Shown here: piece after piece, positions 1 through 64,000 of the stretch
How the letters are laid out: each line of letters begins with the position of its first letter
How positions within the stretch are numbered: the first letter of the stretch is position 1
Assembly: GCA_021730945.1 (NCBI GenBank)
Contig: JAKFYH010000013.1
Span: 1 to 64,000 of the forward strand
Reading direction: 5' to 3'
DNA from: Acidobacteriota bacterium
Lineage (GTDB): Bacteria; Acidobacteriota; Vicinamibacteria; Vicinamibacterales; UBA2999
DNA: 64,000 bases
Notes under the pieces: generated by a model
What the model was told of the DNA's origin: nothing
Databases searched by the model: none
The model's input: only the letters and a program-made list of their open reading frames with translations
Program-made: the position numbers and the translations under genes

Positions 1-979
1 GTCCCCCGCCTCCTGCCGATCCGATCCCCGTCTTCGCCGTGGTCGTGAAGTTGTTCCTGGCTTGCACACCCGACAGGCAGGCAGGGAGATTCGGAAACTC
101 TTCAGGCGCATGGTAGTGATAGCCGGCGATCGGTTCCTGACGCGTCGGCGACACGTGGCCGCCACAAGCATCCAGGTCGGTCGGCACGACACCACCGGCA
201 TCGGCGCTGCCATACAGCGGGAAGCCATCGAAGGCGTAGCCGAACATCGCGTCGGGCGCCTGGGTGACGGCGCAGTCAACCGTCAGCCTGACGCGATCGG
301 CCACGGTCCCGATGTCGGTGGCGGTGGCGTGCCAGTGATACCACCCGCCCGGATCGACGTGGCCGCCGCAGGTGTCGAGCGCCGGCATGTGCCCGGTCTG
401 CAGCACCGAGGGCGCGTCCGAGAAGATCGGCACGCCGTCGAGGGCGACGCCCACCTGGTTGACGACCCCCAGCCGAGAGGGCGTGCGGGCCATCACCGGC
501 ACCTGCGGGATCAGCATCGTCATGGTGACCGTCTTGTCGAGCGTGGCCTCCAGGCAGGCATGCTCGACCCGCGGGCGCCCCCCGGCCGGGTCGGCGATGT
601 GCACCGTGCCATCCGGTTCGTAGAACGAATAGCCCAGCGTGTTCAGCATCCGCAGAAACGCGCCGTCCATCCGGTACAGTCCGGCATTCGCCCCGTCCCA
701 TTGCCACAAGCCGCCGACCTCCTCGAGGGTCGCCGGACAGAACGGTCCGATGGTCTTGCCGTCGGGCAGATACTTGACGATCAGCTGGACGCATTGCGCG
801 GACGCGCCGTTGTCGAGCGTGCAGTCGACGAGGTCTGGCGCGCGAACCAGGGCGGCGGCGCTAAATGCGCGGACGTCGATTGGGCTCATCGCATAGGCCG
901 GCAGTCGCACCGCGATGGTCACCCCGCCGCCGGCAATGATCAGGGCCGCGAGCAGGACGCGAAGCAAGCCTCGGCTCAT
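1..979 (-). CDS. YHYH domain-containing secreted protein (3' end outside window)
   Basis: Reverse-strand reading from ATG at 979 gives MSRGLLRVLLAALIIAGGGVTIAVRLPAYA..., later GGHVDPGGWYHWHATATD and EPIAGYHYHAPEEFPNL; open to the window edge. Conflicting + ORFs look like GC-rich shadow ORFs. Confidence 0.75.
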   Translation of the reverse strand, partial: MSRGLLRVLLAALIIAGGGVTIAVRLPAYAMSPIDVRAFSAAALVRAPDLVDCTLDNGASAQCVQLIVKYLPDGKTIGPFCPATLEEVGGLWQWDGANAGLYRMDGAFLRMLNTLGYSFYEPDGTVHIADPAGGRPRVEHACLEATLDKTVTMTMLIPQVPVMARTPSRLGVVNQVGVALDGVPIFSDAPSVLQTGHMPALDTCGGHVDPGGWYHWHATATDIGTVADRVRLTVDCAVTQAPDAMFGYAFDGFPLYGSADAGGVVPTDLDACGGHVSPTRQEPIAGYHYHAPEEFPNLPACLSGVQARNNFTTTAKTGIGSAGGGG

Positions 980-1650
980 GATTTCCTCTCCGCTGTTACT
1001 TGTTCCCGTTCCAAAACCTTGATGTCGGCAATCAGCGACCGGATGCTGTCGGGGCTCAGGCCGTTGTAGATGCCTCGGATGCGACGCTGGCCGTCGATCA
1101 GAATGAAGTTCTCGGTGTGCAGGAAGTCGTCCTCGTTGCGAGTCCCGCCCAGGTCTTCATCGACGAAGTAGTAGCGTCGGCCCAGATCGTAGATCTCGCC
1201 CTTTGCGCCGGTCAGCAACTTCCACTTGTCGACGACCACGCCGTGCGCCTCGCCGTACTTGGCCAGGACCTCGGGGGTGTCGGTGTCCGGCGTCACGCTG
1301 TGCGACAGCAGCACGACCCGGTCGTCATCCAGAAACGCCTTTTGCACGTCAGCCATGCTCGTGGCCATGAGCGGGCAGATGGCGGGGCAGGTCGTGAAGA
1401 AAAAGTCGACGACCGCGATACGGCCACCGAGATCGGCCTCGGTGAACGGCTCGCTGCGCTGATCGATCAGGCGAAACGGCCTGATGCGATGCTCGGTCGA
1501 CGCGCCGGGGGCCGGCCACTGCGGCGTGAAATCGGCTGAATCGTAGAATGGCAGCCTCCGTTCGGACTCGATCGGCTGGGGGCTCACGGTTCGGCTGCAG
1601 GCCGCGGTGGCCGCGAGCAAGACGACGAGGTATCCAAGACGGTTCTTCAT
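976..1650 (-). CDS. SCO1/SenC family lipoprotein (copper chaperone/thioredoxin-like)
   Basis: MKNRLGYLVVLLAATAACSRT lipobox; VDFFFTTCPAICPLM (CxxxC) and a conserved C-terminal His region; ATG at 1650 inside ORF 976..1899. Confidence 0.88.
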   Translation of the reverse strand: MKNRLGYLVVLLAATAACSRTVSPQPIESERRLPFYDSADFTPQWPAPGASTEHRIRPFRLIDQRSEPFTEADLGGRIAVVDFFFTTCPAICPLMATSMADVQKAFLDDDRVVLLSHSVTPDTDTPEVLAKYGEAHGVVVDKWKLLTGAKGEIYDLGRRYYFVDEDLGGTRNEDDFLHTENFILIDGQRRIRGIYNGLSPDSIRSLIADIKVLEREQVTAERKS

Positions 1651-2222
1651 TTCACCGCTCCATCCGCGAGTTCGTAGCAGAGCGCCGACTTCTGCAGCCC
1701 GTAGCGGAAGCCGTCGCGCGCCTCGTAGTTGATGTAGAGCTTGCCGTTCTCGCGCCAGGCCCGTTGCATGCCATCTTCCTTGTCGTCGTGAAACGTCAGC
1801 TCGGTGTAGGGCGCCCCGCTCCGGTACCACTGCCGCTGCTGTCCCTCCCGCCTCTCGTCGCGGTAGGTGAAGTCGAACTTGAGGTGGCCGTTGTCCCAAT
1901 AGCCCACGTGGCGCCCGTAGCTCAGGTTCTCGCGGTAGCTGCGCGAGTCGCGCAGCCGGCCGTCGGCATAGAAGGTGGTGGTAGTGCCGTGCAGCATCCC
2001 GCGTTGGTACGACGCGCGTCCCTTGAGCGCGCCGCCCGGATACTGCTCTTCGATGACCCCGTCGAAGGGCTCGCCGTGAAGCAGGTAGATGCCGTTCTCC
2101 AGCACCAGGTCTCGGCTCGCCGCTGACACGGTGGCAACCACGCCGCAGCCCGCGTGCAGCACGGCGGCCACGCAGAACAGGTACGCCGGCAGCCTAGAAG
2201 GTGAAGGTGCCTTTGGCGCCAT
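1647..2222 (-). CDS. MORN-variant repeat protein (YwqK-like)
   Basis: Repeated YPGGALKGRASYQRGMLHG / YYADGRLRDSRSY / YRSGAPYTELTFHDDKEDG motifs; 4-bp overlap with the SCO gene. Confidence 0.75.
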   Translation of the reverse strand: MAPKAPSPSRLPAYLFCVAAVLHAGCGVVATVSAASRDLVLENGIYLLHGEPFDGVIEEQYPGGALKGRASYQRGMLHGTTTTFYADGRLRDSRSYRENLSYGRHVGYWDNGHLKFDFTYRDERREGQQRQWYRSGAPYTELTFHDDKEDGMQRAWRENGKLYINYEARDGFRYGLQKSALCYELADGAVK

Positions 2223-3036
2223 GGTAGCTGCCCTCCTTGAGGATGTAGAACCGCGAGTTCATGTAGCTGACCCGCGACGAGTGGTAGTGATAGATCGGCG
2301 TGGCGAAATCAGCAGTCGCGCCAACGTGTCCGCCGTTCGAGTCCAGATTCGACGGGTACGAACCATCCTGGTCCTTGCGTCCGTAGATGGGAAACCCATC
2401 GCGCAGGAAGCCGAACAGGTTCGCATCGTCGTAGGAGATGAACTCGTTGTCGAAGTGGTAGTGATACGTGCCGCCCGGGCTGGTGTGCGCACCGGCGCGA
2501 TCGATGGTCTTGAGGGTGTTGGCATCGACCGGCACGTTGCCGCCTTCCCGATCGTTGTAGATGGCAACGCCGTTGAGCGCCATGCCGATGGGACCAAGCG
2601 AGGTGGCCTCCTTCGCGGCGGCTTCACCCGGGTTCACGGGAATCGTCATGGTGTACGACTGCTCCGCGATGTTGCCGTTGGGCGTGAGCGTCTGCCCGGT
2701 AAACGGCGCTTCGTAGAGGGCATGGCCGACGCCCCAGTACGGCGTGACATGGTCGGGCACGCCCCTGGAGCGCAGGACGATGGTCGTGCCGCCGACGGCA
2801 ACCGTGACGGCGCTCCGGTAGCGACTGCTGACGACCGAGGCAATCGAGGTCGTGCCGGCCGTCGCGGTGGTCGCGGTGGTGGCCGTAGTCGTGGTCGTCG
2901 TCGTGGTCATCGTGCTGGTCGGTGACGTTGGGCTGTCGCCGCTACAAGCCGCTCCGGCCGCCAACACGGCCAGGGCGAGGGCGAGGCGCGGATACGAGAC
3001 GAGTCGAGGCATGGCAGCGTGTGCAGGGTGGGTCAC
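2194..3036 (-). CDS. YHYH domain lipoprotein with Thr-rich linker
   Basis: Lipobox LAAGAACSGD, linker SPTSPTSTMTTTTTTTTATTATTATAGTT, GGTYHYHFDNEF, PIYHYHSSRVSYMNSRFYIL. Confidence 0.82.
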   Translation of the reverse strand: MTHPAHAAMPRLVSYPRLALALAVLAAGAACSGDSPTSPTSTMTTTTTTTTATTATTATAGTTSIASVVSSRYRSAVTVAVGGTTIVLRSRGVPDHVTPYWGVGHALYEAPFTGQTLTPNGNIAEQSYTMTIPVNPGEAAAKEATSLGPIGMALNGVAIYNDREGGNVPVDANTLKTIDRAGAHTSPGGTYHYHFDNEFISYDDANLFGFLRDGFPIYGRKDQDGSYPSNLDSNGGHVGATADFATPIYHYHSSRVSYMNSRFYILKEGSYHGAKGTFTF

Positions 3037-3158
3037 CGTTGTGTCTCCTGCCCTGAAGATACGAAGGGCACCTTGCGAAACTCTGAAGGGCGCGGCCGGC
3101 CCAATGCTTAAGGATCACGCAAGGTCTCGCTGGTCACACTTGGGCAGGATCTGACACG

Positions 3159-3844
<686 letters not shown>

Positions 3845-3848
<4 letters not shown>

Positions 3849-5248
3849 CGCTGCGCACCCGTCTGTTCGTGACCAGCGGCCTGGTGGCCACGCCCCTCGT
3901 GGTGGGATCGTATCTGCTCGATGAGCGGCTGCGGATGAGCGCCATGGAAGACGCACTGCGTTCAGCCGTGACCACCGAACTCGCCTTCGGACTCAGGGAG
4001 CGCTGCGAAAGCGGCGTCAGGCCGCCGCCCCCGCCGGGTCGCGGTCTCCCACCTCCCGGCGGACCGGCGGGTCGAGGCGGACCCCCGGGTGGCGGGCCGG
4101 GCCCGGGCGCCTACCGTCTTTCCACCTATTCCGCCGACGGAACGTCGCGGTTTGCCGACGCGCCGCCACTGCCGGCCGCGACCGTTTCCACATTCCGGAC
4201 CGGCCTTGAACGGGGTCTGCAATTGCGATTCGAGATCGGCGGCAGCGGCGACTGCGCGATCGGCCTGGCGCGCATGGCGCCGCGACCTGGACAACTGCGC
4301 GACCAACTGGCGGCGGTCGCCCTGGTCGGCTTGTCGGTGTTCGGCGGCATCTGGATCGCCGCCGGGTCGGTCATTACGAGAATGCGCCGCCTGACCGACC
4401 AGGTGCGACAGTCCGCCGCATCAAGCTATGCCGACCAGGTCCGCGTTGAACAGGACGACGAGGTGGCGGCGCTGGCGCGGGCGTTCAACGACGCTGGCGC
4501 GACGGTGCGCGCTCAGCTCACACAGATCCAGGCGCGTGAAGAGACACTACGGCACTTTGTCGCAAACACCACGCACGATGTGGCGATTCCGATGTCGGTG
4601 CTCCAGGGCCACCTGTCGAACCTGGATAGCGTGCTCGCCGCCGGCGGTGAACCTGGCGCGGCCGCGCGATCGCATCTGCACGACGCCGTCAAGGAGACGC
4701 ACTACATGGCGTCGCTGCTCAGAAATCTCGCCGTCGCCACCAAGCTTGGCGATGCCGGCGCGCCGCTCGCCGTGGGCCCGGTCGATCTCTCATCGCTGGT
4801 CGAGCGCGTCATCGGGCGCCACCGCCCCATCGCCCGCGCCACCGGTGTCGAACTCGACTACGCCGTGCCCGATGTGCCGCTGGTGGTGCCGACCGATGCC
4901 ACGCTGCTCGAGCAGGCGCTCAGCAATCTCGTCGACAACGCCGTGCGCTACAACACCGCCGGCGGCCACGTCGCCGTGGTCCTCGATCGCATCGCCGCGA
5001 GCGGCTTTGTGTTGTCGGTCACCGACGACGGGGTTGGCGTCAGCGATGAGGAACTCGCCCACTTGACCACGCGGTGGTTTCGCGGTTCCGAGGCACGGAC
5101 CCGGCGCCCCGACGGCAAGGGACTGGGACTGGCGATTGTGTCCGAGGCGTGCCAGCGACTGGGGCTGACCCTTACGTTCAGCCGGCCCGATGCCGGTGGA
5201 CTGTCGGCGGCCATGGCGAAGGCCACGCACGAGGCCGCCTCCTCCTAA
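3845..5248 (+). CDS. Sensor histidine kinase with Pro/Gly-rich periplasmic segment
   Basis: 4-bp overlap with the response regulator; HAMP-like region, FVANTTHDVAIPMSVLQGHL H-box, NLVDNAVRYN N-box, DGKGLGLAIV G-box; RPPPPPGRGLPPPGGPAGRGGPPGGGPGPGAYR in the sensor. Confidence 0.93.
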
Positions 5249-5294
5249 TCGATGAAACGCGGACCGTTCTGCGGCGTAGTTAGGTAATACAACC

Positions 5295-6470
5295 ATGCGC
5301 AATACCCTGGTGGCGGGTGGCCTGGTCGTGCTCGTCGCAACGACCATCGCTGCGATCGGTGCGGCCCAAGCGCCTCAACTGGCCGCTCTGCCGGTGACGG
5401 TGCCGGCGCCGGCCGACAACCCGACCACGCCCGAGCGCGTTGCCCTGGGACGTCTGCTGTTCTGGGATCCCATTCTCTCGGGCGGGAAGGACGTCGCTTG
5501 CGCCACGTGTCATCACCCCGACTTCGGCTACTCCGACGGCCTCGCGCTGTCGATCGGCGCCAACGGCGTGGGCCTGGGTCCCGCACGGGCATTCGCGGCC
5601 GGTCACAAGTCCCTGCCGGTCAAGCGCAACAGTCAGACGATCCTGAACGTCGCCTTCAACGGCCTGGCCGCTCGCTCGAACGCCACGCCGGCCACCGCGC
5701 CCATGTTCTGGGACCTCCGCGTGCAGGGGCTCGAGGCGCAGGCGCTCGAACCGCTCAAGGCGATTGATGAAATGCGCGGCGGCACGATTCCGGAGGATCG
5801 GGCCGTGGCCGCGGTGGTGACACGGCTCAACGCCCTGCCCGAGTACCGCCGATTGTTTGCTCGCGCGTTTGGCGGCACCGCCGCGGTCAGCGAACAGAAC
5901 CTCGGACGCGCGCTGGCGGCGTTCCAACGGTCGCTGGTGGCGATGAACGCCCCCGTCGACCGCTACATGCGTGGTGACGCCACCGCGCTTGGCGCCGAAC
6001 AGTTGCGCGGCATGGACCGCTTCTCGACGGCCGGCTGCGTGCAGTGCCATAACGGGCCGATGTTCTCGGACTACACGCCGCACGTCCTCGGCGTGCCCGA
6101 CCAGGCGGCGCTACCCGCCTCGGACGCCGGGCTCAACCAGACCTACGCCTTCCGCACGCCGTCGCTGCGCAACGTCGGCTTGACCGCGCCGTACATGCAC
6201 AACGGCCTGTTCGCCACACTGCCCGAGGTGATCAACTTCTACCAGCGGGTCAGCCGCGGCGGCGGCAACCGGGGCGGACGCGGCGGCCGGGGGCTCAACC
6301 CGCACGTGACCCGCGATGAGATCGATCCGCTGGCCCGTGGCCTGCGGGTGGGTGGACGCGGGCAACGCGACCTGATCGCGTTCCTGGAGGCGCTGACCGA
6401 TCCGGACTTCGACCGCACCATCCCCGCGCAGGTGCCGAGCGGACTGCCGGTGGGCGGACGGCTTCGCTAG
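5295..6470 (+). CDS. Di-haem cytochrome-c peroxidase/MauG family protein
   Basis: Signal peptide; two CxxCH motifs (CATCHHPDFGYSDG, CVQCHNGPMFSD); FRTPSLRNVGLTAPYMHNG. Confidence 0.92.
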   Translation: MRNTLVAGGLVVLVATTIAAIGAAQAPQLAALPVTVPAPADNPTTPERVALGRLLFWDPILSGGKDVACATCHHPDFGYSDGLALSIGANGVGLGPARAFAAGHKSLPVKRNSQTILNVAFNGLAARSNATPATAPMFWDLRVQGLEAQALEPLKAIDEMRGGTIPEDRAVAAVVTRLNALPEYRRLFARAFGGTAAVSEQNLGRALAAFQRSLVAMNAPVDRYMRGDATALGAEQLRGMDRFSTAGCVQCHNGPMFSDYTPHVLGVPDQAALPASDAGLNQTYAFRTPSLRNVGLTAPYMHNGLFATLPEVINFYQRVSRGGGNRGGRGGRGLNPHVTRDEIDPLARGLRVGGRGQRDLIAFLEALTDPDFDRTIPAQVPSGLPVGGRLR

Positions 6471-6476
6471 TGCCGA

Positions 6477-8429
6477 CTAGAACATCAGCCGCATGCCGCC
6501 GTTGACGGTGCGCCCGTCGAGCGGTGCCCAGGCGTCGACGGTCCAGCGGCCATCACGCGCACGGTCCGGCCGCAACAGCGGATCCCATGTCGTCTGGCGC
6601 ACACCGGTCAGGTTCTCGCCATTCACAAACAGCCGGAGGCGGCCAAACTGCTTCTCCGCCAGCAGGCCGACAATCACGTAGGGCTTGCTCACGCCGCGGT
6701 AGGGGTTGTGCTCGAGCCGCTGGACGCCGGTGTAGTACCACTCGATGCCGATGCGGCCCACGTCCTCGCGTTCCCACATGCCTACCAGGCCCGCGCTATG
6801 CCGCGGGGTCAACGGCACATCGTCCACCCCACCGCTGACGCGCTCGCGCGATCGCACGTAGGTGTAGCTCGTCGTCAACGAGAACGGCGACTGGCGCAGC
6901 GTGGCCAGCAACTCGACGCCGGTGTTGGTGGTGGGATCGTCCAGGTTGGTCAGCACCAGCCCGCGCTCTCCGAGCTCGACGTGAATGGGATGGCGGACGC
7001 GGGACCCGAACAGCGTCACCGATGACGTTACCGGGCCGTCGGTGCGACTGAGGTCGAACGACACGCTGCGGCCCTCTTCGGCGCGCAGCGGCACCGGGAT
7101 CTCAAGGCGTGTCAGCCCTGCCGCTTCGGTTTCCTCGGTCAGCGGTGATGGCCCAAAGAAACCCGTGCCGGCCGACAGCCGCGCGTTCCAGCCACCCGAT
7201 CGGGCCAGTGCCGACACCCGGGGACTGACGAACGTGCCGTACTGGCTGTGATGGTCGAGGCGGCCGCTGGCGCTCACCGACAACCAGCTTGTCACCGTCA
7301 GATCGTCCTGGGCGAACAGGCCCGGCACCGAGTAGGTGAAATCAAACCGGGGCAAGTCGGTGGCGCGATAGGCCTCGCGCTCGAGCGCGGCGCCGACGAC
7401 CCAGGTGTGACGTCCCGCCGCTCCGCGCACGGTGGCCTCGCCAAACAGCGTGCTGTGCCGATCGCGCTCCAGGTTCTCGCCGAACTGATGGTCGTGACGC
7501 TGCTCGGCGACCGCCGCCCGCGCGCTCACCACATAGCGCTCGCGCAGCAGGGTTTGGCCCACGGCGCCGACGTCGAAGCGGCGCGTCTCAAGAGCCTCCC
7601 GGTACGCGCCGGCACCCGAGGGCAACCCCCTTCCGGCCATCGTCCCGCCAGTGCGGTTCTCGATCGTCGCGCCAGTGGTGGCAAAGAACGTGCTGCCCTG
7701 GCCGTTGTCCCACGACAGTCGCGGCCGCACCACGGCGCGAGAGTAGCCGGGCAAGTCGGCCCACCCGTCGTCGTTGACGTCGGTGCGATTTTGCCAATGG
7801 CCGCCACCAAGCACGGTGAGACCCCAGCCGCCCGACAGCGGCTGGCCGATCCAGGTCACCGCATCGGTGGCGCCACGAGTGGATTGATTGATCAGGAACT
7901 CCCGCTGGGGCGTGGTGCCCGGCCGCCGCGAGATCAGGTTGACGACCCCGCCCATGGCGCCGGCGCCATACAGCGATGAGGCGACGCCCTTGATCACTTC
8001 GACCTGCGACAGGTCCATGGGCGGGATCTGCAGCAATGACAGCGCGCCCACCTGCTCGCCGAACAGCGGCAGGCCATCCGAGAGGAAGCGGGTGTAACGG
8101 CCGCGCATGCCCTGGATGCGGACGCTCGCCGCGCCGAGCGACGGCGAGGTCGCCTGCACGCGCATGCCGCCCATCTCGTTCAGCATCATGACGATGTCGC
8201 CGGGTGTCATCAGCAGCTTTTCATCGATCTCCTCGCGCTCCAGCACCTCCACCCGCATGGGCTGGTCGTCGAGCCGCTTGCCGCTCCTGGTCGCCGACAC
8301 CTCGACGAACTCCTCCACTTCGGGGACCTGCTCGGCCGGTGGCCGGTCGGGCGTCGCCGGCGCCGGGGGAACCTGCGCGAGCGCCGCAGCGGGAATCAAC
8401 AGACCGATCAAGATGAGGATGAGCAGCAC
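6477..8429 (-). CDS. TonB-dependent receptor
   Basis: Signal peptide; plug motif VRIQGMRGRYTRFLSDGLPL...VEVIKGVASSLYGAGAMGGVVNLISRRP; beta-barrel ending ...NGGMRLMF. Confidence 0.93.
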   Translation of the reverse strand: MLLILILIGLLIPAAALAQVPPAPATPDRPPAEQVPEVEEFVEVSATRSGKRLDDQPMRVEVLEREEIDEKLLMTPGDIVMMLNEMGGMRVQATSPSLGAASVRIQGMRGRYTRFLSDGLPLFGEQVGALSLLQIPPMDLSQVEVIKGVASSLYGAGAMGGVVNLISRRPGTTPQREFLINQSTRGATDAVTWIGQPLSGGWGLTVLGGGHWQNRTDVNDDGWADLPGYSRAVVRPRLSWDNGQGSTFFATTGATIENRTGGTMAGRGLPSGAGAYREALETRRFDVGAVGQTLLRERYVVSARAAVAEQRHDHQFGENLERDRHSTLFGEATVRGAAGRHTWVVGAALEREAYRATDLPRFDFTYSVPGLFAQDDLTVTSWLSVSASGRLDHHSQYGTFVSPRVSALARSGGWNARLSAGTGFFGPSPLTEETEAAGLTRLEIPVPLRAEEGRSVSFDLSRTDGPVTSSVTLFGSRVRHPIHVELGERGLVLTNLDDPTTNTGVELLATLRQSPFSLTTSYTYVRSRERVSGGVDDVPLTPRHSAGLVGMWEREDVGRIGIEWYYTGVQRLEHNPYRGVSKPYVIVGLLAEKQFGRLRLFVNGENLTGVRQTTWDPLLRPDRARDGRWTVDAWAPLDGRTVNGGMRLMF

Positions 8430-8512
8430 GGTTCACCATTGTGCCCCATGTGCGCAGGCCGTCGGACTCGCGGTGATCGAGGCGGCGCCGGTGGAACAGC
8501 TTGGACCTGGCG

Positions 8513-9682
8513 TCAGGCTTGCTGCGGCGAAGCGTTCGCCAGGCCGCTGATGCGATTGCGTCCGTCGCTCTTGGCTCGATACAACGCGGTGTCCGCTGCC
8601 TTGAGCGATCCCGACAGATCGGTACCGACGGTTGCCACGCCGACGCTCAGGGTGGGATGGGGCTCGGTCAGGGTATCGGCGTAGACGTGTTGGCAGTGCC
8701 GGGAGAATTCGCGGGCCGACGCTTCGCTGGTCGCGCGAAGTGATGCCAGGTCGGGCGCCAACAGGGCAAACTCGTCACCGCCGAGCCGGCACACGACGCT
8801 CCGATCACCGGCCAGCCGATTGAGGATGGCACCCAGGGCCGCGAGCAGGCGGTCGCCTTCGGCGTGGCCGAGCGTATCGTTGACGTGCTTGAAGTGATCG
8901 ACGTCGATGAGCGCGATGCTGCTGCCCCACGGGTGCGCGGCTTGCCACGACGCGAAGCGGCGCGTGAAGCCATGGCGATTGAGCAAGCCCGTCAGGTCGT
9001 CATGGTCGGCCTGGCGACGAACATCCCGTGTCATCAGCGCGTTGATGCACATGATGACCCCGGTGTAGGTGCACAGCATCGCCGAGCCGCCTACCAGGTA
9101 GGCCAGCGTGTTGGTCGGTGTCCGCGCCAGGCCCGATGCCGACGGTTCAGCGGACAGCGCCGCCCAGGTGCGAGCGACTGAGACCACGGCGAAGACTGCC
9201 ATGGGCACGCTCGCGAATCGCAGCGCGAAGCGCAGGTCGGCGTCGCGACGGCGCCAGAACATCCAGGCGGTGGTCGCCGTGACCCAGGCGTGAATCGGCG
9301 ATACCGTGAGCACGCGCGCGCTGCCGCTGGGGCTGATCAGGCCGAAGTACCACGCCGATGCGAAGGTGCCTGCGGCGACCACCGATGTCAGCCACCAACG
9401 CGGCGTCAATCCCATGAACTGGCGAGTGCCGACCCACGCCAGCCACACGCCGGTGTTGAGCAGGCTCAAACCCACCGGGTAGGCCAGCCAGGCGGGAATG
9501 ACTCCCTGGAGGTTGTTGAGCGCCAGCCCGCACGGCGTCAGGAACGCCATGCCGAGCCAGGCCGGAAAGCCCGGCACGTGCCACGCGGCGCGGGCCTGCG
9601 ACGCCAGCACCAGCGTCATGAAGAACCCGCTGATGGAGACCATCAGGCTCGCGCTGCGCAGTTCCAGCCAGTCCGGGATCAT
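8513..9682 (-). CDS. Membrane-anchored GGDEF-domain protein (putative diguanylate cyclase)
   Basis: Multiple TM segments, then DDLTGLLNRHGFTRRF...IDVDHFKHVNDTLGHAEGDRLL...RLGGDEFALL. Start assigned to ATG 9682. Confidence 0.9.
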   Translation of the reverse strand: MIPDWLELRSASLMVSISGFFMTLVLASQARAAWHVPGFPAWLGMAFLTPCGLALNNLQGVIPAWLAYPVGLSLLNTGVWLAWVGTRQFMGLTPRWWLTSVVAAGTFASAWYFGLISPSGSARVLTVSPIHAWVTATTAWMFWRRRDADLRFALRFASVPMAVFAVVSVARTWAALSAEPSASGLARTPTNTLAYLVGGSAMLCTYTGVIMCINALMTRDVRRQADHDDLTGLLNRHGFTRRFASWQAAHPWGSSIALIDVDHFKHVNDTLGHAEGDRLLAALGAILNRLAGDRSVVCRLGGDEFALLAPDLASLRATSEASAREFSRHCQHVYADTLTEPHPTLSVGVATVGTDLSGSLKAADTALYRAKSDGRNRISGLANASPQQA

Positions 9683-9758
9683 GAGGTGGTGCCGGGCTTG
9701 TTGTACAACATCGGCCCCAACCTGCCTAGCGTCGAGCCCGTGCCTGGTCCTTCCGGCG

Positions 9759-10460
9759 TCAAGGCGCGGGTGCCGGCTTGAGGCGAAACTCCAGGGTGAG
9801 CCCGCACACCTCGATCCGGTCGCCGTCGCGCAAGTCGTGGCGGCTGGTGATGGGCTGCCCATTCACCAGTGTCGCGGCGCCGACCGCGCTCACGGTATAG
9901 CCGTCACCGCTGCGCGACACCGCCGCAGCCACTTTGGGCTTGAACCAGCCGGTCAACTTGATCTGCGCCAACTCGGTCTTGCCAATGAGCACGGTCAGGC
10001 TGGTCATCGGGTACTCATCGGCGGCCGACTCGCCGGCGACCACGCGCAGCACACCGAGCCTCGATGGCGGCAGCGGTAACGACGTCGGTGACAGGGGGAT
10101 GGTGGCGACCCCGATCGCGTCGCCGGCCGGCGGCGAGGCCGGCGCGGCGGAGTGCCGGTGGGCCTGGTTGCCGCCTACGTTGGAGAACACCAGCACGTGG
10201 TGGCCCACCTGCACCACGTCGCAATCGCGCAGCACGTGCCGCGCTATCGGCTTGTCGTTCACGAAGGTGCCGTTGGTACTCTGGAGATCCTCGACCACGC
10301 AGGTATCGCCGTCGCGAAACACGCGCGCATGCCGTCCCGACACCGCCGGGTTGTTGATGACGACCAGGTTGTCCGGCAGGCGGCCAATGGTCACCGGTTG
10401 GCCGCCGATCGGGAGCTGTTGCAACTGGCGACCGTCAAGCGTCAGGGTCAGTTTCGGCAT
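9759..10460 (-). CDS. Protein with two FHA-like domains
   Basis: N-terminal VTIGRLPDNLVVINNPAVSGRHARVFRDGDTCVVEDLQSTNGTFVN; second FHA-like region LVNGQPITSRHDLRDGDRIEVCGLTLEF. Confidence 0.88.
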   Translation of the reverse strand: MPKLTLTLDGRQLQQLPIGGQPVTIGRLPDNLVVINNPAVSGRHARVFRDGDTCVVEDLQSTNGTFVNDKPIARHVLRDCDVVQVGHHVLVFSNVGGNQAHRHSAAPASPPAGDAIGVATIPLSPTSLPLPPSRLGVLRVVAGESAADEYPMTSLTVLIGKTELAQIKLTGWFKPKVAAAVSRSGDGYTVSAVGAATLVNGQPITSRHDLRDGDRIEVCGLTLEFRLKPAPAP

Positions 10461-10486
10461 GGCCGCATTGGAGGTATTCTCTCCGC

Positions 10487-10888
10487 ATGAGATGGCTGGT
10501 CAAAGAGGAACCTGACAACTACTCGTTTGCACAGTTTCAAGCCGAGGGCAGAACGACCTGGGCTGGGGTGAGCAACCCGGTGGCGCAACGCAACCTGCGC
10601 GCCATGAAGAAGGGCGAGAAGGTCTTCTTCTATCACACGGGGAAGCAGAAGGCGATCGTCGGCACGGCGACCGTAGACGTGGTGGCCTACCCGGATCCCA
10701 CGAACGCGAAGTTGGTGGTCGTGGAACTCGCCGTGGGCAAGCCGCTCAAGCGGCCGGTGACGCTGGCCGAGATCAAGGCCGACAAGCGGTTCGCCACCAT
10801 GCCGCTCGTGCGCATCGCCCGCTTGTCAGTGCAACCGGTCACCGACGATGAATGGGACATGATCGAGGCGATGAGCAGGTTCGGTTAG
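10487..10888 (+). CDS. EVE domain-containing protein
   Basis: MRWLVKEEPDNYSFAQFQAEGRTTWAGVSNPVAQRNLRAMKKGEKVFFYHTGKQKAIVGTATV typical EVE N-terminus. Confidence 0.9.
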   Translation: MRWLVKEEPDNYSFAQFQAEGRTTWAGVSNPVAQRNLRAMKKGEKVFFYHTGKQKAIVGTATVDVVAYPDPTNAKLVVVELAVGKPLKRPVTLAEIKADKRFATMPLVRIARLSVQPVTDDEWDMIEAMSRFG

Positions 10889-11478
10889 GACCGCGGGAAG
10901 ATGCCGTAGATCGCCACTGCGCAGGCGGTGCGCGGCATCGAGCCACCTTGGAATGTGTACAGGGTCAGTCGCGTGGTGAACGTCAGGCCGGTCACGATTG
11001 GCACGCCAAGCTGTGCGCCTCCGATCGCGATTGTGCTGGCGAAGGGTCCCGGGGTCGCCGCAGATTGACCGCCCACTCGCAATGACGCTACGGCCGCCGG
11101 AATGCCCGGGCCATTGCTTCCCCAGAACCAGAACCCTTGCGGGTTGCGGATTGTGACCTGGACCGCGATGTTGGTCCCACCCTCCACCCGATCAACAGAT
11201 GCTCGGCAGGTCTCCGAAGTTCCGGTCGACAGAGCGATCCGCTCGATCGTGGGAGCATTAGGGTTGCTCTGCCCACTGAGGTCGACATTCGGACACACAT
11301 ACGTCGCGGCGCAGCCGGACTGATCCACCGGCGACGCCACGCTGGCCGTATCGGTGACCGGCGTGGTGACCTGCGAGGTCGGCGAGGTCGGACTCGACGA
11401 CCCACCGCCGCCACAGCCACTGACCAACAAGGTTGCGAGCAAGCAGTATCTGGTCATGGCGTCCCTATGGGCAGGCAC
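10885..11478 (-). CDS. Hypothetical lipoprotein
   Basis: LLVSGCGGGGSSSPTSPTSQVTTPV lipobox and linker. Confidence 0.65.
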   Translation of the reverse strand: MPAHRDAMTRYCLLATLLVSGCGGGGSSSPTSPTSQVTTPVTDTASVASPVDQSGCAATYVCPNVDLSGQSNPNAPTIERIALSTGTSETCRASVDRVEGGTNIAVQVTIRNPQGFWFWGSNGPGIPAAVASLRVGGQSAATPGPFASTIAIGGAQLGVPIVTGLTFTTRLTLYTFQGGSMPRTACAVAIYGIFPRS

Positions 11479-12226
11479 TGGTGCTACCGGTCGCGGTGGT
11501 GGTGCCGGCGCCCCTGGGGCTGCTCCCTGATCCCGTCACGCTGCCACCTGAGACAGTCGCAGTCCAGGACGCGCCCTCATCCGTAGTAATGCTGAGCGAG
11601 CTGCCGCTAGCGCGGCCGGTCATGAAGCCGCAGCAATAGGCCGCAGGCGTAATCGATGCGTAGACGCCTGAGACCAGACCGGATGACCCCACCTGGAGAT
11701 TGAACGTGCCCGCTTCCCGGTAGATCTCGACGACACCGTTGCGCGGTTGCAGGGGCGTGACGGACAGGTAGCTGCCGCAGTAGCGTGTCACCTGACTCGC
11801 CGCGCCGCTCAGCGCTGAGAATCCGCCCACCACGCCGTCGGGACCGCTGTAGCGTCCTGACAGCACGCCGGCGTTCGAGCCACCCGAGACGGTGTAGCCG
11901 CCACCCGACAGGGCAATCGAACGGGAGTCAGTGTCATAGCTGCCGGCCACGGTGGTCATGCCGCTGGCCAGGCGAATCACCCCAGAGGCCGCAACGGGAG
12001 ACTGGGCATTCAGGACGGCGACCAGGAACCAGTTGACTCGCGCCACGGTGGCCTGGACGGTCACATCCAGCGAACCGCTTTGGCTGCTGGTACCAGCCAA
12101 GGTCCCGGAAAACGCGGTAGCGACCGGCGGCGGCGTCGGCGATGTTGGGGCAGCCCCCGGGGAGCCGCTTCCGCACGCCGTGCCGGCCGCGACTGCCGCG
12201 ACGACGCACAGGCCCTTGATTTTCAT
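11465..12226 (-). CDS. Hypothetical lipoprotein
   Basis: MKIKGLCVVAAVAAGTACGSGSPGAAPTSPTPPP; start at ATG 12226 inside ORF 11465..12385. Confidence 0.65.
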   Translation of the reverse strand: MKIKGLCVVAAVAAGTACGSGSPGAAPTSPTPPPVATAFSGTLAGTSSQSGSLDVTVQATVARVNWFLVAVLNAQSPVAASGVIRLASGMTTVAGSYDTDSRSIALSGGGYTVSGGSNAGVLSGRYSGPDGVVGGFSALSGAASQVTRYCGSYLSVTPLQPRNGVVEIYREAGTFNLQVGSSGLVSGVYASITPAAYCCGFMTGRASGSSLSITTDEGASWTATVSGGSVTGSGSSPRGAGTTTATGSTSACP

Positions 12227-12362
12227 CGGGTGAGCATCGGCTCTTCCACGCGGAATCTCAACGGACAACTCCGGGCATTGGCGGAAATCTGGCGATTTCG
12301 TGTTGCCAACGCTGTCGCGCCCATGCCCGCGTCGTATAGGATTCGGCGGGCGCCCCAGTGCC

Positions 12363-13619
12363 ATGACCGACCCCAACCGGGACACGCCGGATCGTCTCGA
12401 CTCCTGGAAGGCGATCGCTGCGTACCTGCAGCGCGACGAGCGGACCGCGCGCCGCTGGGCGGTCGATCAGGGGCTGCCCGCGCGGCGCGTCCCCGGCGGC
12501 GGGCGGACCTCGGTGTTCGCGTTCAAGTCGGAGATCGACTCGTGGCTCGCCAGCGGGCGGTCCATTCCGTCCGCACCGCCCGTCAATACCCGGCCCCGCG
12601 CGCTGGCGGCCCTTGGTGGACTGGTCGTGGTGATTGCGTTGGCGGCCGCCGGGTGGCGCATGTCACCGCGAGTTACCGGGCTGGCCGGCCTGAGGCTCGA
12701 GGCCATCGCCGGGGGCGTGGCCGCGCTGGATGAGCTGGGTACCGAGCAGTGGCGCTATCGCTTTCCCGCGGGCTACACGACGGTACTGGCCGACGGCGAC
12801 GGTCAGGCGGTGCAGTTGATCGGCGAACCGCGGCCGGCGGCACTGGTCGCGACGTCATTTCACCAACGGCGGGCCGATGGCCTGATCGAGAGCGGCCGCC
12901 TGGCCGAGCTCGGACCCGGCGGGGCCCTTCAGCGGTCGTTTTCGTTCACCGATCAGGTGACATTCGCGGGCCAGCCGTACCGTCCGCCCTGGGCGATTAC
13001 GGCTTTTGCCGTGGACGACAGCACCGGGTCACGGCGCATCGCGGTTGCCGCGCATCATCACGCGTGGAGCCCGAGCGTGCTGACGCTGCTCGACGAGGAA
13101 TGGCAGCGGCGCGGCACGTTTTTACATCTGGGATGGATAGAGGCCGTGCGCTGGCTCGGAACGGATCGGCTGTTGATCGGCGGGTTCTCTGAAGACCGCG
13201 GCGGCGGCATGGTGGCACTGCTCGACCCCGGTGCTCTGGATCGCGGCCCAGTGCGGATGGTGGTGATGCCGCGAACCGAGCTGAACCTTGTCACGGTCTC
13301 GCGTTTCAATCGCGCGATCGTGCAGGTCACCTCCGATCGCATCGTGGCGCGTCCAATCGAGGTGCCGTCGGCGGGCGCCGACGCCGTCGATGCGCTCTAC
13401 GAATTCACGCCCGCGCTTGAGCTGATCGGCGCGTCATTCAGCGCCCGCTATTGGGAATTGCACCAGGCTCTCGAGAATCAAGGAAAGCTGGACCATCCAC
13501 GCGACCGCTGCCCCGATCGCGGCGGTCCGCGCCAGATTCAAGTGTGGACGCCCCAGCAAGACTGGCAGACGATCGCGATTCGGCCATCGCCATCATCAGG
13601 CCCCTTGGAGCCGGATTGA
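12363..13619 (+). CDS. Membrane-anchored one-component protein: N-terminal HTH, single TM, extracytoplasmic propeller-like domain
   Basis: DSWKAIAAYLQRDERTARRWAVDQGLPARRVPGGGRTSVFAFKSEIDSWL (MerR/excisionase-like HTH), then TM LAALGGLVVVIALAAAGW. Confidence 0.65.
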   Translation: MTDPNRDTPDRLDSWKAIAAYLQRDERTARRWAVDQGLPARRVPGGGRTSVFAFKSEIDSWLASGRSIPSAPPVNTRPRALAALGGLVVVIALAAAGWRMSPRVTGLAGLRLEAIAGGVAALDELGTEQWRYRFPAGYTTVLADGDGQAVQLIGEPRPAALVATSFHQRRADGLIESGRLAELGPGGALQRSFSFTDQVTFAGQPYRPPWAITAFAVDDSTGSRRIAVAAHHHAWSPSVLTLLDEEWQRRGTFLHLGWIEAVRWLGTDRLLIGGFSEDRGGGMVALLDPGALDRGPVRMVVMPRTELNLVTVSRFNRAIVQVTSDRIVARPIEVPSAGADAVDALYEFTPALELIGASFSARYWELHQALENQGKLDHPRDRCPDRGGPRQIQVWTPQQDWQTIAIRPSPSSGPLEPD

Positions 13620-13655
13620 CCAGGCGGCTACGACTGCCCGCGTTGCCGAGCCGGC

Positions 13656-15590
13656 CTACTTGCCAATCGAATCAAGTGCGTCCCAGCGCGCCATCGCGGT
13701 CAGCAGATCCTGCTCAATGGCCTCGACCCGCGCCAGGGTGGTCTTGATCGCCTCGGCGCCTTCCTTGTAGAACTCAGGCCGCGCGATCGCCGCCTGGAGT
13801 TGCCGCTGCTCCTCTTCGAGCGCGGCAATGCGCTTGGGCAGGCCGGCGTATTCCTTCTCTTCCTTGAAGGTGCGCTTCGCCTTGGGGCGCTCGGTCTTGG
13901 ATCCCGACGGTTCCTTGGTCGTTCCCGACGACTGTTTGGGAGCTCCCGACGATTGTTTGGCAACTCCCGACGGCTGTTTACCTGCTCCCGACGTGTTTTT
14001 TGACTGTCGCTGCCAGTCTTCGTAGCCACCGACGTATTCCTGGACCTTGCCGCCGCCCTCGAACGCCAGCGTGCTGGTAACGACATTGTCGAGAAAGCGG
14101 CGATCGTGGCTCACCAGCAGCAAGGTGCCGGGCCACTCCACCAGTTGCGCTTCGAGCAGTTCGAGCGTTTCGAGATCGAGATCGTTGGTTGGTTCGTCGA
14201 GCACCAGCACGTTGGCGGGACGCGTGAACAACCGCGCCAGCAGCAGGCGATTGCGCTCGCCGCCTGACAGCGCCCGCACCGGCGATCGCGCCCGTTCGGG
14301 CGAGAACAGGAAATCGGCGAGGTAGCCGTGCACGTGCTTCGGCACGCCGTTCACCGTCACGGTGTCGGCACCGTCGCCCACCGTGTCGACCACGGTGCGG
14401 TCGGGATCCAGTTGTTCGCGTTGCTGATCGTAGTAGGCCACTTGCACGTTGGCGCCGCGGCGGACCTCGCCGGCCTGCGGCGTCAACTCCCCGAGCAACA
14501 GGCGAAGCAGGGTGGTCTTGCCGGCGCCGTTGGGGCCGATCAGGCCAATGCGGTCGCCGCGCATGACCCGGATGGTCAATCCCTTCACTACCGGGGAGGC
14601 ACCAAAGGCATGGCTCAGCCCCTTGGCTTCGAACACCATCTTGCCCGACGGATCCGCCTGGTCCACCTGCATGCGGACATTGCCCATCAGGTTGCGCCGG
14701 GCGGCCCGCTCGGCACGCATGGCCATGAGCGCCTTCACGCGGCCCTCGTCTCGGGTCCGCCGCGCCTTGACGCCTCGGCGCAGCCAGACTTCCTCCTGCG
14801 CCATCTTCTTGTCGAACTTGGTGTTTTGCAGCTCCTCGTTGGCGAGCCACTCTTCTTTCTTGCGCTCGAAGGTGAGGTAGTCACCCGGCCACGAGGTCAG
14901 CATGCCGCGATCGATCTCGACGATGCGGGTGGCAACCTTTTCGAGAAAGGTGCGGTCGTGGGTGACGAAAATCACCGCGCCGGCGTACTCCATCAGGAAC
15001 GTTTCGAGCCATTCGATGGCCTCGATATCCAGATGGTTGGTCGGCTCGTCCAGCAGCAGCACATCCGGCTGGCTCACCAGCGCCCGCGCCAGCAGCACGC
15101 GCCGCTTCCACCCCCCCGACAGGGTGTCGACGATGGCCTCTGACGGCAGGTCCAGCTTGGTGACGATCAGCTCGACGCGCTGTTCCAGGCTCCAGCCGTC
15201 GCGCTCCTCGAGTTCATGCTGAAAGTCGCCGAGCCGGGTCATGGCCTCGTCGCTGTAGTTGGTCGCCACTTCCACCGCGGCATGGTGGTAGTTCGCAATC
15301 AGGGCGCCCAGGTCGCCAAGGCCCTCGGCGATCACGTCGAATACGGGAAGGTTGGCCGACAGCGGCACGTCCTGCACCAGCCGGGCGATGCGCGCGCCGG
15401 GCTGGGTCCACACCGTGCCGGCGTCGGGCGGCAGCTCGCCGCCGATGATCTGCATCAGCGTCGACTTGCCGGTGCCGTTTCGTCCAATGATGGCAATGCG
15501 TTCGCCCGGCTCCACCTGCAGGGCGGCACGGTCAAGCAGCGGCAGGTGGCCGTAGGCATGGGAGATCTGGTCGAGCACGACAAGGGGCAT
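13656..15590 (-). CDS. ABC-F family ATPase (Uup-like) with repeat-bearing linker
   Basis: Two ATPase domains (GRNGTGKSTL, GPNGAGKTTL; LSGGWKRRVLLARAL, LSGGERNRLLLARL; LLLDEPTNHLDIEAIEWLE); C-terminal coiled coil. Confidence 0.95.
   Translation of the reverse strand: MPLVVLDQISHAYGHLPLLDRAALQVEPGERIAIIGRNGTGKSTLMQIIGGELPPDAGTVWTQPGARIARLVQDVPLSANLPVFDVIAEGLGDLGALIANYHHAAVEVATNYSDEAMTRLGDFQHELEERDGWSLEQRVELIVTKLDLPSEAIVDTLSGGWKRRVLLARALVSQPDVLLLDEPTNHLDIEAIEWLETFLMEYAGAVIFVTHDRTFLEKVATRIVEIDRGMLTSWPGDYLTFERKKEEWLANEELQNTKFDKKMAQEEVWLRRGVKARRTRDEGRVKALMAMRAERAARRNLMGNVRMQVDQADPSGKMVFEAKGLSHAFGASPVVKGLTIRVMRGDRIGLIGPNGAGKTTLLRLLLGELTPQAGEVRRGANVQVAYYDQQREQLDPDRTVVDTVGDGADTVTVNGVPKHVHGYLADFLFSPERARSPVRALSGGERNRLLLARLFTRPANVLVLDEPTNDLDLETLELLEAQLVEWPGTLLLVSHDRRFLDNVVTSTLAFEGGGKVQEYVGGYEDWQRQSKNTSGAGKQPSGVAKQSSGAPKQSSGTTKEPSGSKTERPKAKRTFKEEKEYAGLPKRIAALEEEQRQLQAAIARPEFYKEGAEAIKTTLARVEAIEQDLLTAMARWDALDSIGK
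13902..13992. repeat. 21-bp phased TCCCGAC repeat inside the ABC-F gene
   Basis: TCCCGAC begins at 13902, 13923, 13944, 13965 and 13986 (exact 21-bp period); encodes KQPSGVA-KQSSGAP-KQSSGTT-KEPSGSK. Confidence 0.93.
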
Positions 15591-15668
15591 GGAACTCTCA
15601 AGCGTACCGCAAAACGCCGCCTGGCCGCGTTCCGGTAATATCGCCGCGCGTCCCTCATCCTGAGATAT

Positions 15669-16673
15669 ATGCGCCCAACGCTGGTTTGCTGCGTCGTGCT
15701 TGCCCTGGCGGGCTGCGGCGGGGGGTCGTCACCAACCTCGCCGTCGGAGACGTCCGGACCGCTGTCGTTCACGGTGGCGCCGATTGACCCCGCAGCGCTC
15801 CAGTACATCGTGCCGCTCGGCAACATGGGGCCGTTCGCGCACACGCTCCCGACCGACCACGCCTACTTTTACCACCACCTGAATTCCGGCACCTTCCCGC
15901 CGGTACCGGTGCTGGCCCCGTCAGGCGGCACCATCTCGAACACCTACCCCGGGGAAAACGGAGAGGTCAAGGTGTGGATCAAGGTCAACAGCCGTCACAC
16001 GTATTACTTCGGCCACATCGTGCTGACGCCGGGGTTACGCGTCGGCTCGCAGATCGAGGCGGGCATGGTGGTGGGCTCGTCGCCAGGGGCGGCGCTTGAT
16101 TTCGCGGTCACCGACCAGAGTGCGCCGCAAGCCTTCATCACGCCGATTCGCTACGCTCTGGACACCCTGTACGGGCAATCGCCGCTGCCCTACTTCGTCG
16201 AGCCGATTCGATCGGCGCTCTACGCGAAGGTGCAACGGGAGGGCGGCGACCTCGACGGCAAGATCAACTACGACATCGCCGGCACGCTGTCGGGCAACTG
16301 GTTCGCGGAGGACTTGCCCATTTCCGCGGGCAGCACCGTGGGCGACCTCACGATCGGCATGAAGCAGCTGGCGTTTGCGCGCGACGTGCGGTACCCCGAT
16401 CGCCAGCGCGTGTCGATCGGCGGCTTCGGTGCGACCGGTACGTGGGGCGTGCCGCCGGACGCGCCCGACTTCGCCGCCATCACGCCGGCATCGGGCGTGA
16501 CCGTCTATCGATTGCTCTACAAAGGCGAACCTGGCGGCCCACCGGGCACCGAACAGAAGGGCTTGATCGTGGTGCAATTGCTCGACGCCCAGCGCCTCAG
16601 GGTCGAGGTGGTGCTGGATCCGATTCGGTCGACGGCCGGCTTCTCGGCGCAGGCGGTCACCTACCTTCGCTAA
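15669..16673 (+). CDS. Hypothetical lipoprotein, possibly M23/LytM-like fold
   Basis: VLALAGCGGGSSPTSPSETSG lipobox; ...FAHTLPTDHAYFYHH...APSGGTI... resembles M23-like architecture but without certainty. Confidence 0.55.
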   Translation: MRPTLVCCVVLALAGCGGGSSPTSPSETSGPLSFTVAPIDPAALQYIVPLGNMGPFAHTLPTDHAYFYHHLNSGTFPPVPVLAPSGGTISNTYPGENGEVKVWIKVNSRHTYYFGHIVLTPGLRVGSQIEAGMVVGSSPGAALDFAVTDQSAPQAFITPIRYALDTLYGQSPLPYFVEPIRSALYAKVQREGGDLDGKINYDIAGTLSGNWFAEDLPISAGSTVGDLTIGMKQLAFARDVRYPDRQRVSIGGFGATGTWGVPPDAPDFAAITPASGVTVYRLLYKGEPGGPPGTEQKGLIVVQLLDAQRLRVEVVLDPIRSTAGFSAQAVTYLR

Positions 16674-16720
16674 TCCACCCGTGACTCTCTTCGGTCCGGC
16701 GGTCACCGTCGGGCCGGGTT

Positions 16721-17866
16721 TCACCACCCGAGCAACGGATAGACGAGTGCCGAGATCGTCATCACGCGCACGACCGAGGCCAGGCGCGGCGACCGTAGCT
16801 GCACTTCGCGCCACACCACCGCCATCACGGCCGCGCCGGCCACCAGCAGCACGACCCAGGCCAGTACCGCGCCCGGTGCTGATGGTCCCACCCACTCGCG
16901 CATCCCCACGTTCCAGCGCGACCCATAAAGCAGGGCCACATGCACGGCATACACGAGCAGTGACTGCTCGGCGAGCGCCTGCAGCACGATCGGAAGGCCG
17001 CGCCATCCGGCGCTGAGCTTCGTCATGGCGCCCAGCAGCACGGCGACACAACCCAGGCGCAGCAGGAAGAATCCGGGGCTGATGCCGACGTCGATGGCGC
17101 CGTAGGGCGCAATGAACATCAGCCGGAACAGCCAGACCGCCCCGACCATGGCGGCGCCGGTCACGGCCATCACTTGCGCCACGTGGGCGAGCCGATCGTG
17201 CGCCACCCACCGTTCGACTACGACACCAAAAGCGGCGCCAAGCAGGATGTAGCCCGACCAGGGGAACAGCGGGAACAGCGAGCCGGTCGCCGGCGTCAAG
17301 TAGGCGGCCAGCAGTGGCGGCAGGTAGGCGGTCCAGTCGAAGGCCCAGACCAGCGGTCCAGCCAGGATCACCGCCACGCCCAGCCCAAGCGTCGCCAGCC
17401 CGACCGCCCGTGGCGAGGGCAGTATCCAGAACAGTCCCTGCAACAGCAGCAGGACGACGGCCACCAGTTGCAGGATGTCGACGACGAAGAACGACTGCCA
17501 GCGTTCGTCGGTGGCATAGGGCAGGTGCGAAAACCTGGCCATGGGGAACCGCAGCAGATACGCGAGAGCCAGGAAGAACCCCAGGCGCAGCACGCGGCGA
17601 ACGACCCGGCGCGACAGCCGCCGCTGATCATCCCAGTGGTGCAGCGCTGTCACGGTGAAGGCGAGCCCGGACAGCGTCAGGAACATGCACGACGTCAGGC
17701 CGCGGACAAACATCCAGCCGTCGTAGCCGGGGCCGGTGCGGTAGGCGGGGGCCAGCAACGTGTCGATGGCGTGCCCTTGCACCATCATCACCACGGCCGC
17801 GGCGCGGGCCAGGTCGATGAACACCACCCGGCGGGACGGGCGGCCGGCTGGCAGGGCGGTGGCCAC
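16721..17866 (-). CDS. Heparan-alpha-glucosaminide N-acetyltransferase/acyltransferase-like multi-TM protein
   Basis: RRVVFIDLARAAAVVMMVQGHAIDTLL...MFVRGLTSCMFLTLSGLAF, many TM helices. Confidence 0.75.
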   Translation of the reverse strand: MATALPAGRPSRRVVFIDLARAAAVVMMVQGHAIDTLLAPAYRTGPGYDGWMFVRGLTSCMFLTLSGLAFTVTALHHWDDQRRLSRRVVRRVLRLGFFLALAYLLRFPMARFSHLPYATDERWQSFFVVDILQLVAVVLLLLQGLFWILPSPRAVGLATLGLGVAVILAGPLVWAFDWTAYLPPLLAAYLTPATGSLFPLFPWSGYILLGAAFGVVVERWVAHDRLAHVAQVMAVTGAAMVGAVWLFRLMFIAPYGAIDVGISPGFFLLRLGCVAVLLGAMTKLSAGWRGLPIVLQALAEQSLLVYAVHVALLYGSRWNVGMREWVGPSAPGAVLAWVVLLVAGAAVMAVVWREVQLRSPRLASVVRVMTISALVYPLLGW

Positions 17867-17968
17867 GAACCAGCGTACCTTACTGCCGTGTCCGGCGACA
17901 GGTCGCGGTGCACCGCGATCGCGCGCGTCGCCAGGGCCGGCCGCTTTCAGGTGGTGTATCCTGCGACC

Positions 17969-19387
17969 ATGACCACGCGCACGCGTCTCCTGCTCACCAG
18001 CCTGGCCGTCGCCGGCACCGTCGCCATCGGCGGCGCGCAGTCGCTGCCGGCCAACTCAGCGGCGCTCGATGCCGAAACGCTGCAGCACTTCCAGGAGCTG
18101 CTCAAACGCGATACGCAGAGCCCCCCGGGGAATGAAATCCGCGCGGTCGAATATCTCAAGCAGGTGCTCGACAAGGAAGGCATCACCTACCAGGTGTTCG
18201 CGAAAGACCCGCAGCGCCCGAACCTCGTGGCGCGCATCAAGGGCAACGGCAAGAAGCGGCCAATCCTGATCATGGGCCACACTGACGTCGTCACCGTCGA
18301 CGCCAAGAAGTGGACCTTCCCGCCATTCGGCGCGGTGCGCGATGGCGGCTACATCTACGGCCGCGGCGCGGTCGACGACAAGGACAATCTGACGGCGGCG
18401 CTGATGTTGATCCTGCGCCTCAAGCGCGAGGCGACGCTGCTCGATCGCGACGTGATCCTGCTGGCCGAATCGGGTGAGGAAGGCGCGCCCGATGTCGGCG
18501 CGCAGTTCATGGCCGACAACCACCTCGACGCCATCAATGCCGAGTTCTGTTTTGCCGAGGGCGGCGGGGTCGTGCGCCGCGGCGGCAACGTGGTGCAGGC
18601 CAACGTCGGCACCACCGAGAAGGAGCCCCGCCCGATTGAGATCATCGCGCGCGGCCCGGCCGGCCACGGCTCGGTGCCGTCCAAGAACAACGCGGTCACG
18701 CACCTGTCGGCCGCGGTCACCAAGGTGGCCAACTGGGTGCCACCACTGCGCGTCAACGAAACCACCGGCGCCTACTTCCGCAAGTTGCAGTCGATGGTGA
18801 CGCCCGACGTGGCCAAGGTCTACCGCGACGTGCTGAGCCCCGATCCCAAGGTCAACGGCCCGGCCGCCGAATGGCTGCTCGAGAACCAGCCGTCGCACTG
18901 GTCGATGCTCCACACCTCGCTCGTGCCCACCATCGTCGACGCCGGCTTCCGCTACAACGTGATTCCGTCAGAGGTGAAGGCCACTCTGGACGTCCGCCTG
19001 CATCCTGATGAAGATCAGGACACGTTTCTGGATGAAGTGCGCAAGGTGATTGGCGACCCGACCGTCGAGGTGCGGTGGTTCCGCGATCGGTATCGTCCGG
19101 CCGGCGGCTCGCGGCTCGACACCGAGGCATTCACGGTGCTCGAAGCGCAGCTCAAGAAGCACTACAACACGGTGGCCCTCCCGACGATGGGCACCGGCGC
19201 CACCGACATGTCGAACATCCGCGCCAAGGGGCCGCAGTGCTACGGCATTGGCCCGGCCATCGACACCGAGGACGGCCCGAAGGGCTACGGCGCGCACAGC
19301 GACCAGGAGCGGATTCTCGAGTCGGAGCTGCTGCGCTTTACCCGCTTCACCTACGACCTGGTGATGGAGCTGGCGCGGGCGCGGTAG
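17969..19387 (+). CDS. M20-family metallopeptidase (exported)
   Basis: Signal peptide MTTRTRLLLTSLAVAGTVAIGGAQ; ILIMGHTDVVTVD, YGRGAVDDKDNLTAALM, LLAESGEEGAPDVGAQF, GAHSDQERI. Confidence 0.92.
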   Translation: MTTRTRLLLTSLAVAGTVAIGGAQSLPANSAALDAETLQHFQELLKRDTQSPPGNEIRAVEYLKQVLDKEGITYQVFAKDPQRPNLVARIKGNGKKRPILIMGHTDVVTVDAKKWTFPPFGAVRDGGYIYGRGAVDDKDNLTAALMLILRLKREATLLDRDVILLAESGEEGAPDVGAQFMADNHLDAINAEFCFAEGGGVVRRGGNVVQANVGTTEKEPRPIEIIARGPAGHGSVPSKNNAVTHLSAAVTKVANWVPPLRVNETTGAYFRKLQSMVTPDVAKVYRDVLSPDPKVNGPAAEWLLENQPSHWSMLHTSLVPTIVDAGFRYNVIPSEVKATLDVRLHPDEDQDTFLDEVRKVIGDPTVEVRWFRDRYRPAGGSRLDTEAFTVLEAQLKKHYNTVALPTMGTGATDMSNIRAKGPQCYGIGPAIDTEDGPKGYGAHSDQERILESELLRFTRFTYDLVMELARAR

Positions 19388-19393
19388 CGGCCG

Positions 19394-20659
19394 CTACTGG
19401 GGAAGCGTGTCGGACGACAGGATCTTCGTCCAGGTCGCGCCACCGTCGGCAGTGCGGTAGACGGAACCGTGGGACCCCGACAGGTACATGATCCGGGCGT
19501 TCTGCCGGCTGATCTCAAGGTCGCTCGGCCGCACGCCGGTGGGGCGCGACGGATCACCGTTGTTGGCGGTATCGGCCGGCAAGGCGCCGACCGGGCGCCA
19601 CGTGTTGCCGCCATCCAGGCTCTCGACCACCTGGGTACCGGTCTGCGACAGGCCGACGATCCGCAGGCCGGACGGGTCGGTCGGATCGAACCGCATGATG
19701 CCCTGCTGTGACGTCGGCGACACCGGCCGCGTGAACGTCGCCCCGCCGTCGCCGCTCAACAGGTAACTGGTATCGGCCAGGGCGACGATCAGGCGCGCCG
19801 GATTCTGCGGTGACAGGTCTAATCGGAACAGGGCCTGTTGCCGCGGCTCCGGTCCCATTCCGGTCTTCATCGCCGCCCAGGTCGCGCCGCCATCGGATGA
19901 CTTGAGCACCCCAAACTGCGTATCCACGTAATTGCTGCCGCCGGCCGACAGCAGCCCGAACGTGCTGGCATAGACGACGGCCGGATTGTCCGGGTCGATG
20001 CGCAAGCCGGTGACCCGCGTGCCGCGCACCAGGCCGGTCGGCAACTCGGTCCAACTGCGGCCGCCGTCGGCCGACTTGTAAATCACGCCGATGGTATTGA
20101 AGAGCCGATCGGGATCGGCGCCGGTGAAGCTGGCCGGGTTCGCGTTGCTGCCGGCGTAGAGGATCTGCGAATCGGACGGATCGATCGCGACGGCATAGAC
20201 CGCCGTGTTCATGGCCGGGCCCACCCGCTGTTCCCAGCGCCGGCCGCCATCGTCCGAGCAATACACGCCCTGATTGGCCGCCTGCATCAGGTCCAGCGTG
20301 CCCGGGCTGCCGGCCATCGCGAAACACACGTGGTCGGGACTGCGGGGATCGACGACGGTATCGAAGAACTCGGAGTAACACTGGCCGCCGCCGCGCTTGT
20401 CGAAGGAGCGCACACCGTCGACCATGCGCGTCCATGTGGCGCCATCGTCTACGGTTCTGAAGAAGCCCTCACCTTCGACGCCAACGTACACGATGCGATC
20501 GTTGAAGGGATCGATAGCGAGCGACTGATCGGTACGCTGGGGGTAGGAATGCGGGGTGCAGTCAACCGCCTGGGCGGCCGCGGGAACGGCGCCGGCCAGC
20601 ACCAGAACGGGCACGATCCACGCCGCTCGGTTCCACCGCTCAGCCATGACGTCTCCCAC
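19394..20659 (-). CDS. BNR/sialidase-like or VPS10-type repeat exported protein
   Basis: Repeated S.DGG.TW motifs (FRTVDDGATWTRM, SADGGRSWTELP, SSDGGATWAAM, SGDGGATFTRP, SLDGGNTWRPVG, TADGGATWTKI). Confidence 0.82.
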   Translation of the reverse strand: MGDVMAERWNRAAWIVPVLVLAGAVPAAAQAVDCTPHSYPQRTDQSLAIDPFNDRIVYVGVEGEGFFRTVDDGATWTRMVDGVRSFDKRGGGQCYSEFFDTVVDPRSPDHVCFAMAGSPGTLDLMQAANQGVYCSDDGGRRWEQRVGPAMNTAVYAVAIDPSDSQILYAGSNANPASFTGADPDRLFNTIGVIYKSADGGRSWTELPTGLVRGTRVTGLRIDPDNPAVVYASTFGLLSAGGSNYVDTQFGVLKSSDGGATWAAMKTGMGPEPRQQALFRLDLSPQNPARLIVALADTSYLLSGDGGATFTRPVSPTSQQGIMRFDPTDPSGLRIVGLSQTGTQVVESLDGGNTWRPVGALPADTANNGDPSRPTGVRPSDLEISRQNARIMYLSGSHGSVYRTADGGATWTKILSSDTLPQ

Positions 20660-20689
20660 GTTACACCAACCGGCGGTCTATGATCGGGC

Positions 20690-21607
20690 ATGGCCATGAA
20701 CCGGGGCTGGTCGTATCACGAGCAAATTGGCCCTGAAGCGGTGGGCCGGACCGTCCTCGACCACCTGGCCGGTACCAGGAGACACTCGACTGCCGGCCAA
20801 TGGGCCGATCGGATCGCGCGTGGCGAGATTGAGGTCGAGGGCACCATAGCCGGACCGGCCACCATCTTGCGCGCCGGCGGCATCGTGGTCTGGCACCGGC
20901 CGCCCTGGGATGAGCCGGACGTCCCCACCGAGTTCGCCATCGTCCACGAGGATGAGGCGATTGTGGCGGTGGACAAGCCGAGCGGTTTGCCGACCATGCC
21001 GGCGGGCGGATTTCTTGAACACACGCTGCTTCACCAGCTTCGGCGGCAGTTTCCCGAGGCAAGCCCCCTCCATCGTCTTGGCCGCTGCACCTCGGGCCTG
21101 GTACTGTTCGCGCGCACGCACGCCGCCGGGTCGGCGCTGGCCAGGGCGTGGCGGGACCACGAGGTAAGGAAGACATATCGGACGCTTGCCAGCGGCGTGC
21201 CGACGGCCGATCGGTTCGAGATTGACGCGGCGATTGGCCCGGTGCCGCACCCACAGTTGGGCGCCGTGCATGCGGCGTCGACCGCCGGCAAGAGGTCGCG
21301 CAGCGTGGCCACGGTGCTGGAGCGTGGCGGGCATCACACCCTGTTCAGCGTCGATATCAGCACGGGGCGACCGCACCAGATCCGGATTCACATGGCCTAC
21401 GCCGGGCACCCCCTCGTGGGCGATCCGCTTTATGAGGTGGGCGGGACGATCAAGCCGAATCCCGGGTTACCCGGCGACGGCGGCTATCTCTTGCACGCCG
21501 AGCACCTGGCGTTTGTCCACCCGCTGACCGGCGCGGCCATGACCCTGGCCGCGCGACCGCCGCAGATGCTGCTCACGCGGAGTGAACGAAGCCACGTCGC
21601 ACGTTGA
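20690..21607 (+). CDS. RluA-family pseudouridine synthase
   Basis: AIVAVDKPSGLPTMPAGG...PLHRLGRCTSGLVLFARTH...GRPHQIRIHMAYAGHPLVGDPLY. Confidence 0.92.
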   Translation: MAMNRGWSYHEQIGPEAVGRTVLDHLAGTRRHSTAGQWADRIARGEIEVEGTIAGPATILRAGGIVVWHRPPWDEPDVPTEFAIVHEDEAIVAVDKPSGLPTMPAGGFLEHTLLHQLRRQFPEASPLHRLGRCTSGLVLFARTHAAGSALARAWRDHEVRKTYRTLASGVPTADRFEIDAAIGPVPHPQLGAVHAASTAGKRSRSVATVLERGGHHTLFSVDISTGRPHQIRIHMAYAGHPLVGDPLYEVGGTIKPNPGLPGDGGYLLHAEHLAFVHPLTGAAMTLAARPPQMLLTRSERSHVAR

Positions 21608-21630
21608 CCGAGGCAGGCGTCCCACGACAG

Positions 21631-21862
21631 CCACAGATTGAACGCCGATTCACCACGGCCACAGATTGAACGCCGATTCACCACGGCCACAGATTACGCA
21701 GATTACGCAGATTGAGTGGCGGCCCGCGCGAACCAGATACCTGCGGACCCACGCCGGCCTTCGGCCGGTTGGCGAGGCCTCGTGACCTCGCCGTCATCGC
21801 CGGGCAAAGCCCGGCGACGTGGGTCCTCGAACATCTGCGTGAATCTGCGAAATCTGCGGCCG
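21631..21862. repeat. Composite CAGATT-word palindromic island (left of DSD1-like gene)
   Basis: 28-bp direct repeat ccacagattgaacgccgattcaccacgg (21631, 21659), ccacagattacgcagattacgcagatt, internal hairpins ggccggccttcggccgg and cgccgggcaaagcccggcg, right arm atctgcgtgaatctgcgaaatctgcggcc. Confidence 0.9.
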
Positions 21863-21903
21863 GTAAAGACCGACGCGGGCCGCCGATTGGACCGTGGGTG
21901 GAC

Positions 21904-23142
21904 TTACTGAGAGTGGCCGCGCGCGGTGATCGGCCAGACGGCTTCGACACGGTCCTTGCGGATGCCGTAGACGTAGTCGTAGAGGTTCACGACCGGGTCA
22001 CAGTGCGGCACGATCATCTCCAGTCGGTCGCCCATCTTGTAGGTCTTGCGCGACTCCTTGAAGGTGATGGTACCGAACTCGTCCGACCCGGGGTTGTAGT
22101 CCATGCCCGGCTCGCCGATCACGCCCGGGCGCGGCACGTTCAACGTGAACGCCTTCGCGCCGGCATCGGTGGTGAGGCGGCCAGGGAAGCGATGGTTGAC
22201 GATCGTGGCCAGCACGGTGAGTGACGGCGCGAAATCCGAGTAGACCGGGTTGCCGTCGGCGCCGCCGATTGCAAGGTACTGCATGTCCATGAACAGGTAA
22301 CTGCCAACCTGGACGTCGGTGAAACCGGGCACCAGGTGCTGGATGTTGTAGGTGCCGGTGCCGCCGCCACTGAAGATCTCGGTATTGAGGCCGGCGCGCT
22401 TCATGGCCTCGAACGTCTTGACGTTGCCCTCAATGTTGGCCAGCGCGCGCGCTTTGCGCTCGGCAAAGCCGGTGATGTGCTGGGCGCCGCCGTCGTACGA
22501 CAGCACGCCGCGCAGCTTCAGGTTCGGCAGCCGATCGACCAGCTTGGCCAGCGCCATCGCATCGTCTCCGGGAGGGATGCCGCTGCGGGTGCCCACCGCC
22601 ATGTCGATGACGACATCGGCGACAATGCCGGCCTCTTTCGCGGCCGCGTCCATGTCATGCGCGTTGGGCTCGTAGTCCACGGCCTGGATGAACTGCGGCG
22701 TGCGCTTGCGCAACTGCATGGCGCGGCGAATCTTGCTCACCGACAGGTTGCCGGTGGTCATGCAGATACGATCGAGGCCTTCAGCGGCGAGCGCTTCGGC
22801 CTCGCTCAGTTTCGCCGTGCAGATGCCCAGCGCGCCGGCCGCCATCTGCAACTTGGCGATCGCCGCGCACTTGTGGGTCTTGGCATGGGGGCGGCTGCCC
22901 AGCTTGTTGGCCGCCAGTGACCGCTGCATCTTCGCGATGTTCTGCTCGAGCTTGTCGAGGTCGACGCACAGCGCCGGCGTGTCGAGATCCCATTTCGAGA
23001 TCCCGGTGGCCATGGGCTTAACCGGCGCCAGGACCTCCGCGACGCAATAGCCCTTCACGGGCCGCGGAACCCAGATGTGGGCGGCGGTGGCGGCCGACGC
23101 CGCCAGAAACGCTCGACGAGTCGCAGAGGTCTTGCTGTTCAT
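21904..23142 (-). CDS. DSD1/alanine racemase N-terminal-like PLP enzyme with TAT-like signal
   Basis: MNSKTSATRRAFLAASAATAAHIWVPRP; DTPALCVDLDKLEQNIAKMQ...SRPHAKTHKCAAIAKLQ...FSGGGTGTYNIQHLV; C-terminal VPHCDPVVNLYD. Confidence 0.88.
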   Translation of the reverse strand: MNSKTSATRRAFLAASAATAAHIWVPRPVKGYCVAEVLAPVKPMATGISKWDLDTPALCVDLDKLEQNIAKMQRSLAANKLGSRPHAKTHKCAAIAKLQMAAGALGICTAKLSEAEALAAEGLDRICMTTGNLSVSKIRRAMQLRKRTPQFIQAVDYEPNAHDMDAAAKEAGIVADVVIDMAVGTRSGIPPGDDAMALAKLVDRLPNLKLRGVLSYDGGAQHITGFAERKARALANIEGNVKTFEAMKRAGLNTEIFSGGGTGTYNIQHLVPGFTDVQVGSYLFMDMQYLAIGGADGNPVYSDFAPSLTVLATIVNHRFPGRLTTDAGAKAFTLNVPRPGVIGEPGMDYNPGSDEFGTITFKESRKTYKMGDRLEMIVPHCDPVVNLYDYVYGIRKDRVEAVWPITARGHSQ

Positions 23143-23175
23143 TGCTGGCTCCTGTTGCTTGCCCAGAGAAGATAG

Positions 23176-23403
23176 CCGCAGATTACACAGATTACGCAGA
23201 TTCAGCCACGGTAAACCCGCGCGAACAAGACGCCGGGACCCGCGTCGCCGGGCTACGCCCGGCGGACCGGCGTGGTCACGGCCATGAGATCGAGAGACTT
23301 CGGGTGACTTGTTGTCTCTCGATCTCGCGGTCGTGACCACGCCGGCCGGCCGGAGGCCGGCGCGGGGCCGCAGTATCTGTGTGAATCTGCGTCAATCTGT
23401 GGC
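23176..23403. repeat. Composite CAGATT-word palindromic island (right of DSD1-like gene) with long hairpin
   Basis: ccgcagattacacagattacgcagatt ... hairpin gccgggctacgcccggc, hairpin 23272-23340 gtggtcacg..gagatcgagaga//tctctcgatctc..cgtgaccac, ccggccggccggaggccgg, ...gtgaatctgcgtcaatctgtggc. Confidence 0.92.
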
Positions 23404-24480
23404 TGGTTTGGCCAGGCGCGGGCGCACCACGCGCCGCCACCAGACGATCATCCCGGTGACGTACAACACCGCCGGTGACAGGCCGAAGACGAACCACATG
23501 AGCCGGCCGGCAAGGCCGCCTACGCCGCCCACGTGCAGCGGCGTCATGCGCGACATGACGGCGTCGCCCCACGTGCGCGTGGTGGTGGTCGAGGCCAGGC
23601 GCTCGCCGGTGTACTGGTCCAGGTAGATCGCCGTCAGTTCCGACCCTGCAGGTGTCGGGCTGCGATCCGCGAACATGACGAGGAACGCACCGCGCTCGCC
23701 AAACGGCAGCACCACTCGCGCCACCGGCTTGCCGCCGGCATGGGCGCGGGCCCGGTCGAGCATCTGCGGCCAGGTCGGCGTTTCGACCGTGGCCGGGGGC
23801 GGCGTCGACTGAGGCGATCGCGCCGCGGTGATCGGCGACACGCGGTTGACGACGGCTCGGAACCCGGCCGGGAACACGAACGACACGGCGGTCACGGCGG
23901 ACAGCAGGATGAACGCCACACTCCAGATGCCTGCCGCCCGATGCAGTTCCCAGACGATGCGCCGGCGGCCGACGTCGACGATGAAGCCGCGGTGCCAGAG
24001 CCTGGCGCCAGGCCACCAGATCACGAGCCCGGTCACGCACAGCAGGATGATGACGAAGGCGCCAATTCCGTTGATGGTGCGTCCCGTCCGGCCGCCCAGC
24101 AGGTTGTAGTGCAGGTCCTGCAGCGCCCGCAGGGCCGGCGTCTCGGGCAACTCGCCGAGTACCGCCGTGCTGACCGGATCGATCAGCACGGTCCGGAACT
24201 CATTCGCGCTCGTGACGTAGGCCAGGTAGGTCGGCCTTAGCGTGGTGGGCGCATCCACCCCGGACAATCGGTGTTGAGGGTAGGCGCGGCCGACGCTCTC
24301 CATGATCGCCACCGGATCGGCGAGCGGCCCGGCGCTGGCGGTGAACAGGTGGGGATGAAGCGCCCGCTGCAGGTCAATGCGAAACACGAGTGCGGCGCCG
24401 CTGACCGAGACCACGGCGACATACAGGCCGGCGAGCACGCCCAGCCAGAGATGCACCTGGAACAAGCGGCGCCGGATCAT
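23392..24480 (-). CDS. PepSY-associated TM protein
   Basis: MIRRRLFQVHLWLGVLAGLYVAVVSVSGAALVFRIDLQRALHP; downstream of the B12-riboswitch receptor. Confidence 0.88.
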   Translation of the reverse strand: MIRRRLFQVHLWLGVLAGLYVAVVSVSGAALVFRIDLQRALHPHLFTASAGPLADPVAIMESVGRAYPQHRLSGVDAPTTLRPTYLAYVTSANEFRTVLIDPVSTAVLGELPETPALRALQDLHYNLLGGRTGRTINGIGAFVIILLCVTGLVIWWPGARLWHRGFIVDVGRRRIVWELHRAAGIWSVAFILLSAVTAVSFVFPAGFRAVVNRVSPITAARSPQSTPPPATVETPTWPQMLDRARAHAGGKPVARVVLPFGERGAFLVMFADRSPTPAGSELTAIYLDQYTGERLASTTTTRTWGDAVMSRMTPLHVGGVGGLAGRLMWFVFGLSPAVLYVTGMIVWWRRVVRPRLAKPATD

Positions 24481-26843
24481 CGGCCGGCGCTGAGGTTGAA
24501 TCGCACGCCGGCCATCACGGTTCGAGGCAACGCGGGATAGCCGAGAGCCTGATCGTAGACGGCATCCCCCAGGTTCTCGCCCCGCACGAAGAGCCTGACC
24601 CGATCGTGCGCGCGGACATCGATGCCCACAGCGAACACCGCATACCCGGGATTCACGGTGATGTCGGTTGTCACCGGCAGCGGCCGTTCGGCGTTGGGCA
24701 CCGTGCGCAGCGACAGAAAGCTGTTGTCGTGGCGATCGCCGACGAAGCGGGCGTGGAACGAGACAGTGGCGCGGCCGTGCACCCACGACGCCCGCACGCC
24801 GCCGGCGTGTTTCGGCCGCCGCAGCAGCGGCTGTCCCGGTTGGAACTGCTGGCTGGTGCTGATGTTGGTGACGACCCGGTGGTCGACGTAGGCATAGCTG
24901 GCCACCGCGGTCATCCCGAGGAACGGTCGCTGGAGCGCCAGTTCGCTCTCCCAGCCCTCGGCCCGGGAACCGTCGATGTTGATGTACTCGGCGATGCCGT
25001 CGCCGGCCACGCCGCCACGGTAGGCGATCTGGTCGCGGTAGTCGTTATGGAAGTAGGTGACCTGCGCGCGAATCCGTTGACCGGCCAGCGTCGCCTCCAC
25101 GCCGGCATCGCCGGTGCGGGCGCGCTCGACCACCAGGTCCGGCGCCGGGTCGGCAAAGGCGTTGCCGAACCGCTCGCCGAGCGACGGCGACTTGATCCCC
25201 TTCCCCAGGTTGGCGAACACCCGGAGTGACGACACCACTCCCCGACCGAACGGCACCAGGTAGCCGCCGGCCGACAGCTTTGGACTGAAGAACGTGTCGT
25301 AGGTCTGCTTGCGGTCAAGGCGGCCACCGACCGTGGCAAACCAGCGGTCGCGGAAGGCAAACTGCTGCTGCACGAACACCGCGTGGTTGGTCAACGCCAT
25401 CTCGTCGGCCAGGCGGTTGGTTTCGCGCTCGATGTCGTAGCCGGCGCTCAGCCGGTGTCCGGCCCAGGCGTAGTCGCCCTGGTAACGAAACGCGGCGCGG
25501 CTGAAGTCGGATCGGCTGGTGAACGGAAAGTCGAACGACGTGCGCGAGGCGAGCAACTGGCCAGGGGCGGGTGTGGCACCGGCCGCCACCAGGGCGCCAA
25601 ACTCGGTGGCGTCAATCAGGCGCACCAGCCGCGAACCCTTCGGGAAGATGGCGTTGGGCGTGCCGGCCAGGATGGCATAGGTGGAGAACGCCGGGTCGCC
25701 GATGGTGTCGCCCGATTCGCTCTCGCCGCGAAAGTGGCTGACCGCGGCCGAGCCCGAATAGCGCGCGCCAAGCGAGTGCGACAGTTCGAAGTGCCCGGAC
25801 AGGTCGGTGGTGTCGTAGACGCCGCCGCTGTCGCGGGCGCCATAGCTGATGGCGCCCACTGACCGGCCGGTCGCGGTGGTGTAGCGGGCGGCGCCTCTCA
25901 GGGCCAGCCGGCTCGACACCGTGGCACCGGCGCTGGCATCGACGCTGTTCTGCTCGAAGCGATCGGCCTCGGGCAGCACATCGGCAAAGGCGCCATTCGA
26001 CGCTCGACGGGACACGCCGGCGGCGTAATCCACTCTTCGGGCGGCGCCGCCGTGCAGGCGGGCATCGCCACGATAGGTGCCGAACGATCCACCCTCTGCC
26101 GATCCGGCCGCCTGCAGCCGATCGCCCGCCGCGGCGCGGCGGGTAAAGATCTGCACGACCGATCCCATGGCGTCTGAGCCCCACAGCGCCGATTGGGCGC
26201 CGCGTACCACCTCCACGCGATCGATGTCGGCGGTGCTCAGCCGGCTGAAGTCAAACGCGCCGCCGCTCTGATTGACGTGCACGCCGTCGATCAGCACCAG
26301 GTTGTAGTCGGACTCGCCGCCGCGCGCGAACATCGAGGTGACGGCGCCCTCACGCCCGTTGCTCTCGACGCTGACGCCGGGCACGAAGCGCACCACGTCG
26401 GCCAGCGAGGCGCTGCCCAGCGCCTCGATCTCAGACCGCGAAAACACCGTCACCGATTCGGTCACCCCGGCGCGCCCTTCGGTGACGCGGGCGGCAGTCA
26501 CCACCAGCGTGTCTGACAGTCCGCCAATTTGCAGCGTCGCGTTGCGCTCGACCGGCCGGGTAGCACCGGCCACGGCCCAGGCCTGATCGGCAAAGCCGTC
26601 GCGATGCACGCGGACCTCGACCGGCACGCCGGCCGGCACTGCCAGGCGAAAGGCGCCGTCCGTGCCGGTGGTGATGCTGGCAATCGTGCGGCCGCCGGCC
26701 ACGGCGGAAACGGTCGCCGAGGCGACCGTGGCGCCGGACGGATCGGAGATGACGCCGTGGATGGCCACCTCTTGCGCCATCGCGGTGGTGTTGAGGCTGA
26801 GGGTAAAGAGGAATGCGAGTACAGATCCTAGCGGCAGACGCAT
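24477..26843 (-). CDS. TonB-dependent receptor, BtuB-like, with N-terminal carboxypeptidase-regulatory-like domain
   Basis: MRLPLGSVLAFLFTLSLNTTAMAQEVAIHGVISDPSGATVASATV; plug VTVFSRSEIEALGSASLADVVRFVPGVSVESNGREGAV...IDRVEVVRGAQSALWGSDAMGSVVQIFTRR; preceded by a cobalamin riboswitch. Confidence 0.93.
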   Translation of the reverse strand: MRLPLGSVLAFLFTLSLNTTAMAQEVAIHGVISDPSGATVASATVSAVAGGRTIASITTGTDGAFRLAVPAGVPVEVRVHRDGFADQAWAVAGATRPVERNATLQIGGLSDTLVVTAARVTEGRAGVTESVTVFSRSEIEALGSASLADVVRFVPGVSVESNGREGAVTSMFARGGESDYNLVLIDGVHVNQSGGAFDFSRLSTADIDRVEVVRGAQSALWGSDAMGSVVQIFTRRAAAGDRLQAAGSAEGGSFGTYRGDARLHGGAARRVDYAAGVSRRASNGAFADVLPEADRFEQNSVDASAGATVSSRLALRGAARYTTATGRSVGAISYGARDSGGVYDTTDLSGHFELSHSLGARYSGSAAVSHFRGESESGDTIGDPAFSTYAILAGTPNAIFPKGSRLVRLIDATEFGALVAAGATPAPGQLLASRTSFDFPFTSRSDFSRAAFRYQGDYAWAGHRLSAGYDIERETNRLADEMALTNHAVFVQQQFAFRDRWFATVGGRLDRKQTYDTFFSPKLSAGGYLVPFGRGVVSSLRVFANLGKGIKSPSLGERFGNAFADPAPDLVVERARTGDAGVEATLAGQRIRAQVTYFHNDYRDQIAYRGGVAGDGIAEYINIDGSRAEGWESELALQRPFLGMTAVASYAYVDHRVVTNISTSQQFQPGQPLLRRPKHAGGVRASWVHGRATVSFHARFVGDRHDNSFLSLRTVPNAERPLPVTTDITVNPGYAVFAVGIDVRAHDRVRLFVRGENLGDAVYDQALGYPALPRTVMAGVRFNLSAGR

Positions 26844-26883
26844 GACGGTGGCCTCCCCGGGCACGTCGATGGTTGACGCTTGG

Positions 26884-27045
26884 GGCAGGTCTCCTGGCTT
26901 GGAGGACGCAGCATGCGCTGCAACCCGCTTCACCTTCCCCGGCAACGTGCCGAGTGGCATTCGAAGCGAGCGTTTCCTTCCTTACAGTGGCGGGACCGCG
27001 CCGGTGTTGCACCGGACTTCCCTATTGAGCCCTACGTGGGCACCC
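26884..27045 (-). promoter_or_regulatory. Cobalamin (B12) riboswitch
   Basis: On minus strand: GGGTGCCCACG...AATAGGGAAGTCCGGTGCAACACCGGCGCGGTCCCGCCACTGTAAGGAAGG...GCATGCTGCGTCCTCCAAGCCAGGAGACCTGCC, with characteristic GCCACTG and AAGCCAGGAGACCTGCC boxes. Confidence 0.96.
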
Positions 27046-27063
27046 GAAGCACTGTCAGTTATA

Positions 27064-27753
27064 TCACGCAGGCGTTGCATGGTGAGCGGCCCGCGATGCC
27101 AGCCACTTGCCGATCGCGATCACGAAGATCGCCCCGGCGGCCGGAACCGCCAGGTGCAGCAGCCGCTCATTGCCATGCAGGTACGGCGCGACCAGCGTGT
27201 CGGTGATCGCCATATCAAGCGCGGTCCAGCCCAGCAGGCCGGCGCCAATGGTGATGATCACCGGCCAGCGCTCCATCAGCTTCATCAACAGGCTGGCGCC
27301 GAACACCACCAGCGGAATGCTGATGATCAGGCCGAGCGCCAGCAGCAGCACACTGCCCCTGGCGGCGGCGGCGACCGCCACCACGTTGTCGAGGCTCATC
27401 ACGAAATCAGCGACGACGATGGTCTTGATCGCCGCCCACAGGTGGTCGGCCGGCGCCACGTCGGCTTCCTCCGATTCCGGGATCAGCAGCTTGATCGCAA
27501 TCCACAGCAACATCGCGCCGCCGGCCAGCTTCAGGAACGGGAAGCGCAGCAATTGCACGGCCACCGCCGCCAGCATCACCCGCAGGCCGACCGCCACGCC
27601 GGCGCCCCAGAACACCGCGCGCTTCTGCTGGTGGGGCGGCAGCGATCGCGCCGCCAGGGCGATGACCACGGCGTTGTCACCCGACAGGATGACGTCGATG
27701 CCGATAATGGTGAAGAACCCGGTGAGGAAGGCGGGCGTGAATATCTCGTCCAT
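27064..27753 (-). CDS. TerC family integral membrane protein (YjbE-like)
   Basis: MDEIFTPAFLTGFFTIIGIDVILSGDNAVVIALAARSLPPHQQKRAVFWGAG. Confidence 0.9.
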   Translation of the reverse strand: MDEIFTPAFLTGFFTIIGIDVILSGDNAVVIALAARSLPPHQQKRAVFWGAGVAVGLRVMLAAVAVQLLRFPFLKLAGGAMLLWIAIKLLIPESEEADVAPADHLWAAIKTIVVADFVMSLDNVVAVAAAARGSVLLLALGLIISIPLVVFGASLLMKLMERWPVIITIGAGLLGWTALDMAITDTLVAPYLHGNERLLHLAVPAAGAIFVIAIGKWLASRAAHHATPA

Positions 27754-27809
27754 GAAGCTTGTGCCCTCGATCATACCCCGAGGGCCGCACACGCTATACT
27801 GGTAACCCC

Positions 27810-29447
<1,638 letters not shown>

Positions 29448-29477
29448 CAAGCCTGCCGGGGCCGCTATAATGCCGCC

Positions 29478-30140
29478 ATGGAACAGCGCAAACCGGCACG
29501 ACGTTCGGTGGTAACAGGCATGGGGGCGGCGGCCGCCGCCATGGCATTGACGGCCACCGGCACGAGCGCCCAGGCGCCATCGGCGCCCGCGGCCACCACC
29601 TTTCGGCCGACCCGGCATGCCAAGGACGCCTGGTTCGACCAGATTCCCGGCCAGCACCGCATGGTGCTCGATGTGACCACCGCGTCAGGCGTCGGCGAGG
29701 GCCTGGCCTTCGCCAACAACCTGTTTGCCGGCAACAAGACGGGCTACGACCTGAACGACGCCGACCTCGCGATGATCATTTGCCTGCGGCACTCGGCCAC
29801 GGTCTTTGCGTTCACCGATCCGATCTGGGCCAAGCACGGCAAGGCGCTGGCCGACGCCGTCAAGTACACCGCGCGCGACGGCGCCGTCCCGGCCGCCAAT
29901 CCATACAACGCGGCGCCGCGCACCGCGCTTGCCGCGCTCGCCAAGCGCGGCGTGCAGTTCATGGTCTGCGACACCGCCAGCCATCGCTTTGCCCGCATGC
30001 TGGCCGGCACCGGCGACGGCGAGGCGGTCTACAAGGACATGGCCGCGAACATGATTCCGAACAGCCGGTTCATGCCGGCCGGCGTGGTCGGCACCACGCG
30101 CGCCCAGGAGTACGGCTACAGTTTGCTGTTCGTCGGATAA
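29478..30140 (+). CDS. Exported TAT-like hypothetical protein (possible DsrE-like fold)
   Basis: RRSVVTGMGAAAAAMALTATGTSAQ; WFDQIPGQHRMVLDVTTASGVGEGLAFANNLF; LAKRGVQFMVCDTASHRFARML. Confidence 0.6.
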   Translation: MEQRKPARRSVVTGMGAAAAAMALTATGTSAQAPSAPAATTFRPTRHAKDAWFDQIPGQHRMVLDVTTASGVGEGLAFANNLFAGNKTGYDLNDADLAMIICLRHSATVFAFTDPIWAKHGKALADAVKYTARDGAVPAANPYNAAPRTALAALAKRGVQFMVCDTASHRFARMLAGTGDGEAVYKDMAANMIPNSRFMPAGVVGTTRAQEYGYSLLFVG

Positions 30141-30196
30141 TTCGTTTCGGTGGTTTCGCGTCCCTCGTAAAACCTCGTTCGCGACAGGAGGTCTCC

Positions 30197-30901
30197 ATGG
30201 ATTCGACGCATCGTCGTGGATTTCTCGGCCGGTTAGTGGGAGCGGCGGCGGCGTTTGGCGTGTCGCTGGCTGCGCCGCCGCGGGCGGACGCGCAGGCGGC
30301 CGCGGCGGATGACTGGCTCAAGGACGTGAAGGGCACCCACCGGAGCTTTTTCGATTTTCCGAGGCATGCGAACGGGGTTGGACTGCTGCACATTCTCAAC
30401 TACCTCAACACCTATGCGGCGGCCTACAAGGCGGCGCCGGGTTCGGTGGGCGCGGTCGGCACCTTCTACGGCATCGGCGGCGGGGCCAGCATCTCGCTGG
30501 CGTTCAACGACGCGATGTGGGCGAAGTACGGCCTCGGTGAATACACCGGCCTCAAGGATGCCGCCGGCAAGCCCTACGCGCGCAACCCGTTTCACCGGCC
30601 GACCAAGGACGAACTGCACCTGCTGATGCAGGCCATGCAGACGCCGACCATTTCGCTGTTTGCCGGCGCCATGCCCGCGCTCGGCATTGAGAGCTTGCAG
30701 AAGATGGGCACCAAGTTCCTGATCTGCGCCAACGCGCTCGGCGCCTGGTGCGGCGAACTCGAGGCCCGCGGCAAGGGCAAGGCGGCCGACCTCGACAAGG
30801 AACTGCGCGCGAACATGCTGGCCGGCGTCACCATCGTGCCGGCCATGGTGATCGCGATCGAACAAGCACAGAACGCCGGCGTCGCGTACAACCGGCAATA
30901 A
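30197..30901 (+). CDS. Exported TAT-like hypothetical protein, apparent paralog of the preceding gene
   Basis: MDSTHRRGFLGRLVGAAAAFGVSLAAPPRADA; DWLKDVKGTHRSFFDFPRHANGVGLLHILNYL; LQKMGTKFLICANALGAWCGEL. Same layout as 29478..30140. Confidence 0.62.
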   Translation: MDSTHRRGFLGRLVGAAAAFGVSLAAPPRADAQAAAADDWLKDVKGTHRSFFDFPRHANGVGLLHILNYLNTYAAAYKAAPGSVGAVGTFYGIGGGASISLAFNDAMWAKYGLGEYTGLKDAAGKPYARNPFHRPTKDELHLLMQAMQTPTISLFAGAMPALGIESLQKMGTKFLICANALGAWCGELEARGKGKAADLDKELRANMLAGVTIVPAMVIAIEQAQNAGVAYNRQ

Positions 30902-30925
30902 CCAGAAGATGCCGGGGAGGCACTC

Positions 30926-32017
30926 ATGAAACGACTCATCGTTGCGGCCACTGCGGTCCTGGTGCTGGCACCGGCCGTCGCCCGGGCGCAGGCGCCCAAC
31001 ACAGAAGCCCTGATCGCCGACGCCGTTCACGTCTTGCCGCAGGACCTGCAGGCCGGCGCGACCGTGGTCACCTACGACCCGGCCACCGGGGCCCGCAGGG
31101 TCCTTCGGCAGGGCACCAACTTCATGGAGTGCCAGCCGACGATGGCCGACGGCTTTACGCGGTGCTATCACAAGTCGATCGGCCCGCGCCGCGACCTGGA
31201 AGCCAAGCTGCGCGCCGAGAAGAAGACCGACGAGCAGGTCTCGGCCGCCGTCGCGGCGGCGGTGAAGGCCGGCACGCTGCCCGCCAGCGCGCCGGCGATG
31301 ATGTCGTATCGCGGCTACGCCAAGCGCGATCGCATCCAGAACCTGTGGGTGATGTCCCTGCCGAACCGCACGCCGGAATCGGTCGGAGTGTCGATCGACA
31401 GCCAGCGTGACGAGGCGCTCGAAGGCTACGGACTGCCGTGGATGATGCTGCCGGGCTCGCCGGGGGCGCACGTGATGATTCCCATCAACCCCACCCCGAA
31501 GGTCTCGACCATCACCGACGTCGCCGCCACGGAAGTCGAACAGGCCGTGCTGCCCCTGCCCGATGATGCCAAGGCCGGGGCGACGGTCTACAAGTACGAC
31601 CCGAAGACCGGCGAGCGGATCACGCTGAAGAAGGGCACCAACGCATTCGAATGCACGCCGCGCGGCGCCGACGGCTTCACGTGGTGTTACAACGCCGTCA
31701 CCGGACCCCGCCGCGACTTCTCCGCGAAGCTGCGGGCGCAGGGCAAGACCGACGCTGAGGTCACCGCCGCGGTGGCCGCCGCCACCAAGGCCGGCACGCT
31801 GCAGCCGACGCCGTTCGGCACGATGTCGTACCGGCTCTACGGCAAGAAGGACCGCATCCAGTTGCTGTGGGTGTTGTCGGTGCCGGGCGCGACGCCGGAG
31901 TCGATTGGCGTCTCGGAAGGCAGCCAGCGCGACGAAGCGCTCAAGGGCCAGGGCGTACCCTGGCTGATGCTCGGCGGAACCCCGGGGGCTCACATCATGA
32001 TCCCGATCAACAAGTAG
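30926..32017 (+). CDS. Secreted protein with two tandem copies of a ~150-aa domain
   Basis: Copy 1 LQAGATVVTYDPATGARRVLRQGTNFMECQPTMADGFTRCYHKSIGPRRDLEAKLRAEKKTDEQV...; copy 2 AKAGATVYKYDPKTGERITLKKGTNAFECTPRGADGFTWCYNAVTGPRRDFSAKLRAQGKTDAEV...; both end PGAH(V/I)MIPIN. Confidence 0.8.
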   Translation: MKRLIVAATAVLVLAPAVARAQAPNTEALIADAVHVLPQDLQAGATVVTYDPATGARRVLRQGTNFMECQPTMADGFTRCYHKSIGPRRDLEAKLRAEKKTDEQVSAAVAAAVKAGTLPASAPAMMSYRGYAKRDRIQNLWVMSLPNRTPESVGVSIDSQRDEALEGYGLPWMMLPGSPGAHVMIPINPTPKVSTITDVAATEVEQAVLPLPDDAKAGATVYKYDPKTGERITLKKGTNAFECTPRGADGFTWCYNAVTGPRRDFSAKLRAQGKTDAEVTAAVAAATKAGTLQPTPFGTMSYRLYGKKDRIQLLWVLSVPGATPESIGVSEGSQRDEALKGQGVPWLMLGGTPGAHIMIPINK

Positions 32018-32018
32018 C

Positions 32019-33458
32019 GTGGTCGAGACCGCCGAAACCCGTGCGGTGCCCAGGGTCGATACCGCCCTGGTACACGCGCACGGCATCGCCGCGCTGGTGA
32101 CCCTGCTGCTCTCGGTCACCTTCGGCATCGTCGTCGCCTTTCAATTGATCTATCCGGACCTGGGCGCGGGCCGGCCCTGGCTGAGCTGGGGCCGCCTGCG
32201 CTATTCGCACACGCAGGGCATCATGCTCGGCTGGCTGGGCAATGCCTTCTTCGCCTTCCTCTACCATGCGGTGCCGATCCTGAGCGGCCGGGCCGTGACC
32301 AGCGCGCGGCTGGGTCACTGGCTGTTCGCGCTGTGGAACTTCGCGGTGATGCTGCCCGGCTGGGTGCTGGTGCTCTCCGGCGTGAGCCAGCCGCTCGAGT
32401 GGGCCGAATTCCCGCTGGCGGTCGATGCCGTGGTGGTGGTGGCCCTGCTGATGGCGGCGGTGCAGTTCCTGCCGCCGTTCTTCGCGCGCGGGCTCGAGTA
32501 TCTCTACGTGTCGAGCTGGTACATCATCGGCGGCCTGGTCTTCACGCTGCTGGCCTACCCCATGGGCAACGTCGTGCCCGAACTGGTGGCCGGCGCCAGC
32601 GGCGCAGCCTTCAGCGGCCTGTGGATTCACGATGCCGTCGGGCTGTTCGTCACGCCACTGGCGCTGGCGATCGCGTACTTCGTGATTCCCGCCGCCACCC
32701 GGCGGCCCATCTACAGCCACTTCCTGTCGATGCTCGGCTTCTGGCTGCTGTTCTTCCTGTATCCGTTGAACGGCACGCACCACTACGTGTTTTCGGTGAT
32801 CCCGATGTCGGCGCAGTTGACGGCGATCACCGCGTCGGCGGTCCTCGGTGTCGATGTGATCATCGTCGTCGCCAATCTGCTGCTGTCGACGCGAGGGGCC
32901 GGCATCATTCCGAAGGATGCCGGGCTGCGCTTCGTGGTGACCGGGATCTATTGCTACCTGATTGTCAGCATCCAGGGGTCGCTGCAGGCGCAGATGTCGA
33001 TCAACCAGGCGGTGCACTTCACCGACTGGGTGGTGGGGCACTCGCACCTGGCGATGCTCGGGTTTGCCTCCTTCGTCGCGGCCGGCGGCCTGGTGCACGC
33101 GTGGCAGCGCATTGCCTGGGCGCGCTACAACGCGCGCGCGATCAACTACGCCTACTGGCTGCTGGTGGCGGGATTGCTGCTGATGGTGGTGGACCTGACC
33201 ATCGCCGGCCTCGTGCAGGGGCGCCTATGGGCCGGCGGCGCGCCATGGATCGAGTCGGTTGAGGCATCGCGCCTGTACTGGGTGATTCGCGCGCACGGCG
33301 CGTCGTGGCTGCTGGCCGGCGGATTTGTCGCGTTGTTGATCGGCCTCACCACCGGCCCCAGGGGCGGCGGTTGGCAAGCAGTGGACGAGGGCGTCGGGGC
33401 GGCGCCGGTCGACGAGATCGCGCCGGCGTTACAACCACTGGAAGGAGCCGCGTCGTGA
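32019..33458 (+). CDS. ccoN: cbb3-type cytochrome c oxidase subunit I
   Basis: LSWGRLRYSHTQGIMLGWLGNAFFAFLYHAVPILSG; YNARAINYAYWLLVAGLLLMVVDLTIAGLVQGRLW; multi-TM. GTG start. Confidence 0.88.
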   Translation: MVETAETRAVPRVDTALVHAHGIAALVTLLLSVTFGIVVAFQLIYPDLGAGRPWLSWGRLRYSHTQGIMLGWLGNAFFAFLYHAVPILSGRAVTSARLGHWLFALWNFAVMLPGWVLVLSGVSQPLEWAEFPLAVDAVVVVALLMAAVQFLPPFFARGLEYLYVSSWYIIGGLVFTLLAYPMGNVVPELVAGASGAAFSGLWIHDAVGLFVTPLALAIAYFVIPAATRRPIYSHFLSMLGFWLLFFLYPLNGTHHYVFSVIPMSAQLTAITASAVLGVDVIIVVANLLLSTRGAGIIPKDAGLRFVVTGIYCYLIVSIQGSLQAQMSINQAVHFTDWVVGHSHLAMLGFASFVAAGGLVHAWQRIAWARYNARAINYAYWLLVAGLLLMVVDLTIAGLVQGRLWAGGAPWIESVEASRLYWVIRAHGASWLLAGGFVALLIGLTTGPRGGGWQAVDEGVGAAPVDEIAPALQPLEGAAS

Positions 33459-34681
33459 GCCGCCCGATGGGTCGCGCGGTTCGCAAGGCCTACTTCGTGG
33501 CCAGTGTCGCCGGCGTGCTGTTCTTCGTGATGTCGGTGGCCCTGCTCGGCGTCTGGCCGCGGCGGGTGATCGAGGCCGAAACCGCGGCGATGTCACCCGA
33601 GCACACGGTAGCCATGAGCGCGAGCGCGCTGCGCGGCCGCGCCATCTACGCGCGCGAGGGCTGCGGCTACTGCCACACGCAACAGATTCGCTACCTGCAC
33701 ACCGACATGGCCCGCTTCGGCCTGCCGACGCTCTCCTGGGAAACGCGGTTCGACTACCCGCACCTGTGGGGCACGCGCCGCATCGGCCCCGACCTGTCGC
33801 GAGCCACCGGGACGCGATCGGCCGATTGGCAGTTCGCGCACCTGTTCGCGCCGCGATCGATCGTGGCGGGTTCGGTCATGCCGCAGTACCCCGCGCTGTT
33901 CGACGGCGCGCCCGATCGCCCGCGCCAGGACGCCCGCGACCTGGTGACGTATCTCGATTCCCTGGGGCGCGCTCGTGAACTGGCCGGTCCCGAAGGCGAG
34001 GCGCGGGCGCGGGAGGCGTGTAACTGCCCGGACGACGAGATGAAGCAGATGGCATTTGGCGACCAGGTCAACGCGCACCCTGCCCGGTCGCGCCGTGGCG
34101 GCGCCGTGCCGCCCCTGCCGGCGGCGGGTGACCTGGCCCGAGGCCAGGCGCTCTACGGTGAACGCTGCGCGACCTGCCACGGCGTGGCCGGCGCCGGCGA
34201 TGGTCCGGGTGCGGCGGCGCTCAAACCGCGGCCGGGGAACCTGGCCGCGCACGAGTACACCGATGCGCGAATCGCCGAGGCGCTGTGGAACGGCGTCGCC
34301 GGCAGCGCCATGCCGGCGTGGCGCGACTACCCACCCGATGACCTGGCGGCGCTCGTCGCGGCGGTCAGGTCCCTCGACGCCACGCGGACGGAGCCGGCGC
34401 TCCCCGCGCACATGGCCGAGATCGGCGCGCGCGTGTACGCCGCCAACTGCCAGCAGTGCCATGGCGCCGAGGGCGATGGCCGCGGCACGGCCGCAGCCGA
34501 GCTGACGATGGCGCCGACCAATTTCCGGCAGCAGCGGCCGACGCTCGATCTGAGCCTGCGCGCCTTGCGCAACGGCATCGACGGCACGCCGATGGCGCCG
34601 TGGGGTTCGCGGCTGGGCGCCGACGAGATGCTGGCGGTCGCGCACCACGTGCGGGGTTTCTTCGCCGGAGGCGGGCGATGA
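33455..34681 (+). CDS. CcoO-like cytochrome c fused to a C-terminal tandem cytochrome c region (CcoO-CcoP-like fusion)
   Basis: CcoO signature EGCGYCHTQQIRYLHTDMARFGLPT...FDYPHLWGTRRIGPDLSR; then CATCHGVAGAGDGPGAAAL and CQQCHGAEGDGRGTAAAEL. GTG start 33455. Confidence 0.87.
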   Translation: MSRPMGRAVRKAYFVASVAGVLFFVMSVALLGVWPRRVIEAETAAMSPEHTVAMSASALRGRAIYAREGCGYCHTQQIRYLHTDMARFGLPTLSWETRFDYPHLWGTRRIGPDLSRATGTRSADWQFAHLFAPRSIVAGSVMPQYPALFDGAPDRPRQDARDLVTYLDSLGRARELAGPEGEARAREACNCPDDEMKQMAFGDQVNAHPARSRRGGAVPPLPAAGDLARGQALYGERCATCHGVAGAGDGPGAAALKPRPGNLAAHEYTDARIAEALWNGVAGSAMPAWRDYPPDDLAALVAAVRSLDATRTEPALPAHMAEIGARVYAANCQQCHGAEGDGRGTAAAELTMAPTNFRQQRPTLDLSLRALRNGIDGTPMAPWGSRLGADEMLAVAHHVRGFFAGGGR

Positions 34682-34863
34682 TGGCGGACCTCATTGTCGG
34701 CGGGTCGATTGGCCTGGCCGTGACCTTTGCCGCGGCGTGGTGGTGGCGGCCCGAGTGGCGCACACTCATCGAGCGGCCCAAGCTTGATTTCGAGCGGGCG
34801 CTGCAGGGGTATGATCGCGCCAGGCGCCCGGACAGCTCGCGCGAAGGGCGCCACCCGGCATGA
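34678..34863 (+). CDS. Small single-TM protein in cbb3 operon (position suggests a CcoQ-like role)
   Basis: MMADLIVGGSIGLAVTFAAAWWWRPEWRTLIERPKLDFERALQGYDRARRPDSSREGRHPA; ATGA overlap with upstream gene and 4-bp overlap with downstream gene. Confidence 0.55.
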   Translation: MMADLIVGGSIGLAVTFAAAWWWRPEWRTLIERPKLDFERALQGYDRARRPDSSREGRHPA

Positions 34864-35834
34864 ACACCGATACGCCCCGCCCCGATCGCCGTGGATTTGC
34901 CCTTGCGCTGGCAGTGTCGGCCGGCCTCGGCGCCGTAGTGATCGCCGCCACGCTGACCCTGGGTGAACGGCAGCCGGAAGGCGCGGCCGCGGCGCCACCG
35001 GCGATCGCGACCGAAGAGTACGGGCGCCGCCTGCTGCGGGAAACGCCGGAGTGGCTGGGCCAGGACCATCCCGATCCCGCGCGGCGGATGATTGGCAACC
35101 GCCTCGCCTGCGCGTCGTGCCACATCGAGATCGGCACCAAGCCGGGCACCCTGACGCTGCTGCAGACCACCGAGCACTACCCGCGCTTTTCGGGACGCCA
35201 GGGCGCGCTGACCGACATCGAAGATCGCATCAACGAATGCATGCAGCGCAGCATGAACGGCAAGCCGCTGCCGATGGACAGCCCTGAGATGATGGCGATG
35301 GCGTCGTACCTGCGGTCGCTCGGCGCGCAATACGCCGCGATGGGGGCCGGCTCGAAGAAGACCGTTGAACCGGCCACGTTCAAGACACCCAACCGCCGGG
35401 CCGATGTGGCCATGGGGCAGGTGGTCTACAGCACGAAGTGCGTGGCCTGCCATGGCACCGATGGAGCCGGGCTGCTGGCCACGAGCGACTTGCGCAAGGG
35501 CTACCTGTTCCCGCCGCTCTGGGGCCCCGACAGCTATAACGACGGCGCCGGCATGGGGCGGGTGCTCACCGCCGCCCGCTTTATCAAGGCGCGCATGCCG
35601 CTCGGCCAGGCCGACTTGAGCGATGACGAAGCCTTTGACGTGTCGGCATTCATCAACAGCAAGCCACGGCCGGCCATGCCCAATCTGGACAAGGACTATC
35701 CCGATCGCGCGGCCAAACCGATCGACAACCCGTATGGGCCCTACGCCGATCCGTTCTCGGAAGACCAGCACAAGTACGGACCGTTCGAACCCATCGACGC
35801 GTACTACAAGGCGCTCAAGAAACCCGCGAAGTAG
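34860..35834 (+). CDS. Di-haem c-type cytochrome, thiosulfate dehydrogenase (TsdA)-like
   Basis: LACASCHIEIGTKPGTLTLLQTTEHYPRFSGRQGALTDIEDRINECMQRSMNGKPLPMDSPEMMAMASYL; second haem CVACHGTDGAG; FPPLWGPDSYNDGAGM. Confidence 0.82.
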   Translation: MNTDTPRPDRRGFALALAVSAGLGAVVIAATLTLGERQPEGAAAAPPAIATEEYGRRLLRETPEWLGQDHPDPARRMIGNRLACASCHIEIGTKPGTLTLLQTTEHYPRFSGRQGALTDIEDRINECMQRSMNGKPLPMDSPEMMAMASYLRSLGAQYAAMGAGSKKTVEPATFKTPNRRADVAMGQVVYSTKCVACHGTDGAGLLATSDLRKGYLFPPLWGPDSYNDGAGMGRVLTAARFIKARMPLGQADLSDDEAFDVSAFINSKPRPAMPNLDKDYPDRAAKPIDNPYGPYADPFSEDQHKYGPFEPIDAYYKALKKPAK

Positions 35835-35843
35835 GATTCTTGC

Positions 35844-36050
35844 CGGGAGGGCACTTCTGGTCGGGAGGGAACTGCGGGTCGGGAGGGAACTGCGGGTCGG
35901 GAGACCGCTGGCCCTTCAACTGCGCAGCCCGGTCAGGGGCGTCGCCTCGGCCCCCCGACAAGAAGTGCCCTCCCGACCAGAAGTGCCCTCCCGACCAGAA
36001 GTCCCCTCCCGACAAGAAGTGGCCCCCCGACCAGAAATCCCTCCCGGCAA
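35844..36050. repeat. 18-bp phased CGGGAGGG/CCCTCCCGACCAGAAGTG inverted array
   Basis: CGGGA at 35844, 35862, 35880, 35898 (exact 18 bp) then the inverse word CCCGAC with its G at 35957(+), 35975, 35993, 36011, 36029 (exact 18 bp); arms face each other around ~50 bp. Confidence 0.95.
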
Positions 36051-36053
36051 GCA

Positions 36054-36473
36054 TCACCCCGGAGTGGACCAGTCTTCCCACATCAACCCGTCTACCCGCT
36101 CGAACTCGCGGATGTTGGCGGTCACCAGGGTGAAGCCGCGCCGCACCGCCTGTCCGGCCAGCAGCGAGTCGTAGGCGCCAATCGGGCGCCGCTCACGTTC
36201 GAGCAGCGCCCGCACCTCGCCCGCGGCCCTGGCGTCGGCATCGTCGAACGGCACGACATGGATCGGCCCCGCCAGGAATGCCTGCACGCGCTCGGTGTTG
36301 TAATCGCGGCGTTCACTCTTGGCCACGCCGTACCACAACTCGTGCAGCGCCACGCTCGAGACGCACACCACCGATCGATCGGCCAGGGCTTGCTTGAAGC
36401 GGCGGCGCACCGGCACCGACGAGCCGTTGATCAACGCGATGCACGCATCGGTGTCGAGCGCGTATTCGATCAC
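36054..36473 (-). CDS. vapC: VapC-type PIN-domain toxin
   Basis: MIEYALDTDACIALING...SSVALHELWYGV...RRPIGAYDSLLAGQAVRRGFTLVTANIREFERVDGL. Confidence 0.93.
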   Translation of the reverse strand: MIEYALDTDACIALINGSSVPVRRRFKQALADRSVVCVSSVALHELWYGVAKSERRDYNTERVQAFLAGPIHVVPFDDADARAAGEVRALLERERRPIGAYDSLLAGQAVRRGFTLVTANIREFERVDGLMWEDWSTPG

Positions 36474-36709
36474 GAGAAGTCCGGGCGCGTGTCGGCGGCC
36501 GGCTGGCAGCGGCCATCGGGCATGAACGGCTCACCGGCATAGCGATCGAGCTCGGCAAACCAGTCGTCGGCGTTGGCGACCACGGGCTCGAGCAGGACGC
36601 CGCGGCCATGGCGCGAAATCCGCACCTCGGTGCCGGGAAAGCGGAATTCAAGTGGCAGGCGAACGGCTTGGCTGCGGCCGTTCAGAAAGAGCTTGGCAAG
36701 GTTGTTCAC
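36470..36709 (-). CDS. vapB: VapB/AbrB-type antitoxin
   Basis: MNNLAKLFLNGRSQAVRLPLEFRFPGTEVRISRHGRGVLLEPV; 4-bp overlap with vapC. Confidence 0.92.
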   Translation of the reverse strand: MNNLAKLFLNGRSQAVRLPLEFRFPGTEVRISRHGRGVLLEPVVANADDWFAELDRYAGEPFMPDGRCQPAADTRPDFS

Positions 36710-36725
36710 AGCGTCACCTCTGGGT

Positions 36726-36748
36726 CAGTATATACCAATGATATATAC
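36726..36748 (-). promoter_or_regulatory. Candidate operator of vapBC (A/T-rich imperfect palindrome)
   Basis: gtatataccaatgatatatac immediately upstream of the antitoxin start. Confidence 0.55.
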
Positions 36749-36795
36749 CTGGCAACTGTACGGATAACGCCTTGTTTGTCAGTTACTTAGTGAGC

Positions 36796-37779
36796 CTACG
36801 TGGCGGTTAGCTCGGCCGGCAGGAGCGCCATCGGCCGATCGTGGTCGAGGAACTCACGGCAGATGCCATGAAACTCGGCCGCGGTCTGCGAGCGGCGGAT
36901 CTGGTGCAGGAACATCCCCGGCACACCCTCGCCAAGGTAGTTGAGGAACTTCTTCATGCGCTCGCACTGCTTGTGCTCGGGCCGGTCGGCACCAGCCTGC
37001 GACTCCCATAGCGCGCGGATGTAGGCGGCGACCTCGCGGCCAGTTGGCAGCGTCACCGCTTCGCCGCGCAGTTGCTGGCGAATCTGGTTGAAGAGCCACG
37101 GACTGCGAATCACGCCACGCCCGATCATCAAGCCGCGCGCGCCGGTCAGCGTGAGCAACTCCTGCGCCTGCTCGGCTGAATAGACATGGCCATTCGCAAT
37201 CACCGGGCAGGGCATTCGCTCCACCGCCTGCCGGATGCGGTCGTAGTGCACGGGCAGCCGGTACATCTGGGCCACGGTTCGCGCGTGGACCGTCAGTGCA
37301 TCGAGCGAATGCTTTCCGAAGATCGACAGCAATTGATCGAACTCGTCGACGGCGGCGAAGCCCAGCCGGGTCTTGACCGTGAACTTGATCTGCACGGCGT
37401 CGCGCAAGGCACCGAGGATTGCGTCAATCCGCTGCGGTTCCCGCAACAACCCGCCACCGGCGCACTTGCGGTACACGATCGGCGCCGGGCAACCCAGGTT
37501 GAGGTCGATCGCCGCCACCGGCAGTTGCTGGAGAAACCGGGCCGTGCGGACCAGCTCGGGGATGTCGTTGCCGATCATCTGCGCCACCACCGGCCGGCCG
37601 GTGGTGTTGCGGGTTATCGCCTCGACGATCTTCTTCTCCGGCGTCGAGGTGGAATGGACCCGGAAGTACTCGGTCCAATAAACGTCGGCGCCGCCGTACT
37701 GATGCACCAGTGTCCAGAAGGCGCCGTCGGTGACTTCCTGCATCGGGGCTAACGCGAGCAGGGGGGCAGAATCGAACAT
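36796..37779 (-). CDS. tRNA-dihydrouridine synthase family protein
   Basis: MFDSAPLLALAPMQEVTDGAFWTLVHQYGGADVYWTEYFRVH...AIDLNLGCPAPIVYRKCAGGGLL...ARTVAQMY...PVIANGHVYSAEQAQELL. Confidence 0.92.
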   Translation of the reverse strand: MFDSAPLLALAPMQEVTDGAFWTLVHQYGGADVYWTEYFRVHSTSTPEKKIVEAITRNTTGRPVVAQMIGNDIPELVRTARFLQQLPVAAIDLNLGCPAPIVYRKCAGGGLLREPQRIDAILGALRDAVQIKFTVKTRLGFAAVDEFDQLLSIFGKHSLDALTVHARTVAQMYRLPVHYDRIRQAVERMPCPVIANGHVYSAEQAQELLTLTGARGLMIGRGVIRSPWLFNQIRQQLRGEAVTLPTGREVAAYIRALWESQAGADRPEHKQCERMKKFLNYLGEGVPGMFLHQIRRSQTAAEFHGICREFLDHDRPMALLPAELTAT

Positions 37780-37892
37780 TGACGATTGACGACCGACCGA
37801 TTGCCAATTGTTGGGCGATTGGGTGATTGGGAGATTGCGTGAATCCATCGGGCAACTTGGCGATTGGGGGATTGGTGGATTTGACAATCGTC
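37778..37892. repeat. GATTGGG/CCCAATC word array
   Basis: gacgattgacgaccgaccgattgccaattgttgggcgattgggtgattgggagattgcg...ggcgattgggggattggtggatttgacaatcgtc. Confidence 0.75.
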
Positions 37893-39129
37893 ATTGCGAA
37901 GCGCTCTTCATCACCAACACCTTGTCGATGCGCCGCCCGTCCATGTCCATCACTTCGAACCGCATGCCGCCCCACTCGAAATGATCGGCAGCCTTGGGCA
38001 CCCGGCCCAGGCGCGCCATGACGAAGCCGCCGATGGTGTGATACGCCCCGGCTTCTTCCTCCGGCAGCGGCACGAGCGCGAAGTGGGTCGACACCGTTTC
38101 CATCGACGCCGACCCGTCGACCAGCCATGACCCGTCGGCGCGCGCCACGAACTCGCCCACCGCCTCGGCGGCATCGCCCGGCAGTTCGCCGACAATGGCG
38201 GTGAGCAGGTCGGTGACGGTCACCAGTCCCTCGACCGCTCCGTACTCGTCCATGACCAGCGCCACGTGCTTGTGCGAACCGCGGAACGAGTCGAGCAGTT
38301 GCACCGCCGGCATCGAGTCGGGCACGAACAGCGCCTCGCGGGTCAGCGCCCGCAGGTCGATGTTCACCCCGCGAAACGCCGTCGGCAGCAGGTCGGCTGA
38401 ACGCACAATCCCGAGCACATCGTCGAGGCCGCCGTGGCAGACGACAAACTGGGTGTGCGAGTGCGAGGCCAGGAACTCGCGCAGCTCTTCCTCGGACGCA
38501 TCGACGTCAATCCATTCGATGTCGGGCCGCGGGGTCATGATCGCGGCCACCCGCTGGTCGCCCAACTGGAACACCCGCTGCACGATGTTCTCTTCGGTGG
38601 CCCCGACGGCGCCGGACTCCGCGCCCTGGCTGATGAGCGCCTTGATCTCGTCTTCGGTCAGGTTCGGTTCGGCCTCGCCGCGAATGCCGAGGACCCGCAA
38701 CACCAGGTTGGTGGACGCGGTCAGCAGCGTCACGAACGGCGCGCCCATACGGGCCAGCGCCATCATCGGCCGCGCCACCCACGAGGCAATCGCCTCCGGA
38801 TTGTTCAAGCCAATCCGCTTCGGCACCAGCTCACCAATGATCAACGACAGGTAGGTGATGCCAGCCACGACGATGCCGAGGGCAATCAGCTCGGCGTAGG
38901 GCGCCAGCACGCTGATGGTGGCAATCGGCACGGCGAGCTTCTCGGAGAGGGTGGCACCGCCGTAGGCGCCGGCCAGCACCCCCACCATGGTGATGCCGAC
39001 CTGCACGGTCGCGAGGAACTGGCTCGGATCGCGGGCCAGCGCCAGCGCGGTCTTGGCGCGCTCATCGCCATCCTCGGCGCGTTGCTGCAGCCTGACTCTC
39101 TTGGCGGCGACCACGGCGATCTCCGACAT
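37891..39129 (-). CDS. CNNM/CorC-type (hemolysin C-like) CBS-domain membrane protein; true start probably slightly upstream
   Basis: MSEIAVVAAKRVRLQQRAEDGDERAKTALAL...VGITMVGVLAGAYGGATLSE; CBS region with VMDEYGAVEGLVTVTDLLTAIVGEL. An upstream TM segment (ELLVIFFLILANGIFA) reads in frame before the annotated ATG. Confidence 0.9.
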   Translation of the reverse strand: MSEIAVVAAKRVRLQQRAEDGDERAKTALALARDPSQFLATVQVGITMVGVLAGAYGGATLSEKLAVPIATISVLAPYAELIALGIVVAGITYLSLIIGELVPKRIGLNNPEAIASWVARPMMALARMGAPFVTLLTASTNLVLRVLGIRGEAEPNLTEDEIKALISQGAESGAVGATEENIVQRVFQLGDQRVAAIMTPRPDIEWIDVDASEEELREFLASHSHTQFVVCHGGLDDVLGIVRSADLLPTAFRGVNIDLRALTREALFVPDSMPAVQLLDSFRGSHKHVALVMDEYGAVEGLVTVTDLLTAIVGELPGDAAEAVGEFVARADGSWLVDGSASMETVSTHFALVPLPEEEAGAYHTIGGFVMARLGRVPKAADHFEWGGMRFEVMDMDGRRIDKVLVMKSASQ

Positions 39130-39191
39130 GGCGAAGATCCCGTTGGCGAGGATGAGGAAGAAGATGACGAGCAGTTCGGTAGCGATGGTTA

Positions 39192-39356
39192 ATTCTACTA
39201 GGGTTCAAGCACGGGGGTTCAAACACGAGGGTTCTGCCGTTCGAGCCGCGAAAACCACCGTCCGAGGCCCTCGGCCTGAACCAACCCAGGAGCACAGCGT
39301 ATTCCTCTACTGAACCAACGTGCTTGAACCCAAGGATTAAACCACCGTGCTTGAAC
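39192..39356. repeat. GGTTCAAGCACG/CGTGCTTGAACC inverted word array
   Basis: gggttcaagcacggg, gggttcaaacacgag ... ctgaaccaacgtgcttgaaccc, aaaccaccgtgcttgaactgacc; the last word contains the start codon of the ABC gene. Confidence 0.85.
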
Positions 39357-40192
39357 TGACCAACGTGCGCAAATCTTTCGGCCAGACGGTTGCGGTTGAT
39401 GGTCTTACGCTGTCGGTTCGCAAGGGTGAACTGTTCGGCCTGCTCGGGCCCAACGGGGCCGGCAAGAGCACCAGCGTCAGCCTCGCCGTCGGCCTGTTGG
39501 CCCCCGACCACGGCACCATCTCCATCGACGGTCTCGGCAACCCGGCGAGCCCCGCCGTCCGCCGGCAGATCGGGGTGGCGCCGCAGGCCCTTGCGCTCTA
39601 TGAGCTGCTGAGCGGCGAGGAAAACCTGCGCTTCTTCGGCGAGGTCTACGGCCTCTCGGGCGCGGCGCTGGCCGGCCGGGTGGCCTGGTGCCTCGACTTT
39701 GTCGGCCTGACCGATCGCAAGGACGATGCGATCGCGAAGTATTCGGGGGGCATGAAACGCCGCCTCAACCTGGCGGCGGCACTGGTGCACGACCCGCAGC
39801 TGCTGCTGCTCGACGAACCGACCGTTGGCGTCGATCCCCAATCGCGCAACAAGATCTTCGAGAACATCGAAGCCCTGCATGCCGAGGGCCGCACCATCAT
39901 CTACACCACCCACTACATGGAAGAAGCCGTGCGCCTCTGCCAGCGCCTGGCGATTGTTGATGCCGGCCGCCTGCTGGCGCTCGGCACGGTCGCCGAATTA
40001 CTGGCCGCGCACGGCGGACCGCCGACCCTGGTGGTCAGGACCAACGGCAGCGAGCAACGCGTGCAAACCGCCGATCCGCTGGGCGAGCTCAATCGCCTGG
40101 CGGCCGGCGGCGCGATCGAGTCCTTCCAGATGGAGCGGCCAACGCTCGAGCAAGTATTCCTCGGCCTGACCGGCCGCAGCCTCCGAGACTGA
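39347..40192 (+). CDS. ABC transporter ATP-binding protein (ABC-2 type exporter)
   Basis: MLELTNVRKSFGQTVAVDGLTLSVRKGELFGLLGPNGAGKSTSVSLAVGLL...YSGGMKRRLNLAAALVHDPQLLLLDEPTVGVDPQSR. GTG start. Confidence 0.95.
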   Translation: MLELTNVRKSFGQTVAVDGLTLSVRKGELFGLLGPNGAGKSTSVSLAVGLLAPDHGTISIDGLGNPASPAVRRQIGVAPQALALYELLSGEENLRFFGEVYGLSGAALAGRVAWCLDFVGLTDRKDDAIAKYSGGMKRRLNLAAALVHDPQLLLLDEPTVGVDPQSRNKIFENIEALHAEGRTIIYTTHYMEEAVRLCQRLAIVDAGRLLALGTVAELLAAHGGPPTLVVRTNGSEQRVQTADPLGELNRLAAGGAIESFQMERPTLEQVFLGLTGRSLRD

Positions 40193-40195
40193 GCC

Positions 40196-41449
40196 ATGAG
40201 ACAAATCATCGCACTTGCCCGCAAGGACCTTCGGTTGATGCCGCGCAACAAGGGCGGCATGTTCTTCACCTTTGCCTGGCCGATCGTGCTGATGGTGCTG
40301 TTCGGCTTCGCCTTTGGCGGCACCGGCGGGGACGCCGGCGCGGCCAAGGTGCGGATCGCCGTGGTGGACGAGGACGGCACTGCCGGATCGGCGGCCTTCC
40401 TGACGCGGCTGGAGGCGTCGTTCGAGTTGACCCCGATGACCAGGCCCGAGGCCGAGACCGCCGTCCGCCTCGGCCAGCGCAGCGGCTACCTAGTGATCGT
40501 CAAGGGATTCGGTGCCGCCGCAGAACGGCTGTTCTACGGCGCGCCGAAGGAGATCGAGCTGGGTGTTGATCCGGCGCGCCAGGCCGAAGCCGGCATGATC
40601 GAGGGCTTGCTGATGAAGCATGCCGCCGCCGACATGCAGAACCTGTTCAACGATCCGGCGGCGACCACGCGCATGGCCGACCAGGCCATGGCCGGCATGC
40701 CAACGGATCCGGCGCTCGGGCCGCAGGTGGCGCCGGTGCAACGGTTCCTCGGCGAGCTGAAGACCTTCGTCAATACGCCGGCCGCCGGCGCGGCGCCGGG
40801 CGCGTGGGAGCCGCTCAGGATCACGTCGCGGTCGGTGGCGCGCGAACGCCGGCGCGGCCCCGACAACGCGTTCGACGTGACCTTTCCGCAGGGCATTGTC
40901 TGGGGCCTGATTGGCTGCGTGATGACTTTCGGGGTCAGCCTGGTCACCGAGCGGACGCATGGCACGCTGGTCCGGCTGCGAATGGCGCCGCTCACGCGCG
41001 CGCAGATTCTGGGCGGCAAGGCGCTGGCGTGTTTCGTGACCATCATGGTGGTGGAGCTCATCCTGCTGGCCGTCGCGTTCGGGTTCGGCGTGCGCCCTTC
41101 GTCGCTGCCCATGCTGGCGCTGGCCGGTGTCTCGGCGGCGGTGTGCTTTGTCGGCTTGATGATGCTGATTGCCAGCCTGGGCAAGACCGAACAGACCGCC
41201 GCGGGTGCCGGCTGGGCGATCCTGATGCCGTTGTCGATGATCGGCGGGGCCATGGTGCCGCAGTTCGTGATGCCGCAGTGGATGCAGACGGCCGGCCTGA
41301 TCAGCCCGATTCGCTATGTCATCCTGGCGATCGAGGGCGGCATCTGGCGGCAGTTCACCCTGAGCGAGATGGCGCTGCCGTGCGCGGTTCTGGGGGTGGT
41401 GGGAATGGCCTGCTTCGTGGCAGGGACGCGAGGGCTTCGAGAAACCTAG
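40196..41449 (+). CDS. ABC-2 type transporter permease
   Basis: ALARKDLRLMPRNKGGMFFTFAWPIVLMVLFGFAFGG; C-terminal TM cluster; adjacent to the ATPase. Confidence 0.9.
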   Translation: MRQIIALARKDLRLMPRNKGGMFFTFAWPIVLMVLFGFAFGGTGGDAGAAKVRIAVVDEDGTAGSAAFLTRLEASFELTPMTRPEAETAVRLGQRSGYLVIVKGFGAAAERLFYGAPKEIELGVDPARQAEAGMIEGLLMKHAAADMQNLFNDPAATTRMADQAMAGMPTDPALGPQVAPVQRFLGELKTFVNTPAAGAAPGAWEPLRITSRSVARERRRGPDNAFDVTFPQGIVWGLIGCVMTFGVSLVTERTHGTLVRLRMAPLTRAQILGGKALACFVTIMVVELILLAVAFGFGVRPSSLPMLALAGVSAAVCFVGLMMLIASLGKTEQTAAGAGWAILMPLSMIGGAMVPQFVMPQWMQTAGLISPIRYVILAIEGGIWRQFTLSEMALPCAVLGVVGMACFVAGTRGLRET

Positions 41450-41584
41450 CCACCGAGGACACCGGGGACACGGAGGAGCTCTTTCCAAATACACGTGCGG
41501 CATCGGCAACCAGGGGTATGTCGAAGGTACTGGCCCTCGGTCCGCTGTGTCCTCTATGGCCAACGTTGTCTATACTCGCTAGAG

Positions 41585-42424
41585 ATGTTCAAGCGGAAAA
41601 CCGAGGGGTCTGTCATCTGCTCGTCGTGCGGCGTGCTGGTGGGCGTCAACGACAGTACCTGTTACAACTGCGGGCGGCGTAATCCCGGCCTGTGGGGATT
41701 TGGCCCGGCCCTGCGCAGCCTCGGCAACGACCTCGGCTTTGTCCCCATTGTGACCGGCGGCACCGTGATCCTGTATGTGCTGTCGCTGATCCTGTCGCGC
41801 GACGGCATCCAGGTCGGCCTGTCGCCAAGCACGCAGATGCTGATCCTGCTCGGCGCCAGCGGCGCGTTTCCGGTGGTCGGGCTGGATCGCTGGTGGACAC
41901 TGCTCACGGCCGGCTGGCTGCACGGCGGTGTGCTTCATATTTTCTTCAACGTCCTGTGGATCCGCAACCTCGCGCCTGAGATCGCGAACCTCTATGGTCC
42001 CGGCCGGATGATCATCATCTACACCGTGTCGGGCATCATCGGCTTCGGCCTCAGCACGGCGATGTTCTTTTCGCCGATTCCGATTCCGTTTCTCGGCGGC
42101 GCCAACGTCACGGTGGGCGCTTCGGCGGCCATCTTCGGGCTGCTCGGCGCCCTGGTGCACTACGGCCGCCGCACCGGCAGCAGCCATATCGGCCAGTCGG
42201 GGTTGCAGTACGCGCTGATCATGGGCGTCATGGGCCTGATCATGCCGGGCATTGACAACAGCGCGCACCTCGGCGGTTTCCTCGGCGGCTACCTGGCGTC
42301 GTTGTTCCTCGATCCACTCAAGCCCGAACGCATCGATCACCTCGCCGTCGCGGTGGGCTGCCTGCTGGTCACGTTCGTCGCGATCGTCTGGTCGGTAATC
42401 AGCGCACTGCCGTACTTCCAGTAG
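41585..42424 (+). CDS. Rhomboid family intramembrane protease with N-terminal zinc ribbon
   Basis: GSVICSSCGVLVGVNDSTCYNCGRRNPG; WWTLLTAGWLHGGVLHIFFNVLWIRNLAPEI; VGASAAIFGLLGALVHYGRR; NSAHLGGFLGGYL. Confidence 0.92.
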   Translation: MFKRKTEGSVICSSCGVLVGVNDSTCYNCGRRNPGLWGFGPALRSLGNDLGFVPIVTGGTVILYVLSLILSRDGIQVGLSPSTQMLILLGASGAFPVVGLDRWWTLLTAGWLHGGVLHIFFNVLWIRNLAPEIANLYGPGRMIIIYTVSGIIGFGLSTAMFFSPIPIPFLGGANVTVGASAAIFGLLGALVHYGRRTGSSHIGQSGLQYALIMGVMGLIMPGIDNSAHLGGFLGGYLASLFLDPLKPERIDHLAVAVGCLLVTFVAIVWSVISALPYFQ

Positions 42425-42613
42425 CAGCTTGCGCCTGTTCGCACACCTGATGGGCTCCGGCGGGTTGGATCACGCTCCGCGAACTTGAACTGCGGCCGCG
42501 TTCACGATCGGACACCATCCCGGTGCGAGTGACGAGTTACCGGCCGGCAGTGACCAACTGCACTTTCCCGCCGCCATTCTGAATCGCCCTCCAAGAATCC
42601 GTCGACACCGATG

Positions 42614-42629
42614 CGGCACTCGCCTTGCT
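42614..42629 (+). promoter_or_regulatory. Candidate sigma-54-type -24/-12 promoter
   Basis: cGGCACtcgccTTGCT; GG-to-GC spacing matches the TGGCAC-N5-TTGCW consensus; 190 bp upstream of a TonB receptor ATG. Confidence 0.35.
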
Positions 42630-42688
42630 CTGACACCGATCGATTCGCGTAACGCGAACACCAGGGCCGCAGATGACTCGACGATGGG

Positions 42689-42763
42689 CCAGGGCCGCAG
42701 ATGACACAGATAGCGCAGATACGACATGAGCATCTGTGTCATCTGTGTCATCTGCGGCCCTGG
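42689..42763. repeat. GCAGATGACACAGAT palindrome upstream of TonB receptor
   Basis: ccagggccgcagatgacacagatagcgcagat..//..atctgtgtcatctgtgtcatctgcggccctgg, long inverted arms. Confidence 0.9.
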
Positions 42764-42818
42764 AAGATCGGTATGGCATCTGTGGCCCTGGAACACCCAT
42801 CTGTGTTGGAGGTTGTAG

Positions 42819-45701
42819 ATGAAGCGGTGGTTTAACGTTCTATGGGCCTTGGTGGCGACTCTCGCCCTGACGTCATCGGCGTGGGCGCAGGGCGGCGGCG
42901 CCAGTTCGACCGGCAGTATCAGCGGCGACGTCAAGGACGCGCAGGGCGGCGTGCTGCCCGGCGTCACGGTCACCGCGACCAGCCCGGCGCAGATCGGATC
43001 GCTCGTGGCGATCACCAACGAAGCGGGTCTCTACCGGTTCCCGGCGGTGCCGCCGGGCGAATATCGGCTGTCCTACGAACTGGCCGGTTTCCAGGCCAGT
43101 GTGCGCACCGGCATCAGGATCACGCTGGGCTTCAATGCCCAGGTCAACGTGAGTCTCAATGTGGCCACGCTGCAGGAAACGGTGACGGTGAGCGGCGAGT
43201 CGCCGGTAATCGACACCTCGGCCACCCGCATCCAGACCAACTACGACCAGCAGATGCTGTCGTCGATTCCCAATGCCCGCGACATGTGGTCGCTGCTGGC
43301 GACTACGCCGTCGGTCACGCTGAACCGGGTCGACGTCGGCGGGTCCACCGCCGGCACCCAGACCACCTACTTCGCCTATGGCTACTCGGGGCAGAACCGG
43401 CCGCTGATCGAGGGCATCAACACCACCGAAGGCACCTCGGCCGCCGGCTTCTACCTGGACTACGGGTCGTTCGAGGAAGTGTTCATCGGCGCCGCCGGCA
43501 ATTCGGCCGAGATGCCCAACTCCGGCGTGCTGACCCAGTTTGTCGGCAAGAGCGGCAGCAACTCGCCGTCGCTCAGCCTCTACTACGACTACGAGAACGA
43601 CACCTTCCAGGGCACCAACCTGGCGGCCGACCAGGTGACGCCCTCGCCTGGCGCCACTATCCGTCCCGACGGCAACCGGCTGGCCAGCTATCGCAACCTG
43701 AACCTCGGCCTCGGCGGGCCGATCGTCAAGGATCGGATGTGGGGACACTTCTCGTATTTGAACCAGGAAAATTCGGTGGCGGCGCCGCCGGCCGGGTCGT
43801 TCCTTGACGGCACGCCGTTCAACACCTCGCTGGTGAATTACACCGGCAAGGCGACCTACCAGGTGAACCAGGCCAACAAGATCATCGCCTACCTGCAGCA
43901 CGGCACCAAGGAACAGCCGACCCGCACCGACAGCAGCAACAAGCTCGGCGCGCCGGTGCACATCACCTCTGACTCCACTGTCTTCCAGGGCTCGCCGAGC
44001 TGGGTCTACAAGGGCGAATGGAACGGCACCATGGGCCAGAACACCTTCGTGGAAATCCGCGGCGGCCAGTTCGGCTACAACTTCGGCCTCGACAGCAACA
44101 CCCAGGCCACCCGTTACGAATCGATCACCACCAACGAAATCCTCGGTGGCGGACGCGATTGGGAGCTGCGGCGCCGGCGCAACCAGTTCACTGGCGCGCT
44201 CAGTTACTTCAAGGACAACCTCGCCGGCGGCTCGCACAACTTCAAGGCCGGCGGTGAGTACATGGACGAGAAGGGCCAAACGTTGTGGAACTCGTACTAC
44301 GCCGACAACGTCATCCACTTCGTCAACGGCAGCCTGCAGGGACCGTTGTCGGCGACCACCGCCAACTCCGTGCGCCTGACCAACAACGCCGACAGTTGGA
44401 GCGCGCTCGCCACCCTCAGCGCGTTTGTCACCGACACCTGGACCATCAACAAGCTGACCCTGAATCTGGGTGCGCGCTTCGATCGCTACCGCGTCTACAC
44501 CCCGGAGCAGCAGCTGCCGGCGGGGCGGTTCGTGCCCACGCCGCTGGCGTTTGCCGCGGTTGACAAGATCGTCGGCTTCAACCACATCGTCCCGCGCATC
44601 GGCGCGACCTACGACCTGATGGGCGATGGCAAGACCGTGCTCAAGGCGAACTGGGGCCGTTTCTACTTCAACCCCGGCATCGCGCTGGCCGACGCGGTCA
44701 ATCCCAATACCGCCAACCAGTACACCGACTACACGTGGAACGATCTCAACAACGATCGGATCTACCAGCCCGGCGAGGAAGGCGTGTTTCAGACCCGCTT
44801 CGGCGGCGTCGCCAACGCCTCAATCGACCCCAACCTGCGCAACTCGTATACCGATGAAGCCTCGGTGTTCGTCGAGCGCGCGGTGATCACCGACTTTGGC
44901 GTCCGCGCCGGGTTCGTGTGGAAGAAGGACAACGACGGCTGGCAGCAGGTGAACGCCAATCGTCCGATCAGCGCCTACAACATCCCGACCACGGTGTCCG
45001 ATCCGGGCCCCGACGGGGTGTTTGGCAACGGCGACGATGGCCCGGCCATTCCCGCCTTCAATCTGAGCAACACGACGCTGCCTTCGAACAACATCACGAC
45101 CAACGTCGACGGCTACGAGGGCAGCTTCAAGACGATCGAGTTCTCGGCCAACAAGCGCTACTCGAACCGCTGGTCGATGAACGCGTCGTTCTCGCACACC
45201 TGGACGTCGCAGTACGGCAACCTCTACTTCAACAACCGCTTCGGCACGGCGGTGTCCAACTTCTCGCTGTTTGGCAGCTATCCGACCAACCCGAACGAGA
45301 AGACCTTCAACGAGTACACCGACTGGAACGCGAAGCTCTCCGGAACGGTGGACGCCGGCTGGGGCATTCGCGTCACGCCGGTCGTCAAGGCGCAAAGCGG
45401 CGCGCCCTACGGCCGCTACTTCACCGCCCGCGCGGGCGAGTTGAACTACGGAACCCAGATCATCCTGGCCGAGCCGATCGGCACGCGCCGTCAGGATACG
45501 GTGATGGTGGTCGACTTCCGCGTCGAGAAGCAGGTGCGCTTCGCGCAGAAGGCCAAGGTCGGCTTGTTCTTCGACTTGTTCAACGCCATGAACTCCAACG
45601 TGGCCGTCAACGAGAACTGGCGCTCGGGCGCGGCGTTCGAGAAGGCGACGACGGTCCTCGGACCGCGGATCGCGAAGTTCGGCGTCAAGTTCGATTGGTA
45701 G
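42819..45701 (+). CDS. Oar-like TonB-dependent receptor (carboxypeptidase-regulatory domain)
   Basis: MKRWFNVLWALVATLALTSSAWAQGGGASSTGSISGDVKDAQGGVLPGVTVTATSPAQIG...PPGEYRLSYELAGFQ...; large beta-barrel C-terminus. Confidence 0.93.
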   Translation: MKRWFNVLWALVATLALTSSAWAQGGGASSTGSISGDVKDAQGGVLPGVTVTATSPAQIGSLVAITNEAGLYRFPAVPPGEYRLSYELAGFQASVRTGIRITLGFNAQVNVSLNVATLQETVTVSGESPVIDTSATRIQTNYDQQMLSSIPNARDMWSLLATTPSVTLNRVDVGGSTAGTQTTYFAYGYSGQNRPLIEGINTTEGTSAAGFYLDYGSFEEVFIGAAGNSAEMPNSGVLTQFVGKSGSNSPSLSLYYDYENDTFQGTNLAADQVTPSPGATIRPDGNRLASYRNLNLGLGGPIVKDRMWGHFSYLNQENSVAAPPAGSFLDGTPFNTSLVNYTGKATYQVNQANKIIAYLQHGTKEQPTRTDSSNKLGAPVHITSDSTVFQGSPSWVYKGEWNGTMGQNTFVEIRGGQFGYNFGLDSNTQATRYESITTNEILGGGRDWELRRRRNQFTGALSYFKDNLAGGSHNFKAGGEYMDEKGQTLWNSYYADNVIHFVNGSLQGPLSATTANSVRLTNNADSWSALATLSAFVTDTWTINKLTLNLGARFDRYRVYTPEQQLPAGRFVPTPLAFAAVDKIVGFNHIVPRIGATYDLMGDGKTVLKANWGRFYFNPGIALADAVNPNTANQYTDYTWNDLNNDRIYQPGEEGVFQTRFGGVANASIDPNLRNSYTDEASVFVERAVITDFGVRAGFVWKKDNDGWQQVNANRPISAYNIPTTVSDPGPDGVFGNGDDGPAIPAFNLSNTTLPSNNITTNVDGYEGSFKTIEFSANKRYSNRWSMNASFSHTWTSQYGNLYFNNRFGTAVSNFSLFGSYPTNPNEKTFNEYTDWNAKLSGTVDAGWGIRVTPVVKAQSGAPYGRYFTARAGELNYGTQIILAEPIGTRRQDTVMVVDFRVEKQVRFAQKAKVGLFFDLFNAMNSNVAVNENWRSGAAFEKATTVLGPRIAKFGVKFDW

Positions 45702-45717
45702 GGCCGCGCTTGCGGCG

Positions 45718-45900
45718 CGGTTGGGCTCGGCCGCTACGGGGCCCGGCGGGGTCGGCGCTTCGCGCCTCCTGAGGCTCGCTCACGCTCGTAGGGCTTCCGA
45801 TGGATCGCCATCGGGAGCCCTACCCTTGTACTCCTCTCACCCTACGAGCAGCGTAGTCGCGAGCCCCACAAGCGGCGTAGCCGCGAGCCCAGCCAAGGGC
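45718..45900. repeat. GGGCTCG-hairpin-CGTAG palindromic unit array (left of second Oar gene)
   Basis: ttgggctcggccgctacgggg, ggggtcggcgcttcgcgcctcctgagg, ctcgctcacgctcgtaggg ... ccctacgagcagcgtagtcgcgagccccacaagcggcgtagccgcgagccc. Confidence 0.8.
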
Positions 45901-46050
45901 CCCCTCGAGTTCCTCCGTTTAAATTGAACAAGCATTCAGGGCGTTGGAGTTCCGGCGAACAATATTTTGAATTTGGGGGGTCGCCGTCTTCGATGGCTGG
46001 ATTTCACACCAAATTGGGCCCGAACTCACCCCTGCCCTCGACCCGGCTGG

Positions 46051-46066
46051 TGGCACAGATGCTGCT
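46051..46066 (+). promoter_or_regulatory. Candidate sigma-54-type -24/-12 promoter
   Basis: TGGCACagatgCTGCT; GG-to-GC spacing matches consensus; 107 bp upstream of the second Oar-like receptor ATG. Confidence 0.4.
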
Positions 46067-46172
46067 ATCTGGGGCGTAGACCTGCTTGGTCGGGCCGAAC
46101 TGCCGATAGAACGGGACGGCTTTGAAGTGTATGAATTCGCCGGGATCCCCGGCGTTTGTGGAGGATGGGAAT

Positions 46173-49133
46173 ATGACGTTTAGAAACGCGCTCGTCGCGT
46201 CGGCACTGGTGCTCTTGGTGGGCACGTCGGCCGTGGCGCAGCAGCAGACCGGTGAAATCTACGGCAGGGCCACCGATAAGTCCGGTGCCGTACTGCCGGG
46301 AACCACGGTCACCGTGGCCGGCCCGGCGCTGATTCAGCCGCGCGTGTCGGTCACGTCGGAAACCGGCAGCTACCGCGCCCCCGAGCTGCCGATTGGCACC
46401 TATTCGGTGACGTTCGAACTGCCTGGCTTCCGCACCATGGTCATGCAGGACATCCGCGTCACCATCGGCTTCCGCGCCCAGGTCAACAGCTCGCTCGAGC
46501 TGTCGTCGGTGCAGGAAACCGTGACCGTGACCGGCGAAAGCCCGATCGTCGACACCCGCGAGACGGGCACGTCGACGACGTTCAACCTCGAGACGATGCG
46601 CGACATCCCCTCGGCCCGCGACCCCTGGGTCATGCTCGAGCGGACGCCCGGCATCACCATGGACCGCGCCAATGTCGGCGGCAACCAGTCGGGCCAGCAG
46701 TCAGGCTACATCTCGCGTGGCTCGAGCACGGGCAACAACAAGTGGTCGATTGACGGCGTCGACATCACCGACATGTCGGCCACCGGCGCCTCGCCCATCT
46801 ACTACGACTTCGACATGCTGCAGGAAATGCAGGTCTCGACGGGCGGCGCCGACGTCACCCAGCAGACGGGCGGTGTCGGCATCAACCTGGTGACCAAGAG
46901 CGGCACCGACAGCTTCAAGGGTTCGGGCCGTTACCTGCTGACGGACGAGAAGTTCGTGGCCGACAACATCACCACGGAACTGAAGGCCCAGGGCGCCGGC
47001 GCCGGCGCGCCGATCCAGAACATCAAGGACTACGGCTTCGACATCGGCGGCCCGATCGTCAAGGGCAAGATGTGGTACTGGGGCAGCTACGGCACGCAGG
47101 ACATCAACGTCGGCGTGGTGGGCTTCTACAAGAACACGGCGGAATGCCGTCCCGGTGGCGTCGCGATCAACCCGCGCACGGCCGAAACCGACCTGCTGCG
47201 CAGCTGCCTGTCGAGCGACACCACGACGCTCAACAACTACAACTGGAAGCTGACCTACGTGCCGTTCACCAACAACCGGCTGAACTTCCAGAACACCTGG
47301 GCGGAAAAGGTTCGTAACGCGCGCGACGCCGGCGACACCCGCCCGATCGAAACCACCTACCGGCAGAAGGCCGTGTCGAGCGACTTCGGCAAGTTCGGCT
47401 GGATCACCGGCCCGTCGCCGTTCTGGAAACTGGGCGACCAGCACGTGATCAGCGACCGCTGGCTGCTCGACGTGCAGGTCTCGCACCTCGGCAACAACTT
47501 CGTGCTCGACTTCCACGAAGACGAACTGCGCGACGTGCAGGCCCGCCTGGAGACCACCACCGGCGTGTGGGGCCGTTCCTTCCAGGCCTCCACCTTCATG
47601 CGTCCGACCAACAGCCTGGACGTGACCACCAGCTACTTCCTGCCCAACAGCCTGGGCGGCGACCACGCGTTCAAGGCCGGCTATCGTCTGCGCACGGCGC
47701 ACTCGACCAGCATCAACCATCACGGCGGCTACATCGACGCGCGCTTCACCAACGGCGTGGCCAACTCGGCCGACATCTGGCGCGACCAGTACTCCGAATC
47801 GCACCTGAGCACGCAGGCGTTCTACGCCTCCGACACGTTCACCAAGAACAAGCTCACGATCAACCTCGGCTTCCGCCTGGACGTCCAGGACGACGAAGCG
47901 GTGGCGGGCGTGGTGCCGGCCAACCCGGTGTTCCCGACGCTGATGCCGTCGGTGGACTTCAAGGGCGCCGATGCCGGCGTGGTGTGGAAGGACTTCTCGC
48001 CGCGCGTGGGCTTCACCTACGACCTGACCGGCAACGGCCGCAACGTGCTGTCGTCGTCGTATGCGACCTACTACGGCCAGATGGCCCCGGGCCAGTTGTC
48101 GAGCGTGCTCGCGGCCACCGGCGCGGTGTTTGTCCGCTATCCCTGGACCGACACCAACGGCGACCAGTTCGTGCAGGCCAGCGAGGTCAACACGGCGGTG
48201 GCGTTCCTCAGCAAGAGCGGCGCCTATGACCCGGCCAACCCGACCAGCACCTCCTCGCCCAACCGGGTGGACCCCAACGTCAAGAACGACCGGACGCGCG
48301 AGTTCATCGTCGGCTTCGACCGCCAGCTCGCCTCGCAGATGGCGATTGGCGGCAGTTACATCTGGCGCAAGTACGATCAGTTCGCCTGGACCGATCGCGA
48401 CAACTTCACCAGCGCCAACTACGTGCCGGTGACCTACCAGGCCACCACCTGCCCGGCCGGCGCGCGTTGCGAAGCGGTGACCTACTACCAGCCGAACATC
48501 CAGATTCCGTCGCCGGGCGTGTATACCAACCAGCCCGACCGGTATCGCGACTTCAACGGCTTCGAGCTGACCTTCCAGAAGCGCACGTCGAACAACTGGT
48601 CGATGAACGCCAGCTACGCCTACAACAACGCCATCGATCGCTGGGATTCGCCCAACGCCTACGAGGACCCGACCAACATCGACAAGTTGAACGGCTTCCA
48701 GTACGCGCCCGAATCAGCCGGCAGCGGCATCGGCGGCATCTTCACCAACGCCAAGTGGCTGTTCAAGGTCAACGGCCGCTACACCATGCCCTGGGACATC
48801 AACCTCGCCGCCAACTACCAGGCGCGGCAGGGCTATCCCTACCTGCAGACCATCCTGTCGCCCAACCGCGCCAACGGCGCCGGCACGGTGCAGGTGCAGC
48901 TCGACCCGCTCGGCGACCTGCGGCTGGACAACCTCCACACGGTGGACGCGCGGATCGACAAGACCTTCCGCTTCCGCGCCGTCACCCTGGTGCCGGCGTT
49001 TGACGTGTTCAACCTGACCAACGCCAACACGGTGCAGGCGGTGAACCGCAACCAGGCCGCGTCCAACGCGAACCAGATCAGCGGCATTCTCGCGCCGCGC
49101 GTCATGCGTTTCGGCGTCAACGTTCGCTGGTAG
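46173..49133 (+). CDS. Oar-like TonB-dependent receptor (carboxypeptidase-regulatory domain)
   Basis: MTFRNALVASALVLLVGTSAVAQQQTGEIYGRATDKSGAVLPGTTVTVAGPALIQPRVSVTSETGSYRAPELPIGTYSVTFELPGF. Confidence 0.93.
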   Translation: MTFRNALVASALVLLVGTSAVAQQQTGEIYGRATDKSGAVLPGTTVTVAGPALIQPRVSVTSETGSYRAPELPIGTYSVTFELPGFRTMVMQDIRVTIGFRAQVNSSLELSSVQETVTVTGESPIVDTRETGTSTTFNLETMRDIPSARDPWVMLERTPGITMDRANVGGNQSGQQSGYISRGSSTGNNKWSIDGVDITDMSATGASPIYYDFDMLQEMQVSTGGADVTQQTGGVGINLVTKSGTDSFKGSGRYLLTDEKFVADNITTELKAQGAGAGAPIQNIKDYGFDIGGPIVKGKMWYWGSYGTQDINVGVVGFYKNTAECRPGGVAINPRTAETDLLRSCLSSDTTTLNNYNWKLTYVPFTNNRLNFQNTWAEKVRNARDAGDTRPIETTYRQKAVSSDFGKFGWITGPSPFWKLGDQHVISDRWLLDVQVSHLGNNFVLDFHEDELRDVQARLETTTGVWGRSFQASTFMRPTNSLDVTTSYFLPNSLGGDHAFKAGYRLRTAHSTSINHHGGYIDARFTNGVANSADIWRDQYSESHLSTQAFYASDTFTKNKLTINLGFRLDVQDDEAVAGVVPANPVFPTLMPSVDFKGADAGVVWKDFSPRVGFTYDLTGNGRNVLSSSYATYYGQMAPGQLSSVLAATGAVFVRYPWTDTNGDQFVQASEVNTAVAFLSKSGAYDPANPTSTSSPNRVDPNVKNDRTREFIVGFDRQLASQMAIGGSYIWRKYDQFAWTDRDNFTSANYVPVTYQATTCPAGARCEAVTYYQPNIQIPSPGVYTNQPDRYRDFNGFELTFQKRTSNNWSMNASYAYNNAIDRWDSPNAYEDPTNIDKLNGFQYAPESAGSGIGGIFTNAKWLFKVNGRYTMPWDINLAANYQARQGYPYLQTILSPNRANGAGTVQVQLDPLGDLRLDNLHTVDARIDKTFRFRAVTLVPAFDVFNLTNANTVQAVNRNQAASNANQISGILAPRVMRFGVNVRW

Positions 49134-49154
49134 CAGCGGCGGCGTAACAACCCC

Positions 49155-49193
49155 AAAGGCCGGTGGGAGCGATCCCGCCGGCCTTTTCTTTTT
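49155..49193 (+). terminator. Rho-independent terminator after second Oar-like gene
   Basis: aaaggccggtgggagcgatcccgccggccttttcttttt: GC stem followed by T-tract. Confidence 0.88.
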
Positions 49194-49195
49194 GT

Positions 49196-49425
49196 ACGGC
49201 CGCTGCGCGAGGGGCTCGGCGCTCACGCGCCTCGTAGGGCTCGGCGCTCACGCGCCTCGTAGGGCTCGGCGCTCACGCGCCTCGTAGGGCTCGGCGCTGC
49301 GCGCCTTCGTGGGGGTCGGCCTTCGGCCCTCCTGGGGATTGCGTCCCATGCCAGGCCAGCAAGCCCCCACGAGCGAAGCGAGCCCCACAAGAGCCGCAGG
49401 CGCGAGCCCTCCCGCCCTACTTCAG
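49196..49425. repeat. GGGCTCG-hairpin-CTCGTA unit array with inverted right half
   Basis: Three near-identical 25-bp units gggctcggcgctcacgcgcctcgta, then gggctcggcgctgcgcgccttcgtg, ggggtcggccttcggccctcctgggg; inverted units ccccacgagcgaagcgag and ccccacaagagccgcaggcgcgag. Confidence 0.92.
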
Positions 49426-49764
49426 CCCGTCAAGCCAGCCGGCGATCTGTTCGCGCGACCAGCGGTGTTGGTCGTTCAGGTGTACGAGGATGGCGGCCAG
49501 GCTGAGGGTCTTCGTGCAGCCGTCGCCGCCGGGGCAGCGGCGGACCGAGCCCTCGAGGCAGTCGAAGAACCATTCAAGGTCCTTGGTCGGGCGCTGGCCC
49601 GCGGCATCGGCCGGCAGCCGGTACATGCCCTCGTAGGCGGCGCCCAGGGCGCAGGACGCATTCTTGCCGCGATAGTAGTCGCCGTAGGCCTGGTCAGGCC
49701 GGCGCTCGGCGCCGGCCCGGATGAAAGCCGCCAGTTCCTTCTCACCGTGGTGTCCGTCTGCCAA
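49417..49764 (-). CDS. Hypothetical protein
   Basis: MADGHHGEKELAAFIRAGAERRPDQAYGDYYRGKNASCALGAAYEGMYRLP...; coherent soluble ORF. Confidence 0.6.
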   Translation of the reverse strand: MADGHHGEKELAAFIRAGAERRPDQAYGDYYRGKNASCALGAAYEGMYRLPADAAGQRPTKDLEWFFDCLEGSVRRCPGGDGCTKTLSLAAILVHLNDQHRWSREQIAGWLDGLK

Positions 49765-49806
49765 GTTTTGACCTCACGGCGGCACTAGAGGGCCGCCCTC
49801 CGGGCG

Positions 49807-50577
49807 TCAGAAGCCCTTACCCAACCGCTCCTGCAACTTCTCGCGATAGCCGCGGCTGAGCGTGAGCCGGGTGCCGTTCTGCAGCACCACCACGTACTCG
49901 CCGTTGAACCACGGCTGCATTTCCTTGATGCGGTCGGTATTGACGATGCGGGAGCGGTGAATGCGGACGAAGTGCTGGACGTCGAGCCGGCCTTCCATGT
50001 TGTTCATGGTTTCGCGGAACAGGTGCGACTCGGTGCCCAGGTGGAGGCGCACGTAGTTGCCGGCCGCCTCGATCCAGTCGATCTCCTGCGTGCGCAGGAA
50101 GAACACGCGGCCACCCGACTTCACCACCAGGCGATCGAGCTTCTGCGGCTCGGGCTTGATGTCCTGCACCAGCGCCATCAGGCGCTTGCCCAGATCGCCG
50201 GCCCGCCGCCGCTCGAGGTGCTCGCGGGCATGCTGCAGGGTCTGCGTGAAGCGGTCGCGGCCGAACGGCTTCAACAGGTAGTCGATGGCGTGGACTTCAA
50301 ACGCCTTGAGAGCGTATTCGTCATAGGCGGTGACGAACACCACCGCCGGCGGCTGGTCGGCGCCCAGTTGCTGGATGACGCCGAAGCCGTCACACGCCGG
50401 CATCTGCACATCCAGGAACACCAGGTCGGGGTGTTGCGACTGAATGGCCGTGACCGCCTGGGTGCCATCGGAGTACTCACCGACCACCTCGATGTCCTTC
50501 TCCATGTTGAGCATGCCGACGATGCGCTCGCGCGCCATCGGCTCATCGTCTACTACCACCGTGCGAATCTTGGTCAC
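49807..50577 (-). CDS. LytTR-family response regulator
   Basis: RTVVVDDEPMARERIVGML...LVFLDVQMPACDGFGVIQQL...IDYLLKPFGRDRF; LytTR region VKSGGRVFFLRTQEIDWIEAAGNYVRLH...FVRIHRSRIVN. Confidence 0.95.
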   Translation of the reverse strand: MTKIRTVVVDDEPMARERIVGMLNMEKDIEVVGEYSDGTQAVTAIQSQHPDLVFLDVQMPACDGFGVIQQLGADQPPAVVFVTAYDEYALKAFEVHAIDYLLKPFGRDRFTQTLQHAREHLERRRAGDLGKRLMALVQDIKPEPQKLDRLVVKSGGRVFFLRTQEIDWIEAAGNYVRLHLGTESHLFRETMNNMEGRLDVQHFVRIHRSRIVNTDRIKEMQPWFNGEYVVVLQNGTRLTLSRGYREKLQERLGKGF

Positions 50578-51785
50578 GCCACACCCTCCACAGCCCCGTC
50601 TTCTCCCACCTCGACTGCAAGCTCCGCCATGGGTATGGCAATGAGCACCAGCAACCCGCCCTCGGCGGGCTGCCGAAATTCAAACCGGTGCAGCGACCCA
50701 TACAGGTGATCGAGCCGCGACCGGGTATTCGACAAGCCGACGCCGCGATTGAAGTCAGTCAACCGCGCCGCTGAAAGCCCCACCCCGTTGTCCTGCACGT
50801 CCAACTCCAGCAAGGCGCCGACCCGGCGGGACCGCACCACGATCTCTCCGGGTGTCGGCCTGGGACCAATGCCATGCTTGATGGCATTCTCGACGAGGGG
50901 CTGGAGCAAAAGGTTGGGCACCAGCGCATCGAGGGTGTCGGCCTGGATGTCGAACACAACAGAGAGACGGTCGCGGAAGCGGGTTTGTTCGATCTCCAAG
51001 TACTTGGAGAGGAAGTCGAGTTCCTCTTTGAGCTCCACTTCCTGGACGCCGACCCGCTGCAGCGACATCCGCAGCAGGTCGCTCAACCGCGCGATCATGG
51101 CGTCGGCGGCATCGACGTCGCGGTGCATGAGGGCCGATATGGTGTTGAGCGTGTTGAACAGGAAGTGCGGCTGCATCTGCCGTTGCAAGGTGTGCAACTG
51201 GGCCTCGACCAGGCGGGTCTCCATCTGCGCCGCACTGAGCGCTTTCGCGCGCGCCTGCGAGTCATAGCGAAGGGCATGGCCCACGCCGACGATGGTCCAG
51301 TAGGTCATCATTTCCCAGTCGAAGTTCAGGATGAACATCTGCTGGGCTTCCATCAGCCACGAATCGAGCGACTCGCCGACGACCCAGTAGGTCGCCATCC
51401 GCGATGCCACGGCCATCAGGACATGTAACAACACCGCGACGACGACGCCCGCGATGTGCGCCGGAATGGCGGTCTTCCACGTCGCGCGCTCGAACGGAAA
51501 GTTGCGCGTAATGCACAGGATGGCCGGCGTGAGTACCGCCCACGAGTACCAGTAACTGAGATTCAAGGCGAGCAGCAGGCCGAAGCCGGTCACCTTGTCG
51601 GTAAACGTGGAGATGAAATAGAAGGCCGCAAAGGCCGAGAAGAACCCCAGCGCGGTCGCCACGCCGGCGATCACGCGAATGGGCACGCGTCCGCTGTCCG
51701 CAGTCATGACGGCACTATCAACCTGCCAGGACCGGCGGTCAAGCACGTTGCCGTTCGTCACACCATTCGTCCCGCGCACACGCAT
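50574..51785 (-). CDS. LytS-type sensor histidine kinase
   Basis: LHTLQRQMQPHFLFNTLNTISALMHRDVDAADAMIARLSDLLRMSL; PLVENAIKHGIGPRPTPGEI; 4-bp overlap with LytTR gene. Start may be ATG ~51707. Confidence 0.93.
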   Translation of the reverse strand: MRVRGTNGVTNGNVLDRRSWQVDSAVMTADSGRVPIRVIAGVATALGFFSAFAAFYFISTFTDKVTGFGLLLALNLSYWYSWAVLTPAILCITRNFPFERATWKTAIPAHIAGVVVAVLLHVLMAVASRMATYWVVGESLDSWLMEAQQMFILNFDWEMMTYWTIVGVGHALRYDSQARAKALSAAQMETRLVEAQLHTLQRQMQPHFLFNTLNTISALMHRDVDAADAMIARLSDLLRMSLQRVGVQEVELKEELDFLSKYLEIEQTRFRDRLSVVFDIQADTLDALVPNLLLQPLVENAIKHGIGPRPTPGEIVVRSRRVGALLELDVQDNGVGLSAARLTDFNRGVGLSNTRSRLDHLYGSLHRFEFRQPAEGGLLVLIAIPMAELAVEVGEDGAVEGVA

Positions 51786-51904
51786 CTCACCGTCGCACTA
51801 GCGAAGAGCGTGCCGAACCGCGATCGCGGCATTTCGCGCCGCTTTTCAGGATTGCGCCCGCGGCAACCCGGAGCGAAATACGGGCGATTGAAGACGCCGC
51901 CCGG

Positions 51905-54130
<2,226 letters not shown>

Positions 54131-54145
<15 letters not shown>

Positions 54146-54240
54146 CCTACCAAATATTGCGATCTGGAACCTACCCAGTCTTCCACAGATCGCAAGATTT
54201 TGGAGGGATCGCAATTTTTGGCAGGGTGTCTGACACCGTG
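54131..54240. repeat. REPIN-like 110-bp inverted repeat (GTGTCAGACAC family)
   Basis: Arms cacggtgtcagacaccctaccaaatattgcgatc (54131-54164) and gatcgcaatttttggcagggtgtctgacaccgtg (54207-54240): 32 of 34 positions complementary. Confidence 0.96.
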
Positions 54241-55313
54241 CGCGGGCGCAACCTCTCCAGATGGGCGTCCAGCTGCGCCGCCACCAACTGCCCAACCAGG
54301 CGCGCACCGGCATTGCTGAAGTGGATGAAGTCGTAATAGTACTGCGAATCCTTCGGCATCAGGTGCGCCAGGTCGACCAGGAACACACCTTGCTGCATGG
54401 CCACCCGGCGCATGGCATCGTTGTACATCTCCAACAACAGCCCTTCGGTGTGCGCGTCGTGTTCGCGATCGTAATCGAGCGGCCCCAATCGGACGCCGGT
54501 CGCCGGATCGATGCCGTCGCCAAGCAGCGCGGGCTGCGTGATCAGCACGGGATCGATGCCGGCCCGGCGCGCGTAGACGATCAGCCGCCGCAGGCGCGCC
54601 TCATAGCCGGCGAGCAGGGGCTGATGGGCCCTGACCGCCTCCGCCACTGCGGCGGCATCGAGCGCCAGCTTCGGATGGGTCGCCAGGTCCACGGCATCGT
54701 CGGCGGTCCACAGGTAGCGGGCCCGCCATGCACGCACCAGGTTCAAGGCCGTGTTAATGACCTCCGAGTGTCGCGCCAGGCGGTTGACCCAGCGGTCCGA
54801 CAAGTGCGAAAAGTCGGATTCCCGTTCGGTCGCGGCCATGCCGACGTCGTTAATCCCCGCCATGAAGAGCACCACCGTGGGCCGCAACGGGACCAGCTTG
54901 CTGCTGAGCAGCACCCGGTGCCCGAGAGTAGTGTGCCCGCTGAAGCCGGCATTGTTCACCCACAGGTTGGGATGACGGGCCGCCAGCGCCGCGGCCATCA
55001 CGTCGGGCCAGGTCTTGCCGTCTGAGATCAGGGCACACTCGGTGGCACTGCCACCGACGACCACGATTGACAGGCGCGATGACCAGTCGTCGGGCGGTTC
55101 GGGGCCGCGAAACCCCAGGCGGTTGCGCGTGACGACCGCGATCGGGTCGAGCTTGGGCGTCGGCGGATTGGCCTGCGCGTAGCGCTGACCGGCCGGAAGT
55201 ATCAGTTGGTCGCCCCGCTGGCGGAACGGCAGGGGGTTGTGGATCCGCAGCACGATCTCAAGAAGGGTGAGGGTCACTACGGCCCGGATCGCCAAGACTC
55301 TCAACCAACTCAT
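54171..55313 (-). CDS. SGNH/GDSL-family hydrolase-like protein
   Basis: IVVVGGSATECALISDGKTWPDVMAAALAARHPNLWVNNAGFSGHTTLG...VVLFMAGINDVG...YYDFIHFSNAGARLVGQLV; C-terminus encoded in the repeat. Confidence 0.85.
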   Translation of the reverse strand: MSWLRVLAIRAVVTLTLLEIVLRIHNPLPFRQRGDQLILPAGQRYAQANPPTPKLDPIAVVTRNRLGFRGPEPPDDWSSRLSIVVVGGSATECALISDGKTWPDVMAAALAARHPNLWVNNAGFSGHTTLGHRVLLSSKLVPLRPTVVLFMAGINDVGMAATERESDFSHLSDRWVNRLARHSEVINTALNLVRAWRARYLWTADDAVDLATHPKLALDAAAVAEAVRAHQPLLAGYEARLRRLIVYARRAGIDPVLITQPALLGDGIDPATGVRLGPLDYDREHDAHTEGLLLEMYNDAMRRVAMQQGVFLVDLAHLMPKDSQYYYDFIHFSNAGARLVGQLVAAQLDAHLERLRPRTVSDTLPKIAIPPKSCDLWKTG

Positions 55314-55381
55314 CCTTGGTCAATAATGGCAGATCCGGGCGCGACCTTCCCGGTTTCGATGAGAATGAACGCGGCTTACAT

Positions 55382-57094
55382 ATGAACAGACGACGATTCT
55401 TCACTGCCCTCACCTCGGCTTTCGCCGCCGGCGCCGCTGCGCCGGCGCTCGCCCAGGCGCCCTCAACGCCTCAGCGAGTCGACCGCCTGCGGCTGGACGC
55501 GGCCGAAAGCCTGTTCGGCGTCGACTTTACCGAGGCCGAGGAGCAGATGGCGCTTGGCAGCGTCAATCGCAACCTGCAGAGCTTCGAGGAACTGCGTAAG
55601 CTCAACGTGCCGCTCGACACCGAGCCGGCCATCACGTTCCGGCCCTACCTGCCCGGCAAGAAGCCCACCGGCAAGGCCACGCCGGGCGCCAAGCTGCGCG
55701 TGACCAGGACTGCGGTTCCCGCGAATCTCACGCCGGAACAGATCGCGTTTCTGCCGGTCACGGCGCTCTCCACCCTCGTCGAGTCCAAGCGAATCACCTC
55801 GACCGAGCTGACGAAGATCTACCTCGATCGCCTCAAGAAACACGGTGACACGCTCAAGTGCGTGGTGACCTTGACCGAAGAGCTGGCGCTCAAGCAGGCC
55901 GCCGACGCCGACGCCGAGATCAAGGCCGGCAAGTACCGCGGCCCGCTGCACGGCATTCCCTGGGGCGCCAAAGACCTGCTGGCCACCAGGGGCATCAAGA
56001 CCACCTGGGGAGCGGAGCCTTACAAGGATCAGGTGATCGACCTCGACGCCACGGTGGTGGAACGCCTGCGTGACGCCGGCGCGGTGCTGGTGGCGAAATT
56101 GTCGATGGGCGCACTGGCACAGGGCGGCGTGTGGTTCGGCGGCTCGACCCGCAATCCCTGGAACACCGAGCGCAGCTCAAGCGGATCGTCCGCTGGTCCC
56201 GGCGCGGCCACCGCCGCCGGCCTGGTGGGATTTTCGATCGGCACCGAAACGCTCGGCTCGATCATCTCGCCCTCGGTGACCAACGGCGTCACCGGCCTGC
56301 GGCCCACCTACGGCCGAGTCAGCCGCCACGGCGCGATGGCGCTCAGCTGGACCATGGACAAGATTGGGCCAATGTGCCGATCGGTCGAAGACTGCGCACT
56401 GGTGCTCAATGCGATCTACGGCGCCGATGGCCACGACGACACCGTCACTGATGCGCCGTTTGACTGGAATCCCGACCGCCCAATCGGTGCGCTGCGCATC
56501 GGCTACCTCCAGAAGGAGCTCGAAGCCACGCCGAACAATCCCAATCCGACCGAGGCCCAGCGGGCCACGGCGGACGCGCGACGGACGATGTACGCGCAGG
56601 CGCTCGACGTATTCCGCAAGGCCGGCGCCAAACTCGAACCCATGGCCATGCCCGACTTCCCCACCGGCTCGATCAGTTTCGTGCTGAGCGCCGAGGCCGC
56701 GGCCGCGTTCGACGACTTGACGCGCAACCCGAAGCAGCTGGCGTCGCTCACCGGGCAGTCACCTGGTGACTGGCCCAACAGCTTCCGCAGTTCGCGCTTC
56801 ATTCCCGCGGTGGAGTACATCCGCGCCATGCGGGCGCGGCGGCTGCTGATGCAGGAGATGGACAAGCTGATGTCGCAGTACGACGTTTTCCTGAGTCCGG
56901 CACCAGGCTCCGCGAGCCTGACCATCACCAACCTGACTGGCCATCCGGCAATCGCACTCAAGTGCGGCTTCATCGACAACATGCCACAGTCGATCATGGT
57001 GACGGGGCGGTTGTACGACGAGGCGACGGTGTGCCGGGTGGCGCTGGCCTACGAACAGGCCACGGAGTGGCATAAACGGAACCCCACGATCTAG
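55382..57094 (+). CDS. Exported amidase (amidase signature family)
   Basis: MNRRRFFTALTSAFAAGAAAPALAQ; GPLHGIPWGAKDLLATRGIKTTWGAEPY...NPWNTERSSSGSSAGPGAATAAGLVGFSIGTETLGSIISPS. Confidence 0.95.
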   Translation: MNRRRFFTALTSAFAAGAAAPALAQAPSTPQRVDRLRLDAAESLFGVDFTEAEEQMALGSVNRNLQSFEELRKLNVPLDTEPAITFRPYLPGKKPTGKATPGAKLRVTRTAVPANLTPEQIAFLPVTALSTLVESKRITSTELTKIYLDRLKKHGDTLKCVVTLTEELALKQAADADAEIKAGKYRGPLHGIPWGAKDLLATRGIKTTWGAEPYKDQVIDLDATVVERLRDAGAVLVAKLSMGALAQGGVWFGGSTRNPWNTERSSSGSSAGPGAATAAGLVGFSIGTETLGSIISPSVTNGVTGLRPTYGRVSRHGAMALSWTMDKIGPMCRSVEDCALVLNAIYGADGHDDTVTDAPFDWNPDRPIGALRIGYLQKELEATPNNPNPTEAQRATADARRTMYAQALDVFRKAGAKLEPMAMPDFPTGSISFVLSAEAAAAFDDLTRNPKQLASLTGQSPGDWPNSFRSSRFIPAVEYIRAMRARRLLMQEMDKLMSQYDVFLSPAPGSASLTITNLTGHPAIALKCGFIDNMPQSIMVTGRLYDEATVCRVALAYEQATEWHKRNPTI

Positions 57095-57103
57095 GCACTC
57101 GGC

Positions 57104-57195
57104 CCGGGCAGTGGGTGCTTAGGGTGCGTACGGGTGCCTGGGGTGCCGGGTGGGTGCCTAGGGTGCGAACGGTGCCAGGTGCCGGGTGGGTGCCC
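57104..57195. repeat. GGTGCC word array (left of hydrolase gene)
   Basis: gtgggtgcttagggtgcgtacgggtgcctggggtgccgggtgggtgcctagggtgcgaacggtgccaggtgccgggtgggtgcc. Confidence 0.85.
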
Positions 57196-58316
57196 TACTT
57201 CAACCGGGCGCCAGGTGCGATGGTCTGGCTCGCAGGAGCCGGCGTGCCCTTCTCGACCCAGCGGACCAGGTAGCCGAACGCTTCGCGCACGGTCGGCAGG
57301 TAGGACGGCCCCTCACCCATTGCGTCGGCGACGTCCTTGTCCAGTTTCATGCGCGATTCGGCGATGTATTGAAACGACATCACGCCGTCGTCATCGCCCG
57401 ACATGTGCCAGGCGCCTTCCACCTGGTACAAGCGGTGCGAGGCGCGCGGCTCGACGCGGGCGCCATAGGCCCGCACCTCGCGGATCACGAGGTCGTCCCA
57501 CGTGCCAACGACTTCAAGGGTCGGCACCTGGATGCGGCCGGTGGTCTCCTCGGTGGCGACTTGCGGCCGGGCGTAGGCGGCGACGGCGCCGGACCCGGTG
57601 TAGGGCCACAATCGCCGGGCCTCGACCGGCGTGCCCACGGCCTCGGCGTAGGCCGTCATCCGCGGATTGGAGGCCGACATGCCGATGTGCGCGCGGGGAT
57701 CGACGAGCGGCCAACCGACCGACATGCGCATCATGCGATTGAGCCGCGTGACCAGGTCGCCGCCGGCACCGGCCACGATCAGCGTGCCGGCGAAGACTTT
57801 CCGCGGGTCCTCGGCCGCCAGCCTCGTGATGCCACCGCCCATCGACAGGCCAACCAGGTAGACGCGAGAGGGCAGACGTCCGCCCAGGCGCGCGACCTCG
57901 GCCTTCGCAAGGTCGGTGAACTCATAGGTGAGCTGCAAGCCCCCTGGCGCCGAGATGGCGCCCTCGCGGTCGAAACTCGCATATGCAAAACCGCGGGCCA
58001 GCGCATGCTGGCCAATCACGTCGTCCAACGCGGTTTCGTCGGTGCCGATCACGTTGCCGGCCCGATCGAAGTTGTTGCCGCCGGACCCACCGTGCGCGCC
58101 AATCACCAGATCGCCGTTCCAGCCCGGAGCACCCGCGGTCGGCAGGCGCAACACGAACCGCTTACCCACCGGCTTACCGTCAACCGTCAGCGTGACCTGA
58201 CCCTTGAACTGCCGGCCATTGGTGACCGCCGTCTCAGTAACGCCGCTAAACGGCGTCTGCGCAGTGGCCCGGTCGGCGGGCACCAGGAGGGCGGCAATGA
58301 GCAGCAACATTCGCAT
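57195..58316 (-). CDS. Exported alpha/beta hydrolase
   Basis: MRMLLLIAALLVPADRATAQ; LVIGAHGGSGGNN; VYLVGLSMGGGITRLAA nucleophile elbow GLSMGG. Confidence 0.8.
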   Translation of the reverse strand: MRMLLLIAALLVPADRATAQTPFSGVTETAVTNGRQFKGQVTLTVDGKPVGKRFVLRLPTAGAPGWNGDLVIGAHGGSGGNNFDRAGNVIGTDETALDDVIGQHALARGFAYASFDREGAISAPGGLQLTYEFTDLAKAEVARLGGRLPSRVYLVGLSMGGGITRLAAEDPRKVFAGTLIVAGAGGDLVTRLNRMMRMSVGWPLVDPRAHIGMSASNPRMTAYAEAVGTPVEARRLWPYTGSGAVAAYARPQVATEETTGRIQVPTLEVVGTWDDLVIREVRAYGARVEPRASHRLYQVEGAWHMSGDDDGVMSFQYIAESRMKLDKDVADAMGEGPSYLPTVREAFGYLVRWVEKGTPAPASQTIAPGARLK

Positions 58317-58325
58317 GCCCCGCAT

Positions 58326-58456
58326 TATCGCCGCACCGGCACCCACGGCACCAACCCCTTGGCACCCCTAGGCACCGTACGCACCCCAGACACCTCGGGG
58401 TGCCGGTGAGTGTCGGTGAGTGCCGGTGAGTGCCGGTGAGTGCCGGTGAGTGCCGA
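58326..58456. repeat. GGCACC words followed by 10-bp tandem repeat TGCCGGTGAG
   Basis: ccggcacccacggcaccaaccccttggcacccctaggcaccgtacgcaccccagacacc, then tgccggtgag units at 58401, 58411 (tgtcggtgag), 58421, 58431, 58441, partial 58451. Confidence 0.93.
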
Positions 58457-58476
58457 GAGCTTGTTATGATTAGGAA

Positions 58477-58986
58477 ATGACTACCGCGACATTCGACACT
58501 TCCGAGGGCACCTTCAAGGTCAAGCTGTACGACGACAAGGCGCCCAAGACCGTGGCCAACTTCGTCGGCCTGGCCACCGGCACGCAGGAATGGACCGACC
58601 CCAAGACCAACCAGAAGGTCACCCGGCCGTTCTATGACGGGCTGGTCTTCCACCGCGTGATCGACGGCTTCATGATTCAGGGCGGCTGCCCGATGGGTAA
58701 CGGCATGGGCGGCCCGGGCTACAAGTTCGCCGATGAGTTCGGCACCGGCCTGCGCCACGATCGCGACGGCGTTTTGTCGATGGCGAATTCGGGCCCGAAC
58801 AGCAATGGCAGCCAGTTCTTCATCACCCTGGCGCCCACGCCGTGGCTCGACAACAAGCACGCCATCTTCGGCGAGGTCACGGAAGGCATCGAGATCGTGC
58901 GGGCGATCGGCAAGACCAAGACCGGCGCGCAAGACCGCCCGGCCAAGGAAATTGTCGTGCGCTCGGTCACAATCGCGAAGAGCTAA
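58477..58986 (+). CDS. Cyclophilin-type peptidylprolyl isomerase
   Basis: [31 protein letters not shown]...[36 protein letters not shown]...[18 protein letters not shown]. Confidence 0.97.
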
Positions 58987-59010
58987 GCTCGCCCCCCGTA
59001 GGGGTGTGGG

Positions 59011-59030
59011 ATACCATATTAAATGGTATG
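59011..59030 (+). promoter_or_regulatory. Candidate operator overlapping the antitoxin start codon
   Basis: ATACCATattaaATGGTATg: 7-bp perfect inverted arms ATACCAT/ATGGTAT, the second overlapping the ATG at 59028. Confidence 0.6.
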
Positions 59031-59315
59031 ATCTCTACCATGATTACCACCATGGATTCTGCCGGACGGGTCGTGCTGCCAAAGGCGGCCCGCGATCGCG
59101 CCGACTTGAGACCTGGCGTGGCGATCGAGGTGCGCGTCGTCGACGGCCGCATTGAACTTGAGCCGGCCGCGGCACGGGTGACTGTCGGGAAGCACGGCGG
59201 CTTCTGGGTGGCGACGCCGGTCGACGACGTGCCGACGCTGTCTCAGGACGAGGCCGAGGCCACCCTCGACGCCGTGCGCCTGAGTTCATTGCCGGCGACC
59301 CGAATGGCCGACTGA
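59028..59315 (+). CDS. AbrB/MazE-type antitoxin
   Basis: MISTMITTMDSAGRVVLPKAARDRADLRPGVAIEVRVVDGRIELEPA (swapped-hairpin AbrB signature). Confidence 0.88.
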   Translation: MISTMITTMDSAGRVVLPKAARDRADLRPGVAIEVRVVDGRIELEPAAARVTVGKHGGFWVATPVDDVPTLSQDEAEATLDAVRLSSLPATRMAD

Positions 59316-59743
59316 TGCGGGTCCTGGTCGACACCAACTGCCTGGTGGCGGCGGCGCTCGCGCAGCACGAGCATCACCGGGCGACGGTTTCGGATCTGTC
59401 CCGGCGGCGTGCCGCCGGGCAGACCTTGGTAATGTCGGCCCACGCCTTGCTTGAGGCGTTTGCGGTCTTGACACGGCTGCCCCCGCCGCACCGGCTGGCG
59501 CCGGGAGATGCCCTGACGGTGCTCGACCGCAATTGGGGCGACGCCGAGACCATGGCCCTGACCGCCACCGAAACCTGGCGCGCTCTGCGCGACCTCGCCG
59601 CCGCGAATGTCGGCGGCGGGCGCATCTACGACGGCTGCATTGCCGCCGGCGCGCGCAAAGCCAAATGCGATGAAATCCTGACGTGGAACGTCCGCCACTT
59701 CGCCGCCGCCCAGGGCGTGAGGGCGGTGACTCCCTTGACCTGA
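59315..59743 (+). CDS. vapC: VapC-type PIN-domain toxin
   Basis: MRVLVDTNCLVAAALAQHEHHRATVSDLSRR...GGGRIYDGCIAAGARKAKCDEILTWNVRHF; directly follows the AbrB-type antitoxin. Confidence 0.92.
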   Translation: MRVLVDTNCLVAAALAQHEHHRATVSDLSRRRAAGQTLVMSAHALLEAFAVLTRLPPPHRLAPGDALTVLDRNWGDAETMALTATETWRALRDLAAANVGGGRIYDGCIAAGARKAKCDEILTWNVRHFAAAQGVRAVTPLT

Positions 59744-59785
59744 TTAGATCCTGCAGCGCCAAGGCGAGAAGGGTTATAACAGGGC

Positions 59786-60121
59786 GTGATCTGGGACCAG
59801 GACGCCGAACTCGGCAAAGACCCGCCTGCCTGGTCGCTGACCGGGCGAATGTGCCTGTGGGCCGATGGCTCGCCTGCGCACATCCAGCAGGAGCCATTCC
59901 GCCTGATGCGATCGGGGTGGGAAGCCTACGGGCTGATCCACCGCAGCACGAAGGCCGGCGACAAGCGGCTGCCCATCACCTTGCGGCTCGAACCGGAAGT
60001 GCGGGCGCAGTGGGCAGAGAGTGGCATCGACGCCGTCAGCCACATCTACGAGCAACTCTCCAACTACCTGCTGCTGCGCGAGTGGTACGACGACGACCTG
60101 GGCGTGCTCTACCTGAAGTAG
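59786..60121 (+). CDS. Hypothetical protein
   Basis: MIWDQDAELGKDPPAWSLTGRMCLWADGSPAHIQQEPFRLMRSGWEAYGLIHRSTKAGDKRLPITLRL; coherent ORF. Confidence 0.5.
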   Translation: MIWDQDAELGKDPPAWSLTGRMCLWADGSPAHIQQEPFRLMRSGWEAYGLIHRSTKAGDKRLPITLRLEPEVRAQWAESGIDAVSHIYEQLSNYLLLREWYDDDLGVLYLK

Positions 60122-60124
60122 CGG

Positions 60125-62170
60125 CTACGGCGCGGCCGTGCCCTTGCGAATGGTGTGGTTGCTGCGGTCGGCGATGTAGAGATTGCCGGCCGAATCCACG
60201 GCGATGCCCTTCGGGTTGAAGAATCGCGCCGCGGTGCCGGCGCCGTCGGTCGAGCCCACCGCGGCGGCGCCGCCGGTCGGCGACGCGCCGCCGATGGTCG
60301 TCACCTCTCCAGCCGGGGTGATTTGCCGAATCGCCTGGTTGTCGGTGTCGGCGACAAACACGGTGCCGGTGCGGTCAACGGCAATTCCCGAGGGATAGCG
60401 GAACCGCGCCGCCGCGCCGGCGCCGTCGCTATAGCCCTGGCTGCCGGCGGTGCCCGCCAGCGTCGTCACCACACCGGTCGACGTGACCTTGCGGATGGCC
60501 TGGTTGCCGTGGTCAACCACATAGAGGGTGCCGGTCGAGTCGACCGCCACCGCGAACGGCACCGAGAAACGCGCCTCGGTGCCACTGCCGTCAGCACTTC
60601 CGGGCGTGCCGTTCGCGCCGGCCAGCGTGGTCACCACGCCGGCCGCCGTGATCTTGCGGATCGTGTTCGCCGCCGAGTCCGACACAAAAAGGGTACCGCT
60701 GCCGTCGACGGCAATCCCGAACGGCTGGCTGAAACGCGCGGCCGTCCCGGTGCCGTCGGTCATGCCGCGAGTCATCGCCGCGCCGGCGATGGTGGTGACC
60801 ACCCCGCCGAGCGCGATCTTGCGGATGGTGCTATTCAACGAGTCGGCCACGTAGACGTTGCCGGCGGTGTCCACGGCCACACCGTAGGGCGAATAGAAGC
60901 GCGCCGACGAGCCGGTGCCGTCGGCGCTGCCGTAGCTGCCCGGCGAGCCGGCATAGGTCGTGACCTCACCGTCGACAGAAATCCGCCGAATGACATGCGC
61001 GCCGCTGTCGGCGACGTAGACCACGCCGTTGGCGTCGACCGCGGTCGTGAACGGATCCTCGAAGCGGGCGGCCGCGCCGGTGCCATCCGCGCTGCTCGAG
61101 CGGCCGGCGGCGCCGGCCACGGTGGTCACGACACCCGCGCTGGTGACCGCGCGGATGGTGTCGTTCTCGGCATCGGCCACATACAGCACGCCGGCGGAGG
61201 AGATCGCAATCCCTGATGGGTAGTGAAACCGCGCCGCGGTGCCGCTGGCGTCGGTCGGTCCGGGCGTGGCGACGCCGCCGGCCACCGTCGTGACGACGCC
61301 GCTGGTGGAGATGGCGCGAATCGAGTGCGACCCGTAGTCGGCCACATACACGACGCCGGCCGCGTCCACCGCGACCCCGCGAGGCTCGGACAGCGCCGTA
61401 CCGGTCAGGGTCAGGGTCGTCACTACGCCGGCGGAGGTGATCTTTCGAATCGCCCGGTTGCCGGAATCGGCGACATACACCGTGCCGGCGGCATCCACGG
61501 CGATCCCCATGGGGCCGCGGAACGACGCGGAGGTGCCGGTACCATCGGCGTTGCCGGCGTTGTCGGCGGATCCCGCCAGGGTCGTCACGACCCCAGCACT
61601 CGTGACCTTGCGAATCAGGTGGTTGTCGTAGTCGGCAACATACAGCGTGCCACTCGAGTCGATCGCCACACCGCGCGGCTCGTCGAGCCGGGCGGCGGTG
61701 CCGGTCCCATCGGTGGTGCCGGCGGCGCCACCACCCACGAAGGTCGTCGCCACTCCGGCGGAGGTGACTTTGCGGATGGCGTTGTTCGAGGCATCGGCCA
61801 CGTAGACCGTGCCCGCACTGTCGACCGCGACCCCAAACGGCTCGTTGAAGCGGGCCGCCGTGCCGGTGCCGTTGGTCGAGGCACCAGACCCGGCCGTGCC
61901 GGCAAGCGTCGTCACCACGCCGGCCGGTGTCACCTTGCGAATGGTGTTGTTGCTGGTATCGCCGACATAGAGATTGCCGGCGCTATCGACGGCCACGCCA
62001 CGCGGCGTGTCGAACTGGGCGTCGCCCGCGGTGCCGTCCTGGCTGTTCACCACCGAGCCCGGGGTCCCGGCCAGCGTCGAGAACGTGAAGGTCGCGGCGG
62101 CGAGCCGTACGCCCACCAGCGCCAGCAGTGACAGCGCAAGAATCGACCCGTATCGCAAACAGCGTGGCAT
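60125..62170 (-). CDS. Exported NHL-repeat protein, 12 repeats
   Basis: Twelve units of the form DGTGTAARF..P.GVAVDSAGN.YVADS.N..IRK.T.AGVVTTLAG; unit 5 is shortened. Confidence 0.92.
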   Translation of the reverse strand: MPRCLRYGSILALSLLALVGVRLAAATFTFSTLAGTPGSVVNSQDGTAGDAQFDTPRGVAVDSAGNLYVGDTSNNTIRKVTPAGVVTTLAGTAGSGASTNGTGTAARFNEPFGVAVDSAGTVYVADASNNAIRKVTSAGVATTFVGGGAAGTTDGTGTAARLDEPRGVAIDSSGTLYVADYDNHLIRKVTSAGVVTTLAGSADNAGNADGTGTSASFRGPMGIAVDAAGTVYVADSGNRAIRKITSAGVVTTLTLTGTALSEPRGVAVDAAGVVYVADYGSHSIRAISTSGVVTTVAGGVATPGPTDASGTAARFHYPSGIAISSAGVLYVADAENDTIRAVTSAGVVTTVAGAAGRSSSADGTGAAARFEDPFTTAVDANGVVYVADSGAHVIRRISVDGEVTTYAGSPGSYGSADGTGSSARFYSPYGVAVDTAGNVYVADSLNSTIRKIALGGVVTTIAGAAMTRGMTDGTGTAARFSQPFGIAVDGSGTLFVSDSAANTIRKITAAGVVTTLAGANGTPGSADGSGTEARFSVPFAVAVDSTGTLYVVDHGNQAIRKVTSTGVVTTLAGTAGSQGYSDGAGAAARFRYPSGIAVDRTGTVFVADTDNQAIRQITPAGEVTTIGGASPTGGAAAVGSTDGAGTAARFFNPKGIAVDSAGNLYIADRSNHTIRKGTAAP

Positions 62171-62199
62171 CCCGATCTCCGGTTCGTCCGTTCGTGTGG

Positions 62200-63702
62200 C
62201 TAAGGGTTCTGCAGAATCGCGACGGCGGAGATCGGCGCGATCGCGCCGTCGGTAATCGCCACGTACATCACCTGGAGATCCTGGCTGCCGGTCGGCGTCA
62301 GGAGGTGATAGTCATCGATATACCCTTCGGCGCTGGCGCTCAACTGGTCGCCGTTCGGCCACAGGAACACGACATCACGGGCGGAGGTCTGCGCTTCCCA
62401 ATCTTCAAAGTCGACGACGGTGGGCAATCCCGAAACGCTGCCGTCGGCGAAGATCAGCTTCTTCGGACCCGGGAAGGGCAACGTCGAAGTACCGCGCCCT
62501 TCGGTGACCGACGGATCGCCGTAGTACAGGCGGTAGCGCACGCCGCCGCTATGCAGCGGGAACGCCACCTGCGCGCTGGTGAACATCTTGGGGCAGCCGT
62601 TCGCCTGGTACTGCACCACCCACGCCGCGCCGTCCCACACGGCGTAGACGTGGTTCATCCGAGAGGTCGAGCAGTCGGTGACGGCGTCGGTGGTAAACAC
62701 CATGAACGTGCCCACGGCCATGTCCCAATGGGGCGAGTCGAGCGTGGGCCAGCCCAGCTTGAACTGGCGGGCGTTCAGAATCTTCAGGTTGCCGCCGGCG
62801 TCGCCCTCCACCGCAATCGCCACCGTGGGCGCGCAGCCGCCGCCGGTGGCGTAGTCCGCGACCGTGGTGCAGGTGGTCGCCGACCCGGCGTTGAAGTCCT
62901 GGCCGAAGAAACCGTCGGCGCTGTCGATGTACATCACCCGGGTCTTGCCATCGGCCCCCTGGGCCTCGAAGAACAGCCGCACCTTGCCACCACTCACGCT
63001 CCTGGCCAGGGGCACGCCCTGTCCGGTGGCCACCGACCTGACGAGGCTGCCACCCGACGACAGCGAGGTCAGGCCACTCGACCCGGATCGGCTCGCCAGC
63101 GACAGGTAGCTGTCGGGATTGGCGGCGTCTGCCGGACCGGACGCCACCGCAACCGCGAGCGTCGACGGGTGTACACCCATCGGGCCGTAATAGAACTGCA
63201 CGCGGTTGGCCATGTCGCCGGCATCCGAGCCAAAGCGCGTGGCGCTCAGCCGGGCGTTGCCGTCGGACACGGCCGTGGTCAGGGTGTCGACCGAATTGCC
63301 GGTGCCGCGGAACTGCCAGTACTCGGTGTCGGTTTCGGCGCTGACGCTACTGGCCGCGCTTGATTGGGTGCACGCCTCGTTGCGGCACGAGGTCACGACG
63401 ACGGCATAGGTGGTGAGGGCCTTCAGCCCGGTCAGGGTCAGGCTGGTGGCCGAGGCCGAGGCCGAGGCCTTCACCTCGGTGCCCTGAGCGGTCTCGCGGC
63501 CGACGATTTCGAAGTGGTGGGTCTGGTCACTGGCCGTCGCGCTCCACGACACCAGCAGCTTCGACGACGAGTAGACGGTCCGGCTGCCGGCCGCGGTGGG
63601 GCCGGTCTTGGCGACGGTCACTCCGGTGGGCGCCGACTCGCCGGCGATCGGCGTGGCAGCGATGAGCAATCCCGTGCAGATGGCGACGGCGGCGTGGCGC
63701 AT
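62200..63702 (-). CDS. Exported protein with N-terminal fibronectin type III-like domain
   Basis: Signal peptide MRHAAVAICTGLLIAATPIAGESA; FN3-like KLLVSWSATASDQTHHFEIVGR...SLTLTGLKALTTYAVVVTSC. Confidence 0.7.
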   Translation of the reverse strand: MRHAAVAICTGLLIAATPIAGESAPTGVTVAKTGPTAAGSRTVYSSSKLLVSWSATASDQTHHFEIVGRETAQGTEVKASASASATSLTLTGLKALTTYAVVVTSCRNEACTQSSAASSVSAETDTEYWQFRGTGNSVDTLTTAVSDGNARLSATRFGSDAGDMANRVQFYYGPMGVHPSTLAVAVASGPADAANPDSYLSLASRSGSSGLTSLSSGGSLVRSVATGQGVPLARSVSGGKVRLFFEAQGADGKTRVMYIDSADGFFGQDFNAGSATTCTTVADYATGGGCAPTVAIAVEGDAGGNLKILNARQFKLGWPTLDSPHWDMAVGTFMVFTTDAVTDCSTSRMNHVYAVWDGAAWVVQYQANGCPKMFTSAQVAFPLHSGGVRYRLYYGDPSVTEGRGTSTLPFPGPKKLIFADGSVSGLPTVVDFEDWEAQTSARDVVFLWPNGDQLSASAEGYIDDYHLLTPTGSQDLQVMYVAITDGAIAPISAVAILQNP

Positions 63703-63762
63703 GACGAATCAGACCTCAAGGCGGGTCAAAAGTTAAACGCCCGCCCTCTAAGGTATCGGCCA

Positions 63763-64000
<238 letters not shown>

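Follow-up and report, generated by a model that had tools for sequence, protein, structure and literature searches.

Two repeat arrays, at 45702–45889 and 49212–49408 of the DNA analyzed here, flank an Oar-like receptor gene on both sides. Their units keep a constant frame around a small palindrome that differs from unit to unit, and the question is what process preserves the one while varying the other. The window, meaning the whole 64,000-nucleotide stretch under analysis, consists of bases 1–64000 of contig C1 in an Acidobacteriota draft genome (G000; 4.73 Mb, 67 contigs). A first-pass annotation had reported three identical 25-bp copies and an inverted half on each side of the gene. Both were found: the copies start at 49212, 49237, and 49262 on the forward strand, and reverse-strand units are located at 45841 and 45865 and at 49366 and 49384. 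Further forward units lie to the right (49288 and 49313) and to the left (45749 and 45773) of the gene (Table 1). When folded as single-stranded DNA, both arrays were more stable than their own shuffles (z = -4.1 and -2.1). The terminator-like hairpin at 49157–49195 varies in its stem letters across species while keeping the pairing.

Table 1. Features of the two arrays and their surroundings (positions in the window)
Feature	Position	Strand
Stop codon (TAG) that ends the first Oar-like gene; left array immediately 3'	45699..45701	+
First-type hairpin GGCCGCGC-TTGC-GGCGCGG, directly adjoining the TAG and lacking the TC/TC mismatch	45702..45722	+
End-type unit GGGTCG-GCGCTTCGCGC-CTCCTGAG	45749..45773	+
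Short unit GGCTCG-CTCACG-CTCGTAGG	45773..45792	+
Center separating the + and - arms; hairpin around CCGATGG-ATCG-CCATCGG	45793..45840	.
Unit GGCTCG-CGACTACGCTG-CTCGTAGG, stem partly decayed	45841..45865	-
Unit GGCTCG-CGGCTACGCCG-CTTGTGGG	45865..45889	-
Oar-like TonB-dependent receptor (CarboxypepD_reg, Plug, and OMP_b-brl_4, a beta-barrel)	46173..49133	+
Intrinsic-terminator-like hairpin of the receptor gene with T run, also in sister species; array beyond it	49157..49195	+
Three identical units GGGCTCG-GCGCTCACGCGC-CTCGTAG	49212..49288	+
Unit GGCTCG-GCGCTGCGCGC-CTTCGTGGG	49288..49313	+
End-type unit GGGTCG-GCCTTCGGCC-CTCCTGGG	49313..49336	+
Minimal unit GGCTCG-CTTCG-CTCGTGGG	49366..49384	-
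Unit GGCTCG-CGCCTGCGGCT-CTTGTGGG	49384..49408	-
TAG stop of the convergent gene (49417-49764), then GGCGGGAGGGCTCG on the strand of that gene	49417..49419	-

Units with a Constant Frame Recur across the Genome

We found units of the form GGSTCG-hairpin-CTCGTRGG at about 30 intergenic places in the draft genome. The copies outside the flagged locus that the first-pass annotation had anticipated thus exist, far from that locus, and its link to a surface receptor is not supported: the arrays stand behind other genes at about 30 places, the receptor gene being an incidental neighbor. The strictest pattern, GGGCTCGN{2,20}CTCGTAGGG, had 21 matches in the 4.73-Mb genome versus 0 for the reversed-pattern control, and allowing R in the tag (GGGCTCGN{5,14}CTCGTRGGG) gave 53 versus 1. 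The looser GGSTCGN{2,16}CTCSTRGG gave 79 versus 16 and thus takes in some chance matches. The frame originally described, GGGCTCG...CTCGTAG, stands above chance as a constant frame, but its tag needs amending to CTCGTRGG. Among exact-frame units of the species studied, the R position is G in 90 and A in 50, the GTGG foot being commoner than GTAG, and some units end in CTTGT or CTCCT. When hairpins were chosen without using the tag, the consensus upstream of them was CTCGTRGGGC, giving the unpaired GTRG end characteristic of REPs. Pattern searches together with about 60 stretches around arrays, on which our genome totals are based, yielded 118 units in clusters of this genome; they are mostly 18–27 bp long and mostly intergenic, as expected of a short repeated extragenic palindrome (20–40 bp).

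In a survey of 396 phylum genomes and 162 order genomes, only one genus had an excess of the exact family. Within it, the family is found in G000, G005, and G006; it is weak in G007, G003 has one copy, and G001 carries a GGACTCG variant. A short array with two or three units built in the same way was seen in a Candidatus Sulfopaludibacter metagenome-assembled genome, which belongs to another genus of Acidobacteriota (L157, 3700–3900). Rfam gave no match at the gathering score for five other array loci and only subthreshold matches for the window.

The Frame Is Part of a Covarying Hairpin

For inserts picked by the frame alone, 78% of cells pair, compared with 35% when the letters are shuffled inside each insert. 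We computed covariation from 33 distinct gap-free 25-mers with the structure ..(..(((((...)))))..).... and found 96.5% of the stem cells paired (70.9 after shuffling), 42 double changes (16.4), and a covariation of 0.543 (0.151, SD 0.029). The changes in the hairpin are thus compensatory, as the test of covariation suggested in the first-pass annotation had foreseen. The signal was destroyed when the 3' side was shifted by one to three columns. Perfect hairpins were found in 86 of 116 inserts within the genus and in 0 of 43 inserts of chance frames in other Acidobacteriota.

The three inner stem pairs flip between G–C and C–G. The outer pair 3–21, which lies within the supposedly constant frame, turns to G–C in end-type units (GGGTCG..CTCCT); this flip may be a single event and the end-type units one subtype. 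Between the outer pair and the inner stem lies a fixed TC/TC mismatch, two positions on each side being unpaired. The frame, holding the outer pair and the fixed mismatch, belongs to the hairpin. In four species, we counted 203 hairpins, of which 142 were distinct; their stems use all eight G/C triplets, and a few contain A–T pairs. The loop is CTNCG-like and pyrimidine-rich on the unit strand in nearly all units. One-sided stem mismatches comprised four G.T and four A.C-type cases, without a G.T excess in these small numbers. Hairpin-templated mutation is one possible source of the compensated stem changes.

Arrays Combine Different Units and Turn Over Quickly

The units are arranged head to tail, with one to seven per arm. 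Identical hairpins were adjacent in 12 of 150 cases, an enrichment over the 1.2% of random pairs, and nonidentical neighbors shared their stem triplet as often as random units did (19.1% versus 19.4%). As neighboring hairpins usually differ, slippage is a minority process, in agreement with the initial judgment that the layout is hard to explain by slippage alone. End-type units were last in 26 arms, while 15.4 were expected (P = 0.0006). Arrays with both orientations always run from forward to reverse units, in 11 of 11 cases in this genome and 16 of 16 in sister species, with the tags pointing outward as in REP dimers. We considered an inverted duplication of whole arrays and rejected it, the hairpins of the two arms not being mirror images.

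Comparison with sister species revealed sites with and without arrays. At C51:29655, four sisters read TAG|GTCTCG, the stop running straight into the end of the next gene, whereas this genome has TAG|GGGTCG...143 bp...TAG|GTCTCG, in which 143 bp separate two TAGs. The second site is C6:18577, where the TAG is followed immediately by the next start in G004 and G008, by a single 22-bp unit ending in TAG in this genome, and by several units in G005, which occupy this same position and carry different hairpins. Further array sites are empty in several sisters, and the site orthologous to the left window array in G006 has the same TAG followed by a hairpin different from that at 45702–45722. Both window arrays are exact gaps in the alignment with G005. 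In other species, other palindromic repeats occupy this position behind the receptor; the arrays therefore turn over quickly. This presence/absence comparison of sequences suggests that the units are mobile.

Other sequences at these sites deserve mention. Behind the orthologous receptor in G002 (L141, about 4150–4310) lies an inverted tandem repeat of another kind, its units resembling TTGACGGGATCGCACTTC, and stretches similar to it (CTCCCGTC..) occur within the 143-bp insert (L067). Between the receptor and the next gene, a conserved noncoding stretch, ATCCACGCG..AGTGGAGG..ACATCTTCACCAGCCCGACGG..AAGCGTGGCC (L137, L138, and L143), is found in G005, G007, and partly G003, and is absent here; it has no Rfam match and could be a candidate structured RNA of a novel type.

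Many Arrays Abut a Stop Codon, Often TAG

Clusters were located between 11 convergent, 13 tandem, and 2 divergent gene pairs, and 7 more overlap a predicted ORF; these counts are approximate, the gene finder being a simple GC3-based script. Many clusters lie 0–50 bp from a stop, and this location at 3' ends and rarely between divergent genes is that of REPs. In this genome, TAG was used by 20 of the 28 stops facing arrays and by 47 of 114 background stops (P = 0.006); for TAG with GG after it (TAG+GG), the counts were 12 of 28 and 6 of 114 (P = 3e-6), in line with REPs whose tag supplies the TAG. In three sister species, TAG+GG was enriched more weakly (6 of 27 versus 3 of 71, P = 0.012), and TAG alone was not significantly enriched (13 of 27 versus 27 of 71, P = 0.37). 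In the G002 ortholog of C19:35784 (L237), three different hairpins directly behind a TAG stop form the series TAG-hairpin-TAG-hairpin-TAG-hairpin-TAG.

A Resident RAYT Has Hairpins of Its Own

Among the five Y1_Tnp genes of this genome, one RAYT scored above the curated NCBIfam cutoff (117.8 bits; C10:45453-45839). Arrays of a hairpin of its own, AGCGACGGC-TTTA-GCCGTCGCT, with a conserved, perfect stem, lie to either side of this gene, and the region (C10:44800-46230, L194) has the layout of a canonical REPtron, a RAYT with inverted arrays of AGCGACGGC-TTTA/TTCA-GCCGTCGCT. Dozens of copies of the AGCGACGGC hairpin are present genome-wide, and the same RAYT arrangement is found in G001, G005, G007, and G008. 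This REPtron shares with our units the inverted tandem hairpin arrays, the genome, and the genus; it differs in its conserved perfect stem, in having hairpins that flank the RAYT, and in sequence and tag.

None of the RAYT genes examined was clearly flanked by variable-stem units, the exception being one nearby degenerate unit in G007. We rejected the RAYT as a flanking partner, as its flanks hold other hairpins. Each of the nine genomes of the genus has Y1_Tnp genes, and their distribution does not follow that of the repeat, G008 having 13 of them and no excess of units. A RAYT above the cutoff is found in G000, G001, and G005–G008 and not in G002–G004; we gave this suggestive link little weight, the main ortholog having its own hairpin. 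With phmmer, no relative of solved structure was retrieved for one Y1 protein at E 0.001.

Discussion

The testable structural hallmarks of GTAG-type REPs are present in these arrays. We consider it probable that the units form a new family of this type, specific to one Acidobacteriota genus and with a stem that its recognizer does not read. With the GTAG REP superfamily (PMC3733652) they share the unpaired GTRG end, the opposite-orientation pairs with tags outside, the location behind genes, the tag that often forms a TAG stop, and complementary stem changes. Indeed, the ends of GTAG REPs often provide the TAG stop of flanking ORFs, dimers with GTAG outside predominate in most families, stem variation involves complementary residues, and GTGG variants are known (PMC3733652). 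The units here differ in a far more variable stem within one genome, long head-to-tail arrays, a conserved TC/TC mismatch, distinct end units, a majority GTGG tag, and the lack of a flanking RAYT. Several observations speak against the assignment: head-to-tail arrays, common here, are rare in the described GTAG families (PMC3733652), GTGG feet outnumber GTAG, no examined RAYT gene is clearly flanked by the units, and the enrichment of TAG as such did not recur in three sister species. In the main text of Di Nocera et al. 2013 (PMC3733652), Acidobacteria are mentioned solely in connection with transposases flanked by other terminal repeats.

The REP/BIME elements of Escherichia coli with their group-2 TnpAREP (PMC8266576) share the GTAG foot and the unpaired bases interrupting the stem. 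That enzyme requires GTAG and an unpaired bulge, and a REP with its upper stem swapped was still bound and cleaved (PMC8266576). E. coli REPs are unlike our units in that they are longer, are grouped in three defined types, keep some positions of the stem conserved, and have a known cognate transposase. The E. coli TnpAREP does not read the upper stem and loop, and we propose that the same may hold here; a TnpAREP needing the foot and the bulge and not the upper stem would explain a constant frame around a free stem. Each unit is a short hairpin with the GTRG foot at its 5' side, a tiny lower stem of C–G and then G–C split by the TC/TC mismatch, and an upper stem of any sequence that pairs, closed by the CTNCG-like loop. 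A single-strand HUH (Y1) transposase of the RAYT/TnpAREP type, acting in trans, would read the foot and the mismatch and ignore the upper stem. New units would join behind an existing TAG/GTRG, each bringing a new tag, and the growth of arrays would be chiefly a serial addition of different units, with slippage contributing only sometimes. Changes on both sides of the stem could come from copying out of a varied pool or from template-switch correction of a quasi-palindrome. We advance the full scheme only tentatively, as one possibility that we rate well below the family assignment: a mobile hairpin with a stem constrained by pairing alone, an enzyme reading foot, mismatch, and loop, serial addition behind a TAG that is often the stop of a gene, and ever-different palindromes drawn from a varied pool or made anew at each insertion.

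A nontransposable origin, in which slippage or unequal exchange enlarges the arrays and the hairpins later diversify as template-switch (quasi-palindrome) replication repair copies a change from one arm into the other, is unlikely, though not implausible. The excess of identical neighbors indicates that tandem duplication occurs, the lack of a G.T excess is what a DNA-level process predicts, and template switching is known to yield compensated multibase changes (PMC8794818). On the other hand, nonidentical neighbors resemble each other no more than random units, and loop inversion, a signature of template switching (PMC8794818), was not observed in the units. The empty sites, the abutment to stop codons, and the fixed end units would also be left unexplained.

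It is rather improbable that the arrays are RNA-level 3'-UTR hairpins, selected to halt ribosomes or exonucleases or to end transcription and shaped by ordinary compensatory evolution of RNA stems. Their position directly behind stops and between convergent genes would suit such a role, and in E. coli, ribosome stalling has been reported for REPs that closely follow a stop codon (PMC12306157). However, the few stem mismatches show no G–U preference, the array at 49212 lies beyond the receptor gene's own terminator, sister genes lack the array entirely, and there is no Rfam match; RNA-level use may be secondary. Finally, while inverted arms do flank the receptor gene on both sides, the recombination or inversion substrate first proposed, here as a phase-variation switch for that gene, is highly improbable, given the arrays at about 30 other places, an arm order never reversed in 27 of 27 mixed arrays, a single loop strand in nearly all units, and a receptor orientation relative to its neighbors that is the same in the sister G005. 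In the assemblies compared, the segment occurs in one orientation.

The reading as REPs, which we favor, extends the GTAG type to an Acidobacteriota genus. The spread of REPs and their recognition by enzymes are still poorly understood, and an element with foot, mismatch, and loop fixed, the upper stem randomized, and empty and filled sites in sister species amounts to a natural in vivo selection experiment. It is also well suited to weighing selection against template switching as the origin of compensated stem changes.
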